Assembly: GCF_026210795.1 (NCBI RefSeq)
Contig: NC_089437.1
Location: 2,666,001-2,730,000, forward strand
Reading direction: 5' to 3'
Source: Rhizophagus irregularis
Lineage: Eukaryota; Glomeromycota; Glomeromycetes; Glomerales; Glomeraceae
Length of the DNA: 64,000 nucleotides
Positions 1 to 64,000 of the stretch are shown here, in pieces (position 1 is the first letter of the stretch; each line of letters starts with the position of its first letter). A model generated the notes under the pieces. That model was not told the origin of the DNA and did not search any database. It saw nothing but the letters and a program-made list of their open reading frames with translations. The position numbers were made by a program, and so were the translations under genes.

Positions 1-22
1 ACTGTTTCGGATACAGTTTGCC

Positions 23-1684
23 ATGAAAAGACAAGTGGAAATCGATCAAATTCATCCAAAATTATTCGCTACTAAGCGTACCAAATGTGAATCCACTCAA
101 AAAGATGTCCTCTCCACTAACAAAAATGACCTGCCACGTATTAGCATGTTATCCGTTGAAGAGGTTTTAAAATCTCACGTATTGTCTCTCGATATAGACA
201 ATTGTGAAGCTGAAAATGATAATGCTTTCATTGTCGCTGATCTTGGCGAGATTTATCGTCAGCATCTTCGTTGGCAGACTCATTTGCCTCGAATTAAACC
301 GTTTTATGGTAAATTGAAGTAATAATTTGTAAAGTAAATGTCAAATTTTTAAACCATTTTTTTTATTTTAACTTGAGAGTTTGCACATTTCTCATCTTTA
401 ACCTTATGTTGAGTAGCAGTCAAGTGCAATGCAGATCCTATGTTACTTAAACTATTGATAGCTTTAGGAACTGGATTTGATTGTGCTAGTAAAACCGAAA
501 TTCAAACTTTACTTAACATGGGAGTAGACCCGTCTAATATTATTTATGCCAATCCATGCAAACAAGGATCCTTTATACGATTTGCCGCTGAGCATGATGT
601 TAAAATGATGACGTTTGATAATGTTGAAGAACTTCACAAGATCAAACGTTTCTTTCCTAATGCTCAATTAGTCATTCGTATTCTCACTGACGATTCTAAA
701 GCTGTTGTCAAGCTAAGTGCCAAATTTGGTGCTTCTTTAGATAACACCGGGTTTCTTTTACAAACTGCCCGCGAATTAGGCTTAAGTGTCATTGGCGTTA
801 GGTAAATGTTATTGAAATATATTGATTTTTTTTTTCTTTTTTATAACAAAATTTTTCAATCTTTTTATTAGTTTCCATGTTGGTAGTGGTTGTTATGATG
901 AAAATGCGTATGTTGACGCCATTAATAGGGCAAGATTTGTCTTTGATCAAGCAACAGAATTAGGTTTCAATTTTCATTTACTTGATGTTGGAGGCGGATT
1001 TTCATTTTCACGTAAAAACAACGATGTTACTTTTGAAAAAATTGCGTCTGTTCTTGGGCCTGCTATTGACAAATGTTTTCCTTCCGATAACATTCATGTT
1101 ATTGCTGAGCCTGGACGGTATTACGCAGCTCCAGCTTTTACCATTGCTACACATATCATTGCAAGAAGAATAGTTCGTAGAGATCTTGATGAACATATTC
1201 CAAATATGGATGTTATTCAAGATGAAACACTTGTGGCTGGTGACGATCATCCATCATTTATGTGTAGGTATATCACAAATACAATTGATATTCTTTTTAG
1301 CAATACATCCAAATTCCAAATATTAATAAAAATTTTTAAATAGATTATATTAATGATGGTTTGTACGGCACTTTCAACTGTATCCTTTTCGATCATCAAA
1401 TCGTTACTCCTAAAGTTTTAATGAAGGAAGGAAAATTTTTGTTTGGTGAAACTTTGGACGAACCTGAATACAATTGCTTCATTTGGGGACCAACTTGCGA
1501 TTCTATCGATTGCATCACCAAAAACGGAAGTCTTCCTGAATTATTACCTGGTGATTGGTTATATTTTGAAGAAATGGGAGCTTATACAATTTCAGCATCC
1601 ACAAAATTCAATGGGTTTAGGAAAAGCAAAATCATTTATACCACCACTGACCCTCATGTTCTTACCATTCTCGATGATGCATGA
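23..1684 (+). CDS. SPE1: Ornithine decarboxylase (four exons)
   Basis: PLP-dependent decarboxylase that converts ornithine to putrescine, the first step of polyamine synthesis, in the cytosol. I read exons 23-308, 417-801, 872-1263 and 1344-1684 (1404 nt, 467 residues), all with GT-AG introns of 70-108 bp. Chosen joins restore family motifs: FYAVKCN with the PLP lysine (about K98) across intron 1, GVSFHVGSG across intron 2, and FMYYINDG across intron 3. Also visible are the glycine-rich GGGFSF, the EPGRYY phosphate-binding motif, and WGPTCDSID with the catalytic cysteine (about C406) that completes the active site across the dimer. Length fits fungal enzymes (about 430-480). The start is the first ATG, only 22 bases from the window edge, so an upstream exon cannot be excluded. 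Very sure of identity, fairly sure of all joins. Confidence 0.95.
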
Positions 1685-2470
1685 CATTTATTAATAAAAT
1701 GTATACATTCCTTAACATTACTGGAGATTTGGCTTAATATTAAAAGATTTTTTTTTAAAAGAAATTCGTTTTAATTATTGAGTTAAAACATATGGTACGT
1801 ACAGCATGTACAGTTACACTTTGGAACTACCATGGTGAAAATGGTATGTTGATTTAATTCTAAAATGATGAAAAAAAACGAAATACAAAGTGCAAATTTG
1901 GATTTGTTAATCTTTTGGAAGTTTGCACCGTATTTCATTATATAAATAATGAAATAATGTTGATTGGTCAACCTTAAATATTTGGTTTTAAATTGGAAAC
2001 AAATATTACAAGCGTTGCAGATCATTATTTGCTAATTCTGATAAAATTATTATACAATTTTTTTCGGTAAAAAAGATCAGATTTTTGACAATATTTTTTT
2101 TAAAAATTAAAAAATTCTAAATTTTATTGGAAGTGTTTTTTTATTGAATTAATGGAGATATTTAATTTTATATGAAAAAATTTTGATTTTTTAATAGAAC
2201 AGATATAGGAAAATAAATGCCAAAAGTTGCTTATATTTCAAATCAAAAAGATTTAAATTATTAATTTATTTTTCTGATTTTTTGAAATGTAATTTATTTT
2301 TTGGTTAAAAAATTAATTTTTAGTATCTATAAACTGTTTTAATTAAAAAATAACATTTTTTTATTATTAATTAAATATTTATATATTAATTAAATAAAAA
2401 TAAAAATAAATTTTAGTATTTTAAATTTGGATATTACTAAATTTTACCAATAATAATTATTACTACTAGA

Positions 2471-2794
2471 TAGAAATGTAATCACAACTAGGTCTTACTA
2501 ATTACAACTTGCAATTCACAACTACAACTCTATGTTTTTTACATAGTTATAATTACACAACTATTTGGAAAACAGTTGAGATATCAACCTTATTACTAGG
2601 ATTATTATCATTTAATTTAGCCAAAAATTACAATTTAGTCAAAGTATATATTTGGAGATAATTATTTCAAATAATTTAGCATTAAGTATTTCAACTGTTT
2701 TTTAAATGGTTATGTAATTATAGCTACTATATAAATAGTTGCAATTGTGATTGTGAGTTGCAATTAGTAATATCTAATTGCAATCACATTTCTA
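2471..2794. mobile_element. MITE-like inverted-repeat element
   Basis: The two ends are inverted copies: the left end starts TAGAAATGTAATCACAACTAG and the right end, read from the other strand, starts TAGAAATGTGATTGCAATTAG. Similarity continues for about 60 bp with mismatches. There is no reading frame inside, so this is a non-autonomous element. The superfamily is not clear, and a TA duplication is possible but not secure. Confidence 0.65.
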
Positions 2795-2917
2795 GCAATA
2801 TATTACATTAAATTTTATAAAGATTTATATAAATATAATATTATACTAGGAAAATGGTAAACCGTTATGTAGTTCAGAGCTCATCAGTATATAGTTAGAT
2901 AACTACATATTCAATTA

Positions 2918-3295
2918 TAGAGTTCCAATCCGTCATCCGACGGATAATCACATTTTGACAGTTGTACGCTCATTTAATTAATATAAAAGAGCATTTTTTT
3001 TAAGGATATCCTAAGAGCATAATACAGTATATAATTTATTAAATAAACTTTTTTTTCAAAAATGAAAGTGAGGAGAAATTAAGAACAGATTAAAATATCA
3101 TCCGACAGATGAAAATTTCAATCTGACTAAGATTTCACCCCATTTATTTTATGTTCAATTAATTAAATAATGCATAGTCTGATCACCTTACATCGAATGC
3201 AGTTCCTAAATTATAAATTATGAAACATAAATGTCTCTTTCCAAAAATAAATGAGAAGAAAATGATCATCCGTCAGATGACAGATTGGAACTCTA
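2918..3295. mobile_element. MITE with TA-flanked inverted ends (Tc1/mariner-like)
   Basis: Left end GAGTTCCAATCCGTCATC and the inverted right end GAGTTCCAATCTGTCATC match over more than 30 bp and both are bordered by TA. This fits a Tc1/mariner-type non-autonomous element. Internal sequence shows no gene. TA is weak evidence in such AT-rich DNA, but the terminal match is clear. Confidence 0.7.
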
Positions 3296-5199
3296 CTCAT
3301 TTAACTGATTAAAATAATTTTGTGTAATATAAGAACTAATTAAACGTCAACTCAAAGAACAAATGGACAGATAACAGGATATTTTGTACCATTATAGCTA
3401 GAAGATATAGAATCCGACCACTATACTTCCATTGACTAACTTGAAGCAGCTTACGTCCGCCAAACTCTTTTTGCCAAAAATTTCAGTTTCATCACCAATT
3501 AGTTTCAGTTTCGTCATTGACTGAACTATATAATAATAATTTTTAATTTTAATTTTAATTATATAAAATTATAGTTTTATTATAAAAATATATAAAATTA
3601 ATTATATTTATAATAGTTTTATAAATTCTTTTTAAAAAATGTTATATTTTAATAAAAAAGTAATTATTATAATTAAAAATCCATGGAAATTTATGAAAAA
3701 TCTATAGAAATATCATGAAATATTGAATTTTGGCATTTTGTCTTTTAATTTTAAATGTTTAAACTATTTCAGTTTCGTCAAATGACTAAATATTTCAGTT
3801 TCACCCAGCATTTCTATAACTAATATATATTATACTTGAATATTACTTTTATATAAATAATAAATAGCAAAAAATCTGGATAAAAAAAAATATTTTGCAT
3901 TTAAATATTTAATTGCTGATCCTCATATGATAGGTAGAAATTTTGTGTAACTATTATGGAGCTATGATTTATAATTAAAATAAATATATTCTGAATCTCA
4001 TGTTTCCTATTTTTAAAAATATTAAAAGAATACTTTACTTCTAGAAAACTTGTTATTATTGGTAACTTAATACCAATGAGAACTTCATTATGGTCCTTTT
4101 TCATGAGTTTAATGGTATTATTTATTTTAACTTCCAAATTTAAGATTCTAATACCTATGCTATTCCAATAAAACTTGACTTTCAAGTTACTTGAAATTCA
4201 ATTAAAAACACTTCATTATTAGAATAGTTTGCAACTTAAAAAATCCAAATACACTAAGTTTTATTTGTGAAGAAAAAGGAATTAATAGTGGAGTTTTATC
4301 TAGTTCTTTTGCTGCTATAAACACCATTTATAAATGTGTATTTGATAATAAAATAAACAAAATATCTAGAAGCAATAATATTAGGTTTTTATGATTCTTA
4401 TATGATTCAACAAATACTCAATAATGTAGATTTTTATCCTTTTACAATTTATTTATATAATATTATGATTTTTCATCAGTAAGTTAGGTCGGCATAAATC
4501 ATTGTATTGAAAAGCACTGTAAAATTTGGCGCATTGATCATTGCAATGATTTATGCCAACAAAATACTAAACAATGCACCAATTATTCAGTGCAATGATC
4601 ATTGTATTGGAAAGTGCATTGATTACTGTGACATAATTCAGCACCTTGATTAGTGTTAAAAGTTTCAGTGCGAATCTGTGACACAAAATTGCAAAGTTTA
4701 TTTACCTAACTTTAAGTTTATTTTTTATTAAGTTTATTTAGGTATATGGCTTCTTTCTTCGAAGCTGAAGTTTATTTTGCTTCAGTTTCGGTATTATTAC
4801 TTTATGATTTATCTTTTTATTTTTTTTATTCGCTCATACTTTTTATTTTTTTTATTGCTCATACTAATTATGTTTTTTCTTAACATTCAAACATAGAAAT
4901 AACATGAAACTTACCCTTACAACATTTCAAGTCAAGAAGCTGACAACATAAAAGAAAATAAAAATAGAACGTTAATTAACGCTCTTAAAGTAAAAAAAAT
5001 TAAAAATCTAAAAAAGTAAGTCTCTTTTTTATCCTTTTGTTTCTTTTAATTTTTTTAATTTCCCTTTGTTGATTGCGTTTTTTTTTGTAGAAATGGATTG
5101 ATAATTTGAAAATAGTTCCGATCGGTGGTATTACTAGTCATATGACTTATGGCCAAACCGATTTAGATAATCTTTTTTTAAGAGTTTTAAGAAAATTTT

Positions 5200-6775
5200 T
5201 TCTTTTTTATTTTAGGTAGAGAAGCTCGAGTGAAAACGGGATATTAAGGTATTTTTATTAATATTATTTTATTTATCATTATTTTTTTAGGAATGAAATT
5301 GACTTTTTCTTTTCATTTAGGAATAGTTCTTTGGCAGATTTCCTAGACTTTCTGAAAAGATAAGTGTTTTTTTGGAGTGTATGATAGCGTAATGGCGTTA
5401 GGAAACAATACTAACCCCATTTTTTTTATTCTTTTAGGTCCTTGAACACTCCTGAACGCTTCCTGAAATACAGATTTGAAGGTAGGCAGGTGTGTGCTGT
5501 GTATTGGTGTTAGAAAACAATACTAACGCCTTTTTTTTATTCTTTTAAATTCTTGGACGCTTCCTGGAATATAGATTCAAAGGTAGATAGGTATATGGTG
5601 TATATTTGCATTAGGAAACAATAATAATGCCTTTTTTTATTATTTTTTTAGGTTATTAGAAGCAAAATTTGCGGTAAGTTTCTTTGAGTGAATGCGTGGT
5701 AGTTAATGGCGTTATGATAATATTAATACCTTTTATTTTTTTTAGATCGTTTGTTAGAATTGAACCAACTGGGACTATGACCAAACCATTAACAACAGGT
5801 AAAAATGGTAGAATATTTCTATTTTTTTTAAAGAAGCGTTATATTAACATTTCTTTGTATTTTGTAGGTTCTTCTGGCTTCCCTTTACCATTGGATTCCT
5901 AGTAGGTATTTTGAAGTTAATTTTGATTTTTTTTTTGAAGTGCTATATTAACACTTTTTCTTTGTATTTTGTAGGTTTCTTTCAGCTTTCGGCATTGGAT
6001 ATTTGGATATCGGGTAGGCTTTAAAGACGAAAATTTGTTTTTTATTATTTTTTTTGAAGTGTTATACTAACACTTCTTTTATATTTTGTAGATTTCGTTC
6101 GGCATTGGATACTGAATACCGAGTATGCTTTAAAAACGAAATTTTTTTTATTATTTTTTTTGAAATATTAACTAATACTTCTTATATATTTTGTAGGTTT
6201 CTGCTTCAATATTTGGCTGCTCATGTAGTAAGTTTCTGGAAATTAATTTCAAAATTATTTATTTATTTTTTTTAAAAGAAACGTTTACTAACGTTTCATT
6301 TTTTCTTTTTTACTCAGTATAGATTTCAGCTTTGCATTTAGGTGTTAAATTTTTGGTAAGTTTTGAAGTTATATCATAACTTTAAAACTATTTGTTTTTT
6401 TTAAAAGAATCGTTTTATTAACATTTCTTTTTGTTTTTTCTTGTAGAAATTAATTTTGAATTTAAAGCTTTAAGTTTGGAAGAAAGCAATTTATTATGAC
6501 ACCATAGTCCCGTTCAGGTGTCTTTTTTAAAAATTTCAATTTTTTTTTTTTTAATATCAGATAAATTTTTTTATTAAATTTTTTTTATTTTAGGAACGAT
6601 TCAGCTCGGCAATTTCTTGGAATGGATATTTCTTGTAAGACTTGTGAGTTTTAGAAAGGATTTTTTTTAAAAATCTTAATGAAAACGTTATTAAATTAAT
6701 GTTTCTATCTTATTTTATTTTTAGGAACGGTAGATTTCTTGAAATGGGACTTATCATTATTTACAATAATGTGAG
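5200..6775 (+). other. Array of microexon/intron-like units in E1
   Basis: About ten repeats of one pattern: a poly-T stretch ending TTTTAG or TTTGTAG, a 30-55 nt segment, then GGTA-type donor sequence, then an intron-sized gap of 60-90 bp. Many gaps hold an inverted repeat with the branch-site consensus in its loop, for example GAAGTGTTA-TAC-TAACACTTC near 6055-6077, which spells TACTAAC. Several exon-like parts share the string CGGCATTGGATA. This could be a multi-exon gene of the element, or a non-coding array mimicking splice signals. Individual joins are not fixed. Confidence 0.55.
5746..5798 (+). CDS. E1 exon conserved with E2 (peptide with IEPTGTM)
   Basis: A 53-nt segment between a TTTTTTTTTAG acceptor and a CAG|GTAAAA donor. 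One frame reads FVRIEPTGTMTKPLTT. The last exon-like segment of E2 (30340-30421) reads FVGIEPTGTMSKLLTT. Of six nucleotide differences over the 48 shared bases, three are silent third-position changes, which suggests the segment is or was translated. I recognise no family. It is part of a longer spliced product that I cannot reconstruct. Confidence 0.5.
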
Positions 6776-7088
6776 TTTCGGGGATAATTTAAATTAAATA
6801 TATACTATAATAGACAGTTAGGTATATGAAAATAAAATAAATACAGTAAAATAAATAAATTAATTAATTAATAAATTAATAAATAAATAGAATAAAATGA
6901 AATTAAATAAATAAATTAAATAAAAAAATCTGTGCAATGATTTATGCGATGTAGATAAAACAGTGCGTTGATTGATGCTATTTTTCAATGCGCTGTTCTG
7001 TGTTGCCTTCGTAGAATCACATGATTTCACGCTGATCTGTGTTGGCATAAAACAATGCGCAGTTTTATGCGCACTTAACTTACTGATG

Positions 7089-8116
7089 TTATAGCATTTA
7101 TTTCAAATAATAATAATTATAAAAGGTTTGCAACTAGTTTATATATAAATATAAATAAAAATAAAGTGTAATATGGGTATATGACAGAAGATTAAGAGAA
7201 AATTATTTTTCAATTAGTATTTTTCAAAATGATGAAATGGTAAAACAATTTTAAAATATAACAGCTTCTTCAGTTTAAAATCAAATCCAATTATTGCAAA
7301 ATTATAATGGGATTAATCTTTTTGAAATTAATCATCTACTTATATAATTTAAATTTAAAAAATAATATGAAAAACTATTTTCTAAGACCTGATTGAAATA
7401 ATAAAAGAATTATACAATACATGTTTAAATTATATCTAAAAAAGTATATACCTAAAGATGATGAATTTTAATATCATATTTTAAATTGTTAGTATAATCA
7501 AAAAAGTACTATTTTGAAATAAAAAGCTTTATTTGTGATGTTTATAATGATAATCATAAAATTAATATGCATAAACTTTAGGCATAAAAAGTAATACTTG
7601 AAGCAATTGGATATAAAAATATTACTTCATTTGAAAGAAACATACTATCTGATGTAAGTATTATTATAGAAAATATTATATTATTTATTTACAATCTAAT
7701 TACAAAATATCCTATAGATAAAATTTTAGAGTCATGCTAAGGATCTTAAAAGTTATATTGAAACAATATCCAATTTATTTTCTAATGGATTTTTAAATAT
7801 TATACTAAATTTAATAATTAGAAATAAAACACTGCAAATGTTTTTTAATATTCATTATGTAAAAGTTTGATACTAATCCTAATGGTTCAAATAGAAAATT
7901 TTCAATAGTTGTAAGGAATTTCACTTATAAAAATTGATAAAAAATTTACAGATATGATAAATTATAATTATATAATACATATTAAATTAAAAATATGATT
8001 AAATATAAAATTTCACTTAGATTTTACTAAAAACAGTTCATGTCACTCGTAAATATCATCATAAAAATAGTTCAGATTGTAAGGCTTTTGATAAATTTAT
8101 TATTGTTTGTAAATAA
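7089..8116. other. AT-rich stretch without a clear gene
   Basis: About 1 kb with only short, stop-riddled frames. Fragments in the plus frames may be decayed upstream parts of the small frame that follows at 8117, but this is not provable by eye. Confidence 0.5.
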
Positions 8117-8455
8117 ATGACTGAAATTAAAAAAAGAGAATTTGAATTATTTTTTGCTGATAAAGTAAACATAAATATAAGTTTATATTATATTAATAAA
8201 AAAATGCAATTACTTATTCTCTATCTTAAAGATCAAAAAAGTGTATTATGGAAAAAATTTTCAGTTATATATCTTGATAAAATGAAACAAACTTCCTTTA
8301 TAGCTTATTTGCAAAATAAAAAATTTAAATATCATAATGATTTAGAAGGACTTTGTTTTATTTGTAATGATTATGCTTATCAACCATTTGAAGATTTGAT
8401 TAAATTAGTATCAAATAATATTATAAATAAGAAAATAAAGGTAAAAAAACATTGA
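8117..8455 (+). pseudogene. Small AT-rich frame, probably a decayed repeat-family protein fragment
   Basis: 112 codons, lysine- and isoleucine-rich, with a possible metal-binding pair in GLCFICNDYAY (C-x2-C). The style resembles C-terminal pieces of large lineage-specific repeat proteins in arbuscular mycorrhizal fungi, but I cannot name a family. No good exon context lies upstream, so it is probably a remnant. It could also be a chance frame in AT-rich DNA. Confidence 0.3.
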
Positions 8456-8771
8456 ATTACCTTATATTATACTTATTTCATAAAAATTCTAATTATAAAT
8501 AGTATTATTATAAAAACTCTTTCCTGTACCGTTCACATCCATTTTTCACACAAGAAATATTACGCTTTTTTCTCGTTAAATTACTAGAAAAATAGCACTT
8601 CAGTATTAAGACAAAAGTGTTCCTTGGTTTAAACAACACACTTTTTATTATCACTCTTTTCAGTTCGAACAAGTTTACAAGGGCTTAATAGTCCTTTAAA
8701 GACATAAAAATTTTGTTTTCTTGTGAAATTTTTTCAAAAGAAGGCGTAAATACGGCGCACCAATCAGATAA

Positions 8772-10103
8772 ATGATGCTGAATAAAGAAATTTTTATCAG
8801 CTATACTTTTTTCCGTCCAGAAAAAGTGAAACGGTACATGGGGGCTGATACGATATATTCTACCAGAAAAGGAAAGTTCTATATTCTTTTGCATGTGGAT
8901 TCTTTACAAAAAGAAAAAGATATGTTGACGATTATTACCAACAATAAACATATAATAAAGAAATATGATAAGCCTTATTTAATTAATTCAGATCGGCCTA
9001 TGATGAATACTAAATACAGGATTTCAAAATACTTGACAAGTGTATTTTGTGGATTACCTATTGACATAGAAACTAAAAACAAGTATTTTTTAAGAATACG
9101 TCAATTATTATTGGATAAACTTGTAGTCATTGAAAATAGATTGAAGAAACAAGAAAAGAACAGGCAAACTACAACTTATATTAAATTTAGTCATGGTAAA
9201 CGAACATGGTATTTGGGGTTCTATATCCCATGCTCATTTTGTAGTAACGTCTGTGCTTACGTGATGTCAAGAAATAGAAAAGTTTGTCAAAATTGTCGTT
9301 CGAAGGTGATCGTGACTTCTACACCTTCGCCGCAAAATGTGTTTAAGGATTTTAGTAAAGTTAAACAAGTAATAAGTAAACGCGTAGGCGTGTCTTATAC
9401 AAAAAAAGTTTCAATGGATGGTAGAACACGTAAATATGCAGTTACATATTCAAATTTACGGATAAACAAGCAATTTAAAATGCCAAAAGAACAAGAGAAG
9501 TATAAAAAGAGGTTTAAAAACAACCTCAAGAGTAATAAGAATAAATGGCAGGTTACAAATAATGGAATTGAATCAAAGGTACTTATTTCCAAACATAAGT
9601 TAAAACGTAGAGGTGATATCCTTAGGAAACAGTACATATCAGAAAAAGAAATGGAGTTTCTGGTAGATCAAGTTACGAGTAAAGTTGGATACAAAATGTT
9701 AATAGATGATATTTTTATGAATTATTCTTTTAACGAAGAGTATTTTTTTGAATTAAGAAAGAAAAAAGACGCTTCTTTTGAATGAAACGATGCTAAGTTA
9801 GCAGAACAGTTGAGTAGTGCTGGTCAAAGTGTTACAATAGATAATATTGTTACGGACCTTCAGGAAATGGAAATTAGTGGACAGGATAATGTCGCTCCTT
9901 GGCAAGAAATACTCAATAGACGAGAACCTATTACAAGGTCAGAATTTCATCAGGGTTTGAATAGTATTAGAGATAAAAGTCTTTTAACAACATATTGTAA
10001 TAGGGTTAGAAGAGGAAGGCGTGGACGTGGGGTTACTCATGACTATATGGTTAATCAGTATGCAATTAAAGCTCGTAAATTAGAGCAAGGTATGTTGTAT
10101 TAA
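8772..10103 (+). pseudogene. Long single-exon frame with an in-frame TGA; zinc-ribbon-like protein of unknown function
   Basis: Starts with ATG-ATG right after an in-frame TAA (8769-8771) and runs 337 codons to TGA at 9783-9785. The same frame then continues open for about another 106 codons (through MSSAGQSVT..., to TAA at 10101-10103), so the two parts look like one 443-codon protein broken by a single stop. Around residues 152-177 there is a cysteine cluster, CSFCSNVC then CQNC, like a zinc ribbon. The C-terminal half is lysine-rich and then basic (RRGRRGRG). Another stretch at 10510-10686 is open apart from one TGA (10630-10632). I do not recognise the family. Most likely a decaying gene of a repeat element. 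Confidence 0.45.
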
Positions 10104-10204
10104 GGGGATATAAGTATATGATTAGTTATTCTTGTTTTGTTTTTCTATTTTCTTTTGTGGGATGGCTAATTATTAAGAAACAAATTATCAAAAGGGAAAA
10201 AATG

Positions 10205-10500
10205 AATAATTATTTTAGGATTTTAGATCATTCCTTATCTGATAATATTTACATAAGGCTATTTGGTTAGAAAGAAAAATATATAGACAGTTTGTCTATC
10301 GAATTTATTTTTAGTTTCACATCATTCCATATTTGATTATATTTACATATGGCAAATTTTATTTGAAAGAAAAATATATAGACTTCCCCAGTAGTTTTAT
10401 CGAATTATTTAGAAAAATTGTTTTCGTTTATTTCATCATTCTGTATCTGATAGTATATACATACAGCTTTTTTAATAAAGAAAGAATCATACATGCACGT
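10205..10500 (+). repeat. Three diverged tandem units of about 100 bp
   Basis: Three consecutive units share ATCATTCC / TTTACATA / GAAAGAAAAATATATAGAC / ATCGAATTA in the same order. They begin right after the decayed reading frame. The 350 bp that follow (10510-10900) contain a TGA-broken frame and end in a short AAAT microsatellite near 10910-10935. Confidence 0.5.
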
Positions 10501-11038
10501 TATTTATAACGTGTAGTAAAGGAAGAAAAGCGGTGCGGTATTAGCGGTAAAGATAAAAAAGCTAAGTCACATAGTAAACGCACTGAAGTGGGTGTTAAAG
10601 ATGTTGACTGTAAGATATTAGAAAGTAATTGAAATAAATGGAATGATTTGGCATTCCATCGAGACGGTCATTGGGCAAATTTTTAGGTAGATCATGACAG
10701 TCACCTTTGAATTTGAGGTCGCATTATGGTTTTTAACTATGATGTGATTGTTTAGGTGACAGGTCAACTTGTTCTTTATGAAAAGTAGTCTTGTTTCATA
10801 ATGCTTAATTCTTATATGTATTTGTTTATCTTATATTTTGTAAGTTTATATATGTAAGTAAGCATGATTATAATAGGACATGATCGCATCTATAATAAAG
10901 TCTTAAAAAAAAAATAAATAAATAAATAAATAAATAGTATTATTATTAAGATGAATTGATAACTCAATTGGAGATCACTTAAAAAAAATTATGAAAATGA
11001 ATTATTAGTACATGGTAATAGCACAATAAAACATGTGG

Positions 11039-11864
11039 ATTAAACATGAGGCCCGAAACCAAAACTTCCCGAAACCCTTTAGATTTCGGTATATACTGAA
11101 ACTTAGTTTCGGGATGGGTATTTTTTTCCCGAAACTCGAAACCCGAAACTGACCCGAAATTCCTAAAACTTTTATATACTGAAATATAACTGAAACCTAT
11201 TAATTTACTTAATTAATTTTTATTAAAATAACTAAAATTATAACAATATTGAATTACTATCTGACATTTTATTAAAAAGACTTCTCAATTAAGTCCAAAC
11301 ATTTTTATTTTTATTTTTTATTTTTATGTTATAGATAGACTGTCATACAAGAGATTTAAGACATTACATAATAAAATATGAATACTAATCAAAATATATA
11401 ATTGTATAAAACTCCCACTTGAGAAGCCGCCTACCTTTTCAGTTATTCCCAAGACGAGAAGGCATGGCCTGCTAGTCCATAACATAGTAAGGGGTAGAAA
11501 CTATACTAGGGAAGTGATATCTATATTAAAAGAAGAATGAAAATTAATAAAATTAAAAGAAAAACTATATCAGGTGAATTAATGTGAGACAGCCAAAGGC
11601 TTGAATGTAAAAAGTAAAGATGGTTATCAAACATGATATATTGAATATCGATCTATTAATTATTTAAATTGCCACGTGATTATCCAATCAACGAGTTTCT
11701 GGATATCGGGATTAGTTTCGAGATAACTGAAATTAGTTTCGGGTTTCAGAATTTATTTAGGGTTTCAGAACTTGTTTAGGGTTTCGGGTGAGGTTTCGAT
11801 TCGTATATTCTGAAACCCAAAACTTTTGGAAATCCTCTCAGAGGTTTCGGGCTCCATGTTTAAT
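11039..11864. mobile_element. Inverted-repeat element with CCCGAAAC-rich ends
   Basis: Ends are inverted copies beginning ATTAAACATG, followed by AGGCCCGAAACC at the left and GAGCCCGAAACC at the right. Inside each end the motif CCGAAAC is repeated many times over about 150 bp. The middle has no clear frame. Non-autonomous DNA element with subterminal repeats. I found no convincing target duplication. Confidence 0.6.
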
Positions 11865-14164
11865 ATGGATAGTATTCTGTACAAATCAATTCATAACAAA
11901 AAATATTTTACAGATAACTTTTGATTTAGCAATCTGATTTTAATAATCTTCTTTTATTTTGATCAAGACAATAAAAGCTATTAATAAAAAAAAATCATTA
12001 AAATTAGATTACTAAATTCTGAAATAAGGTTGCCTGCCTGAACCTCTCCAAAATTCTACAATTAGTTTCTCCAAAATTTTACTATAGTTTTATTATAGTT
12101 TTGGCAAGATTTTGGCAGTTTTGGCATTTATAATATGTTTTGTTAGGTTTTGCTTTTCTCCAGAGTTTCGCCAACTTTTTAATAAGACTTTTATATAGTT
12201 TTGGCAAAGTTTCACTATTTCGTTATTTCACCAACTTGCCAAAGCCCCAGCAATCTTATCCTGAAATAATTATTTTCAAAAATCAAATTAAGTTTAAATT
12301 AAATTTGAATCAAATCAAATTAAGTTTAAAGCATATGTGCCAATTTTTGGAATTAGTCTAAATTAAGATTTTTATAAAAATTTAATATTTTAGTAAGATT
12401 AACATTACACAAATCTAAATTAAATATGTGTTACATATTTACGTAACTCAGATTTAATAAAAATTTTTTTAATCAATATTCAAAAATAACGGTAATAACC
12501 ACTTTTTTTTCCCCATCACTCCCATCACTTTTCCATCATTTTTCTATTCACTTTTATTAAATATGACAAAAAAGTTTATAAGCAAATATAGCAGTTATTT
12601 TTAAGTGGTAAGTAAAAGAAAAAACTTAATATTTTATATACATAGATAAGACATATTTTTTCATAATTTTTAGCTTTAATTTATTGTTTTTTCTTTGTAA
12701 AAAATACATGCAAATAAAAAATAATTATGATGTAAAATAGTTGTAAAATGAATAATAAGATATTCTTTTTTTTTCAAAATAACTAATTATATATTTGTTT
12801 TTTATCTTTAAAATTATTTTATTAGATTTATTCTACTAAAATCCTTAAATGGCAAATAAAATCTTTTAAATAAAGTAAAAGAATTTGGGATTCTCTTATG
12901 AAAGCATTTTTTGGTAAGAAATAAAATTTTCAGATCGGACTTTATGCAGGTGACAAAATCGTGCATTATTATTCCTGGAGATATGCTAATATCATCATTT
13001 TACATTCATTTGAAAGCTGAGAATTTGCTCTATCGTAAGAATTAAAGATCAGGAAAATTGGATTACTGGATGAGGCGTAATTAACGATCAAAGTCAAATC
13101 AAATTTAAAAATTAAAAATAAATATATTAGACGTAATTATTCACAATCCAGTGATTCAATTCATTCGATTTTAGGCTTATTAGATAGATCTCAATTTTCT
13201 TTTCAAATGAATATAATTTCATTCGTGTAGCTTGCATCTACAGGTATTTAATAAATTTTTTTATATCAGATTTTATCAAACTTATAAAATTTTATATTAA
13301 TAATATAATTGATGATTCCTAAACATCTACATATATTAAACGAATTATTTTAAATTTATTTTAAAGATAAAAGTTGGCATCACCTTAGGGAGCAAAGATC
13401 ATTCAAATTGAATCACTATATGTGAAGTAATTAATGATCAAATTTAGATAAAATTCAATAATATACTGAACGTGATTACTGAACAACTAGTGATTCAATT
13501 CACTTGATTTTAGATTCATTAGATAGATCTCGATTTTCTCTTTCAAATGAATGTAAATTTATTTGTATAGCTTATTTCTACGAAGAATTATCAATGATTT
13601 TGTCATGAGAGTTATATTTGATCTTTTAAATTTTAATGATATCTTATATTAAAAAAAAATTAAAAATTATATAATTAATTAGTTTTTTTTGCATTATCTG
13701 GTATAAATTTATTATTCTTATATAAATAATAATTTATATTTGCTTTAATAAAATTATTTTTGTGTAAAAAAATTAGATTCCAAGGATCAGCCCATATGAT
13801 TAAATTTGGATCAAATCAAATTTCAAAGGAAAAATTTGATTTGTGTCAATGTTTATTTTTCACTATACAGCATGTACACAGCACACAAGATCAGAATTTT
13901 GCATACACCTTTTTTAGAAAGAATGTATAGCATATGTACAAAAAATTTTGAAATATCCTTATATGATTGGACACATATATATTACAGTACCTATTATAGT
14001 AGTATAGCCATACCACTTTGCCATACAGTAAGACTTAATAAATTATACGTCATCTATACAGTAACTTTTTATCAAAAAATTAATATTGATTTGTATGGAA
14101 CATTACATGTAGATTGTATAAATTAATGTTTACTGTACACATTTAGTGAATGTGTAGAGCAATA
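11865..14164. repeat. AT-rich repeat stretch with a diverged direct repeat
   Basis: 2.3 kb without a gene. Around 12020-12250 a TTTTGGCAA/CTCCAAAATTT motif recurs. Segments 13080-13260 and 13425-13590 are diverged copies of one module: TAATTAAnGATCAAA, then CAGTGATTCAATTCA, then TTAGATAGATCTC, then TTTCAAATGAAT. This module resembles the CCAGTGATT-type modules seen in other elements of the window. An open frame at 13806-14126 has no supporting features and I regard it as chance. Confidence 0.5.
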
Positions 14165-14425
14165 CTTTTCACGTTATGCAACATAGGAAACGTTAGAAGG
14201 ACACCATAATCCTTAGTTGAAATGTGCAGCCTAACTGTATACACTAATTCATCATGATGCAGTCCAACTACACTAATCCCTGTACCTTCACGTTATTACG
14301 CAGTAAAATTTATTTTATTTCGTGATCGGTGGAATTGAACATGTGCCGCATTGGTTATCTTTCAGGAAATTTATATAAGGAAGTGCCACCTTAATGACTG
14401 TACTAAGGTAATCAGCCCTTAGTTT
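14165..14425. repeat. Fragment of repeat family H with its tRNA-like tail
   Basis: Matches the 3' part of two longer copies at 25520-25627/30750-30895 and 32520-32760: GTTAGAAGGACACCAT, GCAGTCCAACTACACTAATCC, TTCACG, then the tRNA-like segment. In this copy the tRNA-like part (14321-14418) is more diverged. Confidence 0.6.
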
Positions 14426-15828
14426 TATCATTTTACTGTGCAAACAGTCTTATAACTTTATCTTTTATTTATATTTTAACTTCGAAAATTTAAGAACAAT
14501 ATTACAAAATAAGAAAATAAATTAAAAAATAAAAAGAGTAGCATCATGACTCATACAAGTAAAGAAATCTTAAACTAAAATAAAATTAAAGAAAAGAAAA
14601 ACTAAACTATTACAGAATCACATATCCCAACTTTATCTGAAGGCCAGTGTGAGTCAACTATCTAATATCTAAAAATCCAGTCTATTACCAGAAAGAGACC
14701 CTAAGAGGTTGAACTGTTAAGCGGCGTAGAAAATCCAAGTGTAAGATCCAAGATCCATCCCAAATTATAGAAGAGGATATCCAAGAAATCCAGAAATTCT
14801 GAAAAACTGACGCTAAAAAGGAGATATAATGATACGAAAAATAATAGAAGGAAAATCAAAGAAAGGGCCATGCGATTTCATCAAGGCAAAAATACCTTAA
14901 GATTCTTCCCAAGCATGAAAAAGTATGTTCTGATATAGCCAAATTTCACCATAAAGTGCAACTTGAAAGTCATTAAGAAAAGGAGAAATAATCTGGTAGA
15001 CAACAGAAAGAGAAAAGTAATTTAATAAAAATATTGTAAGATGGGTAGGAAGTAATCTTCTAGTAAGCCATAGACAAAACGGAAAAGGAGTAGTAAAATT
15101 CCAACAGTTTAAAGCAGAAAATTCATCTTGAAATGAAGTAGGTAAAGATTTTAAGTTTAGAAAGGAGACAAGACAGATATCCTGAAATTTAGCAATTTCA
15201 CTCTGGTAAGTTAAACATGGATTTAGATCAGAAAGGATATAAGAACAAGCCCAAAGATGATTGAGGTTTTCAGGAGCGGATAAATTGCATTGAGGATAAA
15301 GCCAGTCCTGAAAATACAAATAAGGTTTGCGTTGTTGCAGCATAGTTAAAGTAGATAACATATCCAAAAGGAGTTTGATACAGAAAATCTAAAATTCAGG
15401 ACGACCATTTTTATGCGAAGCAAAGCCTTTGATTTAGGAAAGACAAAAATGAATACCAGCCCAATCAAAAAGCGCAGAAGGACCTAATGCAGTGAAACGT
15501 GTTAACGAGCAAAAGAATAAAAATTATGAGCATCTCCTATAGAGCGAATAAAATGCTGAATGTTTATATCAATAGGCAGAGAGTTGAAGGTCAATAAGCA
15601 CAGCACATTGTAAAAGGCTGATGATGGAAAGGTAGATTGTGGAGAAGAATATGCAACTTTAGCTAAAGTATCAGCTTGGGTATTAAGTACATCATCATCG
15701 TGAGCAGGGACTTTAACTAATTAGACCTTTAAAACAAGGACCTCAAGAAGACGCTGAATAAAAAGCCAAAGAAGATGATTGTGGTGTTGAAGCAGCTTTG
15801 GAGAAAAAGGAGCATTAACAAAATGTGT

Positions 15829-16284
15829 TCAAAGTGAAATCAATTGAATACAATCAGTGAATATATTAGTAACAGAAGAATCAGAAGGAAAGGCTCGTAA
15901 ACTTAAGATGATAGCGTAAATTTCAGATCTTAAAGCTGAGAGCAAGCAAAAAGAAAGACTTATAAAAGAAGATTCCAATATAAATCCATCATCATCTAAG
16001 GCTAACCAGGCAGAAGTCATGGAAGGAGAAGAAGAATCTGTTGCATCATGAAAAGAACTATCAGTATATAAGGTATGCATGGAGAAGGATAAGGATGGTT
16101 CATAGACATCACTCGTAGCGGCAGGTGAAGTAAATCCACATAGAAAAGTAAAAGGTAATTCTTTCAAATGAGCAAAAGCCAAAGAGGTTGTATAGCTCCA
16201 AGAAGTGAACAAAGATATAGGGAGGTAAACCGCAAATATTTTGGCATTTTTTGTAGGGTAACCAGTAGTTTCAGAGAGGGTCAC
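15829..16284 (-). pseudogene. RNase H domain fragment of the LINE
   Basis: The segment reads LYTDSSF where an active RNase H domain has TDGS, followed by AWLALDDDG, SALRSEIYAIILSLRAF and IFTDCIQLISL. The order of these motifs is that of the RNase H domain downstream of RT in LINEs. The first aspartate is kept but the glycine of TDGS is lost. Part of the degenerate element, not an independent gene. Confidence 0.75.
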
Positions 16285-16466
16285 TTGGAAGAAACATTTT
16301 TCGCTATTGCAGCATTACTTGATCGCAGATTTCTTAGCGAAGGCAGGAACGTTGTAGGAACAACCAGGACATGGATTATAGGATTATTCATTAGCAGAAG
16401 TAGAGACAGAAAGCCAATGAAACATGATAGAACCTTTTTTCCTATACGTGATATATACACGACCAA

Positions 16467-16861
16467 TTAAGGATGGTCAGTCAGTCTTTTGGTCCTGAAC
16501 GGTCCTGCCCGGTCTTTAGGAAAGTTATAAGGAATGCACTCTTGAATTTTTAAGACGCAGCAAGTATGGCTAAAGACCAATAAATGTCAAAATTTGGCCT
16601 TTATACTTCTTTTTTTAAGACCAGCAGAGGCGAAATTAGAAAAAGACCGAAAAAAGCAAAAAATACTGGTTTTGGCAAAATAAAAACCTGTCTAGCTTTA
16701 AATTGGGTGATTAGATTGAGACCAAAATTTACCACTTTTTGGTCTTTAATCAGTTCTGTTGTGCTACAAAAAATTGGAAGCACAGCCTTATTACTTTTCC
16801 AAAAATTTCCTAAAGACCGATCAGGACCGATCAAAGACTGCAGGACCGACTGACCATCTCT
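16467..16861. mobile_element. hAT-like MITE with 8-bp target duplication
   Basis: 395 bp flanked by ACGACCAA at 16459-16466 and 16862-16869. Inverted ends carry GATGGTCAGTC followed by GGTCCTG repeats, and the right end read inward starts AGAGATGGTCAG. The 8-bp duplication and AGAGATGG-type end fit the hAT superfamily. It interrupts the LINE between its connection and RNase H regions, and the duplicated site reads as LINE sequence on both sides. Confidence 0.85.
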
Positions 16862-17796
16862 ACGACCAACAGATAAAGTTTGAGTAGCAATATTAAAGTT
16901 AATAACCCATTGAGGGTAGAAATGTCCATCTTTATTTAGTAGATTCATCTAAGAAATGAGGAGAAGCTATAGTAAAATTAGAATTAATAAAATATAAAGG
17001 TAAAAATAAAAAAGAAGAAGAAAAAGAAAGGAAATTATTCATAATAAAAGTAAACCAAGTAGGGATTCGTTCTTTTTTACCAATGATACCAAGATAGCGA
17101 AGGTTTGACCAATGTATAAGATATCTTCCACATGGTGAAGTGAATTGAGCAAGGACAAAAATATTCAAATTCTTCCAAAGTTTCCAACTTTTCTGAAATA
17201 TTGATTGCGACAAAATAATTTGGAGTGGTAAAGCAGGTTGTAGATTACGCTTCAGAAGTCAGAAAGGAAGAGACCACGTGATATTAATTCGTGAAGAAAA
17301 TAAAAGCGAGTTGAACAAAGTGTGAGTCTGAAGAGAAACAATTTATAACTAGGGTTCTAAGTTAATAGTAGTCAGGCAACCTTTTGCGTCCAAGAAGCCT
17401 TAAAGATAAGAGATAGCATAATTGGCAAAGTCATTATAATCAAGATGAGTAAAGATCTTCTGCCAGGATGCAACATGAGAGGAGAGAAACTGATAAAAGG
17501 CATTTTAAATCGAGAAAGGAAGTTTCAGGAAAGCAAAACCAAAGGAGTAGTAGTGGCAAGACCAGCTTTACGTTTGAAAACAGAAAAAATTGGTTTAACT
17601 ATCAACAGAATAGTATTTTCTGAGAAAAGAATAGTCTGTAATCGAAATTCCAATCTCAGAAGAAGAACAGCATTATAGAAATAGGCCACATGTTGTGCAA
17701 GTAACTTCTTTGGACCAAGAAGAGCAGCCATGTTTTTAACTATGAAATGCGCTTGCTTAAACACGAATTGAGATGAGGCAGATAGGGAGAACCAGA

Positions 17797-18408
17797 CTAT
17801 ACATGAAACTGAAATTGGTTAATTTTGACCTCCGAAATGGTCGAAATGGTCGAAATGATTTTGACTTGAGCCCCTCCAAAAGTCGAAATGGTCAAAATTA
17901 TGTCATAGTCATATGATTTTATAGTAAACAATAATATTAAAATTCAAAGTTAACGAACTCCGCATCCAGTGATTAGATTTTTATGATCTTTACGCGGTTG
18001 GATTCAGCTCATCGAGAGGATTCCAATGATATGTATTTCATATTTGTAGCATCACTATTGACGGAGTTATTCACGTTTAAAATTTGGTATTAAATAGTCT
18101 TATAATTTTTATAGTAAACAATAATTTTAAAATTCAAAGTTAACGAACTCCGCATCCAGTGATTCGATTTTTATGATCTTTACGCGGTTGGATTCAGCTC
18201 ATCGAGAGGATTCTAATGATATATATTTAATATCTGTAGCATCAATATTGACGGAGTTATTCACGTTTAAAATTTTATATTAAATTATAATTATAAAAAT
18301 CATATGACTATGATGTAATTTCAATCATTTCGACTTTAATTTTGACTTTTGACCTTCCCAAGTCAAAATATTTTTACTTTTGGGCTTTAATTTCGACTTT
18401 ATGTATAA
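17797..18408. mobile_element. Non-autonomous element with 6-bp duplication ACCAGA and two internal direct repeats
   Basis: 612 bp inside the LINE's RT region, flanked by ACCAGA (17791-17796 and 18409-18414). Ends are inverted: CTATACATGAAACTGAAATT and, from the other side, TTATACATAAAGTCGAAATT. The core is two direct copies of about 180 bp (about 17930-18110 and 18112-18290), each with CTCCGCATCCAGTGATT, ACGCGGTTGGATTCAGCTCA and TTGACGGAGTTATTCACG. Confidence 0.8.
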
Positions 18409-18558
18409 ACCAGATGTTTAAAAAGTGAAAAGAAGTACCAAGGGTTAAGGAAGAAAAAGAAAAAGAAATATTGGAAACCAAAGGAGAGAGGGAAAGGTTA
18501 AAAGATACCACAGAAGAAGGGTTAGAGGATGAAAGAAGAACGTATTTGCTGAGTTTGC

Positions 18559-19500
18559 TTAAACATTATTTAAGGTATAGAATTCGGCAGTAATTGAAAG
18601 ATGATCTTCAATACCAGACTTCAAAGAGGCAATAAGGGTTGAGTTATCCATAAAAGTCAAATGAGAAATTGGAAGAGAATGTTGTTCAAACTCAAGTGGG
18701 AAATAATCTAAAAGGGCTGAGGATTTCAAAACAAAGGGATCCTGTGTTTCTTGAATCAGATAGTGATTAGAGGATCCAAGTAAATAACCCATAGAAGAGG
18801 TGAAATAATTTCTCCTTGATCGATACTAACGTGTACTTGATAAAAAGCAGAATTGCCATAACAAATAAGAATTTTATTGTTACGCCTAGTAAAGAGGTTT
18901 AAAATAAATTGCACTAAAAGTGCAGGTAGGTGAAGTCTTTCTAAAGCTAATTTGAGCATATTACAGTTCATGGAATCAAAGGCCTTAGAAATATCTTGAG
19001 AAATGATCTAAAGTTTCTGGTCATCAGAAGAGCCGTGTTTATATTGATGAATAATTGCATCAAGCATTTTGATAAGGACATCAGTGGAGCCGCCAGGCAA
19101 ACCAGCAAAATTACCACCTTGGAGAATATGATTATCAGCAAGGATATTCAAAAGACAATTAGTGACAACCTTGATCACGCATTTTCTAACCATTTCTAAA
19201 AGAGTTATAGGTCATGTATTTCTGAGTTGGGCATCAAATTTATGGGGTTTAGAAATAGAATAAATTACAGCTTCATGCCAATCAACGAGAATATCTCTGC
19301 GAGAAAGGCAAGTATTGGCAAGTAGAAAAGAAAATTTCAAAGCTTTACCAGATAGATGTTTTAGCATTTCATATAAGATTTTTAAAAGACCGGAAGCTTT
19401 GTTGTTAGGCATTGAAGAGATAATTTCAGACCATTCTTATAGAGTAATAAGTGCCAAGATAGGGTCATATAGCGAGGCAGATACATTAGGAAGAGGAGTA
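18559..19500 (-). pseudogene. Reverse transcriptase core of the LINE
   Basis: Minus-strand fragments, in order from high to low coordinates: NNKASGLLKILYEMLKHL, LANTCLSRRDILVDWHEAVIY, FAGLPGGSTD, QDISKAFDSMNCNML-like sequence (split by frameshift), DQGEIISPLLWVIYLDPL, and TFMDNSTLIAS. These are fingers and palm motifs of a non-LTR RT. The second catalytic aspartate of the palm motif is asparagine, and stops interrupt the frame, so it is inactive. Confidence 0.8.
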
Positions 19501-19635
19501 TAAACTTTTTGCCAATATGAAGGGAAAGAAGCAGTAGAAGAGTAATGAATCAACGGAGAAGAAACAATGGATTAAAAGTGAGCAACAGCAGTTGCTTGAT
19601 ATCTGAAGGGTCTGTCAAGAGAGTGGGTTTGGAGA

Positions 19636-19858
19636 GGACCCTGCTTACTTATAAGATAGGTCACCTCTAGGCCTAAGGTAAAAATCATATATAAAATTCT
19701 TTGCAGATCCTACTATAAAAGGAAATTTTATATTACATTGTTATGATTTTTTTCCTTTTTAGCTAATTAACCAATAGAATTTAAGAAAAAAGTAAGGTAA
19801 AAACTATTAGTAAAAACCCAATTTTTTACAGTAACCTTTATTATAAGTAAGCGGATCC
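19636..19858. mobile_element. Small MITE in the LINE
   Basis: The left boundary carries GGACCCTGCTTACTTATAA. The right boundary, read from the other strand, carries GGATCCGCTTACTTATAA. The segment breaks the LINE between its linker and RT and has no frame. Exact ends and duplication are not clear. Confidence 0.55.
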
Positions 19859-21065
19859 TATTTGGAGTCAAGAACAACCAAAATGCGATCAAGGATGATT
19901 GATTATTTTTCAACTGATAAAGCAAAGTCAATGAAGGTGCCAAGAGAGTTGGAGAAGTGCTCATCATGTAAAGCTGTGTAGTATTTCACTGAGTCTGTAA
20001 AATGTTGAGTGAATTTAGTCAATAAAAAGGCAGAAACTAAATTCTTCTGAGAACGTAAAAAGGATTTGAATACAGATGGAGGAGATGTAGAATAGACAGG
20101 AACTGAATAATCAGAAAGCATAGATGCAAAATTCGTAAGATGAGAAGATAAAGCAGCCATCATTTGAGAAATTTGAGTAGGCCGATTAGGATGATAAGTA
20201 GTAATACGATACAAGAACCGATCTAAAAATTTGTTAATGGTGATAAGTTTTATCAATTCAGAAGAATATGAATAATGATAGGTATTGGATACATGTTGAT
20301 GAGGCAAGGTCTGAACTACAAAACCAAATATAGCAGCTTTTAAAGCATACCAAAGACGATCTAAAGAGAAGAAGGAGAAATCATTTCGGGATTGATAATG
20401 AGTATTCAAATAAGTCTTGAAGGTATCATCCACTTGGGCAGTAAAATCATTCCATTATTCTTCTGAAGTGAAGGAATAAATGAAGATGGTATTAGAAGGT
20501 AGGATCGGGTTGGTTGGTAAAGAAGAAGAACGGGGCTTAGTGATCAATAAAATACTGGAAGGATAATAAACGGAGAAGTTTAAAATGGGAATAGGAATAG
20601 TTAGAGTGGTAACTTTATCAATATTAAAGTCGCCAAGGATAACTACATGATAATTGTTAGAGCGAGCATGATCTAGTCAAGAAAGAAGTTTGGCAATAAG
20701 ATCTTGGCATAAAGTTTGGTGAATAAAACCAGAGGGAGGGTAATATAAGGAAATAATAGAAATTTTTATTTGATGAAAAAAAAGATCTAATTTAAGTAAA
20801 CGACCATTCCAAGAATTGATAGTCTATACATATTTGTGTAAAGGACAGCGAAGTAAAAGGCTAATGCCATCATAAAGGTAGGAAAAAGAGGAACAGGTCC
20901 AATAAGACTAAAAATTATGTTGAGAATGTTTATTTTTAAAAATAAATTTAGCATTAGAAGAAGTAAGACAGGTATTATTCAAAGATAAAACACCAAAAGA
21001 AGAGTAAAGGAAAAAATTTAATAAATGTTGTTGACATATAGGGAAAACTAAACCATTAACGTTTA

Positions 21066-21345
21066 TTTGACCAAAATTGAGAAGTGGAAAGAAAAATTAT
21101 GTTTATTGTTGTTAAGAATGGTGCTGCAAATATGTAATTGCAGAATAATTACGATTTGCAATATTGCAGAACATTGCAGATTTTTAAATTTAAAATCCGC
21201 AGATTTGCAAATTTGCAATTATTTACAATCCCGCAAATATTCTACAAATCTGCAAATATCCAAAAGTACTGCAATTCAATTGCGGAATATTTGTGGGATT
21301 GTAAAATAGTTGCAGATTTGCAGAATGTTCGCAAAAAAAACTAAT
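21066..21345. repeat. Palindromic TTGCAGATTTGCA-rich repeat
   Basis: About 220 bp of alternating TTGCAGA, TCTGCAA and ATTTGCAA motifs forming many overlapping inverted repeats. Similar GCAGATTT repeats sit near the left end of E2 (25640-25900). Frames read through it are chance. Confidence 0.5.
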
Positions 21346-21479
21346 TTTTTTTTAATGAAATATAATTTTTTAATTTAACTACTAAAAAATATATTTCCTC
21401 TTATTATATTAATCATAAAAAAAAATCATTTTTCATTAACAAAATTTAAAAAAAAAATGATTTTATTTTTTAAAAAAAG

Positions 21480-21960
21480 ATGGATTGGTAATTGGAAAAA
21501 CTGCTAGAAACAGCATTTTCTCTTATTATAACTGCAAAAAAAACGCTGGAACTAATATTAGTTCTGGCAATTTTAATAAAAAAAAATAAAAAAAAAATGC
21601 TGGAAATAATAGTTCTGGCGTTTTTATAAAAATTTAAAAAAAATGCTGAAATCAATAGATCCAGCATTTTTATATAAAAAAAAAAAAATTGAAACGCCAG
21701 AACCAATAGTTCTGGCATTTTTAATAAAAAAAAGTCAAAAAAAAATGCCATCCAGTGTTTTTATATAAAAAATTTATAAAAATGTCAAGACTTATAGTTC
21801 CGATATTTTTATATAAAAAAAAATTAAAAAAAAATGCCAGAACTTATTGTTTTGATGTTTTTATATAAAAAATAATTAAAAAAATGCCAGAACTTATAGT
21901 TCCAGCATTTTTACATAGAATCATAGTTCCCGCATTTTTATGTAAAAAAAATTAAAAGAA
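21480..21960. repeat. Tandem array of short hairpins (TGCCAGAACT...AGTTCTGGCA)
   Basis: About nine units of 45-60 bp, each an inverted repeat such as GCCAGAACCAATAGTTCTGGC followed by ATTTTTATA and A-rich spacers. Units are diverged, and some have lost one arm. In RNA each unit would form a stem of about 8-10 bp. I see no coding role. Confidence 0.7.
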
Positions 21961-22549
21961 CACTGGTCAAAATAGTCCAAATCAGCCAAAATTCAGCCAG
22001 CTGATTTTAGGCTGATTTATGGTCTAATGCTGGTCGAACTTTAGCCAATTTTTTGGCTGCAATTCGCTACCATTCGCCTAAAGTTCAGCTTGAAATTTTG
22101 GCCAAAGTTCAGTTAACATTCGGAACAATTTCAGATAGCAAATTTTGGTGAATAGTTTTCTGAATATTACTTAATTTATATTGCAAATTTGTACTAAATT
22201 TATTTACTAATATTCAGCTACAACTCATTTTATTTGATATTTGCAATAAAATCACAACTTTATTTATAAATGTATATTACAAATAAGTATTGCTAAACTA
22301 CAATTCTACAATTACATAATTCATGTATTCGTATATATTTACGAATCTTGATCTTTTGGAAACCCACCGAAACTATAAAAAAAAGAAAAGAATGATTAAT
22401 AACCGTTCATAATATTAAAAAAAAATAAACCAAGTTCTGAACTTACGAAACTTGATTTTTTCCATTCTTCAGAAGTCACCCGAACGGTCGAACCTAAAAA
22501 AAAAGAAAGAAAAAAGAATGGTTCCATTCTCCAGATGATGTTACTTTTC
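21961..22549. other. AT-rich spacer with exon-like signals on the minus strand
   Basis: 21975-22140 is a patchwork of TCAGCCAAA/TTTGGCTGA inverted motifs. On the minus strand at about 22330-22500 two exon-like segments appear, each following a T-rich tract ending in AG and ending TTC|GTAA. One donor lies in GTAAGTTC-AG-AACTT. This resembles the E1/E2 arrays, but with only two units the call is weak. Confidence 0.3.
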
Positions 22550-23400
22550 TTTGTCACCGTTGTGATCACCCTAATTGCAATTCTGACCGATGTTGTTCTT
22601 CTTCTCGCCCAACCATTCTGCTCACCCATAGCAATTTAATGATAAATTGCACAAGTTGTATAATAAACACTTGCCTTCTTTCCATCTGGCTAAACGTCAT
22701 AATCACTTTGTCCATCCTGACAATAACAACAAGTCCTAATGCGTCACGTCTACGATTAAATTCACGTCTTACCAATCAATAACAATTTTGGTCCTATTCT
22801 CAACATTGTCAACCATGGAATCGTGATAATCTTAACAATAACCAACTTCGCCCTGTCCCTGATATTAATGAATTAAATTACTACGCTGATGGAATGGACT
22901 TTTTACACTCCTCTTTAACTGATACTCCCGCTTTCACTAACTGTAAAATTATTAGTTATACCCTTGCAAAAGTGGTCACAGAATTAACTTTACTCACTAC
23001 CCAATTTGCATCTATGAACAGCTGTATTACCAAACTTGAATCTGCTATAACTGCTCTTACTCCTCCTTCAGGTTATTTTGTTACAAAATCTCCCTCCTAC
23101 ATCCCTTCCTCTATGCAACTATGCAAGGATGGAATAACTCAGTCAACCCTAATAACAACATCCTTGTCAACATCAATTCTTCTCCTTTACAATCGACAAG
23201 TGAATTTACTCTGATTCCTCAATTTACTCTTATCCCATCTTCTTACGTTGCTCCTACTTTTCCAATTAATATGAAATAATACTTCTCCTCTCTTGCCGAT
23301 ACTGCTTTTAGCTTAGCTGAATCTATTAACAAAGGAATCAAACAAAATCACCTTATCTTAGCTTGTCAGAATGGCTAAGCTAACCAATAATTGGTTCTTT
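22550..23400 (+). pseudogene. Frame-shifted remnant, possibly a LINE ORF1/Gag-like protein
   Basis: Plus-strand reading gives CDHPNCNSDRCC (a possible zinc-binding cluster), then NQLRPVPDINELNYYADGMDF, then an open part at 22894-23214. After a frameshift near 23115 it continues NSVNPNNNILVNINSSP and TFPINMK. Proline/asparagine-rich low-complexity sequence with a cysteine cluster is typical of retroelement ORF1 products, but I cannot name the family. Broken by stops. Confidence 0.3.
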
Positions 23401-23643
23401 TTCTTTCCCCTTCTTCATCATTTTTTTATCAGTGTGCAATAATGATGGACAACAATTAAGGATGGGAAAAATAAAAATATTTTTTCTAACAAAATACTGT
23501 CGTGAGAGTAATGGGAGAGAGTTTAGTTTTATCCTTTTTTAGTTTATCCTTTTACTTTGCTAGTGTTTACGGCCAAGTCTCCCTTACCTCTTTTTGAGAC
23601 ATCCTCGGACTAGTATCCTATCATCTCCATGGGCAACCATTAT

Positions 23644-24842
23644 TAAAGCTCCGAATGGGTCGGTTTGGTCCGGATTATAGACAGTTCGGATTACAGCCAA
23701 AATCCGTAAGAACCGAACCGAAAAACCAGCAGTTCAGTTCAGTTTAATCTGATTTTTATAAAAATGCAAAAAATCTAATAGCCGGCCATCTAGTGATCGT
23801 ATAAAGTCGATCCATATATCATTAGATTCGTCTCGACGAGACGCGTCGAATGGTGGTAAGATCATGTCTCTATCATCGATAGATCACACGTTAACCCACG
23901 CTAAATGATTTATCAATAATTGGAATTAGCAAGCTATCTATCAGTGCTAGAGACATGATCTTAGCACCATTCGACGCGTCTCAGTTAGACGAATCCAATG
24001 AATATAAATTCGTTCGTGTACGACCACTAGATGGCGAATAATATCAAGTTTCGCATTTTTTTAAAATTTTTGAGCGTTAAAAATTAAAAATTCCGATACA
24101 TGAATTTATTCGTCGTCCAATGGTCTTATAAATATGAATTAGGACTCATTGGATTCGTCTCGATGAGACGAGTCGAATGGTGGTAAGATCATGTCTCTAG
24201 CATTAATAGATCGTAAGTTAATTCATGCTAAATAATTTATAAAAAATTGGCATTAGCAAGCTATCTATCGATGCTAGAGACGTGATCTTACCACCATTCG
24301 ACTCGTCTCATCGAGACGAATCCAATGAGTCCTAATTCATATTTATAAGACCATTGGACGATGAATAAATTCATGTATCGGAATTTTTAATTTTTAACGC
24401 TCAAAAATTTTAAAAAAATGCGCAAGTTGATATTATTCGCCATCCAGTGGTCGTACACGGACGAATTTATATTCATTGGATTCGTCTCACTGAGACGCGT
24501 CGAATGGTGCTAAGAACATATCTCTAGCACCGATAGATAGCTTGCTAATTCCAATTATTTATAAATCATTTAGCGTGGGTTAACGTGTGATCTATCGATG
24601 CTAGAGACATGATCTTACCACCATTCGACGCGTCTCGTCGAGACGAATCCAATGATATATGGATCGACTTTATACGATCACTAGACGGCCGGCTATTCGA
24701 TTTTTCGCATTTTTATAAAAAATCAGATTAAACTGAACTGAACCGCCAGTTTTTCGGTTCTAATACCCAAACCGAACTGAACCGTATTTTGAGCCAGTTT
24801 CAGATCGGTTCCCCAGTTTAGCCCGAACCGTTTGGAACTTTA
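23644..24842. mobile_element. P1: 1199-bp palindromic foldback element, 8-bp duplication ACCATTAT
   Basis: Flanked by ACCATTAT at 23636-23643 and 24843-24850. Ends are TAAAGCTCCGAA and its imperfect inverse (GGAACTTTA). The two halves are near-complete inverted copies around a centre near 24243. Each arm contains two nested modules with GATTCGTCTCGACGAGACG, GTCGAATGGTGGTAAGATC and TCTCTAGCATCGATAGATC. No reading frame. The 8-bp duplication suggests a hAT-like mobilising transposase, but this is inference. Confidence 0.85.
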
Positions 24843-26389
24843 ACCATTATATTGAGTACTTAGTTCCTCAAGCAATAGCACTACTATTGAAGACAACCCC
24901 TATCAGGCCACTTTTAAGGCTGATTTGAAGTTAGGAATACGCTGCTTACTCATCCTATATCCATTGCATGATACTGTCATACTGGTACTCAATTTATTTT
25001 ATGACTTTTAGAGAGCACCTACTTTCATAGAAGACTTTCGATAGGTAACATTAACCATCTAGTACTCTTCCATACCACCATTTTAGATACTAAGTCTCAC
25101 TCGAAGGTCACTATAGGTCTACAGCTTACGATTACCCAGCATTGATAGTACAGTTGTTTATCCAAGTGGTATACTTTGTAGTGACCATTCAGATAGGAAG
25201 TAGCAGGTATCTGTCCAGGATCACCCCTTATGGTAGGTATTAACCACCAGGGATCATTAACCAGGATCCAAGAAGTGGGGAATCGAATTTCATAACCATG
25301 CTACCTGTTCTGTGTATGAATACCTTGGTTGGTCTAAGACTTAACAGAAGGTCAAACTACCACTAAGACATTGCACCCTCAGCTTTACCATCTAGGACAA
25401 CCATCTAGCCATTACTGACCTCAAGCGGTATCGTGAAGTGACTATCTGGACAGGAAGTCTCTCTAAGATATACATCCAGTGACTTCAAAGACAAAACTGC
25501 ACACATGCCAATGGCCTCATAGGGAACGTTAGAAGGACACCATGACTCTTAGTTGAAATGTACGGCTTAACTGTATACACTAATTTACCATAATGCAGTC
25601 TATTGAGTCCAACTATACTAATCACTGTCATCGGGAAATTTTTTAAAATGCAGAACTGCAGAGATCTGTAAAATTAGCAGATCTCCGCATTTTTTTTTGT
25701 GAATTTATGCGGAAGTCTGTGATTTTGCAGATTTCTGCTTTTTATTTTTTACAAAGTTATGCAATAATCTGCAATTTTGCAAGTTTCCGATTTTTTATGT
25801 ATGAATTTCTGCGGTAATCTGCGATTTTGCAGATTTCTGCTTTTTTTTATGTGAAATTTATGCGGAAGTCTGCAATTTTGCAGATTTTTGCTTTTTTTTC
25901 ATTAAAATATCAGTTCGATCTGCAATTTCATCATCGATTTAATATTTAAACTTTAATTAACTCTAACTTGATTTAATACCTAAATGATTTTTTCTACAAT
26001 ACTCTTTAAAAAAAAAAACTTTACAAGACTTTAAAAAAATAATTTTTTCTACAACACTTATTACTAAAGAAAAAAACTTTGTGAAATAATTTTTCTACAA
26101 CACCTTTTAGAAAATAATTTGTTAAAGATTTCAAAGAAAAAATATTTCTATTATTTTTTAAGCTTCAAACTTATCAGAGAAATTTTTTTTAAAAAAAAAA
26201 ATTTATTTGCAAGGTTCGAGTCTTTAAGGCAAATTTGTCCAACATTCGGCACATAATCTGCAACATGCAGGGAAATTAGAACTAAAAAAGGAGTCGTATT
26301 CCTTTTTTTTCTTTGAAAAAAAAAAAATTTTTTTTAATGAACGTCAGTTAACGTTCAGTTTGTAAGTCAAAAACATAATAGAGTCTTTA

Positions 26390-27080
26390 TTGTCAATTTA
26401 ATTTGGAGGTATATCACCTCTGAAACTTTAATTATTTTTAGAGAAAAAAAAAATTTTTTATATTATATAGGTTATGGATGGAACCTATCGATGATTTTAG
26501 TTGGAATTCGGAGGTATGCTTACCTCCGAAATTTAATTTATTTTTTTTAAAAAAAAAATTTTTTTTTTTATATTATATAGGTTCCGGATAGAACCTATCA
26601 AAGATATTGGAATTCGGAGGTATGCTTACCTCCGAATCTTAATTTATTTTTTTTAAAAAAAATAATTTTTTTTATATTATATAGGTTCGGATGGAACCTA
26701 TCAAAGATATTGGAATTCAGAGGTATACTTACCTCTGAATCTTAATTTATTTAAAAAAAAAATAATAATTTTTTATTCATATTATATAGGTTCCGGATGG
26801 GAATCTATCGATGATTTTGAAATTCAGAGGTATATTAACTTCCGAATCTTTAATTTATTTTTTAAAAAAAAATAATTTTTATTATATTATATAGGTTCCG
26901 GATGGAACCTATTGATGATTTTTGGAATTCAGAGGTATGCTTACCTCCGAATCTTAATTTATTTTCAAAAAAAAAATAATTTTTTTATTATATTATATAG
27001 GTTCTGGATGGAACCTATTGATGATTTTTGGAATTCAGAGGTATGCTTACCTCTGAATCTTAATTTATTTTAAAAAAATA
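26390..27080 (+). other. Array part A: about seven units of 105 bp with splice-site hairpins
   Basis: Each unit has an acceptor-like TATTATATAG, a segment of about 39-44 nt, the donor-like GAG|GTATGCTTACC, then a T/A-rich gap. The acceptor sits in ATAGGTTCC-GGAT-GGAACCTAT, a perfect 9-bp stem. The donor sits in GGAGGT-ATGCTT-ACCTCC or its AGAGGT/ACCTCT version. Stem pairs change together in several units (GGAGGT with ACCTCC, AGAGGT with ACCTCT), as expected if the pairing matters. Whether it is spliced is unknown. Confidence 0.6.
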
Positions 27081-27774
27081 ATTTTTTATTTAACGAACGC
27101 CACTAACGTTCGTTTTTCATATTTTTAAGTCCTGGAAGCCAAAGTACGGCTCTAGACATTTTTTTTAATTAAGTTATCTAATGAATGTTGCTAATGTTCG
27201 ATTATAGGTCCTGGACGCCAAAGAACGGTTCCGGACATTTATTTTGAAGGTAAAACCTTTACCTTCAAAATTTTTTTTTATATTTTTGTTTAACGAACAT
27301 CGCTAACGTTCGTTTTTTATTTTTTTTTAGGTTCTGGACGCCAAAGTACGGCTCCGGACATTTATTTCGAAGGTAAAATTTACCTCCAAATTTTTTTTTA
27401 TTTTATTTATACCTACGAACGTTAATTTACATTCGTTTTTACATTTTATAGGTCCTGGACGCCAAAGTACGGCTTCGGACGTTAATTTCGAAGGTAAAAC
27501 CTTTACCTTCAAATTTTTTTTTATTATTATTTAACGAACGTTAATTAATGTTCGTTTTTATATTTTATAGGTCCTGGACACCAAAACCAGCTCCGGACTT
27601 TACTTTGAAGGTAAAACCTTCGAAAAAAAAAAATTTTTTTTTTTTGTTAACTTTATTGATGAACGTTAACTAAGTTTCATCTTATTTTTTTAGATAAAGG
27701 AAGCCGAAACTGAGTTCCGGGCTCCTATATCGAAGGTAAAACAAACCTTCAAATTTTTTTTTCTTTTTATTTAA

Positions 27775-28149
27775 AGGTAGTGTGTAGCACGTGATTTTTT
27801 AATATATATTGTATAGCAAATTTTTTTGCCGATCATTTGTTTACATTTTATCTATCACCGCGTGTTACATTTAATATAAACAACCAATAAAATTTAAGAT
27901 TGCCTATTCGCAAAATCATATATTCCTATTCGCAATTTCATATGAGGGTTTTTGAAAATTTTTTTTAAGGAATAAAGTTTTTTAAAGTCAATAGACAAAG
28001 TTCGAAAATGTGACTTTCTAACCATATAATTTTTATCCTTTTATGTTAAGTATAACAAAAGTTTATATTGCACAGAAATTTGCGTTACTATATAATATAA
28101 AATTTGCCATGTCAATCAATATGAAACTATCACGTGATACACAATACCT
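27775..28149. mobile_element. piggyBac-like MITE in TTAA, inside an array intron
   Basis: TTAA at 27771-27774 and 28150-28153 flanks inverted ends AGGTAGTGTGTAGCACGTGAT and AGGTATTGTGTATCACGTGAT (right end read inward). TTAA duplication is the hallmark of piggyBac elements. 375 bp with no frame. It lies in an intron-like gap and leaves both neighbouring exon-like segments intact. Confidence 0.75.
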
Positions 28150-28656
28150 TTAAACGAACGTTCACTAACGTTCATTATTCTTTTTTTTTAGGTAAAGGAA
28201 GCCGAAAGAACTTCCATATTGAAGGTAAAATCTTCGATTTTTTTTTTATTATTTTATTTAATGAACGTTACTAATTCTAACGTTCATTTTTTTACTTTTC
28301 GTAGGCACAACCGTACAAGAAACTGAAAGGCAGGTTCTGGTCTCCTATTTCGAAGGTAAGGCTTCGAAATTTTATTTTACTTTTTTTCTTTTATTTTAGC
28401 GAAACGTTTACTAACGTTTCGTTTTTCTTTTTTGTAGGACTACGGCACTTCAGACGCTTTGTGGGCTCTATTTCGAAGGTATATTATCCTTTATATTCTT
28501 CGAAAGTGTTTATTTTTATTAGTTTTTTTTACGAACGTTAACTAATGTTCATTTTCATTTTTGTAGGTTCAAGATGCCGAAAGTACGTGTCTCGGATTCA
28601 ATTTCGAAGGTAAATAACTTCGAAAAAAAAGGAATCTCTTTTTTTTTTAACGAACG

Positions 28657-28955
28657 TAGGACCCCGGATATCTAATATAAAGGTCATAATGGACTTTTGG
28701 CCAAAAACACCCCTTTTTGCTAAAACTCAAAAAATCGTTTTTTGTAAATATCTCAGCATCCAGTAATTCAATTTTAATGAACTTTTTTTTATTTTGTAGC
28801 CCTCATTTAGCTCTACAATTTAAAAAAAAGTTCATCAAAATTGGACCACTGGATGCCGAGACATTTACAAAAAACGATTTTTTGAGCCCCTGAAAAATGG
28901 GCCAATCTGCCGAAAGTGTGACTTATGACCTGTTTTGGAGATATCTGGGGTCCTA
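28657..28955. mobile_element. 299-bp foldback MITE with CGAACG duplication, inside an array intron
   Basis: CGAACG at 28651-28656 and 28956-28961 flanks inverted ends TAGGACCCCGGATATCT and TAGGACCCCAGATATCT. The interior is a further inverted repeat: AAAAAATCGTTTTTTGTAAATATCTC ... and its inverse, with the CATCCAG-type motif seen in other elements. It split the branch-site hairpin of one intron-like gap: joining the two sides at the duplicated site restores AACGAACGTTCACTAACGTT. Confidence 0.8.
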
Positions 28956-30339
28956 CGAACGTTCACTAACGTTCGTTTTTCTCTTTCTTTGTAGGTCCAG
29001 GACGCCGAAGGACTTTAATTTCGAAGGTAAACTTCGATTTTATTTTTTTTGTTTATTTTAATGAAGCGTTATTAACGTTTCAATTTTCTTTTTTTAGGTT
29101 TCCGGCTCTCTTGAATTCTCCTGGACGGAATTTCGAAGGTATTTCTTCAAAATTCTTTTATTTTTTTTATTTTATTGTTGTAAAAGAATGTTTCTAACGT
29201 TCTTTATTCTTTTTTTTTAGATTTTCGGCTCTCTGGTTTCAGCCTGGATGGAATTTTCAACATGGTTAGTTTCGTAATGAACTTTTCGTTACGAAACTGT
29301 TTTTTTTTTATTTTATTTAAACGAAATGTTACTAACATTTCGATTTCTTTTTCTTTTGTAGGTTTTCTAGTAGCCACCTGGATTGGACGGGATTTCGAAG
29401 GTGAAACTTCGAAATTATTGTATTTTCATTTTTTATTTGAACGAAACGTAGACTAACGTTTTGATATTATTCTTTTGTAGGTTGACGGCTTCCTGTAACC
29501 CTCCTGAAAAGAATTTCGAAGGTATACTTCGAAATTCTTTTACTTTTTTTATTATTTTTGATGAAACGTTACTAATGTTTCATTTTTCTTTTTTTGTAGG
29601 TTGACGGCTTCCTGTGAACCTTTCCGATTCTGAACATTCAAAAAGAATCCACTCTTCCATCTTTCTCTGTCTTCGTGGCGATATGCAAATTTTTGTTAAA
29701 AAACTATTACTTTGGAAGTTGAGTCTTCTGGAATGAATTTTGAAGGTAAACTTTGAAATTCTTTTACTTTTTTTGTTTTTTTTTATTTGAACGAAACGTT
29801 TACTAACGTTTCAATTTTCCCTTTTTACGGCTTTCCAGATGCCTCCTGGATGAAATTTCAAAGGTAAAACTTTGAAAAAATATTTTTTTTTTGTTTTATT
29901 TTAACGAACGTTCATTGACGTTTGTTTTTATTTTTGTAGATCCAGGATGCTGCCAGATTTCCATATCGAAGGTAAAACCTTCGAAAATTATTTTTTATTA
30001 ATTAATTTATTGACGAACGTTAATTAACGTTTGTACATCTTTTTTTTAGGTAAAGGAAGCCGAAAGACAAGTTCCGAACTCCCATATCAAAGGTAAAACC
30101 TTCCAAAATTATTTTTTATTAATTTATTTGACGAACGTTAGTAACGTTCATATTTCTTTTATTTTAGGTCCCAGATTCCCATTTAAAGAACTTCAAAGGT
30201 AAATACTTTGAAGTTTCTTTTTTTTTACTTCTTTAACGATTGTTATACTAATGATCATTTTTTCTTCTATGTTTAGGTCCCAGACTGCTGGGTTAGATAT
30301 TTCGAAGCTGCTTGCTTCAAAATTTTTTTTCGTTTGTAG

Positions 30340-30421
30340 GTATCCGTTGTTTGTTGGAATCGAACCAACTGGAACAATGTCCAAACTATTAACAACATGT
30401 AAATGTGCAGTAAAGAGATGA
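30340..30421 (+). CDS. Last E2 exon-like segment (peptide with IEPTGTM)
   Basis: Follows CGTTTGTAG. In one frame it reads FVGIEPTGTMSKLLTT, then CKCAVKR and TGA. It corresponds to the E1 exon at 5746-5798, but where E1 has CAG|GTAAAA this copy reads CATGTAAATG, so it would end the frame here. Function unknown. Confidence 0.45.
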
Positions 30422-30800
30422 TGAATAGCAATGACTAGTAATAGATTTCAATTGTATTTGTAAACTTGTTAATATATAATAAAAAAGTAATTTTGATTAT
30501 ATAAATAAATTAGTAATTAATGCAATAAATTAATTTGTATTATTGTGACGCAGATTTTTACTGAAAAAAATTGCTGAGGTATTTTGAAGGTTTTTATTTA
30601 AAAATCTGCGCAGAACTTTGTTATTTATAAAATCTGCGCAGTTTTTTATTGGATTTTTCCTCTAATGTTTTGCGTCAGGGTATAAGATCTGCGCAGATAT
30701 AATTTCTGAAAATCTGCGCAGATCTGCTTCCCAAAAAATTTCCCGATGATACCTTCACGCTATTGAATGTAGCGTCTGCAATAAAATTCATTTTATTTCT

Positions 30801-30895
30801 GTGATCGGCGGAATTGAACCTACGACCTCACCATACTTAGGCTATATGAGGGAGTATCGCTTTAACAACTGCACTAGGATGATCAGCTCTTAGTT
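30801..30895 (-). other. tRNA-like (SINE-type) segment of H, copy 1
   Basis: On the minus strand: TAGTGCAGTTGTTAAAGC resembles a Pol III A box in a D-arm setting, and GGTTCAATTC about 45 nt later resembles a B box/T-arm. The part between does not give a clean anticodon arm, so this is a tRNA-derived promoter or remnant rather than a working tRNA gene. Confidence 0.5.
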
Positions 30896-30924
30896 TATTT
30901 TTTTACTTTACTAGTGTTTACGGC

Positions 30925-32123
30925 TAAAGCTCCTAACAGTTCGGGCTAAACTGGGGAACTGATCCAAAACTGGCTCAAGATTTAGTTCGGTTCAGTTCGG
31001 GTATTAGAACTGAAAAACTGGTGGTTCGGTTTAGTTTAATCCAATTTTTTATAAAAATGCGAAAAATCAAATAGACGCTCATTTAGTGATCGTACAAAGT
31101 CGAGCCATATATCATTGGATTCGTCTCGACGAAACGTGTCAAATAGTGGTAAGATCATATCTCTAGCATTGATAGATCACACGTTAACTCACGCTAAATG
31201 ATTTATCAATAATTGGAATTATTAAGCTATCTATCAATGCTAGAGACATGATCTTAGCGTCATTCGACGTGTCTCAGCGAGATGAATCTAATGAATATAA
31301 ATTCGTCTGTATACGACCACTGAATGGCGAATAATGTTAAGTTTTGCATTTTTTTAAAATTTTCGAGCGTTAAAAATTAAAAATTCTGATACATGAATTT
31401 ATTCGTCATCCAATGGTCGTACAAATATGAATTAGGACTCATTGGATTCGTCTCGATAAGTTGAGTCGAATGGTGGTAAGATTACGTCTCTAGCATCGAT
31501 ATATAGCTTGCTAATGCCAATTTTTTATAAATCATTTAGTGGAAATTAACTTACGATCTATTAATGCTAGAGATATGATCTTACCACCATTCAACTCGTC
31601 TCATCGAGACGAATCCAATGAATACTAATTCATATTTATATGACCATTGGACGATAAATAAATTCATGTATTGGAATTTTTAATTTTTAACGCTCAAATA
31701 TTTTAAAAAAATGCGAAACTTGACATTATTCGCCATCCAGTAGTCGTACATGGACGAATTTATATTCATTGGATTCGTCTCACTGAGACGCGTGGAATGA
31801 CGCTAAGATCATGTCTCTAGCATTGATAGATAGCTTAATAATTCCAAATATTGATAAATCATTTAGCGTGAGTTAACATGTGATCTATTGATGCTAGAGA
31901 CATGATCTTACCACCATTCGACGCGTCTCGTCGAGACGAATCCAATGATATATGGATCGACTTTGTATAATCACTAGATGGACGGCTATTCAATTTTTTG
32001 CATTTTTATAAAAATCAGATTAAACTGAACTGAACTGCCAGTTTTTTGGTTTGGTTCTTACAGATTTTGGCTCTAATCTGAACCGTCTATAATCCGGACC
32101 AAACTGACCTGTTCGGAGCTTTA
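30925..32123. mobile_element. P2: second 1199-bp palindromic element, 8-bp duplication TTTACGGC
   Basis: Flanked by TTTACGGC at 30917-30924 and 32124-32131. Ends TAAAGCTCC and GGAGCTTTA are perfect. It has the same internal modules as P1 and is in the opposite relative orientation (its right end matches P1's left end: GGAGCTTTA preceded by ACCTGTTC). It has the same length as P1. Arms are more diverged in places. No reading frame. Confidence 0.85.
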
Positions 32124-32660
32124 TTTACGGCCATACCTCTTTTTAAGGCATCATTGGGCTAGTATCCTTTTATCTCCATAGGCAACCATTATACCAAGTA
32201 CTTAATTCCTCAGGTAATAGCACCACTATTGAAGACATCTCCTATCGGGCCACTTTTAAGGCTGATTTGAAGCTAGGAATACGCCGCCTACTCATCCTAT
32301 ACCCATTGCATGATACTGGTACTTAATTTATTTTGTGACATTTAGAGAACACCTACTTTCATGGAGGACTTTTGACAGGTAACATCAACCATCTAGTACC
32401 TTTTTATATCACCATTTTAGGTACTAAGTCTTACTCAAAGGCCACTACAGCCCGTGATTACCTATACACCTAGTGACCTTAAGGATAGGACTGCGCACAT
32501 ACCAATGACCTCTTAGGGAATAGTAGAAGGACATCATGACCTTTGTTGAAATATGCTTGCTCAAAGTATACTAATTTACCATAATGCAGTCCAACTACAC
32601 TAATCCCTGTACTTTCACGCTATTGGTGGTAGCATCTGCAGTAAAATTCATTTTATTTCT

Positions 32661-32755
32661 GTGATTGGCAGAATTGAACCTACGACCTCACCATACTCAG
32701 GCTATATGAGGGAGTGCCGCTTTAACGACTGCACTAGGGTGATCAGCCCTTAGTT
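32661..32755 (-). other. tRNA-like (SINE-type) segment of H, copy 2
   Basis: Minus strand contains TAGTGCAGTCGTTAAAGC (A-box-like) and GGTTCAATTC (B-box-like), with TGATCAC near the 5' side and GATTGG near the 3' side. Slightly better preserved than copy 1. A functional tRNA is unlikely because the arms do not all pair. Confidence 0.5.
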
Positions 32756-32775
32756 TATCCTTTTACTTTTACTGG

Positions 32776-35135
32776 TTGATAAGTTATTCAACAAAATGTT
32801 AAACATCAGCGCATATAGGCTGATTTATACATGCTGCCCAAATTATTTTGGAATGCCATAATTATAATTTGGAATGCCATAATTCATTCGGTTTATATAT
32901 AATTTACTATGTAAAGTGCCAAAATAATTTGGGATGCCATAATTGAATTTGGGATTTTACTTATAATTATGGCAGTCCAAAATAATTTGGGTGGTATGTA
33001 TAGGCTGATTTGTCTACTCTGCATTAAAAAGAGTTATTGAATTGATTTGCACAATTTTCGTTACTCAAAATTGTTTTGTAATACCAAAAAATCATCTGAT
33101 TGATGATCACTTGACTAAATAATAAGTTGAACAAAAATTTACATTTGCAAAACTTAAATTATTAAATGTAAAAGAGCTGTGAAAAAACCCATTTCACTAA
33201 TAAAAACCCCATTTCTCATATATATGGAATTTTTAACATATATTATTAAAAAGTAAGTATATTTTAATAAAATATAAAGTAAAATAAAAATTTATATAGT
33301 CTTAGTAGCTATAAATGTTTATAAAAGTATAATAAAAATATCATATAAAAGATGGTATTATAATAGATATTTTCAAACAATAAAAATAATTATTTTATGT
33401 CAGAATTTGTATTACCATCTTTAGACGCAAATATATCAAGATTCACTGATCCGTTTTCTATAATTTTAGGCTCGTTGGAAAGCCCTTGTTCTGGACTTTA
33501 TAGTCGAAAAAAGAGCTCGCCGATTGAATCATTAGATCCAGAGATATTTACGTTTAAAGTTGAGGTACGAACTTTTTAACATGCTTAAATGCAAATATCT
33601 TGGGATCCACTGATCCGTTTTTTATAAATTTAGGCTCTTCGGAAAGCCCTTGATCTGGTCTATATGAGCGAAAAAAGAGCTTGCCGATTGGATCATTAGA
33701 TCTTGAGATATTTACGTTTAAAGTTGAGATACAAATTTTTAATATATATAGTAAGTGCTAAAAATTATATTAATTTAAAAGAAATATTTACCAACTTATA
33801 GTATAATAACATTAAATAAAAGTTTTTTAATACTCACCCCAATTTACTGTATATTATATAGTATTTTGTATAATAAAAATGTAATAAAATCAATATTTTA
33901 ATTAAAGGTAGACAAATCAGCCCATATGCATTATAATATTTCTTGATTTACGTTTATTGCGCCATTTAACATTTTGCTAAATATCTCGGTACCTAGTGAT
34001 TATAAAAAGACGATTTATAGCTCGTTGGAATCACCTCATCGAGACGAATCGAATGGTAGTAAGATCGTCATTCTAGGATCAATATTGGCAGAGTTCTTAC
34101 ACAAAAACTTTTAATATTTTTTTTAATTTCGAAAATTAATCTAGTGATTGGATTTCGATGTATTTTATACCATTAGAACCGTCTCATCAAGACGAATCGA
34201 ATGGCGGTAAGAACATCTCTCTACGATTAACATTGGCGGAGTTATGATACAATAAAGTTTTAAGTATAATTCTAGCTAAAATTATGTTAATTTTTGGCCG
34301 GAATTATGATATACAAATATAAGAAATTTTTTATATAGTCACATCTCTTTATAATCACCAAATATAAACTGTCCCAAATGTGTGACTATAAAGAGAGTTG
34401 ACTGTAATATCAGGGGTATATATTATACTTAAGCTATATTATCACTATAAGTGTAATTTTATAGAAAGAAGAATTCTACTTACTTTTAAATTTTAATAAA
34501 TTATAAGATAAATTTATATGTAAAAATTTTGAAATTCCTATTATATATAAATAAATTACATATAAAAAAGGAAATTTTTTTTCTTTTTTGACTAATAAGA
34601 TTACTGGTAAAATTACTAATAAATTTTTTTATTATAAATAAGTGGAAATAAATATACAATTTATATAGTACTGTATAATTTTTAAAAAAAAATTATAGGA
34701 ATAAGAAAGTGTTTGTAATTTATAGTTTATTATTTCAATATATATTTTTATAAATATTTTATCTTTTTAAAAAATTATATAATTTTATTTTTAGTTTAGT
34801 ATTTATATTTTATGACTTTTATATAATTTAAATAAAAATAAAGGTGGCTATACTCTAAATTAATATATTACAAATAAATTTAATGATAAATTATATTGAA
34901 AAATTTTATGAATTTAAATATTTAATTAAATTTTTTAAGCATATAAAAATAAATCACCCTCTAAACATCCTAATATTAGGAGTTGATTAATAGGTAATAT
35001 TTCTAAACAAGTTATTGAAGATTTAACAATAGAGCTTTTAAATTTGGATGAATAAGTTTGAAACTGATTATGAAATATAAAAAAAAAAATTAATAAATTA
35101 AATCAAATTTAAAAAATTCAAAATTAAAAATAATT
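32776..35135. repeat. AT-rich intergenic stretch with several repeat modules
   Basis: 32790-33000 has TTTGGnATGCCATAATT repeats. 33397-33575 and 33590-33750 are direct copies of one module: GCAAATATnTnnnGATnCACTGATCCGTTTT, GGAAAGCCCTTG, AAAAAAGAGCT, ATCATTAGATC, GAGATATTTACG. 33970-34090 and 34135-34250 are two copies of an AGTGATT / CATCnAGACGAATCGAATGG module. 34330-34410 ends in a Tc1/mariner-like end (ACAGTCAACTCTCTTTATAG on the minus strand). The open frame at 33397-33579 lies entirely in the repeat and is not a gene. Confidence 0.6.
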
Positions 35136-38100
35136 TTAATTTCTTACATTTTCATTTAATGGAGAGAATGTAATATTATTATTGTTATTAATTGTAATGA
35201 CTTCATCTTTATACATATTTAATGCTATTATATCTGAATTAACTAAAAAAAAAATAAATTTAATATAATATTTAAGATAATATTGTAAAATTTAATCATT
35301 ATATAATTATTTACTTACCTTTAACAGTATTTATTAAACAACCATTATCAGTATTCCAAATATAAATAATATGATCTGTTGAAGCACAAGATACTAAGAG
35401 ATTATTTGCATAAAATTTTAACTGTATTATAAAATAAAAAAATTCAATTTATTAATTAATAAAATTTTAAAAAAATTCATATAATCACTTACATGAGTAA
35501 TATCAGTATCACTAGCTTTCCAACTATAAATTAATGTTCCAGTTCGTGATTCTAATAGTGAAATAATTCCACTAGAAAATCCAACTGCAATTAAAGTTTC
35601 ACTTGGATTAATACATATAGTTTTTATTATACCAGTAAAACCTAATCCACTTTTCCATGAATGTAAAAGACTAGAGGACATAGTATCAAAAAATCTATTG
35701 CAAATAGGATAAAGTTAAAAAATTTTAGCTAAATTTATAAAATTAATTTTTTGTTAACTTACGTAATTGTTGTATCAGATAAACCTCCAACTAAATATCT
35801 TGTTCTAAATATAGGTTTAATTGATAAATATGGAATTCTTAAATTTCCAAATTGATGTAAAGTTATTCCAGTTTCAGGATCCCATATCTGTAAAATAAAT
35901 TGATTTAATCTTTTTTTCTTAAATTAAAAATATTTTCTTAAAAGAAATTTACTTACATGAATTTGTCCATCACAACTAACAATATGATTACCTAATCCCC
36001 AACTTTCACCTCTACTAATAAAATAAGTATCTAAAATTGTATTTTTTTTATGTCCTGTATATGTTTTTAAACATTCTGAATATGGTTCATTTAAATTATT
36101 TTCTATTCCATGATGAATATTTAAAGACCATAATTTAACTGTACGATCTTTTGATCCTGATACAATTAATCGACTATATTCGTTTGTGTTAATAGAACGA
36201 ATAGCTGATCCATGTCCTATTATTAATAAAAGAATTAAAAAAGGCTTTAATTTTACAGAAAAATTATAATTTTTTACCTTGAAATGTTCTTAATTTTAAA
36301 TCATTAAATGTAAATTGCATAGAATTTGACATTTCCTCTAATAAAGATTTTAAATGTAAGTATATTATATGTATAAAGTAAAATTTAATTTAGAATTAAT
36401 ATACCTGAATTTGTTGATAAAAATCTAGTCCAATTTCTGTAATTACAATAAATTTTATAATTTAAAAATAACATTTAATCGAAAAAAAAAAAATTATTAT
36501 AATTTTACTTACTTTAAATCTTCTTGAGAAGAATTTTTAGTTTTCCAAGATAAATTAATTCCTTTTAATTTTGATCTAAAAAAAAAAATTTTAGTATAAA
36601 AAAAAATCATCATTTTTTTTATATTAACTTACTTTTTAACATTTCCAGAATTATTTTTAGAAGGTATTGATGTCGATAATCCTCCAACACTCATTTTTCT
36701 CGTAGTTCTAATAGGAGATCCTCGTTCTCCTATATTTGTTATATTATTGTGGTTGATATCTAATAATTTTCTACTAGTAATTTCTCCACTACCAAGTAAA
36801 CTAAATGTTCGATTTACACTAAATTCTGACGTAGTCATTGCGGTTGCTGTAGTTGTAATAATTGCTTCTTTTGTTGTAAAATTATTTGTATTTGTTAATA
36901 ATGGTAAATGTTTTTTATCTTCATTTATATTTAAACGTAAACTAGTTGAAGAAGTTGTTAATAAGGAAGAAACAGAACTTTTTTCTTTATGTAAAGTATT
37001 ATCAGATGATGATGATATTATTGATACTTGATCACTTGGAATTTCTGCTGATGAAAGTGATGGAGACATCGCATGAAGTGAAGATGAAGTTGAATTAGAA
37101 TAAGATCCCGAAGGAACTAAACTAGCTGTTTCGAAAATATTACTATTAGGAATAATTTGTCTAATAGTTTCAGGTTCAAATAATATACAAAATTGTGAAT
37201 ACGCATATATAATCTATAAAAAAAAAATATTAATGAAATAATTTTTATAAATTTCAGTATAGAAAAAAAATGTTATTCACCTGTTGATCTCTTTCCTGTT
37301 CAAGCCTACTTAATGTAGCTTCATCCATATTTCCATTACTTTGAACCGATTTTTCAAACAATTCAAAATATTTTATCAGAATAGGTGCAATCTAACATTA
37401 AATTTAATAAAAATTTTAAATAAATTTAAACGAATAATTTCTCTTAATAGTTAACTTACATGTTTTTTCCACTCAACTTTTCCAATATTATTACAAATAT
37501 GTAATATGAATTCCATTGTTTTTACACTAATTGACAATTTATTTTTCATTATCTGTGTTAATAAATTGCTTTTTTTATTAGTATTATTTACTTCTTTTTT
37601 ATTAGTTATACTAGTTGACTTAGAAACATTAGCATCAGATTCTTCTCCAAATAATAGTAATAATTTAGTTAAAATATCTGATAGTCCTGATTCTATTTCT
37701 GTTAATATTTTAGAACTTGGCATTAATGTCGTTAACTAATTTTAAAAATAATAATTTAATTAGATATAAAATAAATAAGTATTAAAAAAAAAAAGTTAAA
37801 TACCTTTCCTAACAAAGATAAATGATTACATAATATTATATAATTCTTATTATTCATTGTAAAATAACTATATTGTTGCAATATACCCATTACTTGAGAA
37901 AATTGTAGTTGTATAAATGTTTCTCCAAATTGATTTCCTTTTAAATAAATATATATATGTTATTTTATTATTATTATTATATATCAAATAAATACAAATT
38001 TTTTTACTTACCAATAGCCAAAACACTTTGCATTAGAAAATTTAAAGTAGGACTTTCTCTTAAAAACATTTTATAAACCTGCTTCATAACATATTTATTG

Positions 38101-41100
38101 CTCAATATAGGACCAATTAAAGTACATATATCTACAAGCGCTTCATTTGCTAACTGTGCTACACTTGGCAATGCATTGTCCAAACTAGCGCTTATTGTTG
38201 ATGCCGGACCTGACATAATTTCTTTTCCTGATAAATATTTTGTATTTTTTAAATTGAATTGATTATCATAGCTGTGTTGGGTTTCTATGTCAGTTGTAAT
38301 TCCAAATGTATATGGTAACACGTTCTCTTCGATTGTTAAAGACTCCAAATAAAGTGGAAATAACTGCTGAAGAAAATTAGGAATTCCAAATTTATGTATA
38401 AATTCCTCAATTATAGCAGAATCAAATAGAATTTTTGGGATCGAAGGTCTTGAAGACTAAAATGTTAAATTTTAATGAATAACAAAGTATAATCATATTA
38501 CAAAATAATTTACGAAAATTACCTCAAATAAGGAGACAATAGGTTTCAAAAGATGGGCTTTGGTTTCATCTTGTCCTAGTCTCTGACCAAGCTTTGAAAA
38601 AATATTCAATGCCTCAAACTTTATAGAATCATTTGTAAATAATAATACTAAGCTTGGCAATATCATATAAAATGCCTTATAAAAATATTAAGATATTAAA
38701 AATATATATATATAATGTAATATACAATTAAATTCTAAATTTAATCTATAATTATACCTCATCAGTAAGATTACACAACTTATCCATCCAGTGTTCGGCT
38801 AATTTTAATCTACCAATCCAATCTCTATTAAATAAAAAAAATCAATATTTAAGTAATCCATTTCCTAAATCCTCATTTAAAATGTTCTAATATATCTTAC
38901 ACTTGATGAAAATCCGTTAAAAACTCGTAAACTTCCGGTATACAATCAGGTAATGGCAAAGTAGTACCTTGATCGTGTAAACTCATTACCGGTACTGAAC
39001 AGTATAATATTGCATCAATTGATGGACGTTTCCTCCAATCTGGATCAGTTAATGAAGAAATAATCTCTTGAACTGGTAATGGAAACTTATAAATATATAA
39101 ATATTAAAGATTAAATTTAATAAGTTTTCTAAATTTTATAAAAAATTATAATCTAGTAAAGTAAATTATATGTTTAAAATTACCTTGCAAATATTTTCTT
39201 TTTTATTTTCTTTGTTCTTTGTATTACATAACAATGATAAACTTGTAACGTTTTTTGAAGTGTCATAAATGTTTTCAATAATCTTTCCAAAGCAATAAGC
39301 ATCCCATGCTCTTCCATAAACAAAAGAAGTTTCATTTGATTTCATTATCCCATCATGAATCGATGCACGCTTCGATTGCGAATCTTGAACAATGTCTCTC
39401 TTACCAATATTATTTTGTTTAGAGTTATCCCGATTTGGTACATATTTTGTAGCAAAAGAATGTGCTTGTTCAAAGTTGTTCAATTTCTCTATAAAAAATT
39501 CGTTTCTCATATCATCAGGTAAATGTATTGGTATAGCATTGATCAATGATGTCAATGTTTCAACACGATCTTTTAAGTCCGAATTTGTTACCATAACTGT
39601 CGTAGGATGGGTAGGATGGTCTTTCTTTTCATCAAGATTATTGATAATCCCATATAAAGATAACGATCTCGATGTTGCAGGTTCAAGTTTTGGTGATTTT
39701 GAAATTTTACTATTAGATGTAGTAGATTGATGATACGATTTTCCTATAGTTTTCTCTGATCCATTAATATTAAGAAAATCTGTTAAAGTTTCTGATGTTG
39801 TCTTGAAATCTGTTTCTATCATTTTTAATGGAATTCTTCTTTTTGAAGACATTATTTCATAATTTTCCAATAAAGTCCTGTCTTCATTCTTATACACAAG
39901 TGAATGTTGTTTGCTAATCTTCTGTACGGATTTTTGTGGATGTAGATCAGAAAACAACTGTGTAATTCCATGTTTCATGAATGAGTTATGTCCATTAATA
40001 AGTGGTAACGCAACATTCTTTGCTTCTATAGCATCCTCACCTTATGTACATCAAATTAATTTATATTAGAAGGAATTCAAGTAAAATAGTTTATACTAAG
40101 TAATCTAGAAATACCGCTAAGTTTACACCCGAATGTCAAATCTATCCATAGATTTAAATTACTTGACACATAATCACTTTCCAATGCTTCAGAATGAATT
40201 CTTATGAATTCTTCAGCAGAAGATGCCCACCTAAATGACAATACATAATTATATTAACAATTCAAATTAAAAAAAAATTATTGTATGTATATATATTTAC
40301 ACTGGCAATTGTAAGTCAGGCATATCCGGATGTATCGAAGTAAATATACTTGGATCTATTAATCAAACCCAATATAATTATTCATTAAATAATAAATAAT
40401 GATATTCTTATATTTTATTATTTTTTTACCTGTATAAAATTCGGGAATACATTCATCAGGCGTCCATTCAAATAGTCTTTGTAAAGATGATGGATATTCA
40501 TTTGGTTCATATTTTGTCCTCACATATTGACACAATATCTATATAAAAATATTTTTTAAAAAATAAATTTAACTTTGAGTTCGAGTTTTTATATTACACA
40601 TACCGGAATGGGTGTTTTTCGTGCAAGATAAACATAATATGTAATGTCCGACAAAATATCCGTAATATGGTGAGGTACTGGCCCATCAAATGTAAAGTCC
40701 AACTGTTCATCACCTAGGATAATAATTTATGATACCTTATATAAAAGAAAAAATTTCAAATTTATCTTTTCCAGTATCTATTTAGCTAACCTTTATTGAG
40801 ACGAAATTTTGTTTTTGTAAAATCTCTCCAATTTTGTGAAATATCTAGCCCAGTAAAATCTGTTATCCATGGAAATATTGGATGAAAATTTGGATCTCCA
40901 ATTCTACGTCCTATTTAAAAACAACACGCAAGATTTAAAATAAGATGCTATCACAATACTCAATGTAACAAATAATAATATATTAATAACAAACCGGCAA
41001 GATAATTTAAGGACATTATATAATCGAAATTTGATATATCTCCTCGCACCCACTTCATTGTAAGCGTATCATCTTGTATTTCTGCGAATATTATATTAAC

Positions 41101-42615
41101 AAGAAATTGTTTGTTATAAGATAATATTAATTTAATAATCATATTTAACAAACCTTTTGGAATATTTCCCAAGACAATTTCTTGTGTGCATTGAGCTAAA
41201 ATATAAATTAATAAACTAATAAGTTAAACGTTTAACTTTAATAATTCCATTATATTTGTTATATACTTACACGTTGCATCATCGCAAACAGGGACTGAAC
41301 ATTCAAACCCAGCAATTGTGACCCATAAATTTTCATCCACAAAAATGTTTGATGGCCTGAGCCTTTCGAGTAAAATAAATATTTAAATATTTAAATATTT
41401 AATCTTAAAAATACTTTATTAATTATAAAAATCACATACCCTCCATGAATAACACCTTTCTGATGAAGTTTTTGTATAGTTTTTAATATTTGGTATAAAA
41501 TAAATAACTTTTTAACATTTGAATTCAATATACCGGAACTAAATTTCAATAAATCCTGTAACGTAGTTCCACGATAAGGAGCCATAAAATAAAAAGCACG
41601 ATCAGATTCTAAAACTGCAAAAACATCAATTAAATTAGGACTCGTAGTTGGCACGTCGGATGACCAATCAGGATCGGACAATAACTCCATGGATAATATA
41701 TCCCCATTGTCAATCTCTGAATGTGGTGATTTGATACGGAAATAGGCGCTCTCTGGATACAATACTTCTATGAATTTTTTAACAAATACCTTGAAAGAAT
41801 AATACAAGTATAATTAATTAAAATCCAAAATTAAATATTTACAACAATTATCCTAATATTATCTAATATTACTTTTTGTCTAGCTAATTGAAGCTCAAAA
41901 TCATTTAAATCAGTTAGATCATCATCATTCTGAGAGTTTTTGTCTGGAACATAGTTATAATAATGCGTTTCGATATCTGCAAAACTTGATATCTCTTTTG
42001 CTTCAAGTTGCTCCTTGAGGAAAGTTCTTAATGGCACTTCAGTTTCCTCACCAAAATTGTGTAATGGTGCATTTTTGTCACAAGAATTGAATTTTGAAAA
42101 CAATTGTGGCCTAAAATATGAGAAAAGTTAAATATCTTAGAACAATATAGTAATAAACGCAATTATTATTTATAATGAACTTCGTCGCAAAGCTCGTTCA
42201 ATTGGTTCAATTGTATGCCTGACCTTCGATTATCCGATACTTGATGTTTCAAAAAAACGCTAACCAAGACATTTGTAGTAGATGATTGACGATCATCGGT
42301 ATTCGATTGATCAGAATTATTAGAATTTAAAGGAGAACGATTATTATTGTTATATCGTTTTAATTGTATAGTTTCTCCAAACTTTGCCTGTTTTAAAGTG
42401 GCAAGCCAATGTTTATGGACCTAAAGCAATATAAAAATAAGAATTAGATAAATGTTACAACTTAATATTATCAAACTTTCTTTTCATACCACACAACAAG
42501 CAGTAGCTCCAGTCTGTTCTTCAACAGAAAAACAAGGAAAAGCGACATCAATATGTAATTCTTGTGCAATGATAGTGGTAAGTTCCTCTCTGGTTAATTT
42601 ATCTATAGAAACCAT
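35136..42615 (-). CDS. WDR81-like protein: pseudokinase, BEACH domain, HEAT-like region, WD40 repeats (about 20 exons)
   Basis: Start codon at 42615-42613 ([12 protein letters not shown]), stop at 35138-35136. A kinase-like N-lobe appears at 41391-41800 ([16 protein letters not shown], then [10 protein letters not shown] joined to LRPSNIFV). The catalytic HRD is HGG and no DFG is seen, so it is a pseudokinase. The BEACH domain follows ([18 protein letters not shown] near 41000-41060, then [11 protein letters not shown] and [12 protein letters not shown]). After it come kinase C-lobe-like motifs ([10 protein letters not shown], then [10 protein letters not shown] near 39020), helical repeats (37450-38830), a Ser/Thr-rich linker (36629-37069) and WD40 units (35319-36216, with QIHIWD and HIIYIWN). 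Members of this family act in endosome maturation and autophagy. Clear exons include 42490-42615, 35763-35887, 35493-35694 and 35319-35421. Some joins remain uncertain, notably near 42120-42230. Confidence 0.85.
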
Positions 42616-42850
42616 TTCTAACGTGTGAAAATGATAAATTTATCGATTGATTACTAAAATATGTCGATCAGGAATTCTACTTTTTTAGTAATATGACTTT
42701 TATAATTGATCGATATGCACAAGATTCCACATGTCACTTATGTAATCAGGAAATCAGGGGCAAAAAGATTGATTTTTAGTATAAATATATTTCTTTGGGT
42801 TTTTGTGATTCTGTTTATTCTCTACAATCTTCGCCCTTAACTTATTCCAA
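42616..42850. promoter_or_regulatory. Shared promoter region between divergent genes
   Basis: 235 bp separate the start codons of the WDR81-like gene (-) and the F-box gene (+). Contains AT-rich sequence with TATAAATATA near 42780. Any promoter must work in both directions or overlap. Confidence 0.5.
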
Positions 42851-44461
42851 ATGGCTACATGTTTGACGGCTGATTGTCTGTCAAAAATTTTTTCATATTT
42901 TGATGCGGATCCGCATTCTTTACATTCATTTCTTTTGGTAAACCGTCATTGGTGTATCAATGCGGTACCAATATTATGGCGACGTACTTTTTATGTTACT
43001 GCACATGGACATTTTACGTCAAAAAGTAGATGTAGATTAATATCTACATATCTATCTTGTTTAACATCAGATTCGCTGAATTTAGATGACAGTGTATCAA
43101 TCACATCTCATAAATCTGGTAGACGTGCATCATCATCAATAATAACAAAAAACACCTCTCCTTCTACACATCAAATATCACCAACATTTGATTATGCATC
43201 ATTTTTGCGTGGATTTGATTACTTTCAAGTCTATCATGCAATTGGAAATTGGTATGCATATCAATCATCTGAAAAGAAAAAAACAATCAAGTTTATCGAA
43301 ATCGTTGGGATAGACGATGACAAATGTAAAATACTTTTAACTACCAAAGAATTAATTAAATACATATTAAGTAGATCTCCAGCGATCGACTATTTAGCGT
43401 TGGACGCCGAAGCGACAGTGCCTTCTGAATTTATTTCAATCGGAAAATTTCAAGATCATACAAATTGTTTAGCTTACGTTCGAAAATTCGTATGTCGCGG
43501 TAATTCAAATAAATTAGATTTATATAAAACTTTTGCAAAAATTGCTACAAATGTTGAAAATATAACAATTTATGGAATTGGTAATGATGATTCACAAGCT
43601 GAAGGATTATCTAGTTTTATAAGAAAACAACGTAATTTAAGTAAATTTGTATTATGGGATGGAACGAAAGAGCAATTGCCAAATGTCATAAAAGCATTAT
43701 CCGTTAATTGTGGAAAATTAAAATATTTGGAATTTAGATATTGTGATTTTGAAAATTTAAGACCATTGGAATTACTTACTGATGCTTGTTCAGAATTAAC
43801 CACTTTAAAATTTATTCAATGTGGTGAAATTTCAAGCTACGTCATACCGTCATCTTCATTTTCAGATTTAAATGTTTTAGATTTACAGGGAACTCATTTT
43901 CCAGCCGATACATTAGAAACTCTTTTTAGTCGCGCAAATATTGACTTACGTTCAATTAATATTGAAGCAAATTCGCTTCGATATCCTCGTATGATAGAAA
44001 AGCTGGCTTCTTACTGCCCATATTTAACAAAAATTTGTGTGAGATTATCCAAGGATGGAATGAGTCAACTTAATTCTTTATTTCGTTCTTGTACACGTTT
44101 AGAAACAATAATAGTACAAGGTCAACTTCCGGATCGTCTTTATACGTTTACACAGGATTATAATGATAATTTATTGATTGATCTCCGTGAAGTTATACCC
44201 ACTAGTTTGAAAAAATTGGTGGTTAAAACTGATTGTGCATTTACGGCTTCAGCTGTCGACGCTTTTCTTCGTGGATGTAGAGCTAATTTGAATAGATTAG
44301 AATTTACTTCTTATGGAAACGTTTGGCAACATTTGAATGTTATAAAAAAGTATGCTAGAAGGCACAAGTTGAAAATCAAACAAGAAATTGCTGGTAATTA
44401 TGGAGAATTATTAATGAGAGAAATGGGTCAGGTTGTTGTTGAATTTGTTGAATTTGAATAA
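42851..44461 (+). CDS. F-box/leucine-rich-repeat protein (single exon)
   Basis: 536 residues. The N-terminal F-box is LSKIFSYFDADPHSLHSFLL then VNRHWCINAVPILWR (residues about 8-45), the Skp1-binding motif of SCF ubiquitin ligases. A low-complexity serine/threonine part follows (about 75-115), then FDYASFLRGFDY, then irregular leucine-rich repeats (about 180-500, for example LKYLEFRYCDFENL and LTTLKFIQCGEI) that would bind a substrate. The large families of such single-exon F-box/LRR genes in mycorrhizal fungi are known. The substrate cannot be told. Start chosen at the ATG that gives a complete F-box. A second F-box gene of the same style lies at 49403. Confidence 0.9.
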   Translation: MATCLTADCLSKIFSYFDADPHSLHSFLLVNRHWCINAVPILWRRTFYVTAHGHFTSKSRCRLISTYLSCLTSDSLNLDDSVSITSHKSGRRASSSIITKNTSPSTHQISPTFDYASFLRGFDYFQVYHAIGNWYAYQSSEKKKTIKFIEIVGIDDDKCKILLTTKELIKYILSRSPAIDYLALDAEATVPSEFISIGKFQDHTNCLAYVRKFVCRGNSNKLDLYKTFAKIATNVENITIYGIGNDDSQAEGLSSFIRKQRNLSKFVLWDGTKEQLPNVIKALSVNCGKLKYLEFRYCDFENLRPLELLTDACSELTTLKFIQCGEISSYVIPSSSFSDLNVLDLQGTHFPADTLETLFSRANIDLRSINIEANSLRYPRMIEKLASYCPYLTKICVRLSKDGMSQLNSLFRSCTRLETIIVQGQLPDRLYTFTQDYNDNLLIDLREVIPTSLKKLVVKTDCAFTASAVDAFLRGCRANLNRLEFTSYGNVWQHLNVIKKYARRHKLKIKQEIAGNYGELLMREMGQVVVEFVEFE

Positions 44462-45239
44462 TAAAAGTAATAGTAACTAATTTTTTAGCGAAAAACGTAC
44501 TATAGTAGGTTAAAGTAGGTTTAATAGAAATTAATTTACAAATCACTACAAAAAAACCATTATTTTAGCAATATATATTATTAAACTATTATCTAATATA
44601 ATTTGTGTTTTTGAGCGTAGTTCTAAATAATATTTTTCGGTTGAAGAGATGAATAAGTGTCGATCTCTTGTTACCTATTTATAATAGAATTTTACCAATG
44701 GATACATAAGTATTAAAAATTGTAAAAAATATAAAAATAATAAAGTAAAATAATGTATTTTTCTTGTATGAACGGGGATTATAAGTTATGGAACTTCTAT
44801 AATAATATTAAATTAATAATACATGAATACTTTAAAAGAGTTTATTGCTAACATTCTAATATTAATGTTAAACCAGAAAAAAAAAGAAAATATTATATTT
44901 CTTCTATATCATATATTATATAATATACATTCTAAAATCTATTAATAAATCTAATATTTAAATAAAATAAATCTATCTTTTTATTTACTTGATAACAATT
45001 TCATAAGAAAACACGCCAATTTGTAATTTGTGGGCACTATTATATAAATATTTACATCAAATTAAAGGCTTTTTAATATATACACTTTATTAAATCTTCA
45101 CAAACCTCAAAGAAAAAGATATTTCTTTTCTCCATATTCAAAAGTACTCTCATATAATATAAAATAATAAACAAAGATTAAATCATTTATATTGTAATAA
45201 ACATCTTATTCCTTACCATTCAATGCAAGCAGATTTTTT
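44462..45239. other. Convergent 3' intergenic region
   Basis: 778 bp, very AT-rich, between the 3' ends of the F-box gene (+) and the GCR1_C gene (-). Contains candidate AATAAA signals on both strands (for example near 44740). Nothing else seen. Confidence 0.5.
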
Positions 45240-48200
45240 TCAGATTTTTACTTTCTCTTGCTCTCTTGTTCGAATCCTATCTGCTAGCCACAATAAGGAA
45301 TTCCCACTTCTTAGCCTTTCTAATTCTGTCAATGCCTCATAAATTCCAATTTGTTCTGATCTAACTTGGACTTCTTTTACAATAATTCTTCGTTTCTTTA
45401 AATGATACTCATTTTCAACAACCCACTTTACTCCGTATCGTTCCATCATTGATATCACCGACGGATTCCCGTTAATTCCTTCACTCCATTCATTCCATAT
45501 ATCTGTAACTGATCCCACTGTTTCAATAGGAGGAATGTTATAATAAGGTTGTAATTGTTCAATGGAGTTAGCAATGGAACTGCTGCGAGAATCATAACCA
45601 GCACCACCTCCATTTGTCGAAATAGTTTTTGAACTACTACCGGACCTAATTAATCTTTCGTTATTATAATGTGCTACGGGCGTATTTTCAGAAGAACTTT
45701 CACTAATTCCCGGCACGAAAAATGGATTATTATAGGAATCTCGAATAATATTACTAGACGAACTAACTTGAGGCGTGCTACAATTGCTAGGCTGTATTGT
45801 AGAATTGCTATGAGGCGTCGTGGAGGTTGTTCCGCGAGACTTTTCTGAGCTATTAATATGAGGTGGAGTAATTGTTGAAATTGTATTCGTACCATTGGCA
45901 TTAAATATAGGCGGATGAGGTGGCGTCACCGAATTAAAATAGGGTATACTTTGTGTTGAACAAGTAAGAGGTTTATATGAACTACTTGGTTGTGAAGAAC
46001 AAACCTCATTAGACGAAAATGTAATATCTTGAATAGATGAGTTACTCCCTGTAAAATTATTGCCGGCTTTCATCATATATGGGCTAATAACTATTTGAGG
46101 TTCTGAAGACTTTTTATTTTGCAATCTCTGATTTTTTCGCTTGGACGTAGGGGAGGCAGCTGTTTTCGGCGCCGATCTTTTCCTCGGAATTGTTACTTTT
46201 TTCTTATTATTAGAATTCTGCTGTGATGGTTGCGTTGATGGACTACCATCTGGAACTCTATTAATATCCTGTGAACTACGTGAACCGGCAGCCGAAGTAG
46301 TCCTAACAACATCATCCATTGAATCGGTAAGTTGATTCCTCACTAAACCCGAAGTACTTCTAGAAATATTTTTTGTCGGTGAATCGACCGGATTAACAAT
46401 ACTCTCTATATTATGCTTTAACCTCTCCGGTCGAGGCAGTGACGACTTACTCTGAACTGGTATTGATCTATTTGTTTTTGGCTGTTGACTTATCGATAAA
46501 TGTGATATATTTGTACTTGATGAAAAATCTAATTGATTTTGTTGCGTTATATTCAATAGACTTTGCAATGCCTGATTATGCTGCATTACATTTGCATTTT
46601 CAAGTCTTGCAACTTGACTCTGTGTTGAACGTGAAGAGAGACCCGCCGTTATTTTAGATAAATGTTTAGGAACAAGCTCGAGAGCAGAATCGGAAACAGG
46701 GTCAGGGTCGGGTTCAGGTTCAGGTTCAGAGGCGGGTTCAGAAGCGGGTTCAGAAGCGGGTTCAGAAGCGGGTTCAGAAGCGTGTTCAGAAGCGTGTTCA
46801 GAAGCGTGTTCAGAAGCGTGTTCAGAAGCGTGTTCAGAAGCGTGTTCAGAAGCAGGATCGGACGTAGGACCAGAGACAGGATCAGGGGCAGGATCAAACG
46901 TAGGTGCGGAAGTAGATACAAATTCCTGAGGTTTCTGACTCATTTGCCGATCTGTGTGATTTTGAATGTTTTCTTCATGAACGTCCGTTTCCTGAAGTTC
47001 CTGAAGTGGAGTTTCATTAGATCTATTTTGATTCGTAGCGACAGAAGTAGTTGCTGGGGCCACGTTCGAACTTTCGCTTGATGTAACAGTTACTTCGGTT
47101 TGTTCTGCAGATTCTATTGTACCAGTAACAGGTGAAATATTTGTTTCTACAAAAGTCCTTGTGGTCATGTTTCCATACTGATCGGCCTCAGTAACTGTAG
47201 TCATTTTAATTGTTATCGTTGTACTTGTTTTTTGAGTTGTACATCCCGTCGAATTACATATATCACACGAAGTTCTGCCAGTTTCTTGCGGTTCTGATAT
47301 ATGTGCTGTATTATACGCGTTATCACTCTGAGCTGATTCAGCTGCATCTACATACGCTTCTTGATTCATAGAAGGAGATTGATGGTTATCAGATGGATAT
47401 TGATCTTGAATATTACGTGAGGAAATATTTTCCGTTTGAGAAACACGATTAATTTGTGAAGGATTATTAGGACGAGGAGGAATTCTTTGAGACTCATTTT
47501 GTGATAATTGTGAATTATCATTAAATTCATTCTCATGAACTTGAGATATCTCTGGACGAGCATGAGTATGCTGTGATTGCGCGTCGGTTCGACTTGTTGG
47601 TATTGGCACAACCCTTGGAGGTGGAATTTGACGCACTGGTATGCAATTATTATTGATTTGTGGCATTATTACCATTTTAGGAGACGAAGATGATCCATTC
47701 ATATTTTCTTCTTGTGAATGAGTTTGAGGATATTTTAACTGATTTTGATGTTGCAATAATGAAACTTTAGGATTATACGGCATCATCGAAGGATCAATAA
47801 GATTTGGAATATCCCCACTTGTGGGAGAATCCTGAATTAAATTTCGAATCTCAGGACGTATTGGACTTTGACTTTTTGATGGCACTAAATTAACATTAGG
47901 CAACCTTGATCTCGGTTTACGTTGAAAATCAAGACCCGAACTTTTTCCTCGACTTGTTCTGGATGAAGGATTGCCTATATAAGCATTAGGGGAATAATCC
48001 TTATCTCTCGGATCATCTACTTCCTCAAACATAACTTCATCTTCGTCATCATCATAGTCATCATCATATCCTTCACTATCATAATCTATATCAACCATTT
48101 CGTCATCATCATCGTAATCATCATCATCGTCGTCGTCGTCATCATAGTCGTCGTCATCGTCATCATCATCATCATCATCATCATCATCGTCGTCGTCGTC

Positions 48201-48548
48201 GTCGTCGTCTGTTATATTTTGTTGTTTTGGTCTACCACTTTTTTTTCGCCTCATACGTTTTAATCTACTATCCGATAATGATCGTTTTTTAAGTTGAAAT
48301 TTTCTTGGTCTACCAATTGACGCGCTTCTTTTTACTCGACTTTGTTTACTTTGACCAGATCCAGATTGTCCGGGCTGTTGACTTGATAGCCGAAATGGTT
48401 GTATATTTAATCTATTTTGTCGAGTTTGTACATTCGGCTTAGGCTGAATCAATGAAATCTCAATCTCTCCTGTCTGTTCAATATCTCCAATATTCTCATT
48501 ATGATCTGCTCCAGATTTTGTCAATGATCTTGTTCTCGGTCTTCCCAT
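45240..48548 (-). CDS. Large AT-hook / GCR1_C-domain DNA-binding protein
   Basis: 1102 residues in one exon. The last about 90 residues fit the GCR1_C DNA-binding domain (SVTDIWNEWSEG, NPSVISMMERYGVKW, KKRRIIVKEV), known from yeast Gcr1, a glycolytic-gene activator. The N-terminus has three AT-hook-like motifs: MGRPRTR, SIGRPRK and KSGRPKQ. An acidic run of aspartates (about residues 115-170, coded by GAT/GAC repeats at 48040-48210) follows. A tandem ASEH/ASEP repeat of 12-bp units lies at 46730-46860. The rest is Gln/Ser/Thr/Pro-rich and probably disordered. A nuclear transcription or chromatin factor is likely, but targets are unknown. Repeat regions are prone to length variation. Confidence 0.85.
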   Translation of the reverse strand: MGRPRTRSLTKSGADHNENIGDIEQTGEIEISLIQPKPNVQTRQNRLNIQPFRLSSQQPGQSGSGQSKQSRVKRSASIGRPRKFQLKKRSLSDSRLKRMRRKKSGRPKQQNITDDDDDDDDDDDDDDDDDDDDDYDDDDDDDDDYDDDDEMVDIDYDSEGYDDDYDDDEDEVMFEEVDDPRDKDYSPNAYIGNPSSRTSRGKSSGLDFQRKPRSRLPNVNLVPSKSQSPIRPEIRNLIQDSPTSGDIPNLIDPSMMPYNPKVSLLQHQNQLKYPQTHSQEENMNGSSSSPKMVIMPQINNNCIPVRQIPPPRVVPIPTSRTDAQSQHTHARPEISQVHENEFNDNSQLSQNESQRIPPRPNNPSQINRVSQTENISSRNIQDQYPSDNHQSPSMNQEAYVDAAESAQSDNAYNTAHISEPQETGRTSCDICNSTGCTTQKTSTTITIKMTTVTEADQYGNMTTRTFVETNISPVTGTIESAEQTEVTVTSSESSNVAPATTSVATNQNRSNETPLQELQETDVHEENIQNHTDRQMSQKPQEFVSTSAPTFDPAPDPVSGPTSDPASEHASEHASEHASEHASEHASEHASEPASEPASEPASEPASEPEPEPDPDPVSDSALELVPKHLSKITAGLSSRSTQSQVARLENANVMQHNQALQSLLNITQQNQLDFSSSTNISHLSISQQPKTNRSIPVQSKSSLPRPERLKHNIESIVNPVDSPTKNISRSTSGLVRNQLTDSMDDVVRTTSAAGSRSSQDINRVPDGSPSTQPSQQNSNNKKKVTIPRKRSAPKTAASPTSKRKNQRLQNKKSSEPQIVISPYMMKAGNNFTGSNSSIQDITFSSNEVCSSQPSSSYKPLTCSTQSIPYFNSVTPPHPPIFNANGTNTISTITPPHINSSEKSRGTTSTTPHSNSTIQPSNCSTPQVSSSSNIIRDSYNNPFFVPGISESSSENTPVAHYNNERLIRSGSSSKTISTNGGGAGYDSRSSSIANSIEQLQPYYNIPPIETVGSVTDIWNEWSEGINGNPSVISMMERYGVKWVVENEYHLKKRRIIVKEVQVRSEQIGIYEALTELERLRSGNSLLWLADRIRTREQEKVKI
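46730..46860 (-). repeat. 12-bp coding minisatellite (Ser-Glu-His/Pro-Ala)
   Basis: About ten copies of GAAGCGTGTTCA or GAAGCGGGTTCA on the plus strand, coding ASEH (six) then ASEP (four) in the GCR1_C protein, continuing into EPEPDPDP. The copies keep the frame because the unit is four codons. Confidence 0.85.
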
Positions 48549-49402
48549 AGTAATTAATTACTCTGCTGACCAATGTGCTATTATAAATATATCTCTCAAA
48601 ATAAATATCCAAAACTCAAATCATTTACAACAGAACCTTCAAACTGTAAAGAACAAATTTAGATCTCTGAGATAAAAAAAAAATTTGAAATTTAATAATA
48701 ATCGTATTACCCTTAACGATAAAAAAGTTTTCGTTTTAACTAATGAAAGTGATTGAAATAAATAAATAAAAAATTATAGTTAGTTCTGTTTACAATGTCG
48801 AATATATGCGTTTACGCTTTGATATTCGAGATATATTTATTTGACCGAGACTAAAATAGATTGTAAAAGAAAAAATTAAATATTTTTGTCTCATTTTTTT
48901 CATACTTTTATATATTGAACTGAATATAGTACAGAAATATTAGAAACAACCATTTATAAGAGCTAATAAAAAACTTAATACAAAAAAAATGACAAACCAA
49001 GATTTATAAACAAATGATTATTCCACCAATTCGCGAAATGGAAAAGTTCTAGTTAAGTTAAAGGGAGAAAGATAGTTTACTGATAAAATACTTAATATCT
49101 GATATAAACTATGGTCACGAGTACGAGTATTTTTGGCGATCATATTTAGAATAGATTAACATTGCACAAATATGTGTGATCGACTTCATAATTCAGGTTT
49201 TTTTTCCTTTTCCTTTCCACAAAATTCTCTTGCATGTTTTTTCCCTGCAAGCGAATATTATTACTTCCGTTTTATTTTGGTATATGCATTTGTAATATTT
49301 TATCTAAAATTTATGTAATTTTTGAACTAACAATTTTTTTTTTTTTAAAAAAAAGAAATTTTTATTATAAATTCGAAATTTTAACTTGTCCTACAGGATA
49401 CG
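48549..49402. promoter_or_regulatory. Divergent intergenic region between the GCR1_C gene and an F-box gene
   Basis: 854 bp between divergent start codons. AT-rich, with a T-rich tract (49197-49225) and an A/T run (49330-49360) upstream of the F-box gene. No gene, no defined site. Confidence 0.45.
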
Positions 49403-50503
49403 ATGTCTGAATTAATTTCGCCCGAAATTCTTTCGGAAATATTTAAATTTCTTTATACAAAAGAAGAAGGAAAAATTAATCTATTCAATTGTGTTTTAGT
49501 TAATAGATATTGGTGTAGAACGACGATTCCAATTCTTTGGCTGGATCCGTTTAGTTTTTTTGATAACAAAATGTCGTTAGATGGATTAATTTCTACTTAT
49601 ATGGCTTGTCTAACTAATAAAGAGAGGCGCAGTCTTGAAAAACAAGGAATTGAAGTTCCAAAGAAGGTCAAATCGCCATCATTTGATTATATTTCCTTTC
49701 TCAAGAATTTAAATTATGATGGTCTTATATCTTCATTATTTCATCTGGGATGTAATGACGGAGTTTATAAAAAAAACGATTCATTTGGTATAATGTTACC
49801 AGCCTTACTTGAAATTCTTGCAAATAGAGACCTTGCTTTACAATCATTGGAACTTAAGAATCATGATCGACGTGGTGATTGGGATAGAGAGTTCATGCAT
49901 CTTGTAGATCGAAAAATTCGACCTTTGATAAAACCAGTTAAAAAAATTTATCTTGATTGCAATGTACTGGATGCAAGATTTTTACCGTTACTTAGTGGTC
50001 AATGTCAAAGAGTTGTAAGTTGGAATTAATTTATTATTATTCTTTTTTTTCACAAAATTAATATCTGATTTCTTTTCATTTAGCGACATTTGTATATCGT
50101 GATGCATGTTGAAAAGTCTAAAAAGGGTAGTATAATTTGTGAGAGGGATGCAACGTATTATGCTAAATTAATTGAAAAACAAAAGTCATTAGAAATCTTG
50201 GCAATTGAAAAGTTCACTAAATATTTCAAAAATATCCTTCCGTCCTTTAAAACTCAAATACAATCATTAAGGGTGATTGAATTTATTAATTCTAATTTCA
50301 AGGAATGTGAATCTTTAGAAGTAATAGCTAGTTGTGAGAATTTAGAGCGTCTAATTTTTCGTGGATGTAATAATTTGTCAACCAAAATATTAAGGCCTTT
50401 ATTTAACGCAAACTTTTCAAAACTTAAAGAAATTTCTTTTGAATCTTCTGAACGAAATGAAGAAATTGAAATATGGTTACAAAAATTCAATGTAATTCAT
50501 TAG
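49403..50503 (+). CDS. F-box protein (two exons)
   Basis: Exons 49403-50014 and 50084-50503 joined by a 69-bp GT-AG intron (GTAAGT ... TTTAG) give 343 residues. The F-box is LISPEILSEIFKFLYTKEEG, then FNCVLVNRYWCRTTIPILW (residues about 4-48), with the VNRYWC pattern of the neighbouring gene at 42851. The FDYISFLKNLNY motif follows the same order as there, so the two genes are probably paralogues. The rest has weak leucine-rich repeats (LERLIFRGCNNLS). At 343 residues it is shorter than the 536-residue neighbour, ending after a few repeats. It may be a trimmed copy or a true short form. Confidence 0.85.
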
Positions 50504-53500
50504 ACTTTGTTATATGGAAAATCTGATATCAGTATATCATTGAATCAGTAAATTGATAATTAGAATAACTACTTTCATACCCGTAAGTATAAAATTTCAT
50601 TCAATTGTAATTAGGCTTCCGTTTATAACATGCTTTATGCTATATCGATTTTGGAAACTATATAATTTTGGGCGGCTACAATAAATTTACTATTCATAAT
50701 TATCTCTAGTTATTCCATTTCGTAAAACTTGTTATTTATGAAGAAGTACGAGATAAAATGTGATCTTATGAATATCACATTAATAAATTCTTCAAAAAGA
50801 ATATTTCATTAATTGAAGATAGCACAGAAATTAGAAATGCAAAAAAAAAAATATATTATTAAGATATCTTATTTCAACAGAACTTCTGTCCAATCTCGTA
50901 ATGGAAAGAATATTATCGATTTATGGTTATTTAAGCTCATGGTTCCTGCTATAATATTATTTCCGCTGAATAATAACATTAATAATAATATTTATAATAT
51001 AGTATGTATATGGAAATATAAATTTTTCAAGAAACGTAAATACTTTTCATATAAATAAACATGAACTTTTGGATATTAATGAAGAACTTTTGCTAACATT
51101 TCCAGGAAAAAATGTGAGTTAGATGTTGATCGTGTGTCAGGATCTTAAGTTAGTCATCTATCATGCGTATGATATATTTTAAAAGAAATATCAAAATATA
51201 TTGTATACTATTTTTTATACATTAAAATACAGTATATATTATCCAGTTTGTTTTTCTGTATATTTTCATTGCAGTATTGCATTAAGGGAATCAGCCATCA
51301 GGTCCAAGTTTCTTTGTTTGGTTAGTTTGGTTAGTTAAAAGCATACAGAAAACGTGATAAAAAATGTATTTTGAATAATATACTAAAAATTTGATATTTA
51401 CAGTCAATTCTCTCTAAATGCATTCTTTCTAAGTGCATATATTATATATTTTTGCTCTAAATGCATTCTTTTACTCAGTTTTAAGTATATAAAAATCATA
51501 TAAAATTCTCTTTCTAAATGTACACCTTTACTAAATGCATATTTTTCAAATTTTCATTATAATCCAAGGTAGGAGAATATTAAGATAGCATAAAGATAAA
51601 TTAACATATTTATAAAGGTATTATAGAATTTAATTAATATAATATACAAGTTCTTTCTTTTAAAATTCTACAAAAGCTACTATATATAAATTAATAATTA
51701 TTACTATATTATTAATAATTATTTAAAAAATTAATTATATTTAACTAAATAATATAATTAAAATTTAATATTATAATTTTACCTTATAGAAAACAGAATT
51801 TAATGTTTGTATTAATTTAAATTAAATAATTTAATTTTACTAAACCCATATATTATTTATTGATTATTATTATTAATAATGTATTTGATAAAAATTGTAT
51901 AATACAAATTATATAATATTTTGGTAAATTATATAATATATAAAATACTAGTAACAAATTATTATAATGTTAAATTATAAAATTCCATATAATATAATTT
52001 TTCTATTTTTATTTAATAATCTAACAATTATATATAAATTTTTTAGTATTATAATTTAATATAAATAATAATTTATATTTAAAGTTATAGAAAAGAATTA
52101 AATTATTAATTAAAATCTGAAATTGAAATATTTTTTGGAAAATCTACATTATATTAGATGATTAATTGATAGAAACTAAATAATTTTTTATATTAATCCA
52201 ATGGGTTATAAAAGATTTAATAATAAAGTATATTAACAATATATGCCATTTTCTTTTTGCTGTAAAATGTATATAATAAAAAACTAAAAATAATATAACA
52301 GATAACTCGCGTACTTCTAACTTGATCCAATGACTTACCTATGCACACTATATTAGATAAGCGTGTAATACAAATCAAGAACGATACTTTTGCATTTATT
52401 TTCCAACTTGCATAAAAAAGGCCAAAGGTCCCTAAAATCGTTACGCAATTATCACCCCAATTTGCTGACTGCATTTTGATTACGTAAAATTATTTTCAGT
52501 AAAATCAATTTTAATATCAACTTTGATCCATTTTTTTATTGTAAATTGGATTACGTTATTCGTTAAAAAAAAGCAATTATAAGCAGTTAATTTAACTTTT
52601 TAAGCTGTGTTCATAAATCTCCTTGGATTTAATAACCATAAAACGTTAATCTGATATTTCACTTTTTGGCTCGAGTTATTATGCAAAGTAACAAAAGGCG
52701 TTATGCAATTGATCTTAAAAACTGATTATCAATGATTTTCAATGCACATCCTTTTTTTAAATTATAAGTGACAAAAAAATCTGGTGACATTCATAAAATT
52801 ATTATTAAAAAAGATTTTTCCGATATTTTTACTAAAAGAGTGAGAATTTTTAACCGACTTGATTCGGTAAGGTGTAATAAAAAATGCTAAAAAAAAAAGT
52901 GTGCCACAACGCTCACACATCCAGGCTGTGTAATTGTTTTTTTTTTACATTTGTGAAAAAATGAAGATATCCAAATATCACGTCAACCCAAATTTTTTGA
53001 TCGTCACTTAAAAAAAGATAATTCGCGAAATATTTTTATTAGCTCCGAAAAAAAAAATAGTTACCCAAACTTCGGAAGCCGAATAAATAAAATTTAATTT
53101 GCAGTTTTCATTTTGGGAAACAAACGCTATAAAGAATACGAGATAAATTTCCTTGGTACGTTTTACAACATTTCTACTTTTTAAGAAATTGGAGATGATG
53201 CAATGACGCCATGACTCTATAAATTTTTTTTGTGGAGACTGTTTGTTTTCCTGTTTTGGAAATTTTAACGAATAAATGTGATGGTTCCAATTTTACAATG
53301 AGTTGTTGGAGTGATTTGCCTCCTTTTATCAAGTCTTTGTCTTTTTTTGCAGGCAGATAACAATTTTTATGTAAGGTGATTATTCTTGATTGGTTGATAT
53401 GAATATAAAAATGTATGATCACAAGGTCATGGAAAATTTTTGGGGTATCTCTAAATTCAGGGTTTTTTTTTTTTTGACATCGAGATTTTATTATAAATGT

Positions 53501-53594
53501 GACATCAATATTCGCACAATCTGGGACTTCAAAAAACAATTGTTTGTTTTCTAGGTGACTTTTGCGAACAGGCCTCTACACTACTTTCACACAA
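50504..53594. other. 3.1-kb AT-rich intergenic stretch
   Basis: No gene I can support. Near 51402-51560 repeats of CTCTnTCTAAATGCAT begin with ACAGTCAATTCTCTC, resembling a decayed Tc1/mariner-type end. Open frames at 50813, 52217 (minus) and 53174 (minus) lack any domain or splice context. 53540-53594 is the probable 5' leader of the next gene. Confidence 0.5.
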
Positions 53595-55555
53595 ATGCCC
53601 CAAGAGCAGAAGCAAAAGAAAAAACGGGTCCCTATTACTGCCCTCACAAAACAAGAAATATGTTTAAAAAAAAGAGAGAATTTGAAACTTAGGGACGAGG
53701 ACCTCGCCAAGGAATATGGGCTTGACAGAAGTACAATCACTAAAATCCTCAAACAACGAGAAAAGTGGTTAGCTATCGACCCTAATTCAAATTATGCCAA
53801 ACAGAAAACACAAAAATCGCCAAAATTTCCTCAAATAGAAGATGCTTTATCGCGATGGTTATCTGCAAATCTTAATAATGGTAATTCCGTCAGCGATGCT
53901 CAACTTCAAGAGAAAGCCCTAGAGTATGCACAGTCGTACGGACTTCGTAATGAGTTTCAAGCTTCTAACGGGTGGATATCTAAATTTAAAAATCGTCACC
54001 AGTTTCGTAGTGGTGAAAGTCAAGGAGTTTCTGAAGTCTCCTTACAAGTTAATCCACAGTCAGTACCTATCGGGACCACAGTTATACCGACTCAAGAACA
54101 TTCGAATTTTAGTAATACTGTGAGCCTAGTAAGTTGTTTCATTTCTGTTTAAAAAGAAATTTTTTTTTGTTATCAGTATAAATACAAGCTTTGACGTCAT
54201 AATGTGACGACTAATTAAATAGTCACAATCCGAGCTTTTACATTATACATTTATCTCACAATTAATTTTTATAATATTTTTATCATATATATTTAAGCCC
54301 CCTAACTCCCACTACTCATCTAATCCGTCAATAGCAACATCATCTCGTACAAATGGGACAAATATGCTCATAAATGCTTCTAGCTCTCAACATTATCTCC
54401 CATATGGGGCCGGTACGTCAACTCCTTTGGTAACTTCCTTCCCTCCTTCACGGATGTATCCATTAAACACCATAACACCTCCGATTCCCGAAAACGCAGC
54501 GTACGTTATTCAAGATAAATTTCTATATTTATATTTTTCTAACATAATTTGTTAAATCTTTAATCGACTTAATTTTGTTTAGTTTCATATTCTGTGATTA
54601 TCAAAATGATGTTGTTGGAATGTGAGTAGTTTTGATTGAAAATTTAATGGTTAAAAACGCGTAATTGAGTGACTTATTTTTACTTTAAGAGAATTTGTAT
54701 ATATTATCATAAAATTTATTTTATTCAAAAAATTAACGCGTTTTTCTTATTATATGATATGTAGGTTTCAGACAACAAATATTCTGAATCAATTTCTGGT
54801 TAATTCGAAAACACTTTTTCAAGAAGTTCATCAGGCTAAACAAAAAAAGAATATTAGTAGTTTCTCTGTTGGTCTTTCTGTAAGTTATTTTTGCAAGCAC
54901 CAACAGTTTAGACTTCCATAGCTAATTCTTCATTTTTATTAATGTATTTTTGTGTTATATAGTTCCGACCCGGTTATCCCGAAGTTTCTACAAATAATCG
55001 ATATATTGAAAAGCTGAGAAACACGGGAAGACTTACTGAAGGAAACAAAGGGGCGGAGTTCATCGATGGGATGATACCAAGAGAGGTGGGAAATTAGAAA
55101 TTTATATTACATTAGATTTTGGGGACATTCACTAACTATTTAGTTTTGTTAATTAATCAGGATGATATTGTAATTAAAGTATGTTGAAATCTTATAATGC
55201 ATCAATTCTCTTTATTAATCAATTCACAAAAAGTTATTTTAATGCGTATATACTTATTTTTATAATTTCTTTAAAGAAACGCCGCATCGATGCTTTTTAT
55301 AATACTGATCTTCAGATGATACTCCAATTACGAAACATCCGTCATATCATTCTTTCTGGTATCGCTACTGGTGATGTTATTCTATCTACTTGTCGTTCTG
55401 CTGCCGACAGAGATTTGAATGTTACCGTCGTTCGTGAATGTTGTTTTGACGGCAATGAATCGGTGCAAAACGTTTTGATGAATGAATTGTTTCCCATTCA
55501 AGGTGTAATGGTGGCCTCCTTAGATGATATTTTAACCGGTTTACGTTTGGCGTGA
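53595..55555 (+). CDS. CENP-B-type DNA-binding region fused to isochorismatase-like hydrolase (seven exons)
   Basis: Exons 53595-54128, 54298-54500, 54583-54621, 54765-54879, 54963-55085, 55161-55178 (18 nt) and 55277-55555 join in frame through GT-AG introns into 436 residues. Residues about 12-60 are a Psq/CENP-B N-terminal helix-turn-helix (ITALTKQEICLKKRENLKL, YGLDRSTITKILKQREKWL). About 70-140 are the CENP-B-type second helix-turn-helix (FPQIEDALSRWL, GWISKFKNRH), as in pogo-family transposases. A Ser/Pro-rich linker leads to an isochorismatase fold from about 246: AAFIFCDYQNDVVGM, FRPGYPEVS, DDIVIKKRRIDAFYNTDL and GIATGDVILST. The usual nucleophilic cysteine after GIAT is absent, so catalysis may be lost or altered. 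The start is the first ATG in the frame. Function unknown. It might tie DNA binding to a small-molecule sensor. Confidence 0.8.
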
Positions 55556-56469
55556 ATTGAGATTGAAGTAAAAAAAAGCAAAATCTCACCTTTCCTTCTA
55601 TAAGTTTCTCCTTTTTTTAATTTATCTCGTTTAACATCAATTTTCGTGTTTTCGATTTTATTAGTTCTGTCGATTTTTTTTTTATTATATTTCATTTCTG
55701 CCACATGTATGGGGGCCTATGGAATTACCGGATCTCAATTTTAAAAAATGGGGATTAAAATCTCTAAAATTTTATACAAGTATATGATTTACCACCAAAA
55801 ACATTATTCTATTTTTATATTTTATTTTATTTTTTTATTTTTTATTTTTTTTAAAAAAAAAAAATAATTTCAAAAAAAAAACGAGTCTCTCATGGACATG
55901 TTATTGATTCGAAAAACTTATTAAGTTAATCGGATTAAGCATATTCACCTTTTTCTTAAAGCACACCCCCCACTTTTAGCAGATGTGAATATTATTTTTT
56001 TCATAATTATGGTTTGCAATAATTTTTCATTTGGTCTCTCTTAAGGTTTCTTAGTTTTATCTTTTAACTCGTCACCGATAAATAATTTTCTCTCCCTCTC
56101 TTAAAATATTTTTCCCCTTTACATGTACATAAACCTTTTATTATGGTAGAATCAAAATTATACACCCTTTTTTAATTATTTTTTAAGTGAACATAAAAAC
56201 CCATAAGGACAAAAATACAAAAAAAAGCCAAATAAATTCGAAAGGAGCTTTCGGGCAAAAACGGTTTTTTTATTTCAGGAGGATAAAAAATCAAATTAAT
56301 TTATTTTTTAAAAAATGAACATTTATTTTATGTATTATGTAAAATCACATTTATATTTCACATATCAATATCACATATCACTTACAAATCACAAAAAAAA
56401 CCACGTAATTAAATCGACCCAAGATCTTAATAAGATGTTCATCATGAAATCCAGGTTTAATCACATTAA
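55556..56469. other. Convergent 3' intergenic region
   Basis: 914 bp between the fusion gene (+) and the dehydrogenase (-), with T- and A-rich tracts (55810-55880). Candidate poly(A) signals only. No gene seen. Confidence 0.5.
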
Positions 56470-57824
56470 TTAACTAACTCTGGAAAGGTCATTTAACCAT
56501 TTATAAATAGAACTAAAATCACACTTTTCATAACCAGCAGTTTTAGAAAGTTGATTATATAACTGTTGAGCGATGGCACCTAAAATTATAGTAGAATTAG
56601 AATCAATAGCAGCTTTAACAGCTAATCTTGTATCTTTTGCCATTAAAGTGTTACTAAAACCGCCTTCATAATTTTTACTCGAAGGTACATTTGGAAGAAT
56701 ACCGGGATAAGGATTATAAACTTCACTTGACCAACATCTACCAGTTGATGTATTTAATATATTTGCTAGTAATTTTGCATCCATGCCAAGTTGCACTCCA
56801 AGATTCATTGTTTCTGCCACACCAACCATTGATATTGCTAATAACATATTATTACATATTTTTGCTATTTGTCCAGTACCTAGTTTTCCGCAATAAACTA
56901 TATTTTTACCCATATGACTTAAATATTCTTTTGCTTTATTGAAATCTTCTGAGGTAGATGCTCCTACCATAAATGTTAAAGTAGCGGCTTCGGCGCCAAC
57001 AATTCCTAGAAAAATCATGTATTTAAAAAGTACCGGAAATATTTTTTTCTTTTTTTTTTAAAAAAAAAAGGATATAAAATAAAAAAATTTACACACCTCC
57101 AGAGACAGGAGCATCGATAGCTCTAGCACCTTTATCAATAATCTGATTTGAAACTAGTTTGGAGACACTTTGATCAACAGTACTAGAATCAATTAAAAAA
57201 CTATTTTCATCGACACCATTAATTAAACTATCTTGTCCTTCTAAATAAACTTTTTTTACGTGGGGTGAAGATGGTAACATTGTAATTATTATTGAAGCTT
57301 TTCGTGCTACCTCAATTGGTGAATTTACATGAAAAATTGGTTTTTGAGATAGTGTTGATTTATGAAGTAATGTGAATTTTTCCATTGCAGCTTTATTTAT
57401 ATCATGTATGATTAATGGCGAATTCATTTTTTGATATAAATTATTGGCCATTTTGAAACCCTTTTATGAGAATGAGAAACATGGATTGATTAATTGAAAA
57501 AAAATCTTTTTTTCGAAAGTGAATTTCGTACCATCTGGCCAAGTCCGATAAATCCAACTGTGTCATTACGTGATATCTATTACAAATATAAAAAGAATAG
57601 TCATAAATACAAATTTTAATTTAACTCAAACATTTAATCTCTTTCACCTTAACTAAAAAAAAATTTTTTTTGTCAAATATTTATTACAATGTAAAATATT
57701 ATATATTTTCAAAAAAAAAAACAAATACCTGTGTGGAATAATAATGTTTATTCTGAATAATAGTCTTAGCCAGGAAAAATTTAGAATTCTTAGAAAAAGG
57801 GCGAAAGATATCAACACGAAACAT
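56470..57824 (-). CDS. 3-hydroxyisobutyrate dehydrogenase, mitochondrial (four exons)
   Basis: Exons 57729-57824, 57532-57576, 57097-57460 and 56470-57005 join to 346 residues. It oxidises 3-hydroxyisobutyrate to methylmalonate semialdehyde with NAD+ in valine breakdown. The N-terminus, FRVDIFRPFSKNSKFFLAK, is basic and lacks acidic stretches, as in mitochondrial presequences. The Rossmann motif GFIGLGQMG (about residues 39-47) is restored by joining exons 2 and 3. DAPVSGG crosses into GIVGAEAATLTFMVG at the last intron, and GTGQIAKICNNMLL holds the catalytic lysine. Length matches the family (about 300-340 plus presequence). All joins keep frame. The beta-hydroxyacid dehydrogenase superfamily includes close relatives, but the presequence supports this one. 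Confidence 0.92.
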
Positions 57825-58395
57825 TGGGAAACGACAAGATTTTAGGAAAGGTTTTTTTTTTTAGCGCAAAATCTAAAGATTCCACGTGGTTTGTAAATAC
57901 GTTTCTGGTTGCAATTAAAATCTAAATTTAGCATAATACCAGTTTTCTTTGTTTGTCGTCCATGAGGCGTAACTTGGCTTCTCATTTGTTTGCTGCGGGA
58001 ATTCAAAAAATTAATTTATTTTTAAATACGGCTTTTGTAATATTGTGGCTTGTCATCGCGATTGATCAATATTAAAAAATAAATTTGCTTGTTCTAAATG
58101 AGGAATAATAGTTTTAGTAGGCGCCATTCAGGATAATCAAATAGGGATTGAATCAAAAAAGGATGATCCCGATGCCTGTTATGGCGAGGGTTATTATGGC
58201 AGTGAACGGCAATCAGATAGTAGAAATGATTAATTTTAACACAGATTTCCTTTTAAGTTAATAAAATAAAGGAATTTATTAAAGTGGCGATGTCAAGAAA
58301 TATTTCTTTTCCCCCTTTTTCCCCTTAAGCTCTCATAAACATAGCTATTTAAAATAGCGAAGAATTTTATAAAATAATTACTTTTAATATTTATA
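57825..58395. promoter_or_regulatory. Divergent promoter region
   Basis: 571 bp between the divergent start codons of the dehydrogenase and the membrane-protein gene. Pyrimidine-rich CCCCCTTTTTCCCC (58312-58325) lies about 70 bp before the latter's ATG, a common setting for fungal transcription starts. No other element recognised. Confidence 0.45.
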
Positions 58396-59319
58396 ATGGC
58401 GTATGACGAAACTGACAAGATAGAAATCCCTATTACAAAGTTACAATGGGGTTTCAGAGGCGCTCAAATATTATTTGCGTTATTAGCAACGTTCACCATT
58501 TCAGCAGTTATTGGATGGGATAATAAATTTTTCTCAGCTAGTTTATTTTCAGTATTTTTCCTTTTCTTTTTACTTTTATCAACCTTCTTTGCTGCAGCAA
58601 TTGTTGGTATTCCTCACCTCTATAATACAAAGGGAAAATTCAAGAATGCAGCTAGAGCATTAGGAGTTCCTAGATTTGAATTCGTTTTGTCGGCAATTTG
58701 GGCTGTCTTAATATTCATATTTACATTTTTATTATCTATTGATGCCTTTGCATTAAGAAAATGTGATCCTTCTGATCCAAAATATTCGAATTATACTACG
58801 GGACCATCAAATCAAACTTTTTACAGTGGATTACCAAATGCTTGTAGAACTCAACGTGCCGCTAATGCATTCGGATGGTTTGCTCTTACCGCTTGGTTAT
58901 GTTCTCTCGCATTGACTGCAAAAGACTGGTATACGAATAGACGTCCACCGGTACCACAAGAACCGATTACATACGATAAAAAGCCTTCTAATATATCAGT
59001 ATCATCATCATTAGATGAACAAGGGTTACCAGATACATCTGCACAACATCAAGAAAATGTCCCCATGCAAACTATACATCCACAACCGCATCCGCAACAA
59101 CAACAATTTCAACCTTCTCCAACTTTTCCACAACAACAGTTTCAACAAACTTCTCCTCCAATTTTCCCACATCAACAAACTTTTAATTCTCCACCTTTAG
59201 CACCAACTCCAGGTCCAGCGCCACCTTTTCCGCAACCACAAATTCCAGGCCAAGGACAAGGTCAAGGGCAAGGGCAAGAGCAGCCCCCCATTTCTTTCCC
59301 CGAACCCAAACACTTTTAA
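58396..59319 (+). CDS. MARVEL-like four-helix membrane protein with Gln/Pro-rich tail
   Basis: 307 residues, single exon. Four hydrophobic segments at about 20-42 (FRGAQILFALLATFTISAVI), 46-72, 96-117 (VLSAIWAVLIFIFTFLL) and 154-176 (FGWFALTAWLCSLAL). The WGFRGAQ start of helix 1 and the loop cysteines (KCDPSDP and NACRTQ) between helices 3 and 4 fit MARVEL-type proteins of fungal plasma-membrane domains and vesicle traffic. The cytosolic tail (about 180-307) is Gln/Pro-rich, ending in a short GQGQGQ run. Domain assignment by pattern only. Could also be called a generic tetraspan protein. Expression and partners unknown. Confidence 0.75.
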   Translation: MAYDETDKIEIPITKLQWGFRGAQILFALLATFTISAVIGWDNKFFSASLFSVFFLFFLLLSTFFAAAIVGIPHLYNTKGKFKNAARALGVPRFEFVLSAIWAVLIFIFTFLLSIDAFALRKCDPSDPKYSNYTTGPSNQTFYSGLPNACRTQRAANAFGWFALTAWLCSLALTAKDWYTNRRPPVPQEPITYDKKPSNISVSSSLDEQGLPDTSAQHQENVPMQTIHPQPHPQQQQFQPSPTFPQQQFQQTSPPIFPHQQTFNSPPLAPTPGPAPPFPQPQIPGQGQGQGQGQEQPPISFPEPKHF

Positions 59320-59497
59320 TTTATATATTATATATATTGGCTTCTTTTAATTAATTATTTTTTATTAGAATCTTATTTAGATATTAGTTTTGCACCTTTA
59401 TCATGTACAATAAATTTTATTAAAATTGTTGTTTTTCGTTTTATTTTTTTTGACATTTTTTAAAAATACAAACAAATTTATAAATAATTAAAATAAC

Positions 59498-60412
59498 TTA
59501 AACATAACCAATTTCATTAAATACCCAAGATTTATTTTCATCTAGCCAGGATGTTATAGCTCCAGCCATAATTTTCTGATGATTTATATTACCAAAACGA
59601 TGATCAGCATCTTGAACTATCATCAACTTATGATACGGCTCGGGTCCAATTAACTTATCATATATGTATGCATCTTTTACAGAACAAACTTCATCTTTTG
59701 ATCCATGAATAGTCAATACTTTCACCTTTTGTTTATCAATATTTCTTACAACTGACGTATCTAAATTGTTTCTTTCTTTCAAATCATCATCTCGAATAAT
59801 ATATTCTCGATCACTATATTTAATCCAAACAAAAGATCCTTTTTTTTGTAGCTCTTCAAGTTGTTCAGGTTTAAAACGATTAGACGGCGCTTCTGTATGA
59901 TCGTACCGAGCTGAAAGATTTACAATTAATGGAACATCATTATACTTTGACGCGTATAAAAGCACATCTACTGCTCCTTTGCTATGACCACAAATGCATA
60001 AAACTTTACGATTGAGGTTTTCTCGAACATAAGTTATTATACACCGAATGTTTTCCACTTCTTCGTAATAATTTCCGTAAGCTCCAAATAAAAATATATA
60101 TATAGTTAGAAATCAAATTATTTCAGTTCAAAAAGTTCAAAAGTTAGACAAATATTTACTTGTTGTTCCTCCACTTAACCCATTTCCTTGGAAATCAAAG
60201 GATAATGTATGGTAAGGAATTCTTTCGATTACGCAGAGTATAGTTTTTGAAAATCGCGTGTTCAAAATACCGTGACATAAAATGACAATACCTTCGCTGG
60301 GTGCATTTGGTTTTAATTGAAGCCCAGCACTAAGATTGAACCCTTTACCAGTATCAACATAAAAAGTGGTTTCTTCCATTATTAAGGGGGGTATTCTATG
60401 ATTATCATGCAT
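59498..60412 (-). CDS. Alpha/beta hydrolase (two exons)
   Basis: Exons 60160-60412 and 59498-60081 join across a 78-bp GT-AG intron into 278 residues. Motifs of a serine hydrolase: CHGILNTRFSK (oxyanion region), FDFQGNGLSGG, the nucleophile elbow CGHSKGA (about residue 118), the acid in IHGSKDEVCS, and the histidine in DADHRFGN. The layout (HG, FDFxGxGxS, GHSKG, DxHRF) resembles small esterase/thioesterase-like enzymes found in fungi and plants. Substrate unknown. ATG at 60412 is used; a second in-frame ATG at 60379 (MEETTFYVD) starts closer to the domain and may be the true start. The 3' end converges with the membrane-protein gene 178 bp away. Confidence 0.88.
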
Positions 60413-61215
60413 TAATTCATAAAAACTATATCTTTTTATTAAGGGTGGTAGAATATATTAAGTCATACTAAAAAAAACATAATCATTTTTTTTTTGCTTA
60501 TACTTTTTCAAATCTCATTTAAAATATTCGTTAGAAAGCCTGGGTTCTATCTTTCAAATGAACTTAGTGCAGATAAAGTTTATAACAAAATATTACGCTA
60601 TGAAGTTGCACTTAAGTTTGCGAATCACTTATAAAATCTAAATTTAAACTTACGAAACTTTGTAAACTAATAATATAATTATTGAGAATACTTATGTCAA
60701 AGGGATCATTGTGCATAAAAATTTTACTAATACTCTTTTTATCTTTATTATGAAGTAGTGATTGGAATATTATAATTTTATAATGAATTAAATAGCAGAT
60801 AAGTAAATTTTAACAAACAAAAGATGGCAGAAAAAATATTAATTTTAGTACATAAGATTTGAAAAAGATTTATATAATAAAATTGAGTGTATATTTATCT
60901 TCTTTTTAAGTGTGTATCTAATAAAATATATACGTGGTCACGTGATGACCGACATTCTTTGTATGGAAATAATAGAAATTACGGCTATACTGACATTGTA
61001 CTTCTGTATTTCCGCAGCAATAATACTAAGACCTGAAGTGAAACTTCAATTGTTCATCATTACCATATAAAAACGGCAATACAAGATTCCGCACAATACT
61101 ATGTTGTCCTGTTCGCTTCTATTATAAATATGTTATATAAGGAGACTTAATATTATTTTTTCTTTATCTCAAAGTTTTATACGTTGTACATTTTAGAAGC
61201 CAATCGACTGCCCCT
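60413..61215. promoter_or_regulatory. Divergent promoter region upstream of HMG-CoA reductase
   Basis: 803 bp between divergent start codons, AT-rich. GTGGTCACGTGATGACCG (60933-60950) contains an inverted GGTCACGTGATGACC with a CACGTG E-box core, a plausible bHLH-type site in a sterol/metabolic setting, but this is inference. TATATAAGG lies at 61133-61141, about 80 bp before the ATG. Confidence 0.45.
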
Positions 61216-63269
61216 ATGTCAAAGGAACATAAATTATCGCCGGTGCACGTAAATCACCAAGTAACATGGTCGGGCTTTTATAAAAAATCTTTGCGTGAAC
61301 GTCAAACTCAGTTAAAGCTGGTCTTTCCACAAGTTTTTACTTCTTCAACACCTAGTTCAGTCTTTTCTTCTGTTTATGTTACTCCTGATACCTCTCCATG
61401 TAGTTCACCTATATCAGTAGATTTTTCTTCTAAAACAAATGATCAAAATACACCCTCCCACTCTGTACTTAATAATAATAATGAAATTAATTATTTAATA
61501 AATAAATTAGAAACTTTAGAAACTTTGTCTAATAAAAAGTTGTTTCCAATTAATGGACTTGACGAAAATATAGCGGATAATATGATTGAAAATTGTATTG
61601 GGTATGTGATTTATTTCCATTTTTTTTTTCAGATATCTTATATGAATAAATTAATTTATTTATCGTGATCTGAAATTATAGAACTATAGGTTTACCGGTC
61701 GGTTTGGCCCTAAATTTCATAATCAACGGAAAACCTATAATAATACCTATGGCGATTGAAGAACCGTCCGTTATTGCTGGAGTTTCTGGATCTGCTAAAA
61801 CCATATCTGCTTATAATGGTTTTAAAGCAACAACTACCGAGAGAAATACTATAGTGGCTCAAGTCTGTCTTTTAGATATTTCACAAGAGAACATGGATTT
61901 TGCCGTGGAAAAGGTCGTACATTAATCTTCATTTGCTAGGACTTCTTAAACTAAATCCTAACCTTAATTTTATTGATTTTTTTTTAGATAATGCAAAATA
62001 AATCTGAAATTATTAAAACTGCAAACAAATATTGTGATAATATGGTAAAAAGAGGTGGTGGTGTGTTTGATATCAATGCTCGAATTATTTCACGCAAAGC
62101 AAATCGAAATCGAAAACATTACCCGATAAATTCAGATAATTTCACGGAATGGCTAGTAGTACATATAACTATAGACGTTTGCAATGCGATGGGTGCAAAT
62201 TGTGCCAGCACTGTGGCTGAGGGCGTTGCTCCATTCCTTGCTGAACTTACTGGTGGTCGAATTGGTCTACGAATTGTTAGTAATTTGAATGTAGAAAGGA
62301 TGTCTAAGGTGAATTGATAAAACAACAAATAATAAAAGAATCTATTTTTTTCTCTGTAAACTGACATTAATATTTATCTATAGGCATCCTTTCGTATACC
62401 ATTGCACATGCTTGCATATAAATCATTAAGTGGCAAAGAAGTAGCTGCACGTATCATTGAAGCTTATGAATGGGCTGAGGTTGATCCTTATCGGGCAACA
62501 ACTCATAATAAGGGAATCATGAATGGCATTGACGCAGTTGCTCTAGCTACTGGTCAAGATTGGCGTGCAATTGAAGCTGCTGCTCATGCTTGGGCTTGTA
62601 ATGGCGTGAGAACTGATAGTGATAATTTTCAGTCAAATGGTAGCTATGGATCTTTAACTACTTATTGGATTGAAAAAGATGAACAACTAGCCACATCTGG
62701 CAAGCCCGATGATGAATGTTTAATGTTCTGTGGTGAATTAGAGTTACCTATAACGGTTGGTACCGCTGGCGGTGTTCTAAAAACCAATCAAGTCTATACA
62801 TATAATTTAGGTATAATGGGAAATCCTAATGCACAAGAGTTAGCCATGGTAAGTGTCTAATTTTATTTTTTTTAAAAAAAAAATTTGAATAATAATTTAT
62901 TATTAACATTTATTTATCTATGAACTTTTGCAGTCAATGGTATGTATAGGTCTTGCTCAAAATTTTGCAGCTCTTCGCGCACTAGCAACAGAAGGTATAC
63001 AACGTGGACATATGAGTCTTCACGCCAAGAATGTTGCCATTGCAGCTGGTTGTCCGGCTAATGCTGTTACGAGTATAGCTCAAAGAATGATTGAAAAAGG
63101 TAAAATAACATTATCATCAGCCAAGAACTTTATTGAAATCTATATGAATGAACAAGCTGATATTGGTAAAAACCTACTTTCAAATTCTCTTAAAATTGAA
63201 GATAAACTCGAAAAAGTTTGTGATAATTTAACAACTTTGAGTAGTCAAGTACAATGTCATATTAATTAA
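61216..63269 (+). CDS. Hydroxymethylglutaryl-CoA reductase, class II type (five exons)
   Basis: Exons 61216-61601, 61682-61913, 61988-62308, 62384-62848 and 62934-63269 give 579 residues. The enzyme interconverts HMG-CoA and mevalonate. It lacks the N-terminal membrane domain of the class I enzyme usual in fungi. Its motifs follow class II: TIGLPVGLALNFIINGK, PMAIEEPSVIAGVS (catalytic Glu), VCNAMGANCAST, GLRIVSNL, TTHNKGIMNGIDAVALATGQ (catalytic Lys and Asp), and SLHAKNVA (His). The N-terminus WSGFYKKSLRERQTQLK matches the class II start, then a Ser/Thr/Asn-rich insert (about residues 40-95) and LINKLETLETLSNKKL precede the core. Class II enzymes (about 430 residues) are typical of bacteria and archaea. 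A cytosolic location is likely. All exon joins keep frame. Confidence 0.93.
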
Positions 63270-63765
63270 AGAAAATTTTCATTAATTTAATAATTAATTT
63301 AATTATAAAAATATAAGATCTTGTTGAAAGGGTTTATTTTTTGTCGCGCCTGCAATATGTTCGTGTCGCACAATAAAAGTGATTTTAGCCATTACTTATA
63401 ACAGTTCAGAATACTTATTATAATTAAAATATGAAAGGCACAGAATGAAGTTTTCAATACTTGATCTAAATTTTATAACATTTATTAAGATTGTAAAAAT
63501 TCTTGCACCTCAGCCAAATAATAAAAAAACCAATTAATCAATTAATTTCTAACTTCTTTATATATAATGAGTTATAAACAAAGGGAATATGAAAGAAAAA
63601 TTTACAAAGAAATTATTATTAAAAAGGGAAAATATAATGAAAAAGAGAAGAAATATATATCCTAAATCACACTATAACATTAATATATCGAGAATTAGGA
63701 TAAATTAAAAAAATGTGTTCCTTTTTTAAAGGAAAAAAATTAAATTTACCAAAAATTTGTTGATA
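63270..63765. other. Convergent 3' intergenic region
   Basis: 496 bp of AT-rich sequence between HMG-CoA reductase (+) and the partial hydrolase (-). Possible poly(A) signals (AATAAA near 63373). No gene. Confidence 0.45.
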
Positions 63766-64000
63766 TTACCAACTCCTCCTTGATGCTTTACAACATTTTA
63801 ATACATCACTAATGATTCTATCCTCCCAATCCGGTCGAAATAAAAAACTACTATGGTCTAATCCCCGCATCATATGAACGGAGATATTATTTTTCAAAAG
63901 ATACTTATATATCTCAGATGATGGAACTATATTATCATATTCTGATAGATAAATGTATGTATTTGTTGGAAGCATATTTCGTGGCGAGACATAAAGAGCA
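63766..64000 (-). CDS. Alpha/beta hydrolase, C-terminal end (cut by window edge)
   Basis: The frame stays open past the edge: about 78 residues ending SRRSW and TAA at 63766. LSEYDNIVPSSEIYKYL carries the acid of the catalytic triad and RGLDHSSFLFRPDW the histidine, as in C-termini of alpha/beta hydrolases. The nucleophile lies outside the window. Substrate cannot be told. It differs in sequence from the hydrolase at 59498, so it is not a recent duplicate. Confidence 0.7.
   Translation of the reverse strand, partial: ALYVSPRNMLPTNTYIYLSEYDNIVPSSEIYKYLLKNNISVHMMRGLDHSSFLFRPDWEDRIISDVLKCCKASRRSW

Follow-up and report, generated by a model that had tools for sequence, protein, structure and literature searches.

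What is the element at positions 25628–30749 of the Rhizophagus irregularis DNA analysed here (the window, 64,000 nucleotides of contig NC_089437.1), and are the intron-like units that fill it spliced, translated or simply repeated? The element is bounded by terminal inverted repeats (TIRs), and its intron-like array lies on the + strand. The initial annotation described a transposon-like element with perfect 17-bp inverted ends, and TCATCGGGAAATTTTTT indeed matches exactly at 25628–25644 (+) and 30733–30749 (−). The outermost T of this end is A, C, G or T in other places, so that the TIR proper is 16 bp long, CATCGGGAAATTTTTT, with one flanking T. Subterminal repeats follow on the inside: GCAGA/TCTGC repeats on the left (25645–25928), largely common to transposase-coding Plavaka elements, and CTGCGCAGAT repeats on the right (30561–30732), common to the related loci L020 and L021. 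The left end is 92% identical to L020 over 269 bp and 97% identical to L021 over 216 bp, while the right end shows 94% and 93% identity with L020 and L021, respectively, over 171 bp. L021 encodes a Plavaka transposase (PF18759, E 5.3e-24); the matching exon has a counterpart of 98% identity in L020 and of 69–73% in L027, and Plavaka was not matched when one additional ORF from each of these two loci was searched against Pfam. We tried 31 loci, of which 24 had exactly one TIR pair, and 21 of these showed identical 2-bp flanks; the flanks of the window copy itself differ at one base (GT/AT). No stop-to-stop ORF of at least 120 aa was found in 25628–30749, and the L021 transposase exon had no match in the window element. 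Based on the ends in common with the transposase-coding L020 and L021 and on the identical 2-bp flanks, the element is, as judged from its sequence, a non-autonomous member of the Plavaka (CACTA/CMC) DNA transposons, which bears out its description as transposon-like.

Within the element, we listed by hand 22 introns of 62–97 nt. Another four, either degenerate or interrupted (27041–27207; 27736–28191, with a MITE inside; 28610–28994, with a second MITE; and 29746–29840, with a damaged acceptor), bring the intron-like units of the + strand to about 26, close to the 27 or so tandem units first claimed. The exons are typically 31–51 nt long, apart from one of 146 nt, which contains an extra insert, and one of about 23 nt. 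After the two MITEs had been cut out, the pattern AGGTA..YTAAY..YAG occurred 19 times on the + strand of the element and once on the − strand, compared with a mean of 0.39 (maximum 2) in 300 dinucleotide shuffles and, on each strand of the rest of the window, about 0.8 in a stretch of the same length. The claim of ordered splice signals, GT–AG with a branch site on one strand, was thus confirmed. A chaining scan, partly circular as its site models were trained on the window element itself, gave 21 introns on the + strand and 2 on the − strand of a MITE-free copy of the element, and at most 4 in 100 shuffles that kept the MITEs. Three host introns inspected by eye were similar to the array introns in size and signals.

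Upstream of the first unit lies an A+T-rich leader (25929–26408, + strand). The A-block (26409–27040, +) consists of tandem units of ~106 bp, with exons of 38–43 nt and introns of 62–67 nt; its branch candidate is a weak TTAAT, 43–48 nt from the acceptor, and GAGGTATGCTTACCTC is an example of its donor hairpin. In the B-block (27041–30276, +), the units measure ~100–136 bp, with exons mostly of 31–50 nt and introns of 71–97 nt, longer where MITEs lie inside; a donor hairpin surrounds TTCGAAG|GTAAA and the branch site is located within a dyad such as ACGTTNACTAACGT. The TACTAAC-like branch sites proposed initially are therefore a property of the B-block and are absent from the A-block. The last unit (30277–30339, +) has lost its donor GT (CGAAG|CTGC). 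Both MITEs lie inside introns: a MITE-like insert (27776–28148) is missing from related copies, and a palindromic MITE (28658–28954), flanked by 8-bp repeats acgaacgt (28650–28657 and 28955–28962), has 97–99% identical matches scattered over the genome.

The array is followed by a 3' tail (30340–30560, +) with AATAAA at 30478, 30504 and 30524. Together with the right end, the tail recurs with 91–100% identity in at least 40 places. One of its frames looks open (FVGIEPTGTMSKPLTT), but we rejected it as coding, since changes fall on all codon positions (42/57/47 among 31 distinct sequences; 22/35/24 among the 26 without a frame shift, the other 5 being frame-shifted). ARAGORN found no tRNA in the window or in five related loci, and Rfam gave no convincing match of the tail to a known structured RNA.

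Further copies were sought in the genome and their unit numbers compared. All 32 scanned sequences of the family carry chains, of 7–33 introns, in line with the suggestion that intron units had been copied, and all 15 sequences picked solely by their tail, from the 40 or more places above, carry arrays. The same scan gave 1–2 introns in each of the transposase-coding L020, L021 and L027. A second array-bearing element, E1 (4474–7088, +), has a different TIR (CATCAGTAAGTTA...) and TT/TT flanks, and contains the same 3'-tail segment as the window element at about 5750–5800. Arrays were also seen in another repeat family, where GTAAG/GTGAG donors, CTAAC and TTGTAG flank exons that differ. A TIR was sought for L043–L047 and none was found. 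We also looked for a spliced retrocopy with one 24-letter exon–exon junction, allowing up to 3 mismatches; all 33 matching places read ...TAG before the exon and thus represent an acceptor plus exon. The absence of an intronless copy for this one junction carries no weight on splicing either way.

To describe folding at the splice signals, we used a non-redundant intron set from 12 chosen sequences, in which units more than 85% alike were merged (225 to 107). The folding z was −2.60 in the donor region (80 of 107 below −1.5) and −1.77 in the branch region (53 of 107), compared with −0.17 in the control (16 of 107) and −0.34 in exons alone (14 of 83). Eight sample folds had stems of about 8–11 bp and z values from −2.62 to +1.30, with 29401–29480 and 26935–27000 not below shuffles. 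The hairpin arms covary between units. For the branch arms, a usable motif was present in 97 of 132 units of one set and in 81 of 107 of the other; for the donor hairpins, ungapped pairing did not set own arms (6.85) apart from swapped ones (mean 6.74, maximum 6.91), and covariation was seen once folding was used. Short hairpins above controls, with covarying arms, are thus a new feature of donor and branch regions. Their cause is another matter: the branch arms of 43 units contained 21 A-C and 21 G-U cells, and swapped arms 20.2 and 21.5, respectively, in 24.2 units per shuffle. As A-C cells are as many as G-U cells, pairing of the + strand RNA is not visibly selected, and this test gives no sign of RNA-level selection behind the hairpins, which counts against the units being spliced. 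Branch sites locked in stems would also be expected to hinder splicing, a further point against it.

Close copies give no uniform picture of splice-site conservation. Non-CpG divergence was 4.64% in donors and 4.65% in acceptors; exons (6.08%) and branch regions (6.54%) diverged more than these sites, intron interiors (4.31%) and T-rich tracts (4.38%) did not. Gap counts were set aside, since overlapping alignments made them unreliable. Measured against the excess of substitutions outside the splice motifs that the initial annotation named, the outcome is mixed. Over 65 units, conservation of the donor GT is 0.98–1.00, whereas G columns stand at 0.853 and T columns at 0.91. In 42-nt C-block units, the donor GT exceeds the mean column (0.888), and the acceptor AG columns (0.89 and 0.83) do not. 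Both the C-block acceptors and the comparison with intron interiors argue against spliced units. The copies decay at CpG sites (10.6% vs 1.15%), a pattern that methylated DNA would produce, and many of them may therefore be silent.

On balance, we consider it probable that the element is a non-autonomous Plavaka transposon in which the interior has given way to a non-coding transcription unit dense in introns, with units that were amplified tandemly and can be spliced. Directly supported are the element, its family, the array, its strand bias, the turnover of units, the absence of a frame and the hairpins with covarying arms. The module would be one intron (60–100 nt) plus one microexon (about 30–50 nt), multiplied in tandem and reshuffled between the leader and the conserved tail with its poly(A)-like signals. 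From the common ends and 2-bp flanks, we infer that transposase from full-length relatives acts on these common ends. If a transcript is made from the left end, the ordinary spliceosome would remove its introns via intron definition; because donor and branch sites tend to lie in short hairpins, splicing would be slow, partial or conditional. The product would be a spliced non-coding RNA of roughly 1 kb, with variants, and no protein. We are distinctly doubtful about a bolder version, in which repeat families of this one fungus, including at least two TIR transposons, carry introns gated by hairpins. Every donor and every branch site would then lie in a covarying stem-loop of its own, RNA folding would switch exon choice in chains of as many as 30 or more microexons, and a great many non-coding isoforms would result and serve the element.

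The array might instead encode a fast-evolving microexon protein of the aphid bicycle or schistosome MEG type, carried by the transposon and mostly decayed. Exons of 42 or 39 nt are indeed frequent, the spliced open frames of L037 and L042 are rarely matched when exon order is permuted (2 and 3 of 100 orders, respectively), and the mean longest frame (103.7 codons) exceeds that of dinucleotide shuffles (81.9). However, permuting the exon order also yields 103.7 codons (29 of the 32 sequences, those with fewer than 8 short exons being excluded), the recurrent exon sizes of 29, 31, 38, 40, 41 and 52 nt disrupt the frame, and the tail exon changes at all codon positions, frame-shifted sequences aside. 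Exon lengths below 70 nt, the range used for these and the frame counts, divide into 228, 135 and 164 at 0, 1 and 2 mod 3. Since permuted exons give frames just as coherent as the observed order, one continuous protein is unlikely, and we regard such a gene as improbable. The earlier idea that the element has a gene of its own, split up to an extreme degree, finds no support for the same reasons and because the transposase is absent.

The array could also be a satellite within a transposon, in which a captured intron and its flanks were amplified tandemly and the splice motifs are an unused inheritance; in that case the palindromes would drive or mark amplification at the DNA level, be it by slippage, by template switching or as a dyad that a protein binds. 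The freely variable unit number, the equal A-C and G-U cells and the close-copy splice sites, which diverge no less than intron interiors, all suit this explanation. It accounts poorly for three repeat families that hold similar signals in the same order around differing exons, for the conserved donor GT, for the strong bias to one strand and for donors and acceptors that diverge less than exons, and we judge it rather unlikely. Finally, the array might trigger small-RNA silencing or be its target, with a hairpin-rich, poorly spliced pre-RNA feeding RNAi against the family. This would fit the hairpins seen in most of the donor regions and in half of those around branch sites, as well as the silencing suggested by CpG decay, and PMC11075540 names Plavaka among the superfamilies upregulated in colonised roots; the stems are nonetheless short for Dicer, and this is the least credible alternative, a very improbable one.

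If the preferred reading of spliceable units holds, such arrays would be, to our knowledge, the densest intron arrays known in a transposon. They would have structure at most splice signals and offer a natural series of 7–33 units for studying how the spliceosome handles 30–50-nt exons and how intron units multiply. Should they not be spliced, they would show that large numbers of splice-like signals can travel as a satellite, which calls for caution in gene prediction in R. irregularis, a species in which two-thirds of the transposable elements reportedly lack a classification (PMC11075540).

Literature searches on Rhizophagus microexons, transposon micro-exons, fungal introners and R. irregularis Plavaka, in sources including few subscription journals, yielded no such array among the papers listed, as judged from titles and the opening of abstracts, nor did word searches of the available text of PMC11075540 and PMC9860276. 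Like Plavaka elements (EnSpm/CACTA/CMC; PF18759), the window element has terminal and subterminal repeats, 2-bp flanks and transposase-coding relatives in the genome; unlike them, its interior is an intron–microexon array instead of a transposase. Aphid bicycle effector genes also have many microexons, but these are coding and phase-conserved, and the array is neither. Numerous tiny exons are likewise found in schistosome MEGs, which encode secreted proteins and have long introns (PMC10526429), whereas the array has introns of 60–100 nt, units that are tandem copies and no frame. SP7-like effectors of R. irregularis share the species and the presence of repeat units, yet their repeats, which follow a conserved intron, are protein (PMC11333574). 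Introners are intron units multiplied with transposons (PMC9860276); they insert into many genes, whereas in the array intron and exon multiply jointly, in tandem, inside one transposon.

Two claims of the initial annotation, the 17-bp inverted ends of the transposon-like element at 25628-30749 and its array of microexon/intron units, proved to be real on re-reading the sequence and listing the introns. Once its two MITE-like inserts (27776-28148 and 28658-28954) had been cut out, the element showed a model-free pattern, comprising only AGGTA, YTAAY and YAG in this order and at intron-like spacing, 19 times on the + strand and once on the - strand; 300 dinucleotide shuffles of the element gave a mean of 0.39 and a maximum of 2. 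The window is low in GC, and its remainder yielded about 0.8 occurrences per equal length on either strand. Using site models trained on the element itself, a chaining scan recovered 21 introns on the + strand and 2 on the - strand without the inserts; with the inserts left in, none of 100 shuffled versions exceeded 4. The reported TACTAAC-like branch sites had to be narrowed, as the first block of the array (26409-27040) lacks such a site. The insert at 28658-28954 is a palindromic MITE with 8-bp flanking repeats, sitting within a branch-site dyad; its many genomic matches at 97-99% identity suggest that it has probably been active recently.

Further copies, which the initial annotation had proposed to look for, were found in the genome of this arbuscular mycorrhizal symbiont (146.7 Mb searched, 32 contigs). 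The 3' tail and right end of the element recur in at least 40 places at 91-100% identity (40 of 190 candidates scored). We scanned 32 sequences, namely the window element, 12 array-matched copies, four found by TIR pairs and 15 chosen by the 3' tail alone out of those 40 places. All 32 displayed chains of 7-33 introns on the expected strand and 1-8 on the opposite one. The transposase-coding relatives L020, L021 and L027 gave 1-2 introns. Local tandem gain alters the unit number, as in the last unit type of locus L018 and the 42-nt unit of L039.

L020 and L021 carry the same TIR as the window element, with left ends 92-97% and right ends 93-94% identical; L027 diverges further at its ends (85% identity over 94 bp and 76% over 158 bp). 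One L021 exon matches the Plavaka transposase PF18759 (Pfam, E 5.3e-24), and its counterparts in L020 and L027 are 98% and 69-73% identical to it; another L021 ORF starts with a zinc finger of C2H2-like form that falls short of the Pfam threshold. Within the window element we found neither a match to the PF18759 exon nor a stop-to-stop ORF of at least 120 aa. Exactly one TIR pair was present in 24 of the 31 loci tried, 21 of these 24 with identical 2-bp flanks; those of the window copy differ by one base. Based on the ends common to the transposase-coding L020 and L021 and on the identical flanks, we assign the window element to the non-autonomous Plavaka elements. Plavaka elements are prevalent in R. 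irregularis according to a passage of PMC11075540, and a passage of PMC11333574 mentions chromosomes 1-32 for strain DAOM-197198. A second long ORF, encoded by the other strand than the transposase exons, is present in L020 (5013, +), L021 (4505, -) and L027 (4586, +; 0-based offsets, printed strand), reading TPTVESSEIP... in the first two and differing in L027. At loci L022 and L023, the same 16-bp TIR goes with subterminal repeats of another kind (CGATAAT type), so that several subfamilies share a single TIR; L022 gave 4 introns in the scan.

Arrays also occur in other families. E1, a second array-bearing element (4474-7088), has a TIR unlike that of the window element and TT/TT flanks, and its centre has three near-complete matches at 98% plus one partial copy. 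Its array resembles that of the window element, with no more than 4 introns picked up by the trained scan. A further dispersed family, L043-L047, in which we looked for a TIR and found none, has arrays in which differing exons of 21-41 nt are accompanied by canonical donors of the GTAAGTTTCG type, branch regions resembling AACGTTAACTAACGTT and acceptors resembling TTTTTGTAG. Its intron chains number 8 (L043), 10 (L045), 9 (L047), 5 (L044) and 4 (L046), the L044 result not standing out from its opposite strand.

The suggestion of an extremely fragmented gene was not borne out. Exons shorter than 70 nt are mixed in length (228/135/164 for 0/1/2 mod 3), and the longest spliced open frame, averaged over 29 sequences, measured 103.7 codons both as observed and with exon order permuted. 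Dinucleotide shuffles gave a lower mean of 81.9 codons, an excess that is independent of exon order; in a few copies (L037, L042) the spliced frame is longer than in most permutations. Since the frames are on average no longer than under permutation and no codon constraint was detected in the conserved tail exon, one continuous protein from the spliced array is unlikely. On the minus strand of the conserved tail, GGTTCGATTCC at 30356-30366 resembles a tRNA B box; ARAGORN and Rfam found no tRNA there.

Judging from sequence, the arrays are probably working or recently working introns, belonging to a non-coding transcript that non-autonomous Plavaka elements carry. The main rival, an unused satellite at the DNA level, appears rather doubtful to us. 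Non-CpG divergence among close copies is highest in branch regions (6.54%) and exons (6.08%), ahead of acceptors (4.65%), donors (4.64%), T-rich tracts (4.38%) and intron interiors (4.31%). Donors and acceptors thus vary less than exons but not less than the remaining intron, so that the time after the spread of the copies shows no clear constraint on splice sites. Among tandem units of the 42-nt block, the donor GT is conserved at 0.98-1.00 vs 0.853 for G columns and 0.91 for T columns, and the acceptor AG (0.89, 0.83) is not above the mean column (0.888); in the first block, both are mildly above average. The six copies of group A differ at 221/2083 CpG sites (10.6%) vs 179/15606 other sites (1.15%), with 353 transitions and 47 transversions, a pattern as would be expected for methylated, decaying copies.

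Folding of 107 units from 12 sequences, no pair more than 85% alike, revealed hairpins at the donor region (14 exonic plus 34 intronic nt; mean z -2.60, 80/107 below -1.5) and the branch region (-1.77, 53/107). Control stretches elsewhere in the window gave -0.17 (16/107), and exons alone -0.34 (14/83). The donor hairpin crosses the exon/intron border in 84 of the 107 units, with the GT itself base-paired in 67, and the CTAAY branch adenosine is paired in 34/56 cases within units vs 42/137 for CTAAY elsewhere. With the motif excluded, branch arms form 5.38/8 Watson-Crick pairs with their own partner vs 4.60 when swapped (0/2000 reaching the own value), in swaps that do not remove unit kinship. 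Swaps kept within a locus likewise gave 0/2000, and purine/pyrimidine coding, to which CpG transitions are invisible, gave 6.38 vs 5.93 (0/2000), unit kinship remaining in both. Donor hairpins reach -9.15 kcal/mol, against -7.02 after exchange of the exon tails (sd 0.23; never below -7.56 in 60 swaps), where unit kinship also remains; a cruder ungapped pairing test showed no own-vs-swapped difference for donor arms. G-U and A-C cells are equal in branch arms (21 each), and their ratio in donor arms (112 to 58) is similar to that after swapping (136 to 66), which argues against RNA-level selection. The hairpins are real, and may be maintained at the RNA or the DNA level. That they would gate splicing of the array introns, a bolder form of the intron reading, strikes us as improbable; in an engineered switch (PMC2275289), sequestering a branch site can control splicing.
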